Source: Herpomyces periplanetae
Lineage: Eukaryota > Ascomycota > Laboulbeniomycetes > Herpomycetales > Herpomycetaceae
DNA length: 64,000 bases
NCBI GenBank assembly: GCA_009733715.1
Contig: WMKJ01000004.1
Location: forward strand, 62,001-126,000
Direction: 5' to 3'
Shown here: positions 1 through 64,000 of the stretch, one piece after another
Layout: every line of letters starts with the position of its first letter
Position numbering within the stretch: the stretch's first letter is position 1
Made by a program: the position numbers and the translations under genes
Notes under the pieces: model-generated
Database searches by the model: none
What the model was told of the DNA's origin: nothing
The model's input: the letters and a program-made list of their open reading frames with translations, nothing else

Positions 1-2296
1 TTCGTTGCATGCCGCCAATCAATCTCTCTTGTTGCGTAGATATGAATTGCTGTTTAGCCCATCCATCCTTAGCCGACCTGTTTGATTAACCATATTTTGC
101 CCATGCATATGCCTTTTCCTTTGATTCACCTCGTTGTACCCCCCAAAACTTCGAAATCATTTCTTATGGTTATGAAAACATTTAACGCTTAAGTACATAG
201 AGTTAACTTCACCATGCAGTATCATAATTTATAATGTCATGTTCCTAACATCACTCATGAACAATATTAATTTAAGCTTAATTGCCTACACGCGTGGACA
301 TGGGTAAAGAGAAGTTTAGCAGATACGAGATTTATTTGTAATGTTAACCAACTCATTACCTTGGATACCATGCAAGTATTAAATGTAAAAGAAGTGATTA
401 ACGTAGCAAGAGTTTAGGAATACTATTGGTTAACTTGAAAAAGTTTCCATCACTGGATTAGTTTGGTTGGAGAAATTTTGTCAGGACGAAACCCTTTGGC
501 TAGACATTTATACAAATATTATAACTTGCGGATCATACAAGTGCCCAACTAGGAGGATATATGAACCAATTTGGGAGAACATCTATCCTACACGGCAATC
601 AGTTAACATAAGGAACACCCGCCAAATAAATTTCGAAAAAAAGGGGAAAGGGATTTTAAGCCCAAGTTGGTTATTTGATATCTTGATAAATCAAGTTAAG
701 ATGTCGAGCATAACCCCATGAAAAAGATGCTAAACCATACCCAAGAAAACTGAGAAGATCTGTGTGTATACGAGATTCAAAAACCCGTGTTTCAAAATTT
801 TCGCAAATACCCTCGATATTACGCATCATCCCCATTACCCCCCCGGGAAATTACCGCAGTCCACGCCTATATATCCTTAAAACTATTCGCTCAAGCAATT
901 CATTACCAAGGTATTCATGTACCTAATTAAAACACTCCAATTCCCCCAACTTCTCCCCATCTCGCAGTGCGATTTCGCAACTAAATTTCCCTCCGCCACG
1001 GAACATTGCCTTCATCCGACCCGATCGCACTGGATCACGTGGCACGACGGAACATTGTTGCACCAGTTCCGGTGGGTTGTTTTCGGCGCGAACCGAAACT
1101 TTTGGCGATGTTATATCGCGAGTTTTAACCAGTTTAACCATAATTACCCTTCGTATTCTATACGATAGATCGCGCTCCTCTACTTGGCAATGATGATTTT
1201 GAGCGTTTAGATTAACCTTTTTTTAATTGTCATTGTATTGCATAGTTTCTACTTTTGTCAATTGACGTCTCGTTTTATGGGTTGGCTCAGCAAACGAGTA
1301 AGTTGATTCGTATTTATCATTTGCCGTGTGTTCACGTTTATCTTAATCGTTTTTTTACTGGTGCTTTCGTGTAATGCCAAACGTGTTTAAATTGTCACCT
1401 GTTCTTCATTTATACGATAAAATTGTTAGCGCCCTTTAAACTTTTTGATCCATCGGGTATGCCGTACATGCTTCATTGCCATATACGCAGTCTCTTTTCC
1501 ATATCACCGCCCCTCCACACTTTTACTTGTTAATCTAAACTCAAGGCAGCTGCACAACTCTTTTCTGATTTCCTTGCATGAATCCAAAATCTTCACTACC
1601 TTCATCTTACGTAGCTATATACACTCCTCGGTTAACTGCGCAACGTGGACCCTCGGGATTAATGATTCTTTCAGGTTATTCACTGGACGATTGACCAACA
1701 AATCCATTCATTTCAGCTACGTGCGCTACTCTATGAGTACCATATTACCCATTCGTATCGGTAATAACATTATATTACACAATCTCATTGTATAATCGAT
1801 TAAAAAAAAAATTTAAAGAGGTGGACTACTCCTCCATTCATCCGGTCATTGCCAGCGACTGACATTCATCCAAACTGTGAAGTTTTTACTCGGTTTACCG
1901 TATGACACGCATCTTTTATCTCCTCTCGTCTAAAAGATACCTCGGCCCGGTATCATATATCTTCAAACTTTAGTATTCACCTGGTATACTTGCTTTATAT
2001 CCCATCGCAGTGAATTGAAGAACCTCTATTCCCATTCTGGATTTAAACTTTCCTAACCTTTTTATACCTTGTTCGTTCACTCTCCCTTATACTCCTACCT
2101 ATATATTTGGATAGCATACCCGAAGATTTGTCAACATTGCCCGTGTGCATTTCCATGTGGTATCAAGCTTAACCTGACGTGTGTATTTCACGTTGACTTT
2201 ACTTTGATATTATATCGACCGCGAACCAGCTTACATGTTATCAGTTACATTACTACTAACACCAAGAATTAAAGCCTGTTAGTTGATGGTTGGATT
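1..2296. other. Non-coding upstream region of the first gene
   Basis: No open frame here looks like a protein. About 900-1170 is GC-richer than its surroundings and carries a CACGTG E-box (in atcacgtggcacg, about 1034-1046) and two copies of cggaacattg. From about 1400 to 2290 the + strand becomes pyrimidine-rich, as do the leaders of other long regulatory genes in this window. I infer a promoter core near 1 kb and a long 5' leader for the gene starting at 2297. Confidence 0.4.
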
Positions 2297-4677
2297 ATGG
2301 CAAAGTCAGAAGTCGGTAGTAGCAGTAATTATATGAGTAGTGGTGGCAGCGGAGCCAGCGGAAAGTTAGTTCAACGATTTCAAAACCTTACATTGTGCGA
2401 TAGTCGTTTAGATTACGCGATGGAAGATGCGGTGAGCGAAATGTCACGTCGTCGACATACCGAGACAGCTAGTGTATCCGCACAGTCAAGCAACAGTGAA
2501 GATCTATTTTTGAACCTAGCCAAACGGTCGAATTCAAACGATGAAACTTCACACGCTGACTCGTATCATGTATGCAAACTTTTCTCAGTCCTTTTGCTTC
2601 TTTTAGCATGTTAACCCCCTCCTAAACATCTTAAGAGAGTGTTTATTGCACGTTAATCTAACCAACTAATGATTTGTTGTAGTCTCGAATAGCTCGAGCT
2701 CGATTAATGAAGAACATGCCTGATATAGTTTCCAGATCAAATACCATTTCGTCACCGCGAGATCACGATTCTGAAAGTGCAGAGTCAGCCCGTACTACTA
2801 TTCTGAACGGAAAAGTGCGCAGTGTGCGTCCAGCGTCTACATTGGCGATGATAGAAGGTGGTGCCGGTCGATATGAAACCTCTCCTATTTCACCCCTAAT
2901 GCTTTCTGGCCGGTTAAAAGCTCGGTACCAATCATCCCTGACGCATGTTTCGGGATCGAGCACATCAGGTCGGGAAGCCTGGCGAAATCATGATGTATCT
3001 CGTGATATGAATCACTCACACGGGTTTGAAGGACCGAATTCAGCGGAATCAGCACCAAATTTAAAGTCACCTCAACTTAACTATGAATGGTTGGATAGTT
3101 CAACGAGAGATTCTTTGCAACCTAGATCTGCCGGATCAGAAAAGTTGCATCGACCACAAGAGTCATTTTCTCATCGCTTAATTGGAACGCCGGGGGAACG
3201 GGTACAAGAATCCTTGATGTCTAACCCGGCATCATCATCATCGACAGTATGGGAGGAGTTGGATGAGATCAAAAGTCGAATTCACAAGTTAGAATTAAGT
3301 GGAAAGTTGTCCACGTCAACTAATGGTGTGGGATGTAACACTACGATATTGCGAAGTCGAGAAACGAGTAAAACAGATGATGCCAGTGTGCATACACCGA
3401 CAATCGGGAGTGGATTTAATGATAATGTGCGTCAAGCATCCCATAGCTTATTATTTGACGCGCTTTGTCGAGCGAAGGCGCGCTTACCGTCTCATGTATT
3501 CGCATCATTGGAAATGACAGCATCAGATGCGATAGATTTGAACGGATTAATCACCAATGGGGTAAACCTGTGCCCGAGTGGAACAAGATGTGGTGAAGAT
3601 TGTGCATCTGGTATTAACATTAGTGCAGTTACGTATAGAAGAATGCGCCGAAAAGTGGAAAGTCTTTGTCAAAGTTTGACAGAATTAGCCATTTCAATGA
3701 GTGATTGTCGTGGAGGTGAAATGGGAAAAGCCAACCGATCGTGGAGTAGTTTGAACGCTTACCTTGAAGCAAGGAATGGGATATCCAGTAGAAGTTCAGG
3801 GAGTATACATTCCAAGTTAGCAAGGTTATCAAAGATAGACTGTGAAGGAAAGACGGGAAGATACAGAGGAATGAGTATTGATACCATGACTACAACGACC
3901 ACGGATACTGTACATCGTATTACACCGAGTCGAGCACTTGATCGTATTGAAGCAAGAAGGAGCAGTGTTCTCGGGGGTCAATCAGGTGTAGAATCGCCAT
4001 CATTATTGGCGAGTTTTAGTGAACCTGGGACGGGAGTGGGAGTGAATGGAGGGGGAAAGTTAAGTAAAACTTACTCGGAGCAAACTTACGCGGATAATGT
4101 AACGGGAAGAGGAGGAGGATTTGATGAGTTTGAAAATGGGGGAAATGGAGTAATGAGTTTAAAAGGTCAGAATAGTAATGAAAGACGAACTCGGGAGAAG
4201 GGAGATTCAACAGTTTTATCATCGAATATTATCACGACAAGTGGGCGAACAAAGCGAAATGAAGGAAGCATTTACCTTCAACGACAAGTCGGAGGTGAAG
4301 GTATTTCAACGGGATTATCAGGAAGAGTTCCCAGCCGGGCAACGATAGATATAAGTTATAAAAATGGATGGAGGAGTGCGACGATTGATCGTAAAGAAGT
4401 ATGGCACAATAATCAAGGGTTTAAGGATATGAGAAATCGGCCCAGATCAAGTATTGATGAAATTAACGGATATGAACCGTTAAATCGAAGTGAATTTTCG
4501 CGATTATACAGTAACCATACGGGAAATGGAAATAATGGATTTTCAACGTTTAAGGTTGATCGAGCTCGATTATCACCCGATAAACTTGAATGTAATGAGG
4601 CAATAGTTACAAATGGAACGGAAGAAGTTATCACGATATCCAGTGAAGCGGACAGTGGGGATAAAAGTGAGCATTAG
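2297..4677 (+). CDS. Conserved filamentous-fungal coiled-coil protein, 755 aa
   Basis: Two exons, 2297-2569 and 2683-4677, joined by a GTATGC...TAG intron with a ccaactaat branch region. The junction is phase 0, and the exon-2 frame is open from the acceptor to the ATG at 2707. The protein is Ser/Thr-rich and mostly disordered. Two ordered segments match what I remember of a Pezizomycotina family often mislabelled 'LPXTG-motif cell wall anchor': a short coiled coil around residue 280 (VWEELDEIKSRIHKLELSGK), and a helical block around residues 345-440 (LLFDALCRAKARL, then YRRMRRKVESLCQSLTEL). I see no signal peptide or membrane segment, so the wall-anchor label is doubtful and a cytoplasmic scaffold is likelier. 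Function is not known to me. Family recognition is from memory, without a search. Confidence 0.65.
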
Positions 4678-6668
4678 CATGGGAATTTATACTTTTAGTT
4701 CAATATACGCGGGACTTCACGGTGAAGTCTTCCTTGTTTAGTCGTTGATGTTTTAGGTGAAGACGATGCATCAGAATTATCGTGATCTTGATAAACCCAT
4801 TTCGGCGGTTAACCTCGTGCAGATCTGTAGGATGGGAGCGGAATAATTTGGATAAATTCGGATCGATTTACTCTCAGATTCAGATGATGGACTTTGGAGG
4901 ATAAACTTCGATTAACCCTTTTCCACATTGTGAGTTCATACGAGTTAACCTTAATTATACTTTTCACTCTCTTTCGATGCTTGCTTGCTTTCTCTTTGAT
5001 CTGGTGTATCATCTTTTTCTCGTTCTTCGCCTACCCACGTCTAACTTTGCTGCGGGCATTTACCCTTTGGTCAGATAAATATGTCGGTTTACGCTAGATC
5101 TGGCTACCCTGGCTGTAATTCAGCATAAAAGCTTAACATCTGGCGGGCGGGCTTAAATGGTCGCATAAATCTTTAACGTCCTTCCAAAACTCTAGGTCAT
5201 CCTTGATCCCATCTAATTCTTACCTACGTTGGCCAGTTTGTACGAACGAGCACACCAAATTTTCTGCCAGGCGAGCGGACCTACGACCCGCAGTGGTACG
5301 GTTTATCTTATGTTAACCTCGCAATTCCATCTTCTTACGATATATCTAATCTAGTACGGTGGGACATCTTGATACAATGTTTCGCTTACCCCACACGTTA
5401 TAGTTTAGAGGATATTTACGTAAAATATCTTTGGATTCCATTATTCGTGGACCTTTACGCAGCTATCCTGGTTCATTTACCCCACAATCGTGGGATTTCT
5501 GCCTTATCGTACACATTTATCATAGAACTGGTCTTTTAATTGGAAAGTCTATATGATAATGTTTAATCAAGTTCTCAACTCTGATATTGCCGAGGTATTG
5601 GTTCCATTTTCCGCTCTGTACGTGAATCTTGACAATTGCTGGCCGTTTTTGTTTAATGTATACAGGGACAGTGACAACAACAGCAACTGCTACATATCAG
5701 ACTCAGTTATTCCAAGCATTCTTGATCTCTGGGGGCATGATAGGTGATGCGATGTGGTGCGCTACGGTACCAAACGTTAATCTTCGTAATTTCCTTGCCG
5801 TGTTTTCTCACCTGGTGTAAAAAATTCCATCTTGACCTTGCCGTTGGTTCATTCACTTCTGTATGCCATCCCTTTTCCCCCATCGTATCCATTGCTTCCT
5901 TGGAACCTTTGATTCCAATTTGCACCAATACTACGCCCCCGCGTTAAATTCCCTTCTCCAACCTTTCTCTGTATATACTTTACTTACCAACTCGCCTGCT
6001 AGCTTACCCTATACAAATTTGTATTTGTATGTCATCAGTATTTATATACATACGTGAGAATTACCATTCATCCTTTTGGCCCAGCTTTCATACCCTACCT
6101 TAATCTCTTGATCTCACGTACACACGTACACACGTACGCATGTCTATCTCCATCCTTCTGTGTACCTACGTGTACCGTTTCCAATCTACTCTTCCTTCTC
6201 ATCTCCGCCCAAACTTCGCAACTTCTCATCGACGCTTCACGTGACCCTACGTTTGGGACGCCATGAACGGTGGGAAGCGAGACTATTCGCACATTGAGTA
6301 AAGATTTGGATAGGTTTAACGGAGATTGTTTTACGGGATAATATTTATGAATTTATTTATTCGAGAGTTGAACGTGGGGCTCGAGCAAACTGGTGAGTTG
6401 TTCCACTAAATTTATCGTATTTGGGCGGATTTTCTCCTTTACTATACTTTATTGGGAAATTTTGTATAACTATTCAAGGTGAAGATTCGTGCGCAGGCGC
6501 GCAGATGGGCGCGCATATACACTGTAAAGGGATGAGAATTATTTACCCTGTATAATGAATGTTTAACTTGTATCTTACGGGAATTGATTTGTATATTGAA
6601 TTAGTTAAAGACTTACTAACTACCTTATCCTGATAGCAACGTTTTGCCGTAATACCTTTCACAAATCT
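4678..6668. other. Non-coding interval between two + strand genes
   Basis: No coding exon is recognisable. The + strand is pyrimidine-rich over much of 4900-6250, and there is a (CACGTA)-type tract near 6116-6140. A short GC island with repeated GCGC (about 6488-6522, gtgcgcaggcgcgcagatgg) lies 150 bases before the next start codon. It is the best candidate promoter core for the gene at 6669. Confidence 0.35.
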
Positions 6669-7973
6669 ATGGATGATCAAGTTATCACTACCCGTCAAAA
6701 ATCCCATCCTACTGATGCCGTGACAATTACGACTCGGGAAAGCGATTCATGTTTACACCATTCTACTCCCTCTGTCTGTCATGCTAATTGTGTTGCCAAT
6801 GTGAGGAAGGTATCAAGTGGTCCATGCGGTTCTACACCGTCGGTGAATGATAATCCTAATAGTTCAAATGATGATAAACCATGGAATTCTAAAAATTCCC
6901 ATTTACATGTCATTGTTGATGATGACGATAATGATGATAATAATATAAATCATCAATCAACCTCTCGTACTAGTGCTAAACTTGATCAAAACAAAACGCC
7001 CAATGTACCGGAAAATTTATCCATTGCCAATGGAAATCTCTCCGATGTATATTATCATACTGATAATATGGAATTTTCCATGCTGGATGATCCAGCCGAA
7101 GCTACGGATGAAGAAGATTGGGCTAGTATTGGAGCAGATGCTTTATGGGATCGAACAAACTTTTCCGGTCCAAGAGATTACCATGCACTTTCACAACTTC
7201 ATACGGCACACTTTCGTGTATCCATGAGATCCTTTTCCCTTTCCTCTTCAGTGGTTAAATCTCAGAGTATAACATCACCAAGGATAGCAGGATCCTCTTC
7301 CTCAACATCATCAAGATCATCGTTTGCTCAGCCTAATTATTGTTGCTGCTTAATTGGTAATGAATTTATCGATAAACTTGACATTAAAAATGATCAGGGA
7401 AGTCATAATACATCAATGGTTAATTTATCAAGTGCTGGGTCAACCTCGACACAATACATCGATCCAACAAGAAATTCTCGAGTATGCTCTCAGTGTAAAC
7501 TACCACTTGACATGACAATTAATGGATCCCATTCTACTAATCTTGCTAATTGCATATCAGGGAACAGCAGTGAACCCGTGGGAATTTTTAACAAAGCAAC
7601 AACCTCGTATTCAACTGGATTAAATTCTACGGCAACGCTTGACTCAAGTCAGATTAGACGATCTTCAAAATCGAATCACCCAAGTCCCGGATCACAATCA
7701 TCAGTAGCAGATTTAGCCGTAGTTGCAGCTGCTGCTGCGGTTGTTGCAGGAGAAAATATAACATCTTCTCCTACTCAGTGCAAAGTAGCGATCGATGGTA
7801 CTAATGTCAGTGGAAGGATAGGTTCAACATCGAGCCAGGATGGAATGGCATTAAGGTCACATGGAAAAGCATATACATCAAAAATGTCACCTGGAATTAC
7901 ACAAGTATGTCCTTTGGAAGACTCGGAAGAACGAACAGCAATCGAAGCATTACTAGAATTGGGAAGTCGATAA
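6669..7973 (+). CDS. Asn/Asp/Ser-rich protein of unknown function, 434 aa
   Basis: Single open frame from an ATG. I do not recognise the family. The protein is low-complexity: an Asp/Asn run near residues 85-95, an acidic stretch (ATDEEDWASIGADALWDR) near 140-160, a Ser-rich centre, a CCCL cluster near 225 and a CxxC (SRVCSQCKLPLD) near 277, an Ala run near 355-365, and a short helical C-terminal end (SEERTAIEALLELGSR). The upstream frame stays open for some codons before the ATG, so the start could lie upstream. A perfect GTATGT donor at 7905 (phase 0) would remove the C-terminal helix if used; I found no partner acceptor. Composition suggests a regulatory, possibly nuclear, protein, but that is inference. 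Confidence 0.5.
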   Translation: MDDQVITTRQKSHPTDAVTITTRESDSCLHHSTPSVCHANCVANVRKVSSGPCGSTPSVNDNPNSSNDDKPWNSKNSHLHVIVDDDDNDDNNINHQSTSRTSAKLDQNKTPNVPENLSIANGNLSDVYYHTDNMEFSMLDDPAEATDEEDWASIGADALWDRTNFSGPRDYHALSQLHTAHFRVSMRSFSLSSSVVKSQSITSPRIAGSSSSTSSRSSFAQPNYCCCLIGNEFIDKLDIKNDQGSHNTSMVNLSSAGSTSTQYIDPTRNSRVCSQCKLPLDMTINGSHSTNLANCISGNSSEPVGIFNKATTSYSTGLNSTATLDSSQIRRSSKSNHPSPGSQSSVADLAVVAAAAAVVAGENITSSPTQCKVAIDGTNVSGRIGSTSSQDGMALRSHGKAYTSKMSPGITQVCPLEDSEERTAIEALLELGSR

Positions 7974-8000
7974 GTTTAGGATTGGGAGCCAACATAAGAC

Positions 8001-8040
8001 GAGGCAAGGCAAAGGCAAGGGGAAAGGGAAAGGGAAAGGA
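8001..8040 (+). repeat. GGCAAG/GGGAAA purine repeat
   Basis: Tandem short purine units (GGCAAG, then GGGAAA three times) lie just after the stop codon of the preceding gene, probably in its 3' untranslated region. It is a simple repeat with no coding potential. Confidence 0.7.
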
Positions 8041-8810
8041 AATATTACAGTATATTTACGCACACTGGACCCATCCCCAATTTAAATGTTATGTTAATGC
8101 AACATATTAACGTGCATCAAAACCAGAAATCATAAACCTAAAATGGTAAGCCGGCGATACAGCGAAGTCGGATAGAATGATTAAACAAGTTCTAAAGTTG
8201 GATTATTTTAGGGAACAGAAAGCATTTAGGTGGTCATGTCATGAATACGTGGGCAGTAAAACGGTGCGGTAGCATTGATCGGGACATGTTCTTTTGTTTA
8301 TATTTGGGGGATTTGAGATGACGGGGACGAATGAATGAAAAAGGTGGTGATGAATGGGGTGGAATGGATAACGGCGGCATTCTTCGGCACAAAATTTGGT
8401 AGCATGCTGGCTTGACAAGTAGAGAATTTTTTACTTTGCTCAAGAAGTTGCGCGACGCGAAATATTAACTGAATAGCATTTATCAGCGGCATTTTGTCCA
8501 GGTGAGCAACCAGTAGTGGTACATACCGTAGGGTTTATGGGCGACGCAACTCAACCAAACATGTACATGTTCATCAAAGTTTTCGTGTACCCTGGGTTTA
8601 ACTGCTAACGGTAGAAGCACACATCAGGTTTTAGTTAACATTTCTTTCCGACTATTCAAGTGGGAAATCCTTACGAACGGTTTATATTCCTCTGGGAATA
8701 GTTTTACCATTGGCAGATATTGATAAAAAATCGCGAACTGTGTGTTTTTACATTCATTTTTGGAGGGTTAGATGGTTTTGAGCGTTCGTGTACGCAGACG
8801 CGCTCGCCCA

Positions 8811-8840
8811 TGTGTGTGTGCGTGTGTGTGTATGTGTATG
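8811..8840 (+). repeat. TG dinucleotide-type microsatellite
   Basis: About 30 bases of imperfect TG repeats with interspersed C and A, in the spacer upstream of the 1200-aa gene. Confidence 0.75.
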
Positions 8841-8972
8841 CGATACGCAAGACGTGGTTTCGGTTGTTTTGCAAGTTTACACTAGTCATGATAAATTATT
8901 TTGGAACGCGAATTTGATTGCATTGATGCATTAATTTTATTATGGTTAACAACAAACCTAATTTATTCATTT

Positions 8973-11900
8973 ATGGCAAAATTCTCACCAGATATACCAA
9001 GTTGGCGTGAAGGTAACCTTACCAGCAACCAGCGCAGACAGGTTAGTCCATACTGCGCAAGTAACACGGACAAAATATGGGCAGATGCTAAGGTTGCCGA
9101 CGATAACACCAATATTTCGGATAAAAATTCTACACTTGAGTATATTGACCAAAGAACCGATTTAGCTGAGTATACGGTCTATGAATTGCGGGAATTTTTC
9201 CAGGGGAGGGGTGACGATATATTAATGAATCACAGGGAAGAAAGTTCATCGGACTTTATGTATTCAGGCCTAACGACATGTTTTGTGGACGTTTTACGAC
9301 TATGTAACGTAACTAAAGCACCTACAGATTGTGAAATCTTTCAGGCGTTGGTTCAGTTAGTACAAATGTGTCGGCATATTTGGTTACAAGTGGTTAAGTT
9401 TGAAGTATTTGGAGGGGCAAAGTTGCAAGTAAAGCGTAATGAAGACAAATGGGATACCGATGTTTCTAATAAAGGTGAGAATAATGCGAAGGGCAGGGCA
9501 GATTGTGATGGAGTAATTTATTTAGCGCATATTTCATAGTGAGACATGCATCGCAGGATTGGTTTACTGATGTTAACTATTACAGGATTAGCTTGTGAAG
9601 TTGTGTCAAATGAGCCAGACTGGATGGGCGGCCAGTCGGCGAATGAGACACCAGGTCGACATAACACTTGCGATTTGCTAGAAAGTTTGACAAGCTCAAT
9701 ATCAAGGAATTTAAATGACATGAAATGTTTGTCGGATGTAATTGAAAGGTCAAGGCGACCAAGTCGACGAATTAAATACTCTTACGCAGGTCGAAAACGA
9801 CGAATCGTCGATAATCATAATAGCAGCCTCAGTCAGGCAGAACTAACGGGGAATTACAACGGGATTAGTAGTTATGGAAGTGAGCTTGATCAGAATGCAC
9901 CGTTAGACGAAGGTATTTCTTTTGGTGGAACCAGAGAAGATTTGGAAGTTGAACAAATTTACGAGGAAAATTCCGATAGCGATGGAGATATTTTGGGCAA
10001 TGTAAACGCAGGAATTTCTCGATTGACACATGCCGAAAGAAATGGCGATAATAATGGAATGAAACGAAATTTCCGAGCGGCATTGCAAGACGGTGTTCTC
10101 CGGGATAATGGGGATATTCATGGACAAGAAGCAGTGGAATGGAAGTGGGAAATTCCATTGTCGCCTGCGATACACAAAGTCCTCGAACATGGTTTAAGGA
10201 CTCCCCAGTGGGCATGTTCATCACCCGCCAAACCTCCTCCCCACGGGATAAATAGAGTATTAGGATCACCAGGCAAACGGGCAAAAATGCCTGGACTGGA
10301 TGATTATAATGGTATTAAATATCCCGGGATTATGGTGATGGTTCTTCGATTGACTGAACTTTTAAGAAGTATAGTCAAAGGGACACGACTGATTGAAAAA
10401 TACGCCGAAAAAGAAGCAAAGTCTACATTTTACGAGATTAATCGTAACCGGAATCGAATGTGTTGCTGTACATGTCCTGACGACGCTACCAAGAATGAAT
10501 TGAAAGGTGTAAATCACCAGGATAAAAGGGAACAGGTGAAGACAAGTTATGTTGAAGAATCATTTTTCTTGAAACATTTATCCACGATTCCCGCGTACAT
10601 GGCGCACTGGATTCGTGTCAAGCAAGAAAATTGCCTAGCCAAGCTAAAACAAAGTGGTGATGATCCCAGACGACAAGTAGAACTTGAAGAAGAATTAAAC
10701 TTTCCCAGGGCATTTTTCAAGCCAGACGCTCGGTTTGCCCTTGTAACGTACAAAGGTTTAGCCAGACATTTTGAATATTTGAACTGGGGATCCGCAGTAC
10801 ACCAGCACGCCGAATCTTGCAAATTGTCGTGGAGCGCACCCGGTCGGTGCAGAGATTTGATTGTCATGGAACACTTTGATCCAAGAATTCTCCGACAGCA
10901 CGGACTTTGGTGCTTGAAAAGTTTACTGGAAGCTGAAAATATGCTGCCAACCTCCAGTCGGGAATCCCACCCCGGTGAATCTCCATCGCCAAATTATAGC
11001 CCGGTAAAGCTGGAGCTACTGTTGGACGTGTGGAGCCAATTGATGGAAGAAGCCTACTATCTGGACAAGTGTGGATGGTGTCAATCGTGGGAAATGGACT
11101 CTATTTTGTGCAGTGCAGCTCGGGGCTTTCGACGAATGGCCGAATTCTATACCGAGAAACTGTATCGTGAACCCAATTTCCATCTCGTCCGGGGGCTACA
11201 ATCATGCTTCCACAAGCTAAGCGCCTGCATGCCCTGGGCCCTCAATGATGCGCTAACCGATCAACATTTTTCCCTCCAATCCCAGCTAACCTTTATCAAA
11301 GTCGTAGATATTCTAGTTTGCTCGGCTCTGTGTAAAAATGCGCTCAATCTTGACGAGCTGGATACCAAAACTTCCTTACGCGAACTGGCACAGCGCCTCC
11401 CCCTCCACCCTCCACCACCACCACCATCATCATCTTCATCTTCTCAATTATTCAATACGGCGTGGAAAAAGAACCCGGAATTTCCATCAAACTGCCCCGC
11501 CAGTCGTTTAGTCTGGAAAACTTTTCCTGGAATCGTGCGCTCCCTACTCCACGCGGGGCCGGATTTTGATGCAAGTTTTGGCCTGATGAAAAATTTAGTT
11601 GCCCGAATTAATCAAGTTTCCACCCGTCAATCCTACTGCAATGCACTTCTATCCACAATGGCCCATTTATTTACAACCTTGACCTGTGCCTACATCCATC
11701 ATTATCTACATCCTTCCCCGTGCACAAGTCCTCTCGTTCCACTATCTTCATCCAATCATCACCTTTTACCCTGGACACTCGAATTCTTTTGTGCCCAAAT
11801 CTATCCCCTACTTACCCACCAAATGCGACAGTTTCCCCCCCTCGGTGTGAACTTGTATCACGACTCTGCTAACCTTTCGCCCCAGCGGTCTCCATCATCC

Positions 11901-12686
11901 TGTTTCCCTCGCCTTGTACGGAAATTTTACCTTGCCGTATTAATTAGTACGCTAATCGTTCGATGCTATGTTCGTACGTGTAATCGTGCCGGAATGTCGC
12001 GTGTCCCAAGTGTTTGGATCATAATTATGATTGAGTGGTTAGGGTATCATAATACTTCATTCCAGGAAAATTCTACTTCCCTACACGATACTACTTCTAC
12101 TCTGCATAATACACACTTAAGCCCTAAGTGTAAACGAGAATCAACTTCATCACAATATTTGTGTGACGATGCCGCAACTTTATTAGCTCGCATTGCTCAT
12201 ACTGTATCAACTTCATCACCGTCCACAAACTCTCCTGTTTGCCCCTATACACGAGGTTGGCATGTACTAAACCGATTTACCCTAGCCGTGCATAAATTAT
12301 CCCGTGAATTAGTTACCGTGAAAGATGATCGCGCTAAACCGCATCATATTTATTCTCACTTTGATTGCCAAAATTTAGCCTCTAGTGCAAGTATATCGTG
12401 TCATACCTCTCAGCTAACTAGCGTACCCCACGTTATCACTTTATTACCACTACACGCCGGTTATACCTTTAGCCTATACGCTAACTCTCACTGTACACGC
12501 TCCACCACCATCACCACTACCACCCATCAATCGCATGCCGGCCTTTCCCATTTACTTGCTTTGCTACCTCGCTCCCTACGCGTAATTAACCTCACCACTC
12601 CCTTAACATCCTGCGTTCACCACACCTGGACCTGGGATGATACTTTGCGCGAATGGATAATCTCTCCTGCTGCTATTACACCTTAA
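8973..12686 (+). CDS. Large protein of unknown function, 1200 aa
   Basis: I rebuild two exons, 8973-9474 and 9586-12686. The frame is broken by a stop at 9537 but resumes in the same frame. The 111-base interval starts GTGAGA and ends gttaactattacag, a good donor, branch site and acceptor, and the split codon is restored. The start is the first ATG of the frame (MAKFSPDIPSWREG). I do not recognise the protein. A basic patch (SRRPSRRIKYSYAGRKRR) lies near residue 200 after splicing. A helical, Cys/Trp-rich middle spans roughly residues 380-700 (LRLTELLRSIVKGTRLIEKY; CCCTCPDD; FRRMAEFYTEKLY). The tail is Ser/Thr/His-rich with predicted helices and no clear membrane segment. There is no catalytic motif I can name. 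The length and unbroken frame over 3 kb make it a real gene. Confidence 0.6.
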
Positions 12687-13030
12687 TTGACCATCCCGTC
12701 CCGTCCATTCCCGTCCCATACATCTCTGCGCACTGCCGCCCTGTGTATCCCACTTTCACGCACGCACGCACGCACACGCACACACGCATGCGCTTTCACT
12801 CTTTGCCTGTGAAACCCGCAACCGCTAACCATTAAATTTCTTCCATTTGACCATTATCCCGCGCGTGTACACATTCGCATACACCCTGCTGGCCACAGTC
12901 TTTCACAAAATCTGCTCCCGCTAAACTATACAAGTCAGTACGCAAGTGCCATAGGAGATGAGCAAATGTGAACCATATCCCGCATCCGCCATCAAAATAT
13001 TTCAACTTGCGCTATACATCACGCAATTAC
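12687..13030. other. Convergent spacer with a CACG repeat
   Basis: This separates the stop codons of two convergent genes. A (CACG/CACA)n microsatellite occupies about 12757-12789. Nothing else is recognisable. Confidence 0.5.
12757..12789 (+). repeat. (CACG)n microsatellite
   Basis: About 33 bases of CACG units shading into CACA, in a convergent 3' spacer. Confidence 0.75.
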
Positions 13031-15847
13031 TTAGGTGCAACAAAAATACTTTTTCCACGTAGCCCGGCGTCCCGGTGGTGTAAGGTTAACTGATCTAATT
13101 GCACCAACGGGTAACGGTGTCGACGTTACTCTCGATGTAGTTTTAACTTCAACTTCATTATTACAACCTGAACTATCAATTTGTATCCCAGACCCAGGTA
13201 CTAATGGCGATACCCGCGTCTTTTGATGCCCAGGTGATCCCGCTTGATCCCGTAAACGTGATAATGAAGATGATTTCCTTTGCCCCACCCTAATACGTGA
13301 TCCAACCAATTCCGTATTTTGTGTTAGACCTTCCAATTGTACATTTCCTGGCTTTTCACCATGTGATGATGTCGGTGAACTAAGTCTATTTGATGGTGTT
13401 AACTCATCTTGTACGCATGTTTTGGACTTCTCCCCGCTTGATGATCGTGAAGCTCGTGTCAATAAATTTTCCCCTTGTTCAGCATTACTCTCATTTCTCA
13501 ATGTTTCAGTAGCATGACCTCGTGAATCCGCTGTACTAGGTCGTTTACCTACGAATTTCAATAACTTGTGCTTAACGTTATTTGCACTTCCTTCTATCGT
13601 AGTTGTTGACTGTACACCCGACGAAATATCAATTATCGTACCATCAATGCTTTCACTACTGTTAACCTGCGATAATCCTTCCATTAATACCCCTCGCACC
13701 GCACCAGATAACTCTTTATCCTTCATTTTATCAATATCCATAGCCAACTCGCTATCCCCATTTTCCCCTGCCAGCGTAGACCCCGTCGCTCGTCCCGCTG
13801 CAATTATCGTTTCACCATCACTAACTACTTGTCGTTCATCGTCCGGGCGTACAAGCGGCACACGCTTTACTTGTTGTGGTTGTGGTAATGGTGATGATGT
13901 ATGTATATGCGCTTTTTCGCTTTTGTGTAACAACTTTTCGCCATCGGCGCCCGACCCGGAACCTTCCAACGTCGTGCCGTCATTCATTGTATCAAATTTA
14001 TCATCCGTTAATATTTCCACTGTATCTGCCCGTTGTACTGTGAAAGCATTCGTTAAAACCTCATGTATACACATATTAGCACTGCATCCCGATGTAGCAC
14101 CTTTTTTGCCATTACCCATCCCCTCCCCCAATCTATGCCCTTGTCCATTCGTTGTGATTCCATCTCCTACCTCCATGGATGAGTTCGTTAAAGTTGGCAA
14201 ACCCGTTAGCTTAAGCGTGTTAACTTGATCTGTACTCGTTGTATACGTCGCTGTTACAGCTGCTGCCGCTGTAACCAGCCGCGACGGAAGGCTGACCCGT
14301 GTAACGTCAATCGGGCGAAAATTAGTATCGTATGCTGTACACAATAAATGTCCTTCCTTTTCCCATTGCTCTTGAAGCATCCGTTTAGCATGTGTAGGCA
14401 AGATTTGCTGGTCGGGTGGTAAGCGAGGATCAGGTTTAAACATCCCTGCCAACCAAGGGGGATCTCCCTCCGGCGGGGCATGAGAATGTGAGGTAACTGA
14501 TCTCCGACTTGGTGATGTACTCGACGATGCCACACCGCTCAGGGTTCCGTTGGGCGTAGTATTTGCCGAATTAGCACCACCGCCACCACCTACTCTTCGA
14601 TTCCGGGTATCTCGTGAACCAGATACATTTCGTGACTTTGCAACTGTTCGACGGCCACTACCGTTACAATTATTTTCATTCGAATTATTCACACTGGAAT
14701 TAGAACTCAGCACGCCAGGAGTACTGAAGCTGTGTGGACCTTGACCTTGTGCTTGATTGCTGTGCCGTTTTTTCGATACAATCTGTGTTTTTGGCATACC
14801 CGATAAATTAGGCGTTGGACGACTCGTCCCCGTCGGCGTAACCGTATCAAGCTTGCGATTTGACGTTACGTTTATCGTTGTGGCGTTGATGGGAGTAGTC
14901 ATTGTCGTTGTCGTTGTAGTAGACGTAGATGTAGCTAAACCACTAATACTCTTGCTTGGTGTGATATGAGACGGGCCGTGCGAACGAACATTTTGTGTTT
15001 GTTGTTCACCTTGATCAACCTGTAAGGTAGAGTCTAGTGTCTTGGTAGGGAATTTACTTGTAAGGCTGAGATGACCATAAGAAGATGAAGTAGCGGGTGA
15101 AGAGGCAAACCATGATGTACTTGCAGCAGTCGTGTTACTGGCCAAACTAGAGTCCTTGAATGATTGCCCTGAGGTAGAGCGGGGAAAATCAGGCTTACGC
15201 GAGACCGAATTTGTCGAACTATTCGAGGATACCGTACATGCAGACGGAGTTATCGTAGCTGCAGTTGACGTGGCCGTCGCACACGAAGGGATTGACGTCG
15301 ATGTAGACGATACAGTGGGTAAGGATTTGGCAACGGGGATCCGAGATGGTTTAGTGCTATCTTGAGTAGAAAAGGGTTGTAGTGGTGGTGGCGACGATGA
15401 TGATGGTTGCCCAAGTAGATTAGAGGATGAAGGCGGGGCACCAGAAGTCAACGGGTTGTACGGTGACCGGTCGGAAGCTGTTTGATTCAAAGGAGATCGA
15501 GTTTCGGGTAAACGTACGAGTAAATGATGATGATGATAGTGAGGTTGAGGTTGAGGGATGGCATGGGGAAGATGATGTAAATGCTGCCGAGACTGGTTGT
15601 AAGAGAATTCAGGTGTAAGTAATAGATCAGAATGAAGGGTGGAATTAAGGGATAAGCGAACGCCAGCTTCGCGTAATTCACGACTTTCAATTTGGGCTAA
15701 TTTATCACGATGAATCCAATTATCGTCAACATCCTCGTGGGGTAACGATTCGGACAAATTTGCTGTTTCGGACGGAGTTGTATCACAGTCGTTATCCGCA
15801 AAGCCGGGTGTGGTAGTCAAGGCAGACGATGCAACGAGAAGGTTCAT
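13031..15847 (-). CDS. teaR: TeaR/Mod5-like cell-end polarity receptor, 938 aa
   Basis: In Aspergillus, TeaR is a prenylated cortical protein that anchors the kelch protein TeaA at hyphal tips; Mod5 does this in fission yeast. Two family signatures are clear: NWIHRDKLAQIESREL at about residues 43-58, and PPWLAGMFKPDPRLPPDQQ followed by AKRMLQEQWEKEG and YDTNFRPID at about 460-510. Between and after them the chain is Ser/Thr/Asn-rich and disordered. I chose the ATG at 15847 because upstream in-frame sequence is hydrophobic and leader-like. The C-terminus reads WKKYFCCT and not a four-residue CAAX box. The two Cys could still be lipidated, or a final exon may be missing. The frame is otherwise uninterrupted. 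Confidence 0.8.
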   Translation of the reverse strand: MNLLVASSALTTTPGFADNDCDTTPSETANLSESLPHEDVDDNWIHRDKLAQIESRELREAGVRLSLNSTLHSDLLLTPEFSYNQSRQHLHHLPHAIPQPQPHYHHHHLLVRLPETRSPLNQTASDRSPYNPLTSGAPPSSSNLLGQPSSSSPPPLQPFSTQDSTKPSRIPVAKSLPTVSSTSTSIPSCATATSTAATITPSACTVSSNSSTNSVSRKPDFPRSTSGQSFKDSSLASNTTAASTSWFASSPATSSSYGHLSLTSKFPTKTLDSTLQVDQGEQQTQNVRSHGPSHITPSKSISGLATSTSTTTTTTMTTPINATTINVTSNRKLDTVTPTGTSRPTPNLSGMPKTQIVSKKRHSNQAQGQGPHSFSTPGVLSSNSSVNNSNENNCNGSGRRTVAKSRNVSGSRDTRNRRVGGGGGANSANTTPNGTLSGVASSSTSPSRRSVTSHSHAPPEGDPPWLAGMFKPDPRLPPDQQILPTHAKRMLQEQWEKEGHLLCTAYDTNFRPIDVTRVSLPSRLVTAAAAVTATYTTSTDQVNTLKLTGLPTLTNSSMEVGDGITTNGQGHRLGEGMGNGKKGATSGCSANMCIHEVLTNAFTVQRADTVEILTDDKFDTMNDGTTLEGSGSGADGEKLLHKSEKAHIHTSSPLPQPQQVKRVPLVRPDDERQVVSDGETIIAAGRATGSTLAGENGDSELAMDIDKMKDKELSGAVRGVLMEGLSQVNSSESIDGTIIDISSGVQSTTTIEGSANNVKHKLLKFVGKRPSTADSRGHATETLRNESNAEQGENLLTRASRSSSGEKSKTCVQDELTPSNRLSSPTSSHGEKPGNVQLEGLTQNTELVGSRIRVGQRKSSSLSRLRDQAGSPGHQKTRVSPLVPGSGIQIDSSGCNNEVEVKTTSRVTSTPLPVGAIRSVNLTPPGRRATWKKYFCCT

Positions 15848-16090
15848 AACGAAAGATATCCGTGCAAGATTGACGATGATGAAAAAGGTTGCAGCTGGAA
15901 CGAAATGTGTACAAGTTAAGCTTGATAAACTAGGGTTAACAAGTATAACGGGTAAGCGTAGTTCAGTGTTAGCACGAGGGGAAAAAGAAGGAGAGAAAGA
16001 GTAATAAAAGTAGATGAGAATAAGTTTAAGAGAAGGAGTATGCAAGTAGAAAAGAACTGAGAAAGAAGAGGGCGAGGGTGAGGATGAGGA

Positions 16091-16133
16091 TGTGGGTGTG
16101 GGTGTGGGTGTGGGTATGGGTGTGGGTGTGGGA
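16091..16133 (+). repeat. (TGTGGG)n G-rich hexamer tract
   Basis: About seven TGTGGG-type units with one A variant, in the TeaR 5' region. Repeated GGG runs could form a G-quadruplex on the + strand; on the TeaR sense strand it is a CCCACA tract. Structure is inference. Confidence 0.75.
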
Positions 16134-17350
16134 GAGGACGAGAAAGAGGAAATGGAAGAGGGTAAGAGAAGAAACGATGAATGACAAGGTTAAAATAATT
16201 TTTAGCACAAGGAAGATTGACAAAAGTAGAACGAATGGGTAGTGTATAGGTGGGTTAGTGAGGGAAAAAAAGGAAGATTGGGTGAATTGATGTATAAAAC
16301 GATTAAACTAGCAAACAATAGAAGAATTAGATTAGATTGGATTGATGGGCAGGCGGACCAATCAATGGATAGTGAAGTCAGTAAATTTATCAGGGTATTT
16401 AAGGAATAGTGAAGAGCCAAACCAGACCTATACGAACAAAGTATAAGCAAGGTAGTAGTAGAAGGTAGAAAGAAGGAGAAGAAGTTGGAATATATGAAAG
16501 ATGAGACTAGACGGGGATAGTGTGTAAGTACCAACTAGAAGATCCGAATAAGACGAGCTGAACAACGCGATCCAAAGAATTCTTCACCAAACTGCCATAA
16601 AAACGGAAAACCGTAAAAATGAAGGCGCGGAAGGAATGGACGGCTTCGGCATCGCAGCAAGAAGGTGCGGCCGGACAGAACGTGGGCCAATAACATGAAA
16701 CACCTTCCGTATCGGGAGAATAGTGAATTCTCAAAATTCCCGAAGCCGGCGTGACGCGCCTCAACAATATGCAGATGCGGCTGAGAATTTGGCAGTGTTG
16801 AGACGAGACGGGATGGTTTTCGTAATTACCCGATTAGGTATATGTATAGGAAGCCTGGATGGAGCGTCGGAGGCGATGGCGATTGGGATCGTGAAGTTCA
16901 ATTTTTTTCCCAGTCAGCTATTCTGCCAATTTCCTACAATTTCTTCCAAAATAATGGTCAACTCTTTTCTACCATATACCAGCATGTGTACCCGCCCACC
17001 CACCTGCCAATCTCCTCGGGCGCGTACGCGTACTCGTCAGCGTAAATTCCCTCTTCATGCATTCACGCCCACCCGCCCGTGTACACTTTTCAGTGCGTCT
17101 CCGTGTCTGCTTAGGCCCGTGCCCGTATGTGTGTATATCTGTGTCTGTGTCCGTGTCTGCGTCTACGTCTGCGCCTGTGTAAGTATATCGAAGTGATGTG
17201 AAAAGAGGGTCGTCAAGCAGGATTTTCGGGGTATCAGAGCTAATGTATACAAAAGGAACTGACTGAGAAAAAGGGTTTTCGGCAAGAATGGGTGGATATC
17301 ATTTACTCAGTGTATAATATGATCCTTAGTGATTTCGTTAATTCTCCACG

Positions 17351-17410
17351 CAGTCCCAGTCCCAGTCCCAGTCCTAGCCGTAGCCGTAACCGAAGCCGCA
17401 GCCGCAGCGC
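17351..17410 (+). repeat. CCCAGT / AGCCGT hexamer repeat
   Basis: Three to four CCCAGT units run into AGCCGT/AGCCGC units. Read in one + frame the tract encodes alternating SP and SR dipeptides, like an RS domain, inside a 41-codon ATG-to-stop frame (17319-17444). No RRM-coding exon was found nearby, so it is listed as a repeat. Confidence 0.6.
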
Positions 17411-18362
17411 TTCTCGTTCACTTATCCCCTCCTACATTCTCTAAACGCCCCTCGTGTTTCTCAGTTCCAGTCATACGCCGCCCAATCTTCTCCCATCGGC
17501 ATCCTTTTTCATGCTTAATGACTCGGCTCCCATCCTCTTCCACAAACCCGTTCTCTCTGTCAAATTTACTCATCTCTACCTTAATTCCCCTGTTCCTTCA
17601 ACTAACCCTTGTCATTTTACTTGACCTTATCCAACCCTCCCATTCCCTTTTCTCGTTACTCCGTCTTTCAATTCCTCGCATTATATTACCTCTAACCCGT
17701 TTTCATTTACTCGTAAACTTATCCAAATCTTTCCCTTACTACTCTGCGCCCTGATTGTCCAGCTTTGACAAATCTTTCCCACTCTCGTTCCGTTAATTAT
17801 ACGTACCAATATCTTGCGAGCCCTTTGCTCAAGTTTTCTCGCGTCGCGTTGTGTCTCGTGTCTACTATGTCTATCTTTGTGTTACAATCTTTCATCCGCT
17901 CCCTTCTTCGTCCATGTCAATCCTTGTAAGCAGATCAGAATACGTAGTCCGGTTCGCTGTGTTTGGGCTAATTATCATCACCGTCAGCGCTAACTATATA
18001 ACGTATACATACATTATAACTCTTTATTTCTATACCCAAATTCATTTTAGCTCTTTCGTCTTACATACCTGCGTGCATCAATCAACGTCGTCAAATTCCT
18101 CCAACTACTACTTCCGTCCATTTAAAGTTAATATTTCAATTACCTTCATCTGACACTGACACCCTAGCTTCGCGACCCTCCCGTACCCACTATTCGCCAT
18201 AACTTACACCGTGTCACTTTCATCTCCACCACTGCCACTATAAAATCAATTAACCACTTTCCCCTTCCCCTCTTCACTTTCACTGTCTTATTATCCTTGG
18301 TAATTCGTCCATCCACACATCCACCCACTCATTAATCCATCATTCAATCTACCAAACTTTGC

Positions 18363-20287
18363 TCATTCATGCTTCTTTTTGTCTCCCCTACCGCTTTCCA
18401 TACCCATGTCACAATATAGCCAGATACCCACAAAAACTATAAATCCACTGATGACCGTAAGTATACTAACTAGTCCCGGCCAGGCCCCTCGTATAGTCCA
18501 ACTTCTCGGCCATTCATCATGTCCAATGTGTCTAATCGTTAACGGTACCCGAACGTCTACATTCGTAAAAAATCTTCTCTTATAATTAACTCGGAGGTGA
18601 AATATTCCATGTTGATCAGGCGTCCGTAACTTTGTGCCCAAAATCGTCCAGTTTTTCCGCCCTTCAATATCTCCTAAATAATCTTTGTATCCTTGCTGTA
18701 TCACTTGCACTACTTCCCCCGTGTCCTCAGCCCGCATATCTTTTTCCCCTTTCCAATTTCCTTTCTTTCTCTCATCCTTGCTACGTTGTTTCTTCTTCCC
18801 TCCAATCTCTCCTACCGCCCGACCTTCCTCATCAACCCGTTCTAATGTTAACCGATAAAACGGTGATAGCATTGTCAGCTCCAATTGCACTGCATCACCT
18901 TCCGGAACATTAAACGGTTCCCAATATTCCCCATTCCATTCACTCATTTCTATCGTGAACGCCATATCACTCTTAATTCGATAAACTTTACTGTCCATCT
19001 TTCCTTCGTACCACCCTTCCTCTTGTCCACCCTTACCAATCTTCAAACTATCCGCACCTCCAATCAACCAATGATGCGTGACTCCCGCTCGAATTACGCC
19101 CAATTCATGAAACGTCCACTTACTCAGTTCCATTGCAAACTCCCTATTCTTTGTCCTCACACTCTTCGTTTGCTTTCTTCCTTTAACCAATCCCCTGAAC
19201 CATCGGTCATCCATCATTTCGGCCGATCCAATCAGCGTAAATCTTGCCGAGTTCCGTGCTTGTAATGCACTGATAATACCCAATTGGCGTCCACTCGCCT
19301 TCATCACCTTGGCTCCTTTTCCTCCGTTTCCCTTTACAATCGTATTAATATCACCCTCTTCAACATAACTACTCCTCTCTGCCCGCAAAATTGTTGTCAC
19401 CAGTGGATTATCATTTCCCACCATGTGAGGTACAGCTCGAGGAACCGCAATCACTCCTTCTCCCCCGAAATAGTTTCGTACTCCCTTTCCCTCAACTTCC
19501 GGTTTTTCCAAAATCAGTACATCGTGCGATTCACTTGCTGAATCTCTATCGTACTCGAAGTGGTCAATCAAGCTCACTTTACGAGATGCCGGTAAAAACA
19601 TATCCATCTCAGCTAATAACGGCCCGAACGATAGTGGCGTCTGCCATGCCGCACCAAGCATCATCATTATATTACCTTGTAATTTCAAAAATTCCAGTAA
19701 TATCTTTGGTGATAATGCGTTGCCATATGATTTGGACAGCGGTGGAAAGATTATCATGTGATCGTACACCCGTTCACCCAATTTAATCAACGATACGCTT
19801 TCAAATTTGGGATTTTGTACCGTAATGTGGTAACCACGAGCTAAGCCGTACATAAATGTACAGTGAAATTCAAGTTCAGTATCACTATCGAAAAATCCCT
19901 CATAATCCGTGCCACTACCACCGTATGGTCATTCGAGTATCACCTGTCGTATAAACTCGACGTATACCCAACCAGTACGGGGGCAGTTAATGCCAGCTGG
20001 CGTGTCTCGGAAGTCGGGTTTGAATATGCATTGAAAAAACTTGCGTCATGGTACTTACATGCTAAATCGCGTATAAAAGTGGAATAGTTACCTGGGTTTC
20101 CTTGAATCCATCCCCCACTCGCCCCTTGATCATCGGTGAAAGATATGTCTTGATTTTTCGTTGTCGTGTCCACAATCACCAGTAATCGTGTGCCCGTAAC
20201 ACTCTTGCTCATCACGCCTATAGCCCATACCAGACTAAACGCACATACTAGCCAGTACATCCACCACCTGTTTTCGTGATAATGCAT
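18363..20287 (-). CDS. WBP1: Oligosaccharyltransferase 48-kDa subunit (OST48/WBP1), 568 aa
   Basis: Subunit of the ER oligosaccharyltransferase that N-glycosylates nascent secretory proteins. Two exons: 20287-20059 and 19840-18363, joined by a GTAAGT...TTAG intron. Splicing rebuilds the family core FIRDLASRGYHITVQNPKFE, followed by SLIKLGERVYDHMIIFPP. Residues 1-35 form a signal peptide, the luminal domain follows, then a C-terminal membrane helix (GLVSILTVISGFIVFVGIWL) and a cytosolic tail ending KKHE, a KKXX-type ER retrieval signal. The chain is longer than usual (about 430-460 aa in the family as I recall). Part of the excess is an insert after TTTKNQ in exon 1 and a Lys-rich insert around KKKQRSKDERKK. 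Neither insert has obvious splice sites. Confidence 0.92.
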
Positions 20288-20819
20288 CGCCTTTTACTCG
20301 TCAATTAAATATTCACTATTTCACAGGTATGCTCGGTAGAGTTCCGCTGTGCAAAAGTTTGATACACGTTAATCACTTCTATCCTTGCATCAATTCTTTC
20401 CGTTTAAGATTCCTCTAAATAATCAAATTCGTTCCGTCCTTAAAACAATTCTTTTAATATACTATTTGAATTTATTAGAGTCTGCCTTAAAAGGCCGTTG
20501 AAACTTTTGACTCAGCAAATTTCACCTAAAATATGCCACGTTCACTTTGATAATCTTGAATCTTCATGAAAAATTATCGGGGAAATCGCACCATAAATTC
20601 AATAGTACAAGGCAACACATATGTATATATAAACAAATAGATGGAAAAGTAGATATATAGATATCACACCATCTTATCCCTCTCAATGAAAAAAACAACA
20701 CAAACGACAAAATTATTATTTTTCCTGAGCACAATCGCACACCATACACTAGATTTAATCTCCATCTTAAGGTCAAACATCCTCCATATCCCCTCCCCTC
20801 TAGCTGCTTAATCATCAGT

Positions 20820-20837
20820 TTACATCACGTGATGTAA
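20820..20837. promoter_or_regulatory. 18-bp perfect palindrome with CACGTG core
   Basis: TTACATCACGTGATGTAA is a perfect inverted repeat centred on CACGTG, the binding core of bHLH regulators such as Cbf1 or SREBP-type factors. Related elements follow at 20841 (atcacatgat), 20873 (gtcatgtgat) and near 20897 (acgtgatg). The cluster lies about 530 bases upstream of OST48. Which factor binds is unknown. Confidence 0.5.
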
Positions 20838-21367
20838 CAAATCACATGATGTTATTTCGTAGAACTTGTGACAGTCATGTGATTGTCGGGGGAAAGACGT
20901 GATGGAGTTATAAGAGTTTAGTGCAAAATTAGGATGGACAAATGTTGGAGACAGTGGATTATAGTTAGGTTATTAACAGTATATAGTATCGTCAAAAAAT
21001 TCCACTTAACTAGTATGCGTGCTTCATAATTACAGTGAACATGGAAATTCAGTGCAAAGGGATAACCCACATCCATCACACTCGAACCACCTTAGTAACC
21101 CCTAACATGCCTGGCCTATTGCGTAAGTGTTGACCTAAACGTTTTAGTAACTCCCACTTTCATGTTACCGTTGGTGTGGAGGTCACGTAAAATGCAACCT
21201 ATTTCAGCACACATTCCTCGACCTAGCCCAGACCGACATATCCTACCGTCCAATTGCTAGGCCCCCGGCTCTTTGTTACTGTATGCCAACCGCTCATCAT
21301 TCATAATCCATTACCACATGCTCCTAAAGACGCTTTTCCATCCAACTCTACCCGAAGAGAAAATGTC

Positions 21368-21372
21368 AAAAA
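21368..21372 (-). terminator. Pol III T5 terminator of tRNA-Gly
   Basis: Five T residues on the - strand, six bases beyond the tRNA 3' end, the usual RNA polymerase III stop. Confidence 0.8.
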
Positions 21373-21378
21373 GGACCC

Positions 21379-21449
21379 TGCGCCAGCCGGGAATCGAACC
21401 CGGCCCTCGACCATGGGAAGATCGAATTCTACCACTAAACTACTGGCGC
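21379..21449 (-). tRNA. tRNA-Gly (anticodon CCC)
   Basis: A 71-base cloverleaf on the - strand, without an intron. The acceptor stem GCGCCAG pairs with CTGGCGC plus discriminator A. The D-arm is GTTTAGTGGTAGAAT, the anticodon stem is CGATC/GGTCG with loop TTCCCAT, and the T-arm is CGGGTTCGAATCCCG. Loop positions 34-36 read CCC, which decodes GGG. The B-box GGTTCGAATCC is intact. A run of five T on the transcribed strand (+ strand A5 at 21368-21372) follows as a Pol III terminator. CCA is not encoded, as expected in eukaryotes. Confidence 0.96.
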
Positions 21450-21865
21450 TAGCGGCGGCCAAGCGCAAAGTTTCATGTTAACCTTGATTAAATAAGCCTG
21501 GATAAGACTTGGCATCGCCTCGCGCCCGACAAGACATTTCAGCCCAGAAAATCAAAATTATCCCCTTACATTACTTCATATTTGATACCATTCGCACTAT
21601 CATATATTAACAAATTTTCAACAAACATATAAAGTACATTAATAACAAAATAAGAGTTGAGATTGGACCCGGGCTTATTAACGAATCCAACTGACCTCCC
21701 AACATAAAACTCACACATGTACACCCACCCACATAACGGTTATAAACTAACAGATACAGATATTCAAAATTATTCAAAATAAAATATATGTCAATACTTT
21801 ATTGTGAGTTCACCACCGAACGCAACTTCCATCCACAACACCACCACCGGGAGATCATTACTATC
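21450..21865. other. Spacer between tRNA-Gly and F-box gene 3' end
   Basis: AT-rich sequence with no frame of note. It probably contains the 3' untranslated region and poly(A) site of the F-box/WD40 gene; an AATAAA-like ttcaaaataaaatatatg lies near 21774 on the + strand only. Confidence 0.35.
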
Positions 21866-24800
21866 TTAGCTTAACAATAACTCCGCATCCGGAACGTTCC
21901 ACCCAAAATCGAGTAATACAGCCCTACCATCCTGACTAGTCGCTACTATACGCCGATAATCCGCTTTAGCCGCCAAAATCCAACTAGTAGTCCAATCACC
22001 ATATACTGCTATCTGTTTCTCTCCGGTGGAATTGTTATTATTACTAAAATCAACCACAGCTGTAGAATCCGAAGATGATTCGTGGGAAGTTGAATTTAAA
22101 CTCTCTGAAGACTCGGCTGTTGTGTCGTCGTATGAACTAGCGAATGCATATACGCGCATAGCCTGGTCATAACTACCAGATATCACGCGTGAATTAAGTG
22201 AATCCAAGTATAAACATCGTACCAACCCTTTATGACCACGGTATGTATGAAGCAATCGACCTGTAGTCGCATCAAACTTATATATAACTTGATCATTACC
22301 CCCTGCTAGAACAAAACGTGCATCGTCAGAAAATTCTAAAGCGGCCAATCCACGATCCCTAGAAGCAAAATCTCGAATACATCGCATTTCCTTTAAATTC
22401 CACAACTTGGCCATGCCATCACCACTTGCACTAACGAGAAGATCACCGCGCAATTGTACAGCATTAACCGGCCCCTTGTGCCCGTAAAGAATTCTCTGTA
22501 ATTGACCGGTTTCTCGAGACCATACACAAATCGTCGCATCTTTACTAGATGAGATCATGAACTGTGAATTCATACAAACATCTAATACACCTGCTGTGTG
22601 GTATACTAAACGTCTAATCGGCTCAAAAGTCTTAATATCCCACACTAAACATGTGTGGTCACTCGATCCTGTTAGCATGTACTCATCATCATAGTACAAG
22701 CATAAAATAGAAGCTCTATGGTAATGCTGGGGCATGTAAAATATAGCATCACCCTCGGGTGTTCCATTCATTGATGGATAGTTTAACACAGTGGCATTTC
22801 TGTGAGTTGGCAAGCGCATTATCGCATTATTGGCGACGGGTCGAGCGCCTGGTCCTCCGATAACTTTAATGCACTTAAAAGTTTTCATACTCCAAACTCG
22901 AATTGTACGGTCGCGCGATCCAGTAATAAGTTTTTCCTCATCAAATTGACAACAGTATACACTATCGGTATGTCCGGTAAAATAGATCGCCTTGGGACGG
23001 CGGCGAAGCCAGTTGCGTTCAATTTGTTTACGTGCACGAAACATACGCTTGTACTCTTTAATGCTCTTGATGTCAGGGCCTAGTCCTAAACCTCCCATAA
23101 GACGAGGGGGAGGCTGAGCTTCAACTTTGGAAGCATACCGTAACAAGAACGAAGACCTCCAAACCATACCAGAGGATGCTAAGTCTCTCCAGGCATGAGA
23201 AACTTGTTCACATCTTGTTAACGATAAGCAATCTAATTGGCCAAAAATTTGTAGGCAAATTTCACTAGGAAACCAAAGTGCAGGATCTGTGATAAAAAGG
23301 TTAGTAATGCAAGAGAAGTTAAGTGAAAATTTTTGGTGACATAATATGTTTAAGCGTGTACAATCCATACGAACGTGAATATAGTGAAGGAATCTTAGCA
23401 CATGTACATGGGTATTATGACAGGAAGAGAGAAGGTCAAAATCAGAAAGATAAAACCAAGGCGGAAGGGGTACGACGAAAAGGTACAAGAAACAAAACCA
23501 TACTACCATAACCTATTCACGAGTAGAATAAAGGGAAAGGTATGGAGCGTTCTATAAGAGAATGTGTTTAAGGTGAGAAAAAATGCGAAAAGGTAAACTT
23601 GCCTAATCTTTTATCGACGGCATCGGGGGCAGCCGAAGCGGGTGAAACTTCCTCGTGGTAAATATCCGAAGACAGGTCAACTTCACTTGACTTTGAGGGG
23701 GTAGCATCGGAAGATTCTAAAGAGTATTCGGATGATTCTTTAGAGAAAGTAGATGAAAGGTTAGATGAAACGGTGGACGAGACAGTTGAAGAAATGGATG
23801 CATGCAGTGTATTAGAGGTTGACTTCTTGGGAAGCTGTGGTGGAGAGTCGGAGGGTAGAATAACCGGCGAAGTTGGAGGAGCAGGTGGCAATTTTTTACC
23901 GTAATCCACCTCTATATTTGAAATATTTGTTGAAGTCTGGGTGAGATTGTCGGGAAATTCCAAGGGAGTTACGTAGTTAGGACTGCTGGGGGGGGAGACA
24001 GGTTCCAAGCAAGGCTGAGAGGAAGAAGGAAGCCCACATAATGTAGAGCTAGATGCAAGTCGGCACGACACTCTTGAACGCCAGCGCGAAAAAGGCCAAG
24101 GATGTGAATTGAAGGGAGAATTAGACGTCCAAGTAGGCATGAGTAATGTGCCACACGAAATGGTGGGCGAGGGAGGGGAATCGACGGGTTTTGGTGTATT
24201 TAGAGTAGTTACTGAATACGCAACATTTGAACTTTGAAGGTGGTCGAGAGTAGATCCAGAGTTAGGAATAGTAGCGGCGGCGGTTGTAGTTGTAGTTGCA
24301 GCAGTGATGGAGGGAGTAGGAAGTGATGGGTTGGACGGATGAGGACGACGAACGCTAGATGAATAGCAAGGAATGACGCTTGCGCGACGCGATGAAGTGA
24401 CAGGAGGAAGGATAGGAAGACAAGCAGATGATGAAAGAGAAGCGGCAGAGGTTGGTGATAAAGAAGCAGATCCGATTAATGATCTAGACAAACCACAAGT
24501 TGAAAAACGGTGACGAGTTGGATTAACAGCGGTAGGGTTAGTAGGGGCAAACGTGGAATCTGAGCAAGGTATACAGTGAGGAGGAAGTTGATTAGAAAGT
24601 AAAGGAAGAATGGAGGGCAGCGTGACGGGGCGGGTTGATATGGAAGAGCGGGAGGTGTTGGTACGGTCAGCTTGAAAATTTAAAAGATCGTTTGTAGCGG
24701 GTCTCAATACAGAAGAGGTATCGATAGTGGTGAGATTTGAAGTAGTATATTCCGGGGAACCTAAAATCTGACAAGATGGGGTGATGGAAGAAGTAGTGCA

Positions 24801-25418
24801 ATTAACGGATGAAGGGAGAGGGAATTCTGTGGTGTGGGATGATTTAGGCGAGATAAAAGGATCCGAGTAAGAATTGTCCAAGACAGCAGCGTCAGTTTTG
24901 GTAGATTGAAAATGGGAGCGGGCGGAGTTGGAGACACGACGAGCCAACGAACGAACGTTGTTTGTGATGCCAAGAAATGAGCGGGAGGAACGCCTATCGG
25001 CAAGATCGGATTGGTAACGTGATGAGGAATTATGAGGAGGGAGTATGGCGACGGGTTTGGGGGAGGTATTTCGGTCTCTCAGACTTTTTTGACGAAGAAA
25101 AGTATTCTCTAGGGGGGGGATTTGAGAATTGACAGGCAAGGGCAAGGCGCAACAAGCCGAGGCGTGAAGGGGAGGGGCAGTAGGAAGGTTTGAAGAAGTC
25201 CCAAATGCAGCTGATAAAACAGAATCAGAATCATCATAAAACGATTGAGATATTGAATTCAAAGGAAGTCTGGAAGTAATAAGTTGAGATGCAGTTAGTA
25301 CGTCTGAATGTAGTGGCCTAGATCGAGTGGTAAGTTTAGGATGGAATGACGATGATGAGGTGGTGGAGGGGGGCGGAATTAGATCGCGGCAAGGAGCTTC
25401 TCTAGTCTGTTCAGGCAT
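21866..25418 (-). CDS. F-box/WD40 substrate receptor (Pof11-like), 1078 aa
   Basis: Adaptor of an SCF ubiquitin ligase: the F-box binds Skp1 and the WD40 propeller binds substrates. Exon 1 (25418-23603) is a 605-codon Ser/Pro/Thr-rich disordered region beginning MPEQTREAP. Exon 2 (23286-21866) carries the F-box at about residues 606-655 (DPALWFPSEICLQIFGQLD, then VSHAWRDLASSGMVW) and about seven WD repeats, for example GHTDSVYCC...GSRDRTIRVW and GHKGPVNAVQL. No GT donor joins the exons in frame. An AG|GCAAGT donor with branch ctaac and acceptor tcacag does, in phase 1, giving VDKRL-DPALW. I therefore call a GC-AG intron of 316 bases. The exact substrate is unknown. Alternatively two genes, but exon 2 has no good ATG of its own before the F-box. 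Confidence 0.85.
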
Positions 25419-26798
25419 GATGGTAGGAAAAGAGGTGAATTAATCAAAGGCAATTAGAGTAGACGCGTTTTAGTGATATGGACGAGAGTAAGCGGAATAT
25501 ATATATATATATCTAAATATACTAGGCTAATGGGTTAGCGGTGAGGGAGGAGACGTGAAAAGGTTGGCGATTATAATGGCAAGAAAGTTTATGAGAAATG
25601 AATTGAAAAGACAGTGTACAAGAGAAGTAGTGGATTGGATAGATTAGTGAAGGGAAATATTGGGGATGAGTCTCGACAGTCCAAGTGTGTTAGAGGGAAT
25701 GTGAGGGAGAGAAAGAGATAAAATAAGAATGGGTTGACCAAGGAAATGAACAGGGGAAGGCTAGTTGAGGGAATGAAAAGATGAGGGAGAGGGAGAGGGA
25801 TAGAGATTAGTGGGTAGGTAAGTGGAAGATCAACGGAAGTGAAGACGAGAGAAGGAAGGGAAGGAGGAAGCTTAGTGGAAAGGAAGAAAGAGTAAGAAGA
25901 ACGAGGGTAAATGAAGCGATGAAAAGGGGAAATAAGTGTGGATTGAAGAGTGGGTTTGGAAGTGGGAAGAATAAAAGGATCGAATGAAAAGAAAAGGTAA
26001 ATTGTACGATTTGGGAGAATGGAGAGGGAATTTGGGTGTTTCAAGAAAAATGAAGACAATTAGTGGTAGAAACGAAGCGGATGAAAAGCGTGCCTAGAAT
26101 GGAAAATGGACGTTGTATTGTGTAAACCGTTGGGGGGTTTAGCGGAAGACGTTATTTTTGTAATATCCTTTACGGAATGATTTAATGGAATACAAGGGAA
26201 TAAGGAGAAATGCAACAGGTATAGTTGGGGTAAAAGGGAATCGAGGGAAAAGATCTAAAGAAAAGGTAAGCCGAGTCTAATAAGTTGTACGGAGAAGGGA
26301 GAAGTGGTGTAAATAAAGTAGTAGGAGTAAAAGTAAAGGTAGTAGCGGTGGTGATGGTGATGAAGGAGGATAAAGTAATAAGAATTAAAAGTCGGTAAGG
26401 AAAAGAAGGTTTAGTGCAGGGCGAGAGAAATGAGGTTTTAAACGGGTAAACAATTGAAAATGTTTTGATTAACAAATGTCACGATAGGGTTAGATAGTAA
26501 GGTCTAATGATGGGTGGTTAGGAGGGAAAAAGATAGGTAAAAATTAAGAAAATATGGAAAATGACGTTAGAGACAGAATACAAGAAGGCTAAAAGGCGAG
26601 ATCAAGGGGTAAAATAGAATTTAGATGAGTGAAAGATGGGAGAAGAAGGATTAAATAGGCCAATTTTGGCTAAAACTTCGACGATTTGCCGAATTAGGAA
26701 ATTAGTAAGCGGGAGGAGTGTGCGGAGGGGCAATGGAAGGGTGCAAAAGGGTTGAAAAACATTTACAAGTCGAGAGGATGGCGTGCAGTATGTGTATT

Positions 26799-26872
26799 GC
26801 TCAGCTCGGCTCAATTCCACTCGACTCAAGCCAGGTCAGCTAAGCTCATCTCAGCTCAGCTTAGCCCCGTCG
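26799..26872 (+). repeat. CTCAGCT/CTCGACT short-unit degenerate repeat
   Basis: About 70 bases of diverged CTCAGCT, CTCGGCT and CTCGACT units. Two comparable GCTCGGC-rich patches lie at about 62280-62350 and 62660-62750, the latter also in a presumed promoter area. Origin unknown; similarity is by eye only. Confidence 0.5.
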
Positions 26873-27001
26873 ACGTTAAGGAAGGAGGGATAGGGCGATT
26901 CAGTGAATACAAGTGGGATACTGGAGACTCGGTAAATTTGATAAAGGTTAAAATGGTGTAGTGGGAATAGAGACGCCGGCGCCAGCGCCGATTTCCACGT
27001 C

Positions 27002-27045
27002 TACATCTACGCTCATACCCACACCCACGCCCACGCCCATAAGTG
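27002..27045 (+). repeat. CACCCA/CACGCC hexamer tract
   Basis: Imperfect C-rich hexamer units (tacatctacgctcataccca, then cacgcccacgcccata) at the right edge of the GC-rich island near 27 kb. Confidence 0.55.
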
Positions 27046-30000
27046 GAGTAAACCCGCCCACCGTCCTCAGAAGCTGATTGGGGCTAATCATCATGGGTTG
27101 AGGTTGTGTTCAAGTGTAATGATTCACAAGCGAGCCTTCCATTCTACGCTGCCTTCAAATGTATAGCTCCTGTCCCTACAGTGCTTGAAGAATCACGATC
27201 GAGTTACGGAGGATATGGGCCCGAGTAAGTATTTACATGTACATATACTTCACACCATTTCAATTCCCATTCTTGTGCTCGTGGTCATGTTCATGCTCGT
27301 TCTCGTGCCTATCCTCCTACATCCGCATCTACCCGTAGTCGCTTCTTCTCCCAAGGGTATTAGGGTGGTCACTTCTCGAAATACGAATTCTCCGTTCTAC
27401 CCCCCTCCAAATTTTCGTCGCCAGGACTATATACGAAGGATCAAATCCGTGGGCTATTCCAGTAGGATTAGTCTACTCTACTCTCTCCTTGATTATCAGG
27501 GAAATGATTGTGGATAAATTGCAACATGAGCCAAGTATGGTCGATGAATATTCTCCATTAAATTTCCATATACACCTTTCCTCCATTAACCAAACCTTGT
27601 TCATTACACCCACGATATCGGTGATAATACCCATCATTCTTAACTACACCTGTAATATAAATGAGGATCCCATGATACTCCCTTAAGGGTGCATAACGAG
27701 GGGAAAATGTATAACAGTAGCTACAATGAATCTATGAGTATGTGGGGAACCTGGTTTGTTTTGGGGTTTAATCAAGCAAAAATTTTGCTTCTCATACGTT
27801 AGCTTGGGGTTAAAATTTTGTGTTCTTAATATACCAATCCTAAATTAAACACTATGTAATTTTTAACAGGGAAAACCCACTTCCCCCTCTCACCCCATTT
27901 AATTTTTATGGTTTGAAGGATTTTAGCTTAGTTTCAATTTCACGCGTGTTAAGACTATCATAACTCCACCTATGCATTTGCTGATCAAGGACTACTTTCG
28001 TTTCATCTGCCGTACACTCCTAAGTAAATCCTTCTACAAACTCGACCTTCTCAATCCTTTTTCCAGGTCTACATCCTTGTAATTACCACCTTACTCTCTA
28101 TCTATTAGCCTGCATCAACTCGCGTAAAATTTCCCTCAAAAAGTAATCCTATTTTCTCCCGCTACTCAAATATTCATCATGACCACTTTCATACTAAACT
28201 ATCCAGTCCTCCTCAAAACTTCCCTCGCTTTATCGTGTCAATTCTTCTTCCCAGACTACCTAACCCTTAGTCTGTTATACAGACAAGCAGACATACATGT
28301 AATACATTCCTGTGTTTTAAATACTCTTTCCTAGTCTCATATTCTACTTTTACTGGAATACAATAATCCTACAATCTATACATGTAATACATCTTACTAT
28401 CTTTCATGGCTTCTAAATTCTCCATAGATATTCATCTTACAATTGTTAACCGTTCGGATATTTTTATTTTTACTTATTGCGTAGCTTTAATTAAATATCT
28501 TGAGTCATTTCATTACCTTTGTGCACCGATGATCCATCTCTATACCCTTTTTTTAAACCCTTTTCCCAGGTTTTTTTTCTTCATTCCTTCTTCCAATACT
28601 TTTTCCCTTCACATCCATTTTTAAAGCTTCTCCAGATATCCTTCTAACCCTTAAACAATCTATTCTACACACTACATTTTACTTCCTCTCCCCAACTTCT
28701 ACATTTAACACCATAAACATACTCACTTTTTACTACCATCCAAGAAGCAACATCATTTCAAACTCTTGTGTACGTAAATCTTGTCTCATGCCCTCATTAC
28801 TGGTTGGCCATAACTTTATTTTCCGATTCCCGAAATTTTAGTTTCTATATATGCTTTCCATCTTACTGTGTGTTGTTAACCCGTTAAACCCGGCCATCGG
28901 AATCTTCCTATAATTCGTATACATAAATATTTCCCACTTAGCCGCTCAATTTTCCTTCATTATGAATCCTCGATAAAGTTAACTCGTACAAGACTCGGCC
29001 TGTCTCCACTCTTTTACACGTGATATTACCCTTATCATTTTACTCATGTCTCGCGAAAATGCATTTATTCCTTCAAACATCCTGATCTTTTTATGGCCCA
29101 TCCATCGGATTACATTGTTGTATTCTACCATTACAATCCTCAATGCTATTATAAATTCCTTGGTAAATCTACCTCAAATCAATCCCAGATCCTCCTTTCT
29201 TCAATCTACTCCCCTTCCAATTTCCGCCCATTATGCCCTTACCGCCAGTTTTATCCGCCCAACAAACCCTTCACCACAGCCCTACACTCCCCACATCACG
29301 TGAAATGCCAGTATGAGTGTGTTTGAACACTACACTTACTCACCCTTGCAGATACTGCCACCACTTTAAGTTAATTTGTATACGCTTAATTGCCCTTTTC
29401 AACGTTTACTAGATATAATTCTTGAGTAAAATTCTCGTACAACCTTACTCAGGTAAATATTTGGTGAGCGTGCGTACATCTATTTTGCTTGATTACACAA
29501 AACTACATCTACAAACCTTCTCAATTTTCCCCCATTCACTACACGTCACCTTACGTAATTCCGGTTACGAGCCTTTTCTTTGTTACAACGACATCGAGCT
29601 GTTCGTTCCTGGTTGACATTTCTACAGCTTACTTGTATTGCATATCAGTGTTAATCTTCCTTTCAGACAAACAAATTGTCTAACAATATTTACTCCAACC
29701 CAATTTTTAAAAAGGTTTGTTCGTACTGCTTCGGTCATTTCTTTCATATCTGTACGTCGGCTGCTTATCATTATATTTCCGCGTAACGGTCCAGTTCGTC
29801 ATCCCCGTTTATTTTATACTATAAATATTAATTTTCCCACTTACCTTGCTGCAGTACGTACACTGTGACCATTAATTTCAAATAGCTTACAGTTTCAAAG
29901 CGAAACTGCGTCTACTTCAATTTTTTGATTCAGGGCTTTAGCTTTCACAAATTTTATCCACTCAAATCATTCATGTTAACACTCCCCCATATCATCATAC

Positions 30001-30348
30001 CTTACTCAAATTTATGGATATACTCTCTGCTACAATTTATCACTAACATCAAACTTTATAATTGCTTTACACCACTTTTTCAACACGCTTGTCCATTACG
30101 CGCTTACCCTTCCCAGACTTCCCCTTTGCTAAATTTCCCAATTTACACATCCTCTCACCCTCAAACGTCCCTACTCCCACCCCAACAAACTCATACACAC
30201 CACTCCCTCCCTCCCCCTTTCATGCTTCCAGAATTTATAAGCCAATAATATAATTACCCCAATCTGTATTTTTTCTTCAATACCCTACAACCACAATTGA
30301 CTTATTCATGTACCATTCTTCATACTACTATCTCCACGCTCAATTAAC

Positions 30349-31656
30349 CTACTCATATACTTCTACCGGTTGAGGTACTCCATCACCCTCCGTTACCTGT
30401 GTTGCCTCATTCATTCTTTGCTGCTCAGCTGCATGCTGCGCTTCTGTTAACTTTTGATCATATATCGTGCTCACGGGTTGCAAAATTGGAACTTCTTCCT
30501 TCGGCTCCAGTATGGTCACGTGATCTGGTAGTAAACGAGGCGTTCTGGATTTACCCTCACGATCACCATCTAGCATTATTTTGACCTTGATGCCCAGTAC
30601 ACCTTGACGAAGTAATACGTGACGGGTTGCTTGATCAATAAAGTCTCGTGCGGGTTGTCCGGAATGAATCATAAATCCGTCCTAATTTATACATTATAGT
30701 ACTTAATGATTAGTTTGTATTGTAAAAATAATATCGTAATTTCTCACGTGTACGTTAAATTAATATTGGGATTATGTTGCTTAAAAGAAGTATTCGTTAA
30801 GCTTACCGTAAACTTCATACTTTTTGCTCTGGCAGCACGCAATTTTCCACTGACAACGACTTCACAACCTTTGGCACCACTCTCCATAATGAATCGCAAT
30901 ACACCGTAGCAAGCACGACGAACAGCTAAACCGTTCAATAATTTATAACGCAAGGATTCGCATTGTGCAACGGCTGAAAGACCTCTATTTTGTACTTTTG
31001 CAGCGTATAACAAAACGGAATTTTCGGGGAATTTGAATCGTTTTTGAATCAAAGATGTCAATTCTCGAATTCTTCGTCCCTGTTCGCCCAAAACTTCCTG
31101 CGTATGCGTAGCACGTATAATAATATCGGTTACGGTAGGAGTAACTCGAAGTTCTACACCCGCATAACCTTCTTCGGCGAGTTCACGCTGAAAAAATTCG
31201 TTCAACTCGGCAAAGAAAACACCATCTTTAGAATCACGTTAGTCAATTCAACGTTAGCCATAATATTCCAATTATAACCAACAATTCCATAAAATTCCAA
31301 ATAGACTAGCTGTTTCAACAAAGATAAAACTAGAAGTTGTTCAAAATACTTTTACTCGTTGGGTAAAAAGTAATGTTGGTATCGAAAACTTCGTGATAAG
31401 ACTGAATAGAGCAAAATTAAACAGTTGACATGAATATATATTGGGTAAAATGATAAAATTTACGAATAATACCCGAATAAATTAATCATTAATTAACTAA
31501 CCTGCGACAAATTTTTTTCGTTTGGACCTAAAGAAAAAAATTTAAACGTCAGTGCAAACTATTGAATATACCGAATCATCTTGATGTCGATGACAAAATA
31601 TTTCCCTTTAACATCACATTTACATACACTGATATAGGACCTTTAGTACCCGACAT
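30349..31656 (-). CDS. RPS3: 40S ribosomal protein uS3 (RPS3), 268 aa
   Basis: Core small-subunit protein at the mRNA entry channel. Four exons rebuild the family without gaps: 31656-31628 (MSGTKGPIS plus two bases), 31527-31502 (a 26-base exon coding SKRKKFVA), 31225-30807 and 30681-30349. Donors are GTATGT, GTTAGT and GTAAGC; all acceptors are AG. The N-terminal KH domain shows [20 protein letters not shown] and [20 protein letters not shown]. The C-terminal domain shows [19 protein letters not shown] and [18 protein letters not shown], then [16 protein letters not shown]. The length (240-266 aa in other fungi) and the tail [13 protein letters not shown] fit. The promoter is shared with the divergent myotubularin gene. 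Confidence 0.97.
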
Positions 31657-32419
31657 GATAAAATTTCCCCGAGACTAAAAAAATTAAGTAAATAAATTTT
31701 TCTCTTTCAAAAGTACAAAAATATTTAACAATTTCTACAAATCAATTACCCCAAAAGACTCCATGAACCTAGAATTTTTCCTTCCAACACCCCAACGCAC
31801 ACTCGCACACTCCCCTCAAGATCACTGCGCCACATCCTTCCACCGCCTCGTCACGTCACCACATTCGGCTAAACACCCCGAACTTTCCCCACGGCTCCGT
31901 TAGTGGAAGTCTCGCCACATCCGAGGTGACTAAGCGAGGAGGGTTTGTTCGAGGTTTTGGCGATACCCGAGGATGGAAAATGACGAAATGTGAAAAGGGA
32001 TTTTGTTGGTGATGGTGATCGTGTTCATGCATGGAACTCGTTTTATAAATGACTCTATTTATTAAAAGGTTTTAAAGATAAGTTTTTGTTAATGTCGCCA
32101 GTTGAATTTTTTTTTCCAAAATTTGTCTTGTAATCATCTTATTCTCCGTTCCGTTACACTGAGGTTAGAGTGAATTTTAAAATGATTCTACTTCTTCCCT
32201 TCATATTAACCAAATCGGATCTCTGCAAGACATTCTTCTTCCGATCTCTCGTTACGTACTCTTTAATTTAATATATCCATCTGTTACTGAGGCATGATAT
32301 GGTTCGTACCAGTTTCATGCCGTCGAGCCATCAATTGAATATACTATACATCTGATCTCTCGCGGCATATATTGGTAAATCCAACAAAATTTAACTTGTT
32401 CGGTCGGTTTTCCGATATA
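31657..32419. promoter_or_regulatory. Divergent promoter between RPS3 and myotubularin gene
   Basis: A 760-base divergent spacer. Its centre (about 31790-31970) is GC-richer than its flanks and holds a TCACGTCA CRE-like element near 31850. No RNA gene is evident. Regulatory role is inferred from position. Confidence 0.45.
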
Positions 32420-34949
32420 ATGAACAAAATTCGCACTATCTACAAGGTGTTTACTTGATTACATTACATGAACAATGCTTTTCGTCTTTCCCTTTTTTTT
32501 TAACTTTGCTTTTTCATTTTATACACATACACATACGCATATACATTTGTGTTGATGCGTAGATATGTATACCAATCTGAGATGAAATTATTGCGTACTC
32601 TTTCACACATAATTTTATCCATCATGTGCAATTTCACGCTTTCTATTTCTCTTCAGCTTTGGTCGTAACTTTGTACTTGCTTTTCTAATCTTTCCCCATC
32701 CATAATGAAGTTTGTATACTAATAAAACTCGGAAATTTTAGGCTGAAAATGTCGATCTCTGGCGGCATGGCCAACGAGTTAAGGGTACCCTCAACCTTAC
32801 TCCGCACCATTTAATCTTCCTATTCACCACTTCTACTTCTCCATCATCATCTCCAGATCAAAATTGCTCCCTTGATGCTCCTCTCCATCCTCCCCCATGT
32901 GCATCATCGTCAAATTTAGTAGATTACTCCAAGCCAAAACCACGGGACATCTGGATTGCGTATCCTATGATTAATCACTGCACTTTACGCTTATCTCAAT
33001 CATTCACTAGCGCTGGCGCTTCCTCAATTCGGGTACGATGTCGTGATTTTGTGTTTGTCGCTTTTTGCTTTGACGATGAAGTCGATGGTCGTAAAACGTT
33101 TGAAACGCTTAAAGCTCTCACTTGCAACCTAGAGAGCATTGAAAATTTGTATGCATTTTCTTATGAACCCCCTCCCCTGGAACGTGAATACAATGGTTGG
33201 GATGTATTTGACATGCGTCGAGAAATGAACAGAATGGGAATCTCCAATGGCTCTAATCAAACAGCATGGAGAATATCCACAATAAACCAAAATTATGAGC
33301 ATTCACCGACTTATCCGGCCTTGTTGACAGTTCCCAAGTCAATTTCGGACAGTACATTAAATTACGCATTTCGGTATCGATCTAGAGGTCGAATTCCAAT
33401 TTTAACCTATTTGCATCCTGTAAATAGCTGCTCTATTTCTCGAAGTTCACAACCCTTAGTGGGAGTCAGAGGAAATCGGAGTGTGCAAGATGAAAAACTT
33501 GTGTTTGCCATATTTTCAACATCAAAACCAGCTAAAACGGATAATACTAGTACAAACGTATCAAGATTAATGGATGACCAAGGAGAATGTAGTCCACATT
33601 CATCTCCCAAGGTTGATGAAGTGACATGGGATTCAAGTAGTTCGTCGGGCAAAGAGATTGTTTACGGAGCGCAACAAAACAATCTAATCGTTGATGCACG
33701 ACCTAGTGTTAATGCCTACGCTATGCAGGCGATGGGAATGGGGTCAGAGAATATGGATCATTATAAGATTGCAAATAAGATTTACCTCGGAATCGATAGT
33801 ATACATGTAATGCGAGACTCGTACAAAAAGGTTGTGGAAGCTATGAAAGACACGGATTTCACGATAAATTCACCAAATCGAGAACTTTTATTCAAGAGCG
33901 GATGGCTCCGGCATATATCGACGATACTAAATGGTGCGGATATAGTAACGCGCCAGATCGGGATACATCATTCCCATGTATTAATACACTGCTCAGATGG
34001 ATGGGATAGAACTACACAATTAAGTGCATTGAGTCAATTGTGTTTAGACCCGTATTATAGGACGATGAAAGGATTTATGGTATTAGTGGAAAAAGATTGG
34101 CTTTCGTTTGGACACATGTTTAGACGACGTTCGGGATTTTTGAACAGTGAAAAGTGGTTCGAAGTGGAAAATGATAAATTAGCAAGCCCGAAATCAGTAC
34201 CAATGTCAGTATCAGGAATAGGGATAACGGGAGGAAGTTCGGGACGAGTAACAGCAATAGATTCAGCTTTGAATAAGGCTTTATCATTTTTCATGAGAAG
34301 TAATGATGCAAGTGAAACTAATGCTGAAGAAGAGTCCAAATTAGGCAAAAATTGTTGTAGACAGAATATTACGTCTGGAAGTACACGAAGTTTACCAACT
34401 AGAAATCATGCGACAGTAGTAAAGGATACAAGTCCAATATTCCATCAGTTCTTGGACGCAACTTATCAAATTCTTGTGCAGCATCCAACACGATTCGAAT
34501 TCAACGAACGATTTTTAAGAAGATTGCTCTATCATTTGTATTCATGTCAATATGGAACATTTTTGTTCGACAGTGAAAAAGAGCGAGAAGAAGAGAAAGC
34601 AAGGGAGAGAACACGAAGTGTTTGGGATTACTTTTTAAGTCGAAAGCAACAATTTTTGAATGAAAATTTTGACGAAGTAATTGATGACACTGATCGGAAT
34701 AGAGAAAGAATTATATTTCCCAGGCCGAATGAAGTACGATGGTGGGCTGAAGTATTCGGATGTACGGATGCCGAAATGAATTTGGATTCCAAGGGTAAAA
34801 TTACTTTAACATCGCTCAATGGAAGTGGCAATAATGGAACTGATAACAGGGATGATAAACGGGAGGTGACTATGAATGTCATGACTAGCACTATGCAAGA
34901 CGTCTGGGGCTCCCGAAGTACGTTAAGTGAAAATCAGCCGATTGATTAA
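32420..34949 (+). CDS. ymr1: Myotubularin-family phosphoinositide 3-phosphatase, 744 aa
   Basis: Removes the 3-phosphate from PI3P and PI(3,5)P2 on endosomal and vacuolar membranes. Exon 1, 32420-32446 (MNKIRTIYK), is tentative. The intron starts GTGTTT and ends tactaataaaactcggaaattttag. Exon 2, 32742-34949, is firm: its frame opens at the acceptor with AENVDLWRHGQRVKGTLNLT, the start of the PH-GRAM domain. The catalytic domain contains the CX5R motif IHCSDGWDRTTQLSAL with Cys426 and Arg432, preceded by SGWLRHISTILNGA and followed by LVEKDWLSFGHMFRRRSG and FHQFLDATYQILVQHP. Two Ser/Asn-rich inserts occur near residues 230-320 and 460-560. All catalytic residues visible are intact, so it should be active. 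Only the first nine residues are doubtful. Confidence 0.9.
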
Positions 34950-35700
34950 TGCACCTTAGAAGGGTAGGTTAAGGTGGAGAGATACGATTAGTCTTTTCTA
35001 ACTTAACCCATGCGCATTCAGATGCACATGTACATACGTGTGCTTAAATGTATAGGCATACGTGCACACGTACTTAAACTCATTTACATATCGAGATTAT
35101 GAACAAAGATAATTATAATCATGTTATCGTTGAACAATTATCAAAATTTCTAGTAACATTGCATACACCTGAGAAATATTTCTATTTCTTTGTACAGTCA
35201 TGTTTTCGAGGAGTTACTCCTTGAGACAGAAATGTTTACATGGTTAAAATATGTAAAGTTAATGGTTAATTAACCCGGGTTTAGTTAAGAAAGGACGGGA
35301 TTATCAGTTGAATACATTGACTGATTTAATATTGATTTTGTTAGACAGAAATAGAACTAACAGTTATGGTTAATTGGAGGAAAAGAGGAGAATAAAATGA
35401 CAGAAGACGAACAAGTACAATTTCCCAATGTGTTTCTTGAAAATAGTGTGTAAGCGTGTGAATTGGTATATGCATGGCATGGATGCAAGCTTGAAATTAT
35501 CTTTTAAGTTCCTTAAGTTATAAAGATGGAGTTAATAGTCAAGGTAGGCCAAATGTGTAGTTAAGAGTAGATGAATGAGAAGGACGGGATAGATATACAG
35601 CATAGGCTAAGCTCTACAAGAACGATAATTACAATAAATTAGACACCCAACGAACCACACAGACAGCCAGATATCGAATAGCTTTAGGATCAATTATCCT

Positions 35701-35735
35701 GAGTAAACAGATAATAAACTATTCACTGTTTACTC
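35701..35735. repeat. 10-bp inverted repeat with FKH-like cores
   Basis: GAGTAAACAG and its exact reverse complement CTGTTTACTC are separated by 15 bases. Each arm contains TAAACA, the forkhead-type core. A second, imperfect arm pair (aataaactattca / ttgaatagttatt) is interleaved. Confidence 0.55.
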
Positions 35736-35863
35736 CTGTTGAATAGTTATTAAATATCATGATCAGTATAGCTCCAAATTGTGAAAATTATCGCATCGCG
35801 ATATCAAACGGCGGAAAGTTTAACCAAATCGAGCTATGATGTCATTACAAGTCACATCCTCCT

Positions 35864-35879
35864 GCCATTACGTAATGGC
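35864..35879. promoter_or_regulatory. 16-bp perfect palindrome with TTACGTAA core
   Basis: GCCATTACGTAATGGC is fully palindromic. TTACGTAA is a classical bZIP (Yap/CREB-type) binding core. It lies 550 bases upstream of the GH5 start and next to a G-rich patch. Binding is inferred, not shown. Confidence 0.45.
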
Positions 35880-35944
35880 GGCGGGAGGGTAGTGTAGGAG
35901 GGAGGGAAATGGGGACGGATTGGGATTGGACGTGAGGGCGGACG

Positions 35945-35984
35945 AAAAGCAAGATACATTGATGAAAGAATGTATCTTGCTTTT
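35945..35984. repeat. Perfect 16-bp hairpin followed by T-run
   Basis: Arms AAAAGCAAGATACATT and AATGTATCTTGCTTTT pair perfectly around an 8-base loop (gatgaaag); the right arm runs on into TTTTTT. It resembles a hairpin RNA ending at a Pol III stop, or a small terminal-inverted-repeat remnant. Confidence 0.7.
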
Positions 35985-36430
35985 TTAAATTAGTTACTTT
36001 TGTGCAAACTTATATACCATTTATACATTTTTGTTAAAACCTTCCACTCCCATCCTCCCCCCCTCTCATCCGCGCCACACTCTTCTCTACTTACATAAGC
36101 TCCCCTCGACAAATCTTTTTTAAAGATCGTGACGCCCGCTTCCGTGTCAATTGACAACTTTCCTGTTTTTTCCCTTTATTTGTTTGGCTATTCAAGTGTA
36201 CACCAATCAATTAACTTGACATATTATCTTGTATTGCACTAATCTCATTATTTTCCTTGTAGGCTAGTCAATTCTTAGGTAGACATTTTTTCCTCTTTTT
36301 CTACACCCACATCTACCCATTTGTTCTTTTACTACATTTGTGTATACTCTCTTATATATATATTATCACACTTTTTTTTCTCCTCCCTTCCCTCCCCTCC
36401 TCCCCTTCCTGTCCCAAATTGCTTTCTATT

Positions 36431-38704
36431 ATGTCACAACGCTCCACGGGTAAAATCTCGAGGCGTTCAGATCCTCCACCTCCCTCAAATTCAAGATATG
36501 CCTCTGAAGCCTCATCAAATCAAACATCAAGTTCATTATTCTCACCTCCAACTGTCACTGCCCCTCCCTCTGCCTCACCTTCGGCTCAATCTGCGACAAC
36601 TAGACCTTCGGCTCCTTTCCTTCAAATGGCTTCGGGTGGAATAACTATCGATCTAAGTCCAATGATACCCACTACTCATACAATCGATGAAATCCCTAGT
36701 ATTCTAGCTAGCTTGGGAACTTATATTTCGCCTGAAGAAGCTCAAGCTGCCCGTGTACGCTACTTTGAACGTCTTCGAAATCCTCCTAAACCCAGACCCC
36801 CAACACCCCCCCCAAAACCAGGTGCCAATGCCCCTCCTCCTCTTGAACCCCCTTCCGTTCAAGATGTTATTCGTTACCGTTATCACTTTGGCGTTAATTT
36901 ATCCTCTGTTTACGTTCTTGTTAGACTATTGTCGCCTCATATGTTTCCATCATCTGCCGTCGGTGATAGTGAACTTTCTGCCGCTTATGCTTGGGTACAA
37001 GAAATTGGCTTAAAAGAAACTCGTGAAAAGTTCGAGCATCATTGGGCAAATTCAGTTACGGATGATGATATAAAGTTTCTCGTCACAAAAACTCACTGTA
37101 AGTATTCTGTCCATTTCCTTTCCATCTTTCCCTCTACCTTATTCTCAACCCTTTTCCCCTCCCTTACCTTACAACCTGTATTACTTCCCTTACTCTCCCA
37201 CCCTCTACTTCACACCTCCGCACTATTACCCGGGGAAAATAATAATAATACTTTCTTTGACATTTTTTTGCCATTTTCATATTACATGCTGTACCTTACG
37301 TCTTCCTATTGGATATTGGGATCTTGGGCCCTCATTTTGCGAAAATACACCGTTTGAATGCGTTGCAGGAGTATACGTTAATGCGTGGACTATGATCAAA
37401 TCCTTCATTGCTCGTTGCTACGAAAATGGTATGGGCGTGCTTATCGATTTACATGGATTACCCGGTGGTGCAAACATACATGAACATTCTGGCATAAGTA
37501 CCAAAAAATCCGAATTTTGGTCTAATCCTATCTACCGACAAATCGCTCTTCGTTGTATAACAACAATTGCAACCGAAGTACGAGATGGCATTGAAGGGGT
37601 TATCGGTATTCAAATTGTGAACGAAGCTTCTCCTAAAAGTTACAAAATGCTCGAATTTTATGAAGAATGCGTCGTAGCAGCTTCGCAGATCGATTGTACA
37701 ATACCTTTATACGTTTCTGATGCATGGGACTTGAAAGAAGCTGTTGAATTCACCTCCGAAAGAAATTCTCTTGGATACTACGATCGAGTTCCCATATGTA
37801 TTGATACCCATCGTTATTTTTGCTTTTCAGACGCGCATAGAAAAATGAACGCTGCCCAAATTGCGGATGAAGCGGGAAAGTGTATGGAAGAGATCCTGGA
37901 AAAAAGTGGCAACGTTGTCGCTCATGGCGCATACCAAGTTTACGTTGGTGAATATAGTTGCTCATTATCCGAGGACACTTGGCGACTTAGCAAAGGTAGT
38001 CGAGCAATGCTATTGCACAATTTTGGACTTCAGCAAACAGCTCGTTGGCTACAACTTACATGCGGTTCAGCTTTCTGGACTTTTACCAAAGTATGTACGA
38101 TTAAATTACCTTGAAAATTGCTAAAAGTCAGAAAAGAAAATTATGGTAATCGTTTATCCAGTTCAGCTAACCATGTTTAACCTTAAATTAGCTCCGGCCT
38201 AGTGGATGGAACTTTGTCACCCAATTTGAGTTAGGTAACCTTAACCGACCAGAAAGTATCACTTTACCCCCATCAGAAGTTATGAAACGGCGTGATCATG
38301 CGTTAGCAATGCGACACTCAAAACTTGAAGAATCATATAAAGCTCACAAGAATATGTGGGTGCGGAACGTTTCAGCTCATTCATCTATTTTTGAACGTTA
38401 CAAAGCGGGTTATGATCAAGGTTATATGGATCAACTTGCATTTTTCAGTATGCGAGCTGCACGTTTAGTTCCTAGTCCAATGGGGTTCGGTGCAGATACA
38501 ATTGGATGTTCGGAAATATGGATTCTTAAACGTTTGCGGGAATTTTGCGTAATTAATCGATATACACACAAAGTTCCAAAGATAAATGAACGTCACGCTG
38601 CACCTTGGATTCCAACGGATCCGGCAATTTTCGTTTGGGAATTTGAGTTGGGTATGCGCAAGGGCATGGAAGAATGTTTGCGCGCTTGCAAACTAATTGG
38701 ATAA
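36431..38704 (+). CDS. exg3: GH5 glucan 1,3-beta-glucosidase, non-secreted (Exg3-like), 659 aa
   Basis: Hydrolyses beta-1,3-glucan ends; the Exg3 branch in fission yeast is intracellular. Three exons: 36431-37097, 37291-38090 and 38192-38704. The first 180 residues are Ser/Pro-rich with a PPKPRPPTPPPKPG run and no signal peptide. The barrel shows TLRLPIGYWDLGP, the acid/base Glu in IQIVNEAS, and the nucleophile Glu in YVGEYSCSL. SAFWTFTK joins LRPSGWNFVTQFELG across intron 2 (GTATGT...TTAG). The C-terminal extension (YKAGYDQGYMDQLAFF, then IGCSEIWILKRL) is typical of the cytosolic branch. Intron 1 has a perfect GTAAGT donor but no AG acceptor; the frame closes exactly if 193 bases between CTGTA repeats are removed. 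An upstream in-frame ATG at 36338 adds a hydrophobic stretch, but I judge it leader. Confidence 0.85.
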
Positions 38705-39130
38705 TATTCACACTCGTACTTGTTTACTCACACACTCTCTCACTCAAATCGTATACACTCTAACAAGCTTTCAATGTTTCTTGCACGCTTTAGTAAAACG
38801 GGGTTAACTGGAATTTGCGGAGTCTGGATATAATGGCGTCGTGATGTGTTTATTAGGGAATGAATTTGAATTTACACGTTATTATTATGCGATAGACATG
38901 CACCGTCATTATTTCAACTTATCGAAGAAAACGACTTAAACGATTTGCAAAGCGTAATTGTGCAGCATAAGTTGATAAATGGGGACAACCTTGTTGAATA
39001 TTCATGTGCATCCGCATAATGGTGTATGTACATGTTTGTTTATTGGACAAATTTAAATATATACGTGGGAAAACAAAATCCAAGCAGTCTGATTACCGGA
39101 TTAAATTATAGAGCAAAAGTATGTACATCA
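38705..39130. other. Convergent spacer between GH5 and dynein LIC genes
   Basis: AT-rich 3' sequence shared by two convergent genes; nothing else seen. Confidence 0.5.
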
Positions 39131-40948
39131 TTAAGATGAAGATAATGACGATGTAGAACGTTTAGCAAGTCCAGAAAAGAAAGACACTAAATCATTCGAA
39201 GCCGTGCTATCAGATTCACTCAGCGCAGACTGACGATCCCCTACCGTGACAGCGCAATAGGCAGGAGAAGGCACTGTTGACGATTGACCCACAGGCGGGG
39301 TTACTACAGCAACAGGCTCGGGATTAGGGTTAGGGTTTGGTGTGGCGCAGTGGGGATGTGGCGGTGCATCGTTTCCGTTCTGATCGATGGGAGGAGTTGG
39401 CGTAGATGTAGGTGTTGGAGTAAGGTTGGCGCTGGGAGGGTATGGTAGGGAGTTCTGACGAAGGGGATCAGGTCGATCGAAGGTTTGAAGGTGTTCGAGA
39501 ACTTTGAGCTGCGATTCCAGAAATGTTTGGTACGCCGGAGCGTGTAATTCAATGCCGGGAGGTGCGTCAGTATGTAAGGTAACCACGGGGTACGTTAACG
39601 ACGATGGTTGTTGAATATGTTGTTCGTAAAACGTAACAGCACTATTACCAACATTATCATCACCATTATCCGATTGAACACTACTCAACGATGTTGCGGG
39701 TAAAGTCTCATCACATAATTGAAGATCACGAGACCATGCTTTGCTAACTGATTCAACGTCAAAACCGTCGCGCAATACACGGATTTTCCCCCAAGAATCC
39801 CAATTGGGGGGGATGCAAACACGATCTCGATCAATAACATTGTGTCGAAGTGGACGTTCTTTGCGCACTACATCACGTATACCGAGCATAGCTTGAATAA
39901 CATCACGTATAGGAGATTGAGTTAAACCGGGTGATGCACCGGCTGATGAAGGGGTCGTTGGTGAAGGAGGTTGAAGGGAAGTGGGTAAATTACCAGTATG
40001 GGGTGTATGGGGTGTATAAACGAGGGCAGCACCGTGCCTCAGTAAAATTGTACGAAGGGTTTGCAACACAAAGTCGAACTCAGTTTCACTCCATCCACGC
40101 TCCTTTGCCAAGGTATCGATCACATGAGTATTTTGTGCAACAACGCATAACGGTAGTGCTAAAGGAACATCCCATTCTCCAGGACCGAGTGGTGTAGGTA
40201 CATCATCCACGGCGGATGATGCTGTAGATGAGTCCCACGTAGTACATCGAGCACGACGTTTCCATGCTTCAATATTAGCATCGATACGCGCTTCACAATC
40301 ACGCGGTAAATTGTGCCTAAGTTGTCGTATGAAGCGTATCCACGCGCGAAGTTCACGTAACCATAACCAAGGTTTACTCCAGTCTAATAGGCAAACGATT
40401 AACGAATCTTCCACCGGACAGCGTAACAGAAATGTACGTGCTAGATCACAAAAGCCTGCATTAGGCTCACGGAGAAAGTAAAAGGATAGACGAGCGAAAA
40501 CGTCATCTTCACCATCGATATCAGTTTCGTGAAAGTTAACGTACGTATAACCCAAGGCAAATTTATTAGCGATAGGCGGTCGTTCAGTGTATACATCATG
40601 TGAATGGGAGTGCACACGAACGTGGCCTTGTGTATTGGTTCCTCCGCTACCCGCTGTGACTACTTCATCGACTTGGGCTTCGGGCACGTTTAAACAACGT
40701 ACAAAAGCCTCCTGTTGTCGATTCGTACCACCCAGGACGAGGATATATTTTTGCGTTAACTGTTTTGACGTTGAAACTTGTGCCAGTATAGACGTCCACA
40801 AATCCGGCACCGTAATATTATTCGATTGACTTGTTGTCGTTGCCGTTACTGCACTGCTACCGGCCTTAGCATCTGTGACCACGCATCCCAATTCAATCGG
40901 CCGCGTACCCGTTCCATTACCACCCATGTCTAATGCATGTAAACTCAT
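39131..40948 (-). CDS. Cytoplasmic dynein light intermediate chain, 605 aa
   Basis: Links the dynein heavy chain to cargo adaptors for nuclear and endosome transport along hyphae. One exon. The Ras-like fold is visible from about residue 45 (VPDLWTSILAQVSTSKQLTQ, then KYILVLGGTNRQQEAFVRCL) through KFALGYTYVNFHETD, LIVCLLDWSKPW and LPLCVVAQNTHVIDTLAKER to LRHGAALVYT. The P-loop position reads LGGTNRQQ, lacking the GK[ST] of a nucleotide-binding loop. The C-terminal half is disordered and Pro-rich. It ends with a short amphipathic helix, NDLVSFFSGLAKR, that resembles the metazoan LIC effector helix with its paired Phe. It diverges from IST3 across a 320-base promoter. Confidence 0.85.
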   Translation of the reverse strand: MSLHALDMGGNGTGTRPIELGCVVTDAKAGSSAVTATTTSQSNNITVPDLWTSILAQVSTSKQLTQKYILVLGGTNRQQEAFVRCLNVPEAQVDEVVTAGSGGTNTQGHVRVHSHSHDVYTERPPIANKFALGYTYVNFHETDIDGEDDVFARLSFYFLREPNAGFCDLARTFLLRCPVEDSLIVCLLDWSKPWLWLRELRAWIRFIRQLRHNLPRDCEARIDANIEAWKRRARCTTWDSSTASSAVDDVPTPLGPGEWDVPLALPLCVVAQNTHVIDTLAKERGWSETEFDFVLQTLRTILLRHGAALVYTPHTPHTGNLPTSLQPPSPTTPSSAGASPGLTQSPIRDVIQAMLGIRDVVRKERPLRHNVIDRDRVCIPPNWDSWGKIRVLRDGFDVESVSKAWSRDLQLCDETLPATSLSSVQSDNGDDNVGNSAVTFYEQHIQQPSSLTYPVVTLHTDAPPGIELHAPAYQTFLESQLKVLEHLQTFDRPDPLRQNSLPYPPSANLTPTPTSTPTPPIDQNGNDAPPHPHCATPNPNPNPEPVAVVTPPVGQSSTVPSPAYCAVTVGDRQSALSESDSTASNDLVSFFSGLAKRSTSSLSSS

Positions 40949-41268
40949 GATGGCCAGCCTGGGCGCATACGCTACTTAGTATGGTTTGAGAATTGGAGGG
41001 GGAAAACTTGAAAAGAATGTTGAAAATGTTTTCCGCTCAACCCTAATTTGTACCGCCACATTTCATGTGCCCAGCTTAGATAAGACACCGTAGTCAAAGT
41101 CGAAGCAATCTTCAAGCAACAAATTTTGAAAAAGTTCACCATCACGGAAAAACGTCCTGGAAATTCGACATGACTCGTACACATCACTAGTGAAAACAAT
41201 GACGCTAGTTCCACTCCGGGCGGATGCGTAGATATGCATGATAGTGAATAAATTTAGGGCAAAGCGAC
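40949..41268. promoter_or_regulatory. Divergent promoter, dynein LIC / IST3
   Basis: A 320-base spacer between two divergent start codons. It is less AT-rich than neighbouring spacers and has no further gene. Confidence 0.45.
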
Positions 41269-41844
41269 ATGAACCGAGTTCGCCAAATTCAGCGGTTGAG
41301 TGAACGTGATTTACAGGCACAACATTTTCAGCGCGAAGCTACATGGCATGCAGATTATTTGGATACGGCGTACGTTTACTTTGGCGGGTTAGCTTCAGAG
41401 TTATCAGAGGGTGATGTTGCCGTTATATTTTCCCAGTACGGACATCCTACATTTGTTCGACTTATACGCGACGCCGAAACGGGCCGAAGTCGTGGGTACG
41501 GTTTTGTTAAGTATGCTGATCAGCGCAGTACTGATCTAGCCGTGGATAATTTGTGTGGTGCTACTATACTGGGGCGTGTCATGGTCGTTGATCACGCTCG
41601 TTATACCCGTCGTTCCCGCGAATCTAACGAATTAGATCCTATTGAACAACGTGTAAACTGGCATGGTAAAGATACCCTTGAACGCTATAGTGAATCTACA
41701 TCTGATGTTAATTCATCACACTCATTCTCTCGTTCACCCAGACGCTCACGACATAATTCTAGTTTTGTGCGAAAACCTACTCGAGATTCTCATCGTTCAA
41801 ATCGTGTTCGCTACTCCCGACGTTCTCGCAGTCCATCCGTCTAA
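41269..41844 (+). CDS. IST3: U2 snRNP component IST3/Snu17 (RBMX2-like), 191 aa
   Basis: Member of the RES complex (Ist3-Bud13-Pml1), which stabilises the activated spliceosome and retains unspliced pre-mRNA. The N-terminus MNRVRQIQRLSERDL plus SWH-like ATWHADYLDTAYVYFGGL is diagnostic. One RRM spans about residues 33-110, with RNP2 YVYFGG and RNP1 RSRGYGFVKY, followed by QRSTDLAVDNLCGATILGR and the family VDHARY. The C-terminal 60 residues are Arg/Ser-rich (SFSRSPRRSRHNSS, YSRRSRSPSV). Single exon, ATG start as in orthologues. The RS tail is longer than in budding yeast, as usual for filamentous fungi. Confidence 0.93.
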   Translation: MNRVRQIQRLSERDLQAQHFQREATWHADYLDTAYVYFGGLASELSEGDVAVIFSQYGHPTFVRLIRDAETGRSRGYGFVKYADQRSTDLAVDNLCGATILGRVMVVDHARYTRRSRESNELDPIEQRVNWHGKDTLERYSESTSDVNSSHSFSRSPRRSRHNSSFVRKPTRDSHRSNRVRYSRRSRSPSV

Positions 41845-42038
41845 CTTACCTCACTTCGTTTTTTGTACGTGGCACACTATCAGCTTAAACGTCTATTGAA
41901 TATCATAACATGACGATTGGGATCATATATTCGGCATCGTACTTCATTACACGGTTAAAATTTCATTTTTAAACATGCCTTGGTTGTCACTGCGCAATAA
42001 TACTATGTAAATGATAATAAAGATGAGATATTTAATGA

Positions 42039-44399
42039 CTACCACGATGTACAATTTTTGATATCTCGTTGCCATACGGACTGTCGTCGCACATAATCTG
42101 GTAAAAGTTGTGCAGTTGTCCAATCTTGGGGCATATAATACTGGACGTCAGCGTCAGTATAATTTTGCCCGAGATGCTGCAGGGCACGGAGTATCCAACT
42201 TTGTACGTATGCGGCGAACACAACATCGACTAGTTGTGAAGAAGGTGGGTTGCTTGATTCTACGCTCACTTGAGTGTCATTTGGATTATTGGGGAATCCG
42301 GCTTCAGCATGCATAAGAAGAGGATGTTCAATATAAGGTATCGCCGTATGTCTTACATCGTCACCATCATCACCAAAATCGTCCACGGTATGATATCCTG
42401 GAGTAATTTCTTCTTCTTGGCGCAATATAATTCGCGGATACCGTGTCCTTTTGGAAAATATGGTCGAACGAGTTGTTAAGTGAACGCTAGAGTTATTAAC
42501 TAAAGTCTCAGCATACGGCATCACAGGGTCTAAGCATTCATGCGTCATTGACCGTCCTGATGGAGATAATATTGAGGGGTTAATTGATCGTTTAATTTGT
42601 ACATTATGTGAATTAATGATATCTTCAATTTGTCGGGCGTATTCATACTTGACGTTGGGGATGAATTTAACGCTATTCTTAAAGGGAAGAACAGAGTAAT
42701 TATCATCTTCCATAAATATCCCCTTAAACAAGCTGAATCGAATAATTCCCGTGTTAGTAAAGATTAAACGAGGAGTGTTCTCCCGAAGTTTGTTAAATAT
42801 TACACTTTTTAGAGCGTTTCTTAATAAGGTATAAACGCTGTCGGGATGGAAAAGTTCTTGACAATTACGGCACCAAGTTTGCGGTGCGCATCCGAGGACA
42901 TCTGACAAGTTTAAATTACGCCTTAGTTGGTAAATTCTGGCCGTGACATTTTTACCCTCTTCGGTGTCTAGTTGAGACACAGCGAGACTTGAGTGAAATT
43001 CAAAGGTTTGACGGTTCCAATCCATGTATCGACGAGAATAGGCTAAATCGACGGGTTCATGTTCATCATTTCCGAGTGTTCCATCATCATCGGATGAATC
43101 AACTGTATCAACGTATGCAGGATGAATGACGTTAGTAGAATGGGTTGGAACGGCAAAACCGAACTTTGTAGGGTCCCCAAATGCACGGCTTGTGTTTAAA
43201 CCTTTGATTGCAAGCCAACCTAAAGTTTCACAGAACCGCCCTGAGCTAAGAGCGGTTGTGCGACGATCGTAAACTTTGAAATCCCGGATATGGTTGTGAC
43301 CACCGAATACTTGGATTGGAGTAGTGGGACGATATTTTCTGATTGCTGATACAACAGTTTTTAAAGTGTTTTGTGGGTCATTGGGGTCGACGGGATTATG
43401 CCCAATTATAAGATATAAATCGACAGGTTTATTAATGTTAACGGCATCGATAAACCATTGCTCGACTATCATATCTTCCGCCTTTGTTATCTGGGTAACA
43501 TTGGAGTTGCGATCAAAGTCAAATAAAACGCCGAATGCCATAATTCGGACACCTGAACCAATATTTTTCACCCCCACGTATGCATTCACGCCGCAGGCAT
43601 GAGTTTTCACAGTTAGAAGATAAGTGATACAAGTGGAAGTTGATTAAGATTATTCAAGTTAAAATGTAACAAAACAAGTTAATGGAGTCGTACCTTGCTC
43701 AGTGGTCCAATAACGATATTGTGCGCCCAGTTGTTCCATGTTCTGGGTATTAGGGTTGAAGATTTTAACGTTACTGTTAACGTAACGGTCACCAAAATGT
43801 TTGTAAAATTGATTGAAGTGAAGATAAGAAATATCGGCGACGTAAAGCTCATGATTTCCGATGGTAAGTAAATCGTAATCAATTGATTCCCAGATGGGTA
43901 AAGCCAGAGCACCGTTTGGGGTAAGTTTATCAAAGATACCTGCACCATCATGAAGATCGCCTGTATCGATCAACAATAAATCAACGCTTAAGTTTCGCGC
44001 AATAGCTCGCATGTGTTGGGTAAATGATGCAAAGTCACCCCAATCAGCACTGTAGAGTGGTTCACGCAAATGACCGGCGAGCCAACCATGTGTATCAGTA
44101 GTATGAAGAAAGTTAACATCACCCCATTCAAGGTATCGACGGATGCTTGGATGGGAAAGTTGGGGCGAACCGGGTTGGGAACGGCGAACTAAACGGGTTA
44201 GAATGATATCATCATCATTGGTAGGATCATCGTATAAGCTAAAATGGAAGGGTGAGCTAGAATGGTGAAGAGAATTGTGTAGTGAAGGAGATGAGATGGT
44301 GTTAGTATGAGACAACTTATCACAGACATCGCAAGCGAATATTTGGTATGCGAAGTTGACGATGAGCCATAGGTAGTGAAGGCTAACAATGTTTAACAT
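42039..44399 (-). CDS. Secreted metallophosphoesterase / 5'-nucleotidase-like (YHR202W type), 739 aa
   Basis: Calcineurin-like phosphoesterase of the UshA fold, probably secretory or vacuolar. Exons 44399-43694 and 43552-42039 join as YRYWTTEQ-GVRIMAFGV (GTACGA...TTCAG, phase 1). The first ATG in frame is at 44399 and gives a signal peptide, MLNIVSLHYLWLIVNFAY; the frame extends to 44411 only as GTG. Metal-site motifs are present: FLHTTDTHGWLAGH, LIDTGDLHDGAG, TIGNHELY, LIIGHNP and VFGGHNHIRDF. The C-terminal 5'-nucleotidase-like domain follows (CAPQTWCRNC, then RLIFTNTGIIRFSLFKG). Length and motif order match the fungal YHR202W-like group. The substrate is uncertain. Confidence 0.88.
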
Positions 44400-45305
44400 T
44401 TTTGGACGCACACAAGTGTATGATACGATATACCAAGATGAAATTTAGCAAGGGAATAGAAGTGAACAGGATTAGTTGGAGACTAGGAACGGGGGGAGAG
44501 GAGAGCAGGTGGGTAAGGATAAGATAGTAGCTAAAATGGAAAAGTTCAATCCAAGATTAAAGAAGAAGCATCGGCTTTAATAAATACTCTAAGAACGGGA
44601 TAATGAAGAACCGATTTAACCGGCGGTCGGTAAACGCACGAACGAACAATTTAGCTGGTATAATCTTGAATGCACTCATTCATCTAGCCAGCCAGCCGGC
44701 CAGAAGACGTTCATGCAAATGCGAAGTTTTTCACCGAGGTAGATCCCTTAACGTTTTTAGAAGTGCTTACACCCTAGCCCTGCCTGTTGGACTTAATCTT
44801 TATGAAGCTAGTTAGCTTCACTAGTCTCACTGCAATAATTCACTAATAAGATTAACTCGCCGTTACAAGCATCCTCTGGAAAAAAACATTTCCTAATCGG
44901 GTAATCTGTTCTTTCAGGGCAAATTGAAGGGATCGTGAGATGATTTGAAGTTTTGAGGGCGAAGGTGGGGGAGAGAGAAAGCAAAAGTGAAGACGGGATT
45001 GGCGGTGGCGATGGTACTGAAGGAAAATTAGAAAAAGGTACAAGTTCATGGGAATTATTGCTCAACTGCTTACCGGTTTACACGGTCCAAGCGGGAATTC
45101 AACGGTTAACATCACGGGAAAATGTAGGCTTTGCTTTATAGATCAATAAAAATTTTGACGAGGATTTTGACAGACTTGGATGGGTCTTGTTATATTATGA
45201 TAAATTCAAATTACCCTTTTAACGTTTACCGTGAGTGTGGACTTGATGCAAGATTTTCAAATTCATCATTTCATTCAATTTCAATCGCCACTCTCCAATT
45301 AAAAA
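44400..45305. other. Intergenic region between two - strand genes
   Basis: Promoter of the phosphoesterase gene and 3' flank of the Tudor-SN gene. A purine-rich patch on + lies at 44940-45010. No coding frame or RNA gene recognised. Confidence 0.45.
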
Positions 45306-48224
45306 CTAATCCTCTGTAATATCACCGTACTCCCAACAACCACGACGTCCATCTCGTGCCACAACTTCAATTGTTCGTAATGTTTCAAACACAGCAGCAT
45401 ATCCCCGTTCCCATCCTTTCATACGCTTGGGTACAATTGCAAGTCCTTCTTCAACCATTTCGGCGTTTACACTTTTCTGTATACAGCCTTTATCCGTACA
45501 TTGAGTTCTGTACAATGTTACATATAATAAAGGACCTCCAGATGATCCTGGACCAGTAACGTTTTCTTCATGTTCAATTCCAGCAATATATTCCCGACCA
45601 CAAACTCGATCTTGAATCCAGTTTGTCACATCTTGTGTATAATCACCTCCGGGAAACTGTATAAAGGCAAACTTTGCATTCTGAGCTTGCGCTTTCAGCT
45701 TTGAAAGATTAAAATCGCTGGACAGAGGTCTTAAATCCGTCCATACTAAATTTTCACAATTACCATAGTCAATATACTCAACATCTGCTCTTTGTTTTTC
45801 ACGATCTACCCATCTCACCCTAGCTCGATACCAACAATCATCCTCGGAAAATTTGGCTGATACTAATTCTCCAACTTTGGGTGGTGCCGTTAATCCTTTT
45901 TTTCCCGCCGGTGAAATGTGAAACGAAGCAAACGAGGACATAAGTGATGTTAACGCCGTCGTTCCCGCTCCTATAATCTGTAACTTGAATCTTCCATCTT
46001 GTTCGTCAAATGATGTAATAGTTACACGCTGGAATTCCGTTTTTGTGGTTCCAGCCCCTTCAGTGTTACCATTAACTGCTGAACCATCACCACTTTCTGT
46101 GCCGTTTACTTCTTGATCCGCACCTCTACCATTGTTCCGCTCTTCTTCTTTGCTCGGATCCCAGTCATGCCACAGACCTTTACGCTCTGCTTTTGCCTTA
46201 CTTTCTGCAGCAAAAAACTCATTCGCAAATCCACTCTTTTCCGCCGAGTAAGCGTGTACCTTCGCCAATCCTTCTTCCAATAAAATTTTGGCAAAATTTT
46301 CCCCATTTACCCATATAACTCCAATAAATCCTCCAACTTTATCACAATCTTCAATGTCTAATGTTACATCTCGCTGTAAACATCGTCGATTTGCAAAATC
46401 CAATGCTTGCATGCCAAACGGTTCGCTCTTTTCTTCCGGATTTCTTGCTGCACGAGGTGCTCTAATTCCAGATAATACTAATGTAAGCCGTGCGTTTTCT
46501 CGAGGAATCAATATGGAAAATCGACTCCCAGACTTTGCAAAATCCACTATAGCTGGTATCTTTCTCTGCCGACTAAGAATTGTCAAATGTCGTTTAGCCT
46601 TTTCCAAACTTTCGCTACTATCCATATACTTGGGAATAGATGGTGCTTTGTTTCCCCACATCCCTTTCCCTTCCGCTTGCGCTGCCGCTTCTGATCGCAA
46701 AAGTTCATCGTAAATAGGTGATCGATCACTATCATCCGCTCGATGTCGAATTACTGAAGCGTAACCATTTTCCACCAAAAGTAATGCTATATTTTTGCTG
46801 TTTAACGTTACCGATACCATATCTCTTTCCTCAAATCCATCCGTAGCCGGTCTTCGAGCTATAAACGTAACTTTAACATGTTTGCCTATCAATCTTTTAC
46901 GGAGAAATTCTTTCGCCTCAACACTCCATCCTGCTTGCTTAGGATCTGACGGTTTAGGCTGTCGAATACTACTCAAACTAATACGTCTTTCCCCATCTGC
47001 CTTTGTTCGAACATACAATGTATCCGCATTGATAATCCGACTAACAATCATATCCTGTTCAACCGTACTATTTTTTGATGCCACATGATCCTTAAAAAGT
47101 CCCTTTTTATTCTCTTTGGCAAACTTTTCCGCTTGACGTAATTTACTCATTTCCGCCCCCAGCAAGGTAGAATGATAATCTGTGCATCGAGCCAGACCTT
47201 CCTTTAGAATAAATGGTGCAATGCTACCTTGTACAGGATGACTGACCGAGCCGACTAACTGATCTTGAGGATTTATGCCCAAAATCATAACGCTGACATT
47301 TCTTTGTAGCAAGCGCACTTCCACAAAATTATGTGATTCTTCTGCAAACGGTTCCGCTGCTCGTTCTACCCCTTTAGCTATATCAATTCGCTTAGTCGTA
47401 GGCGCTCTAACTCCCGCTATCAACAAAATAGTTTGAACATGATGCGTCGGCGATAGTATTAGTCTAACCACCAAGCGATCACCGCTCAACACCTTTTCCA
47501 CAATGGCTGCACTTGTCAGCCCTATACCCTACGTTTAATTAACGACTCGTTTCACTTACCTTCCATAACTTGTCCTTTACGAGAATCTACAAACTCTTGA
47601 ATATTCATAATATCGTATTGAGTAGTTACCCATTCCCGAGTTTTGGAGTATTGACCTCTATTCTCATTTATCGCGATTGATTGAGCATCTTTCAAGCGTT
47701 GAACCATGGCATGAAGGTCTTCCGTTTCATCCCGCTTAATTGCATCTTCACGAAGTTTAACCCAGCCTTCGGCAATGCAAAGTTCCGGAACAGATGGACC
47801 ACCCGGTAGAATGATTACACCGTACTCACGTTTCGTCGTAGTTTTTACCGTGTACAAAACGCGAAAAGTGACCACTTTACCCACGAGTAATCGTCTCAAA
47901 AAGTCGCGAGATTCAAAAGCGTAAGGCTACCCCCTCAAATGTAGAAATTAGCAGCATATACTATTGTATTCAAAAATTGTCCTTCACCCACGCTCACCTG
48001 CCCGTGCATACACGCCCATACCGACACCACGCTAAATGTTTAAACAAGCAAAATCATCCTTGTTAAATAAAATGCTAACCTACCTCATCGCCATCACGTC
48101 GAAGTCTTGGGGCGTTGACAAACGCTAAGCTTAACGTGCGCTCAAGTTGTGGTTTGTGCATACTGTGCAAAACCACAGTATCACCAGAGAGAACAGATTT
48201 AACCTTAGCTTGACACACTGCCAT
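45306..48224 (-). CDS. SND1: Tudor-staphylococcal nuclease protein (SND1/Tudor-SN), 902 aa
   Basis: RNA-binding scaffold of RNA granules, translation and splicing. Three exons: 48224 to about 48085, 47926-47560 and 47506-45306. The introns are GTAGGT...GGTAG and a very short GTAAGT...GTGCAG of 53 bases. Exon 1 codes MAVCQAKVKSVLSGDTVVLH and ends RRDGDE, joining PYAFESRDFLRRLLVGKVV. Four SN-like repeats follow, with VLSGDRLVVRLIL and GVRAPTTKRID in the second. Then come the Tudor domain (KVGELVSAKFSEDDCWYRAR, VEYIDYGN) and a terminal partial SN domain. SN active-site residues seem degenerate in several repeats, which is usual. The length matches fungal orthologues. It diverges from the histidinol-phosphatase gene across 1 kb. 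Confidence 0.94.
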
Positions 48225-49230
48225 TGGAAGCAATTACGTTGAAGATACACTCTGTACTTGTAGTCGATATGTAAATGCCACGTTTAAGCCTAAGGCCAAC
48301 AAGTTATAGCTTAGCAATAAATTAATTCCCTACAGTGTTTTCTCGCCTGCCAAACAACCTTTCAGTTCCCTCTGCACCTTTAATATTTTTAAAAATTTGT
48401 TAAACTATCTTTAAAGTAGACCTGTAAGAAACGATCCGCGTATATCACGTCAAGTCGACCCACGCACAAACCCGCTCGCCCTGAGTTTCAATTTAATTAA
48501 ACACTACTAAACGCTCTCCCGAGTTATCAAATGAATTGAGCTACGTTAAAAACTGTTCCAAGCTGTGATTAACCGAAATATCCTGTTAGACGAGTCAACT
48601 CGCGAATCTGAAATCCCCAATCCACTCCATCGTCCGCAACTTTTTTCGAACGCCCTTGGTCCGGCCGGAACAACCTTCTCCCACCAATTTTGTCTTACTA
48701 ACCCATCTACAGCCTTACTTCATTCGATGCCTTATCACGTGTTACTTAGTTTAGAAATAACGAATGCTTCTAGAAAGAATTTTGTTGAGAAAAATTTCGA
48801 CTCTGTAGGGCTGACTGGCCGCGAATCAGATAGGAAGGAGCTGAGGCGGAGAAATGGAAACGACGGGCTAAGTCGAGTATCTGGTTTGGGTAAGTTTGGC
48901 CAAGTCAGCTATACGGGAATGTTATACAGTTAATTTATTTCCCTATGCTGGAGCTGATATTTGGTATCTTCGGTACAGATAATCATGGCTCAATGTATTA
49001 TTTTGGGGCTTTGTCAATTAAAATATTAGTGTTCATAGTTAACTGGTTGACTTGGACGTTTATAGCCGCTAATATTATCTACTTTTCCTCTCTTCTACTT
49101 ACTTTTCTTCACTTAATTGTGAATTCATTTTTAGTATTATATCTCATTTAAAATATTGTTTTAAACTTTTTTAGTTAGATAATGTGCCCTCAATAGTTAC
49201 ATCAAACTTAAGTAAACGAATGGTGTAAAT
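48225..49230. promoter_or_regulatory. Divergent promoter, SND1 / HIS2-like
   Basis: One kilobase of non-coding sequence. At 48591-48602, cgagtcaactcg is a near palindrome whose reverse strand reads TTGACTCG, one mismatch from the Gcn4/CPC1 element TGACTCA. That would suit amino-acid control of histidine biosynthesis, but a single imperfect site is weak evidence. Confidence 0.35.
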
Positions 49231-50271
49231 ATGCCCTTCACCCATCACAGTCACTCGGGTCAATACTGCGCCCACGCCGTTGACGAACTCGACTCTATCG
49301 TTCATGCTGCCCGTCAGAAAAATATGCGTGTCTTTGCTCTAACTGAGCATGTCCCTCGTCAAAACTCTGATTTATATCCCGAAGAAATTGGGTTTTTCGA
49401 CGAGAATTCCCTCGCCCAACGCTTCGCTAACTTCATTAATCACGCTAAAAGGTTGCGAGCCGAAAGTTTAAACCTACGAAACGTAGCAATACTTCATGCT
49501 TCTGTTGCTGATCCTGATGATGTACATATCAATACGTCCATTTTAATCGGTTTTGAGGTAGAATGGATCCATCCTGAAAGCAATTCAGAAGCTGTATACT
49601 ATCGCCAACTTTATGAAAACGAAGATTTCGACATCTTTATCGGTTCAGTACATCATTTGTTTGGTATCCCGATAGATTACGATGTAGAAAATTTTATGTT
49701 GGCTCGCTCCCGTTCTCCTCAAAAAAGTGATGCTAGTTTAATCGAACACTACTTCGACGTTCAGTATGATATGCTACAAAAACTTCGACCTCCTATTGTA
49801 GGTCACTTTGACTTGATTCGCTTGCTTAGTACGTATAAGAACGATACGTTGAAGTCATTCCCTCAAATTTGGGCAAAAATTATACGTAACCTTCATTTTG
49901 TTAAATCGTACGGTGGAACTCTAGAGTTGAATAGTTCCGCCTTGCGCAAAGGTCTCAATGAGCCTTATCCACAGCGTGACATAGTATTAGCTTGGAAAGA
50001 AATGAACGGCCAGTTCGTCATGAGTGACGACAGTCACGGTATAGATCAGATTGCCTGTCACTATACACAGCTATTTGAGTTTATAAAATCCTGTCAGTTG
50101 GCTCACATTTCATACTTCGAACCTACTTCACATAGGGCTCGACTTGCTCACATGTCAGTCGAATGTCTAGAAAATATCTTCTCACCCTATGCTGTTCAAG
50201 GAAAATTCTCTGCCGGTTCGCTCTCTTCAACGTCAAATTTACGTAATAAACAGACAAAGAATGCAAACTGA
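49231..50271 (+). CDS. HIS2: Histidinol-phosphatase (PHP family), 346 aa
   Basis: Dephosphorylates histidinol phosphate, the penultimate step of histidine synthesis. Single exon from ATG. The PHP-fold metal ligands are visible in order: FTHHSHSGQYC at the start, FALTEHVPR, LIGFEVEW, DIFIGSVHHLFGIP, VGHFDLIRL and FVMSDDSHG. The HSH and SDDSHG motifs and the central Glu are intact, so activity is expected. Length fits fungal orthologues (about 310-340 aa). The Ser/Asn-rich last 25 residues are an extension. Confidence 0.94.
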   Translation: MPFTHHSHSGQYCAHAVDELDSIVHAARQKNMRVFALTEHVPRQNSDLYPEEIGFFDENSLAQRFANFINHAKRLRAESLNLRNVAILHASVADPDDVHINTSILIGFEVEWIHPESNSEAVYYRQLYENEDFDIFIGSVHHLFGIPIDYDVENFMLARSRSPQKSDASLIEHYFDVQYDMLQKLRPPIVGHFDLIRLLSTYKNDTLKSFPQIWAKIIRNLHFVKSYGGTLELNSSALRKGLNEPYPQRDIVLAWKEMNGQFVMSDDSHGIDQIACHYTQLFEFIKSCQLAHISYFEPTSHRARLAHMSVECLENIFSPYAVQGKFSAGSLSSTSNLRNKQTKNAN

Positions 50272-50528
50272 ATACCATGACTTATATTCACAAAAAAAGC
50301 TCCACAGTACTGTTTGGTACACCAGTATGGAGTTATCTTGATTTATAGCATTAATGTAACACTGTAAACCTCTAAAAAATTGGCACCATATACCGATAAT
50401 TTTATTCAGTTTCCTTATAAAAAGAGTAACATAAATACATAATAACCAGTGCAATACGATGTATTTAAGCTACAAATTCATATTTCCCCTTTAATTTATC
50501 ATGCCGAATGGAGTAAATGAGCCTTCAT

Positions 50529-51363
50529 TTATCCCGAAATCCCAATGACACCTGGAATTAACCCGCGTCAGTTAATAATTACTGCGTAAATATACGAATA
50601 GCATTGAGATATAAGTCTTACCGCAGGCTGCTCTTCCACCAGCGTTACCCGTTGTTTTGGAGTCAGGGTGATCTGTTTTACCAAGATCATCAACCCCAGC
50701 ATGAACAACAACACATCGCTAAGAAACCCCAAGTTAATATATGCAACAATCGACGAGGCTGCTTGAGAAAAAGCAGATAGCTTTTACGCGGAAATGGAAA
50801 ATTTAAAGAAACATGGTGAAAATAAATCAAGGACCACTTACACCAATCACACTATGAGGACCTATTAGCTTCACTTGGGTATCTTTAATTATACCGTTAG
50901 AGTTCCCTTCTCCATCCGTTTGGATGTTTCCCAAGTCTCCAACGTGACGATCTTCATCATCGGGACCACCATGAGATTTGCTAAACGGATTAACTATGCA
51001 TATAGATATTAACACCCAATGTTGCCACGATTAAAATTCCATACATGAATAACATTAGTGAGAGAATACTTACAGTGAGGTCCAGCGCTTAAGCAACCGT
51101 TGGTATTATCACCGAAAGCATGAATGTGCATACCACGAGAGGCATTTTTATCGTGATTTTTAATGGAATAAGTAATAGTTGTTGGTTCAAATTCGGTGTT
51201 TTGTTCAAACGTAACCGTCCCCGTAACTGGCGAGTCACCGCGTAAAACTGCTACTAAATTAATAGTTCAGTATAAAATTTAACCAAATGTATCAAAAACA
51301 GGGTAGTTATGGCAAGTTTAGTATAGTAAGTATACTGCCACGCGCCTTACCGGCTCGAACCAT
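50529..51363 (-). CDS. SOD1: Cu/Zn superoxide dismutase, 153 aa
   Basis: Dismutates superoxide in cytosol and the mitochondrial intermembrane space. Five exons: 51363-51351 (13 bases, MVRA plus one base), 51250-51074, 50993-50842, 50718-50622 and 50551-50529 (23 bases). All introns are GT-AG, and the total of 462 bases closes exactly at 153 residues plus stop. Copper and zinc ligands are present in [29 protein letters not shown] and [12 protein letters not shown]. The electrostatic-guidance Arg lies in NAGGRAACG, and both disulfide Cys are present (TNGC and AACG). The protein ends GVIGISG. There is no signal peptide, so it is the cytosolic enzyme. Confidence 0.97.
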
Positions 51364-51841
51364 TTTGACAATACGAGACCTTGACAAGTTATAATTACTG
51401 ATGCGCTTAAATAAATTCAAAGAATAACTTAGTAGTTGTAGATATTATTCAAGTGATTCAAAAGTAAAACACCACCAGAGAAAACTGGGTTAGGGAAAGA
51501 GTATTTAAACACCAGCTCCAAAGGGAAGAATGTAAATCCGGCCAAACGGTGGAGTTAAGAATCCGTACGGATCGGAACAGGTTATTAGATAGGTGGACAG
51601 CATGATAGTGGCAGAGGGAGATGGGTAGGAGGGACTTTTGGCTCAGGGCAATTCGTTAACTGGAAATCTAGTGGATTGATAAAGGAGGGCTTCGAGTATA
51701 TAGAATGTGGGATTCATGATAGATACCGGCGCAAGGAATTGAGTAAGATGGGTTTCCCAGTTAAACCCGGTTTTGGAAAGTAGATGCGACAGATGAAGAA
51801 TGGGAGAATAAAAAGAGTGGATGACAAGGATACGCCAACGA
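51364..51841. other. SOD1 promoter and ARPC5 3' flank
   Basis: A 478-base spacer in tandem - strand order. It is purine-rich on + from about 51590. No gene-like feature. Confidence 0.45.
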
Positions 51842-52655
51842 CTAAATTATCCGTCTATCGGATAATACTCTCATGATACTACCGTAACCACCAAATTCGA
51901 AAGATTTTTCGTGCCAACTTAGTAGTACACTCAACATTTGGCCACTATTCTCAGTTAAGTTTCCCGCTGGTGTACGTGAACGAAAGGGAGGATAACTTCC
52001 TGTCCCTTGGGGATTGATATGACCCGATGTGGAAGTGTTTGACAAATTTTGTGATGAACAATGTTCCATTCCTCGATAACTGTTTTCTCGGGTACGTAAG
52101 TGAATTAATGGACATGAAATTAAAACTTGCTGATAAATTGTCAAAACAAATATTTGTATGAGGGTTAACCGTACATATACTTCATGAGCAAATCTATAAG
52201 TGAAGTTCCATCGGGCTCATCACGAACTTTTTGTAGAACCGTATTCATATCAGACTGACGTATTGATTGTAGCACTTCCATAACAGTGCATAAATACAAC
52301 TCCTTGATACAATGTTAGAAGATTGAATTGGTTCACAAATTAACGAGTACGTTAAATGACAAACGATTTAGTTAATTCAATTTCCACATGGAGAGGAATT
52401 ACAAATTAATTAGGAATGTATAACCTTGCCCTTTTCATCAGCTCCATACGGTATATTCTGAAGCGCAAATTTTAATGCCCCAAAAGCATCACTACTACGA
52501 ATAAATTGTCGAATTTGATTGATTCTGTTTTGAACTTCAGCTAGTGGTACGAGATCATACTTAGGTACCAATCGCGACATATCAAAATTTATAGTCGAAT
52601 AAGGATCATATTTATCGACATTTACGGTTCTCCAATTAACATAAGGTACAGACAT
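51842..52655 (-). CDS. ARPC5: Arp2/3 complex subunit 5 (ARPC5/p16), 198 aa
   Basis: Smallest subunit of the actin-nucleating Arp2/3 complex, needed for cortical actin patches. Exons 52655-52425, 52302-52175 and 52079-51842 total 597 bases. Recognisable parts: VNWRTVNVDKYDPYS at the start, FGALKFALQNIPYGADEKGK, ELYLCTVMEVLQSIRQSDMN, DLLMKYIYRGMEH across intron 2, and the strongly conserved tail SVLLSWHEKSFEFGGYGSI with RVLSDRRII. Between the helical core and tail lies a Ser/Thr/Pro linker. Intron 2 must use GTACGG at 52174; the overlapping GTTAAC five bases downstream would shift the frame and lose the tail. The family is certain; the first donor GTTATA is slightly unusual. Confidence 0.93.
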
Positions 52656-53155
52656 AATTTCAATTTAGACGTAAAATATCTTGAAAATTTTCTTTTTATA
52701 ATAATTTGCTCAGGAAATTTTTTGATAAAACAAATCTTCAACAAGCCGTGAACTCTACCCAAAATTCTATTTTGTCCCTTCAAAAAGCTCCTTTCGCGAT
52801 TTTTTTAGGAGTGAAGAAAAAATGGGAAAAATTGCTTCGACAGAGCAGCCCTGTGGCTGTGTCTATGCTGACAAAGCAACCATTGTGGCTGTGCATTGCG
52901 TCATAGAACTTTTGGACTTCGGGTAAGTGTTCTTCTGTGTGCAGCTCCGCCACACTTGTGATTTATTATTAGACTACAGCACGTGATGATTCCCTCCCGA
53001 ATTTTTGGCGAATCGTGATGCGAAACGGGGAAAGGTTAACATACTTTTCTTAGTTGCATGAATTCTAGAAATAAATGTTGCCTAAATATTAGTTTTGTCA
53101 TTTTTCCCAAGGAGGTAGTTCTAAGAAATTGGTTTTACTTGGATTTAAGTTTGTC
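52656..53155. promoter_or_regulatory. Divergent promoter, ARPC5 / BOR1-like
   Basis: A 500-base spacer between divergent starts. It holds short + frames opening around 52706 that lack family resemblance. Two copies of ctgtggctgtg-like sequence occur at 52850-52895. Confidence 0.4.
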
Positions 53156-55393
53156 ATGTGGTCTCAAATTAAAAGGTGTTTTGCGCATCGATGGTCTTCC
53201 GTGTGGGCGAATCGATGGGGTCACGGAATGATAAGGGACTTTCGAAGAAGATTTCCCTATTACAAGAGTGATTGGAAAGACGCATTAAACTATCGAGTTA
53301 TTCCGTCAACTGTGTATATTTACTTTGCTAAGTATGACTATTGTGAATTTATGATTAGCTTAGCTACGAGGTTTAATTGCATTTAACTATGTATATAGTA
53401 TCGGCTAATTTTGGTTTGGTGATAATTATTGAGAAAAATATGTCAAGATCAAATGGAATATTTTAAACTTTAATGTGTACTTATGCGCCCTTGTTTATAC
53501 TGGCATTAGATTCGTGGATTCATGAAATCTTTGCGACTAATACTTGGTTTAGTATACTGCCCGCTTTGGCGTTTTCGCTGGATATGTTTGAGAAGATGCC
53601 ATCCGTATATGGCGTCAACGAAGTTCTCTTCTCGTCTGTAATTGGAGCGTTATTATTTTCGTTGTTTTCTGCACAACCTTTAGTCATTGTGGGCGTAACG
53701 GGTATATTCAACTGGCAGTTGTCAAGGTTGAAATGGTCATTGGGCTCATTACTTCTTACATTTGCAGGACCGATAACAGTTTTTAATGAAACTGTGTACA
53801 ACATTATTCGTGGGCTTCGAATCGATTATTTTTCCTTCATGTGCTGGATTGGCATGTATGTCCTATTCTCAGAACAACCTCTTTTACATGAGCACAACGT
53901 GTCATTTTAAAATGAACCCCGATACTCAATGAAAGCTAACGGCAGTGGTATGCGATGAGTCGCAATACTACATTTTTTTCACTCAAGTTGGACGATGATA
54001 ATTCATTGGTTATTAGCAGCAGGGAATTCGTGCAATTTGCTCCATCACGTTACTCGATTCTCGTGTGATATTTTTTCACTATACGTTGCTGTTATCTACT
54101 TGCAAAAGGGCGTTCAATTGCTCATTAGTCAATGGAGAATCAGTGATGCGGCAGGTTTTCAAGCCGTTTCCGTAGCGTTGTTAACCCTGATTACCATGTT
54201 AACGTGTGTAAAGTTGGGCAAAGGTGTACTAGTAAAACGGCGAGTGGGAAAGATTTTAGAGGATTACGCGGCGCCACTTGCAATTATCTTGTTCACGGGA
54301 TTATCGTATGTGAAGTTTATGAAAGTGATAAAATTTTCGCGCATTCCGATTGGCAAAGCGTTTCACCCGACGTTTCCACGCAATTGGATTATCGAATTTT
54401 GGAAACTAGATGCAAAAGGTGTGTTCCTTGCCTTGCCATTTGCGATCTTACTTTCTATACTCTTCTGGTTTGACCATAATGGTAAGCTAATATAATTCTC
54501 AGTATATTTAACATGACTGCTTGCCTGTGGGAGCCGTAAAAAACGCGATCGCAGTAACAAGTATAGTATAATAAATAGCGAATTATGACTGACTGTATAA
54601 TGCAGTTTCATCATTGATCTCGCAGAGCAATGAATTTCCACTGCGTAAGCCGCCTGGGTTTCACTGGGACATATTTTTACTGGGAGGAGTTACAGGAATT
54701 TCGGGTATACTGGGAATTCCTTTTCCTAACGGGCTGATTCCACAAGCACCAATTCACACACGGTCGTTGCTCGTTAACAAAAAGGTTATGCGAGAGAAAG
54801 AACACCAAAGAACTAAAAATATTAGTCCATGTAACGACAGAGGAATTTTTGAGTCCACATGTCATGGAGACATTTACGATGGCACATCATACGTTGTTGA
54901 ACAACGCTTTACCAATTTGGCACAAGGCTTGCTAACGTTATTAACCATGTTACACTCATCCTTATACGTTTTAAATTTAATTCCCCAATCGGTTTTGGCG
55001 GGACTGTTTTTGTATATGGGATTGGATACCTTACAAGACAATGGAATAGTGTGTTTACTTATATATATACTAAGTGATGGAACAATTGATGGAAACATGA
55101 ACGATTATGGTGAAGTTTTAGTTGATAATCGAAGTGAAAAGGAGGCTTACTTTGTTAAATTACGTCGACTTAGACGGCAGAAAGCTATTTGGTGCTTTGT
55201 AGGGATTCAACTGGTTGGCTGTACTGGTACATTTATCATTACTCAAACTGTAGCAGCTGTAGGGTTTCCGGTATTTATTTTAGCGTTAATTCCGGTGCGA
55301 AGTTTATTACTGGGGAAATGGTTTCGGAAAGAAGAACTTGATGTGCTTGATGCACCGATTCTCGACGTTAAATTGACGTTAGATCGTGCCTAG
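53156..55393 (+). CDS. BOR1: Bor1-type borate/anion transporter (SLC4 family), 564 aa
   Basis: Plasma-membrane or vacuolar HCO3-type anion transporter that exports borate in yeast. Five exons: 53156-53331, 53553-53701, 53768-53855, 53988-54481 and 54606-55393, total 1695 bases; all introns GT-AG. Splicing restores RVIPSTVYIYFANILPALAF, QPLVIVGVTGPITVFNETVY, CWIGIWTMIIHWLLAAGNSC and FWFDHNVSSLISQ. Landmark segments are TRFSCDIFSLYVAVIYLQKG, the gate motif GLIPQAPIHTRSLL, and LNLIPQSVLAGLFLYMGL. Ten or more membrane helices are expected. The start is the first ATG (MWSQIKRCF); the frame reaches 53129 only as TTG. The C-terminal tail is short. Confidence 0.94.
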
Positions 55394-55651
55394 AAATGAT
55401 GTAACAGTGATGGGCGGGGGGGACGAAAAAAACGGATAAATTTGTTTACGCGAATGAACAAAATATTGATGATTATGATATTATACCTATGTGCAGATAA
55501 ATATACGATTTTGAGAAGTTAACTACTCTCTTATCGATGACGTTAAATTGAAAATTCATGAGAGGAGGGGAAAATGGAACGAATAAATGGAATAACAAGA
55601 AGCAAACAAAGTATCATTTCAGACTGTATCAAGTTAACAATTCAGGGAGAT

Positions 55652-56425
55652 TTATTTAATTTGTTGACTCGAATTACTTGTCGGATAGCGAGAAGGTAAA
55701 GGAAACATGAAAGGATCTGACTGAAATTGGTGCTCCTGGGACTGCATAACGTACATTTGCTGATGGGGATGAGAGTGTGAATGTGGATGAACTTGCTGAA
55801 GTGGGGGATATAAATCGGATGGATTGGTTAATTGATCGTTGGTCAACTGAAGGGATAAATGAGATGAATGGTTTGGAGGTAAATAAGAACGATCAGTTTG
55901 ACAATGGTAAGGACCGTTGGAAACATCGGAAACCTGCGCTTCATCGTGGGTAAACTGAGATGTCATTTCAGGATGTCCTGATACGCCCAGGTGAGATACA
56001 AAGGATTGATGAGATTGTAAATCCAGTGGCGTTGCCGATGATGATGGAGTAGAGGTTGAAACATGAGGTTGACTTGGTACATTTATAGAGTATGAATGAA
56101 GATTATGCCCGTTAAGATTAACATCACCGTTTGATACGCCGGTAGGATTTTTTGGTGTATAATTAGCAGTTGATACATTTCCTGTGCAAGGGGACTGTAC
56201 ATTTGTCGGCGCAGTTCCCGTAACATTTGAATTTGAGTAAACTTGACCGCAGGGGATTGTTGCGGAATAAGGAATTGAAGGTGGTATTTTAACGGATGAA
56301 AGTTTAAGGGAAGAATCATCGGGTTGATTTATCGTATTAACCGGATTAATAGCAATTGAAATTGGATCTGTATCATCACAATTTGGCTCCTCAATCCCCG
56401 TCATATCGTACGCCCCTCGTCCCAT
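55652..56425 (-). CDS. Pro/His/Gln/Ser-rich protein of unknown function, 257 aa
   Basis: A single frame from an ATG, MGRGAYDMTGIEEPNCDD. I do not recognise it. The chain is low-complexity: Asn/Ser/Thr-rich in the first half, then SHLSLQLTNDQLTNPSDL, then a His/Pro/Gln segment (HPHSHSHPHQQMYVMQSQE) near residue 215. There is no signal peptide, membrane helix or known domain. Composition resembles activation regions of fungal transcription factors. The 3 kb of pyrimidine-rich leader on its strand is like that of other regulatory genes here. It may be only part of a longer gene. It is convergent with BOR1. Confidence 0.45.
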   Translation of the reverse strand: MGRGAYDMTGIEEPNCDDTDPISIAINPVNTINQPDDSSLKLSSVKIPPSIPYSATIPCGQVYSNSNVTGTAPTNVQSPCTGNVSTANYTPKNPTGVSNGDVNLNGHNLHSYSINVPSQPHVSTSTPSSSATPLDLQSHQSFVSHLGVSGHPEMTSQFTHDEAQVSDVSNGPYHCQTDRSYLPPNHSSHLSLQLTNDQLTNPSDLYPPLQQVHPHSHSHPHQQMYVMQSQEHQFQSDPFMFPLPSRYPTSNSSQQIK

Positions 56426-59400
56426 TTTATGTGTATAACTGTTTAGTAGGATGGGAAAATTTTCGTAATCGGGAAAAAGTACGTTGATGGGCTATACAAG
56501 TGTGTTAGTCTTTGAATCAGGTTAACGATTCGACAGAGAAATGTAAAAGTTGAACGTCAAAGGTTAACAATCGTGGCCAAACAATCAAAAGTTTGCATAT
56601 CGGGTGATTTCCGCACAGGGTAGAGCTAGTTGGAGTGCTAGTACATGAGCTTTTAAATATTTCATTCTAAATACCCTTGACGTATTTACACATTTATTCT
56701 TTTCGTATAGTCGGGTAATCATGGTGAGTAAATACGAAACTTGCATGTGACAGTTAAAATAAGTGCGCAAATATAAACTATCAGGTAGGACTCGTTCTAG
56801 TGTAATGTAAATGATTATAATTGTAGTTGTGTGAAGATAATATTATGCGAGTAGATCATGTTACGGAAAGGAAGTGTATCAATGCCATGGGTAACCAAAC
56901 TCACGACAGCTGATAGCACGAGTTAATGGAGTGCAAAGGATATGTTTATCGAGAAACTTTGATCTTATCATTATGGAGATTGGAAGGGATAATCAAGGCT
57001 TTTGATTGATCAACGGTATCAAACGGGGGTAGAATTATGTTCGTGGAAAGATTTCTAAGAAGAGTTAACCGTTGAAACACTTAGTTGAACAGCAGTACAT
57101 AGTTTTGGGGATTGAACTGGGTTAACGGGGGATATGCAATCATGGTACATTCTTTTGCACAAATGGAATAAGCGACATGTTAAGCGTAAACAACATGCGA
57201 AGAAGAAAGTTTAGGCAACCGACGTGCGCGCGTGCGTGGGAAAAAAATCGTGATAAAGTCGGTATACGATATTTAGCGTGTGCAAGAGCAAGACGAAATG
57301 GTGAAACCGTTTTAGAATAAAGAAAGGTGTAAAGAAAGGGTAATTTACGAGTTAAAGCGAATACTCGACTGTTTAATTGAAAAAATGATGATTCTCATTT
57401 AATCCAACGGCCAGAACTTGTGAGAGGATGGGAGGTATAGTGTGACAGACGGTGAGATGCATCGAGCTTACCGCAAGGATATTTTCGAACGTGTGTAAAA
57501 GATATAAGTTAACAATGGTACACAAGATTATGGCTAATCTCATGGTAGCGTTGTCAATACGGTAAATGGGTTCGTAAGATCAACAGTTATAGAGAATCAA
57601 TGCATATTGGAAGAAATAGGCCAATTTGGTTGTGAGGGAGCCAGTTAACATAAAATCATGATAATGAGGAATTGAAAAAGTAATGGGGGGATTTCAACTC
57701 AGATGTTAATAGTGGAGTGAGTTTGAAAATTAGGACGTACGCACATATTTAATGAGTCAATTGTTGCACAATTCTTGTTTCGAGTTGCTGAAGGACTCGA
57801 TGGGGAAAACACGATGAAAAACTGGGGGTAAAATCCAATTTGGAGTTTTTTGAAGGGAGAAATGTTTGTTTACTTGGATGGGCTAGGATAGTGAACAAAA
57901 TAGGTAATACGAAAGTAGTTTTGTCGACTGAGAAGATTGATGTGATGCGATGCGATGCGATTTAATGAAAATAAGAATGAATGAATGGAGTATATTGTGT
58001 TGCAAGGATGTTTCGACGAACATTATCCCCGTAATGAAAAGATTATCTACAGTTTACGATACTTCCTCATTGCATTACAGAATGAGTATAGTTAATTGTG
58101 TAAGTCAACCTCATACAACAATCCAGGCGTTTAATACGTAGTAAATTTTAAGGCAATACGCTATGACAACGATAAAACATGGGGATTTTTGGGATATTTG
58201 GGGAAGTGCTGGATCAAAAGGATAAACGTTTGGGTGATAATATTTACTGGAGGCGATGTAGGCGAGGTGGATTAGACTTATGATGAATGTTGGAGGCAAT
58301 ATCTACAAGAAAATTGCAATTTGAGAGAATAAACGTGTACACAGATTGGTTCAGTTGTTTCGTTTGTGACAGTGTAAACGTAAAGATAACGAAGAATTGA
58401 ACATTGGTAAAGTGAACCAAGCGAGGTTAAAATGTCGGCGTGAAAAGTCCATCATTGCCTCCAGTACAGACATGTTTGGCGAATCTAATTATTTAAGCAT
58501 GATAACAATCAGAAAGAGTATTTTATGAAATAGATATAAAAACAAGCACAAAGTGTATGAGATTGAAGGGAATATAAATGTGAAAAAATTGGATGGGCCA
58601 CGCTTTAGCAACATCAAGAGAAGTAGGGTAGGCCCGATTAAAATTGTCTAGAGATGGAGAATAGGATATTGGGAGTTAACAGACACAAGATAATCTGCCG
58701 CACGACTTGAATTAAGTTAACGGGCTAGTATTTACTACAATGACATGGAAAAAATGGATACAAGTAGTAGATCTGGATTTGATGCATCGAGAAACGTGGG
58801 GAATGGAATCAAGAGGAAAACAAATTGTGTTCATGAATAAAAGTTAGAGAAAAGTAGTCGGTAAGATGAATGCTCGCACAATCAAATAATGGAAAATCTG
58901 ATATTTTGGAGAATAAGCATGGAAACATGATGAGAGTGAATAAGATTTCAGGAAGAATCGACGCTATGTATTGAAAAAAAGACGAGGGGTAAATGATCAG
59001 TGGAAAACGGAGATTGAGAGAGACGAATGGAAAAGAAGAGAAACGCACGACAAGGGGACGTTTGATCAAATAGCCCATCCGCGTGTAGTGCTGAACATGA
59101 GTTGGTGTGATAAAAAAAGTTCCACAAAGGCAGAACGTTTCACGAAGAGGAAATCAAGCAGGCTAAAGAAAAGAGGAATAGAGAGGTGTGGTGTAGATTG
59201 GGAAAGATTTCACGAAAAATTAAGCTTGATCCTGTTTTCATTAGTTCAGAAGGTCCATGAGGACTGCTAACAATGAAAGGGAAAAGCATATTGGCAGACG
59301 GTAGTTCGCGAAACCAGGGAGAACCAGGGTAAAATTTGAAGACATCATTTAGCTGAGAGAAAGATATCGTGAGAACCAGGTAGGAAACGTCGAAAGAATG

Positions 59401-59470
59401 AAATTACGGTATTCTGATTTATACCTTTCGCCAGTGAAATTTGAGATTAAATCAATCTTCAAGGTGATGA
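56426..59470. other. Three-kilobase gene-free region, purine-rich on +
   Basis: No frame is convincing on either strand. The + strand is rich in G and A throughout. A small GC island with gacgtgcgcgcgtgcgtggg lies near 57220-57240 and a (GATGC)n run at 57943-57960. I read it as a long leader and promoter for the - strand gene ending at 56425, plus the 3' flank of the SHE10-like gene. Confidence 0.4.
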
Positions 59471-61971
59471 TCAAAGAGGTGTATTGGATTCATAAACGCA
59501 TTCGGTCATTTTCGAGATTACAGAATCCCAATCCACTTCGCCCAACGGAATTGATACACGTCGTCCGATTTCATTGCGAGAATTAGACGATACAGCTTCT
59601 TCACCCATCGACTTCAGACGAAGAAAGAAGTCATGACTATTTGTGTCGGATCCCAACTCGAACTGTTCCAAGGTTTCCGAAGGTCGATGAACCAATCGAC
59701 GAGCTATATCTTCAAATTTAACATGAGTCGAATAAGCTTTACCAACAGCTTCATAGTATTCGGATCGAATCTGTGCCATTGATTCCGGGGATACTTCAGC
59801 CTTGACTGTTTGGGTAGCGCTAAGATAACTTCGTGACAATTCATTTAGGGTCGACGATAATCTAGATGATGCTATCCAGGCTATACGACTTGATACGGAT
59901 GCAAGTACAGTCATAGCGTGAGGGTTAGAGAATTTCAAAGGTGCTTCTGCAGATGTAATCCATAAGTCTTGAGTATTGGAAGACGTTATCTCGGGGAGAT
60001 GAGGTGAGGATGTTGTTTTCGCTACAACAAATGAATCGGCTACCGATGAATCTCTAGATTCAATTGTAGCACTAGCCATGATTAATGAACTTGCAAAACT
60101 TGAACCTGTCGAATCCAAATTACCATATTCTTCATCGAAGGGCTTCTCCAGTGTATCACCAAGTAAATGATGTGGGAAAGAGTCGGGAATTTCTCTTAAC
60201 TTAAAGTCATTTGATGTATCGCGTAAAGCCAATTTCCATTTAGCAACATTGGTAAGTTCGTGAAGTTTATCAGCCGTCCGTTCAGCTAAGTTCATAGCAT
60301 TCTCTTCTACATGACGAACTTTTTGACAGTTCAAGGCAACCTTTGAATGTCTCAAAGCAACATCTTCAACGTGAGATCGCATCTCGTCAAATGAGCTCTT
60401 AATTTCGTGGTACTTTTCCCAATCTTTATAAGATACACCATCCATCCAAGCTAATCGCATTCCAATTTCTTGTATACCCAAATCCCGAATATTATCTATT
60501 ACCCGAAGTGTAGACTCCGATGCGTCTCGGATTAAGGATAAAACTTCATCGGAGAAACTGGACTTCCATGCCAAAATTTGTAAAGCAGAAGCTTTAACTG
60601 ATGCTCCAGCATCACGAATGGACGCAAGGATTTTCTGATGAGCATCCGTCATTTGTGACAGGTCAGCATTATCAGGAAGCTCCAAGACAACATCAATAAT
60701 TTGTTTTTCAACAGACTGTAGTCCGGATTGGCAAACTTTGGATAAATTCTCCAACAAACTATTAGCCGGACCATTCAATTCTTCATCGATCTTACGAGTT
60801 GTAATCTCTTGAACACGGCTCTCTAAATCTTCAGCTCCTTTTTCCACAACACTCGAAAATTTTGCACGCCACGCATTGAGATCTTCGTGAACCTTTTTCA
60901 AACCGTCAATTTGAGAATTGACATCAGTGTCTTCCATCGAGCTTGTTTCTTTGGCTGGTGTAGATGTAAGTGGCAAATTAAACACATGTGATTGATGTGA
61001 ATGTTCAAGAGTTCGAGAAGAAACAGATTGGACTGAGGAAGACGTGAGTCCTACGGTTGGTACATTTTTAAAACGACCAAGTCGATTGCTAATTTTAAGT
61101 AATTGAGGCTCGACATTTTCACGATAAACCGACTCATATTTAGGCCAGACGTTTATATCTAAGAAAACTGAGATTCTTTGTTTAACTTCCAACATCCAAG
61201 GCCATACCCCGGTGTATAAGTAGTCACGTATTAACAGCATTAACCTGTATCCGCATTGGAGTAAATGAGCTAGAGTAGGCATTACTTTTTCTTTCCAGAA
61301 ACTATGGGTGTGTGTCTTAACGGCTTCAAGAAGAGGCGATATAAAGAGAAAAACATTTTTGATAACCGGTTCAATATGTTGAAAGTAGATAGACAATAAT
61401 TTATATTTAACACGAGTAATATGCGGTGTGGAACGTTTTTCCCATTCAATCTTAATTTTATCATGAGCAGAAGCTACCTGAGGAGCAGCATACGTGAAAT
61501 ATTTTTCTTTGATAAAATAAGATGACGGTGAAATTATTCTTTCGTTAAACTGTGAAGTGTAAGGGTGGAACTTTTGAACGATTGGAGCAACACGTTCCTT
61601 GTACGTAGGGCTGACATATGGAGAAAATATGTCGAGAACGTACGAGTACGACTTGCGGACAACAGTAGGAGACGAGGTATGTGAAGTAGAACAGTTTATG
61701 ATAATAGCGAGTATGGCAATCCAGATAAAAAGCCTGTAAAATAATAAGTTAATAAAATACAGTGTTTAATAATTTTGTTGCATAAAGTATGAATCATAGC
61801 ATTATTTATGAAACTTTACCTTAAGGTAGCGGTAGCTATTGAATGAAAAATCCTATGGGTACGAATTTTTCGTTTAAATGGTACACGAGTAGTATGGGTA
61901 GTAGGCGATAGTTTTTTGCTGGTTGATGAAGAGCTCATTGAATATGAGCTAGATGAATCATTGACGAACAT
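59471..61971 (-). CDS. SHE10/OSW7-like membrane-anchored coiled-coil protein, 804 aa
   Basis: Exons 61971-61820 and 61733-59471, joined by GTAAAG...TTACAG in phase 2; total 2415 bases. Residues 1-50 are basic and Ser-rich. A membrane helix follows (LFIWIAILAIIINC, about 52-65). Then come the family repeats of YxxPxV/P-type segments (SYVLDIFSPYVSPTYKERV, YFTYAAPQVASAHDKIKIEW, YWxx-like WPWMLEVKQRISVF), and a long alpha-helical part with the signature EIGMRLAWMDGVSYKDWEKY near residue 440, followed by NVAKWKLALRDTSNDF. SHE10 and OSW7 act in spore-wall assembly in budding yeast. Filamentous homologues are sometimes mislabelled 'hoxa13'. Family call is from memory. Confidence 0.75.
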
Positions 61972-64000
61972 AATTTCGTGTATTAAACAACATTTAACTG
62001 AGAATTAAGCGTGTTTGAAAAGGATGGTAACCGATATATTGTCAACAGAAACAGATGGGGAAGTGGAGTTCGATGTTATATGTAAAAGAAAGAAGATAAG
62101 CAGGAGAAAAAACTTTCTCGAAAAGAAGTAGATAAATAAAAATGTAGAACGAGGAACGTGTAAGTTTAGAAAGACGAGGAGATGGATGATGGGGCTTCTT
62201 CCCTACGGGAAAAAATAAAGAGACGTGTAGATGCTTTAAAAAAGGAAGAATTTGACCTAACCTAGCCCAATTTAACCTATCATGACTAATCCGCAACGAG
62301 TCGGGCCGAGCCAGCTTGGTCTGAGCCAAGTCTGGGGACAATAGGCGGGCCGAGCATTCAAAGGCAAATATTCGGGGTAAGTTATGACATATTATTGGAC
62401 TATTTTATATTTTGATTTCTCACCATGAGATCATCAAAAAAACTAGCTAAACCCATTTTTATGGGCAATAGTGATAATAGTTTGGGGAACGATAAACAGA
62501 TTGATTGAAGTTTTGGGCTGCTTAAAGTTAGTCCATCGGCAAACCACAGGGCTTTAGAGAGACTATATCATTCCCGGGATATCGGGAATATCAACTTTGC
62601 AGCGGGATCTCTGCAGCTTCCTTGGCACAAATGTAGCTGGAGAATCAATCGGGAAACAAGGCTTGGCACGGCACGGCACTGCGCGGCACAGTGTACTATG
62701 ACACAATTCCGTTCGGTTCAGCGTGGCTCTCCTCACCTCGGCTCCCTTGAGTATCCGATTTAAGTAAAATCCATCGGTCAAGTAGGTTTTTCCTATTTTG
62801 GCAATTAAACCTTCTACTAATTCCAAAGCTAATATTCATTACTGTATCTCTTGCTCTGGTTGGTCTTTTCACCAAACACACACTCTTTTATGTTTTAATT
62901 TTATCCTCCCATCAAACCTCTTCTAGTTTTCTCCTTACATTTTACTCAATTTGATTGCTTTGAGTTCTTTTCCCTTAAACAAACTCTCTAACGCATATAT
63001 TACATTTGTTAATGGTTTTGGCCACCTAATATCATCGTAAACTTGTCCTCTTCAATCTCCCCGAAAACTTCATCTCAGTCTTACCTTCGTCGTTACTCTT
63101 GATATCTTTCAATACACGTTTCCACAGATAAAATTCCGTTCGCATGGAAATGTAATTCATGCTAATATTCTCTTTTGTACAACATTTGTGTATTCAGATC
63201 CATCCTTGAACAATCAAACTTCCTACCAATCCAATTGTTTCTAATAACTTATTCTGGTAAATTAACCATAACCCTTATAGCTTATTGATCGTTATTCGAT
63301 CTAATCTCCCGTTGTACTGTCATCATTACTTGAATCTCATGGATTTACCATATTCTCTCATATATATCATACCAACACCCACTGAATATTTTTCGATAAT
63401 TTCAACTACACATCTTTTTTCCTTGATTATCGTCAAAAATGATTTCCCTGCATCTTTAATTTGTGTACACTTAAACAAAAATGTGTAAACAGTAATGACT
63501 CGTTAAGTTCTTATACTGAACCTTCATTTGTCAAATTTCACACTTCTATATTCTTACCATCTACAAAACTAACCAAATTTCCGAATAACACATCCAAAAC
63601 TTCAATTTCCCTTAAAATTACCTACCACATACTGATAGTTACTCTATAGACTATCCGAAACGTGGTGTGTTGCATATACTGTATCGTGTATAGTCCGTTA
63701 AAGTGTATGCTTGACAATACGACGTTAAAATTTATTTCTTAGTGGAGTGGCACATTCGTAACAAATACATCACTTTTTTCATATTCACTAAACATTCTTT
63801 TCATAACCGTAATAATTGTAATTTACATTTATATATGCTGACATACTTAATATCATATTTTCAGGTCAAAAGCATAGTATCCAAATCATGATATTCTTTC
63901 TAACATAAATGATTAAACTACATTCATCCTAACTTGAAAGTATAATTTAATCCGCCTTATCAATACCGTATACAGTAGAATCTTTATATAACGTTATTTA
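61972..64000. other. Right-end non-coding region
   Basis: The first part is the SHE10-like promoter. GC-richer patches at about 62280-62350 and 62590-62750 contain GAGCC/GGCAC short repeats (ggcacggcacggcactgcgc). From about 62880 to the end the + strand is pyrimidine-rich, as in front of other genes here, so a + gene may start beyond the window. No gene within it. Confidence 0.4.
62660..62755 (+). repeat. GGCAC / GGCTC degenerate short repeat
   Basis: Three GGCAC units followed by CGGTTCAGCGTGGCTC-type units. It is similar in style to the CTCAGCT tract at 26.8 kb. Confidence 0.45.

Follow-up and report, generated by a model that had tools for sequence, protein, structure and literature searches.

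The first intron of a gene predicted to encode an exg3-type GH5 enzyme (36431-38704, + strand; positions are those of the window, the whole 64,000-nucleotide stretch of Herpomyces periplanetae DNA analysed here) is normal in look except for its last base, which is T in place of G. Homologous proteins fix the boundary with exon 2, the donor matches the consensus, and AG is absent from the expected acceptor. The T at 37287 is probably real, marking either an acceptor-loss allele or a working CAU acceptor in a GT-AT intron of U2 type; we infer that one substitution, recent and in the strain sequenced, cost the intron its AG. The window lies within a 246-kb contig (C165) of an assembly of 13.8 Mb in 220 contigs, and the parts of the gene are as follows.

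36431..37097, + strand: exon 1, from the ATG to ...KTH and the first base of a Cys codon (open frame, 120-homolog alignment)
37098..37287, + strand: intron 1, 190 nt, GTAAGT...TTACAT (GT-AT), placed by homolog spacing, profile score and donor position weight matrix (PWM)
37098..37103, + strand: 5' splice site GTAAGT (sequence, donor PWM)
37257..37261, + strand: branch-site candidate TTGAC (sequence), with its A at 37260 and the end of the intron 27 nt further on
37262..37284, + strand: U-rich tract from the branch candidate to the 3' end (sequence)
37285..37287, + strand: CAT in place of the canonical CAG, putative 3' splice site (sequence, AG-masked acceptor PWM)
37288..38090, + strand: exon 2, ..CTLRLPIGYW.. 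to ..FWTFTK, holding both catalytic Glu
38091..38191, + strand: intron 2, canonical GTATGT...TTAG (assembly of the coding sequence; tabulated with the genome introns)
38192..38704, + strand: exon 3 and stop (assembly of the coding sequence, conserved columns)
37367..37371, + strand: first AGs downstream, at 37367-37368 (followed at once by TGA) and at 37370-37371 (frame kept, RLPIGYW lost)

As the earlier note had read it, exon 1 ends at a GTAAGT donor (37098-37103) and no AG occurs from 37103 to 37365, so that the RLPIGYW segment is out of reach of any canonical acceptor; its central claim, that a GH5 gene has an intron lacking an AG acceptor, is thereby supported. The next AGs stand at 37367-37368, which as an acceptor brings an immediate stop, and at 37370-37371, which removes RLPIGYW and yields only 500.2 bits on a profile built from homologs alone. 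We located the junction by counting the residues from an anchor Trp to the motif R[LIV]P[IVL]G in the best 120 of 213 GH5 homologs, aligned to the version of the query from which 193 nt had been removed. This spacing is 21 in 116 of the 119 anchored homologs; among the other four of the 120 it is 20 in two (one of which also matches at 17) and 24 in one, and one lacks the pattern. The GH5 query has a spacing of 21 when 190 nt are removed and 20 when 193 nt are removed, and from the GTAAGT donor a 190-nt removal is the only one that gives 21, placing intron 1 at 37098-37287. Profile scores agree with this placement (578.1 bits for 190 nt, 572.4 for 187 and 572.3 for 193), and the resulting coding sequence of 1983 bases has one terminal stop. 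The 193-base removal proposed earlier does close a coding sequence of 1980 bases, but its junction is not supported, being one residue short of 116/119 anchored homologs and 5.8 bits below the 190-nt junction. Shifting the 190-nt interval by one base, to 37097-37286 (TG-CA) or 37099-37288 (TA-TG), leaves the product identical, and the GT-AT placement was chosen over these shifts because it uses the consensus donor.

A single exon or a long low-complexity insertion was rejected, as the 120 homologs in the alignment show no long insertion at this point, and a micro-exon within the interval is impossible with canonical sites because there is no AG inside. The AG-free run is notable because the conserved exon 2 segment starts inside it and it covers the obligatory acceptor; length alone is not rare, as the window holds four AG-to-AG gaps of at least 266 nt on both strands, the GH5 gap included. 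At 12471-12897 (+) the distance from one AG to the next is 426 nt, longer than in the GH5 gene. The frames of exon 1 and exon 2 are both open across the whole intron (37074-37357), and gene prediction based on frames might therefore take intron 1 for coding sequence.

Apart from its last base, intron 1 resembles the other introns of this genome. The donor scores 9.25 on a PWM on which 40 genome introns have a median of 8.17 (range 3.5 to 12.2; G at +5 in 39/40), and beats 26 of them. On an acceptor PWM with the AG masked, 37287 beats 34/40 real acceptors, compared with 31/40 for 37291 and 9/40 for 37290. Seven upstream positions in or after the U-tract outscore 37287, and none of them gives the homolog spacing with the GTAAGT donor. 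The intron is 190 nt long (40 tabulated introns, 59-218), and its pyrimidine content, which the earlier note had called extreme, is indeed high at 0.73 but falls within the range of the tabulated introns (0.42-0.76). Nor does the intron lack a candidate branch site, although no clear one had been noted: TTGAC at 37257-37261, a permissive motif that is common by chance, lies 27 nt upstream of the end and is followed by the U-rich CATTTTTTTGCCATTTTC. A similar 3' architecture with a normal AG is found in a chaperonin intron (L014, G000:C46, 168694-168811), which ends TTTGAC...ATATTACAG where GH5 intron 1 ends CTTTGAC...ATATTACAT; the TTGAC of the chaperonin intron is 22 nt from its end and is one of several candidates there.

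The AG that ends U2-type introns is missing from intron 1, and the boundaries at the protein-defined junction are GT...AT, which puts it in the GT-AT class on genomic sequence. U12-type donors read A/GTATCCTT. The donor of intron 1, GTAAGTAT, does not fit this pattern, and a U6atac search of the genome, run without a working control genome, gave no match.

To set intron 1 against its genome, introns were placed from chaperonin, actin, HSP70, sugar-transporter, U2AF35, Ras and proteasome matches. A frame-consistent GT-AG solution exists for all 46 other placed introns, GH5 intron 2 included. The 46 comprise the 40 tabulated introns (with GH5 intron 2), one each in L081 and L085, and two each in L087 and C143. 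Gaps were solved with GT-AG alone permitted, and those for which the script found no solution were judged by eye (15/46 boundaries: four in C143, two each in C149, L070, L072 and L087, and one each in L065, L080 and L081); eight scripted boundaries miss the spacing of the profile, in each case by one codon or two. Outside the count are L084, L086 and L088, gaps without a stop that were read as coding insertions, the gaps C156 and C133 from the actin matches and C200 from the chaperonin matches, and any introns inside single matches, some with stops. Several profile matches in the genome hold in-frame stops. By the rule of three, 46/46 limits the use of non-AG acceptors to roughly 6.5% at most, which argues against a genome-wide change but leaves room for a rare exception. 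Relaxed use of AG across the genome was rejected on this count, with no instance among the 46 placed introns, and loss of 3' splice-site fidelity factors was rejected because U2AF35-like, Prp18 and Fyv6-like gene matches are all present.

The protein that depends on this junction has 213 homologs, and the name glucan 1,3-beta-glucosidase 3 is attached to several; the best is 41% identical and comes from filamentous Ascomycota. Identity reaches at most 45%, over 67% of the query, among the 120 best of the 213, so the GH5 protein is without a close relative in the protein collection. Its leading homologs, like those of an SND1-like nuclease in the window (best match 59% identity, filamentous Ascomycota), presumably belong to the class Dothideomycetes. 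Solved exo-1,3-beta-glucanases match the protein with a best E of 8.9e-15. Pfam Cellulase (PF00150) scores 21.1 bits on the full protein, below the curated cut-off of 23.5, and the three exon pieces searched separately hit no Pfam family at E 0.001; a precomputed Cellulase domain is also missing from some of the GH5 homologs listed. Glu335 and Glu444, the presumed catalytic acid/base and nucleophile of the GH5 family, are present, each being Glu in 120/120 homologs. Among columns with one residue common to at least 114/120 homologs, exon 2 keeps 51/52, exon 1 keeps 8/11 (three changed) and exon 3 keeps 18/24 (six changed). Exon 2, with 51/52 columns and both catalytic Glu retained, is therefore without sign of long decay.

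Near-invariant residues are changed in exon 1 (G158S, E164V and W166L), with the catalytic Glu pair kept, and near the boundary of exons 2 and 3 (W491L, G494S and G497N). This divergence of exons 1 and 3 at positions the family keeps could reflect an altered substrate pocket or a relaxation of constraint. The protein shares with exg3-type GH5 enzymes of filamentous Ascomycota homology over the searched region and the catalytic Glu pair, but differs at several near-invariant exon 1 and exon 3 positions and in its sub-threshold Cellulase match. A paralog or second allele was sought by DNA search, which found one copy of the gene in the assembly; apart from that copy, the protein matches just one GH5 there, at 27% identity. 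Relatives were also sought in viral contigs, where three stretches fit a pattern and none was confirmed.

We tentatively favour an allele that has lost its acceptor and is spliced poorly, in part at CAU. An ordinary U2-type spliceosomal intron at 37098-37287 would have CAT for CAG at its 3' end, and its first splicing step should run normally. The second step, with no AG for 79 nt past the protein-defined end, would have to use CAU, the choice that preserves the frame, or a nearby AUG or CUG, either of which breaks the frame when paired with the GTAAGT donor. The bulk of the transcripts would then be slow, retained (with a stop after about 308 codons) or misjoined, and some would give the correct product. 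An efficient, constitutive CAU 3' splice site, used by a wild-type fungal spliceosome with Prp18 and U2AF35, seems doubtful; such a site would be supported by nothing but the donor, the branch-site candidate and the U-tract, with no competing AG for about 80 nt.

GT-AT introns are known but rare in the literature consulted. Across 130 fungal genomes the mean share of GT-AG introns is reported as 98.7%, and that of 'others', which are neither GC-AG nor AT-AC, as 0.257% (PMC7072748); a study of human fungal pathogens counts GT-AT among its 'others' (PMC6176087). The figure given for Ganoderma lingzhi is 18 GT-AT introns of about 92,000, or 0.0195% (PMC11590231). Fourteen are reported as annotated in Drosophila melanogaster, 11 with RNA-seq junctions, and a similar alternative splice is described for 14/14 (PMC4528330). 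Intron 1 shares with these rare introns a GT donor and an AT end, one base from GT-AG. It differs in that no AG lies between the donor's own and a point 79 nt past the site, whereas all 14 Drosophila introns have the similar alternative splice.

Yeast supplies a mechanistic parallel. Without Prp18, its spliceosome is reported to use BG and HAU 3' splice sites, among which CAU and UAU are the most efficient non-G sites and poly(U) tracts help; CAU (NYV1), AUG (MUD1) and CUG (MAF1) sites were confirmed by RT-PCR, and such sites are described as appearing when Prp18, the recruitment of Prp18 by Slu7, the contact between Prp18 and Prp8 or proofreading by Prp22 is impaired (PMC10711555). Intron 1 likewise presents CAU behind a U-rich tract. 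The sites in prp18 mutants compete with a normal AG, however, whereas here a Prp18 match is present and no AG is nearby.

Several observations stand against the GT-AT reading. They include the Prp18 match, the seven positions that outscore 37287 on the AG-masked acceptor PWM, the distance of even the best homologs, and the conserved columns changed in exons 1 and 3. In addition, the column that removal of 37098-37287 turns into Cys holds Thr 97 times, Asn 20 times, Ala twice and Ser once among the 120 homologs and never Cys, and one other pair of sites, considered below, is slightly ahead on the homolog profile.

An error in the consensus or assembly, the organism itself having a normal AG at 37286-37287 and an ordinary intron, is unlikely and still has to be reckoned with. 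It would account for the intact catalytic exon and for GT-AG in 46/46 other placed introns, and the sole placement that combines a good donor with homolog spacing is also one base off AG.

A cut at GTATTC (37102) joined to a 3' end at CTG (37291) would make a 190-nt GT-TG intron giving KTHCNTLRLPIGYW. Its profile score is the one slightly ahead, at 579.7 versus 578.1, because it puts Asn instead of Cys at the column just described, and TG acceptors are recorded (PMC11590231, PMC4528330). We nevertheless consider it improbable on account of its poor donor, which scores -3.69, under all 40 real donors, and lacks G at +5.

It is more improbable again that the intron stays in the transcript, or that exon 1 is spliced to the AG at 37371, and that functional enzyme is not made. 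The nearest AGs are the two noted above, that at 37371 is in frame, and the exon 1 frame runs open through the intron to 37357. However, the 37371 product is short of RLPIGYW and 78 profile bits, the 37368 join ends at once in a stop, and the gene has kept its catalytic residues.

The chance that 193 nt were inserted between target duplications, as had been suggested from CTGTA direct repeats that do lie at 37096-37100 and 37289-37293 and between which a 193-base removal does close the frame, is negligible: the idea falls with the 193-nt junction, which leaves 20 residues and has an acceptor (37290) that beats only 9/40, and the repeat is at chance level, with 12/21 GTAAGT sites in the window having a comparable one (a 5-mer overlapping GTAAGT that recurs 150-240 nt downstream). 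The weights we give to the acceptor-loss allele, the efficient CAU site, the consensus error and the small remainder rest on rough rates.

Should the T be real and the intron be spliced, this gene would offer a clean natural test of exon ligation without AG by a normal spliceosome, as its catalytic exon is intact, homologs fix its junction and there is no competing AG close by. If the T is an error or the allele is damaged, the case is ordinary and serves only as a warning that gene predictors will misannotate the GH5 gene.

The neighbours of the gene are a myotubularin-like phosphatase (32742-34949, +), a dynein light intermediate chain (39131-40975, -) and the SND1-like nuclease (45309-47528, -). 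Elsewhere in the genome, a sugar-transporter gene (L061, G000:C143, 163537-163712) has an apparent 10-nt micro-exon between GT-AG introns of 92 and 106 nt, which when joined reads ..DLTGMNVMMYYITYIF..
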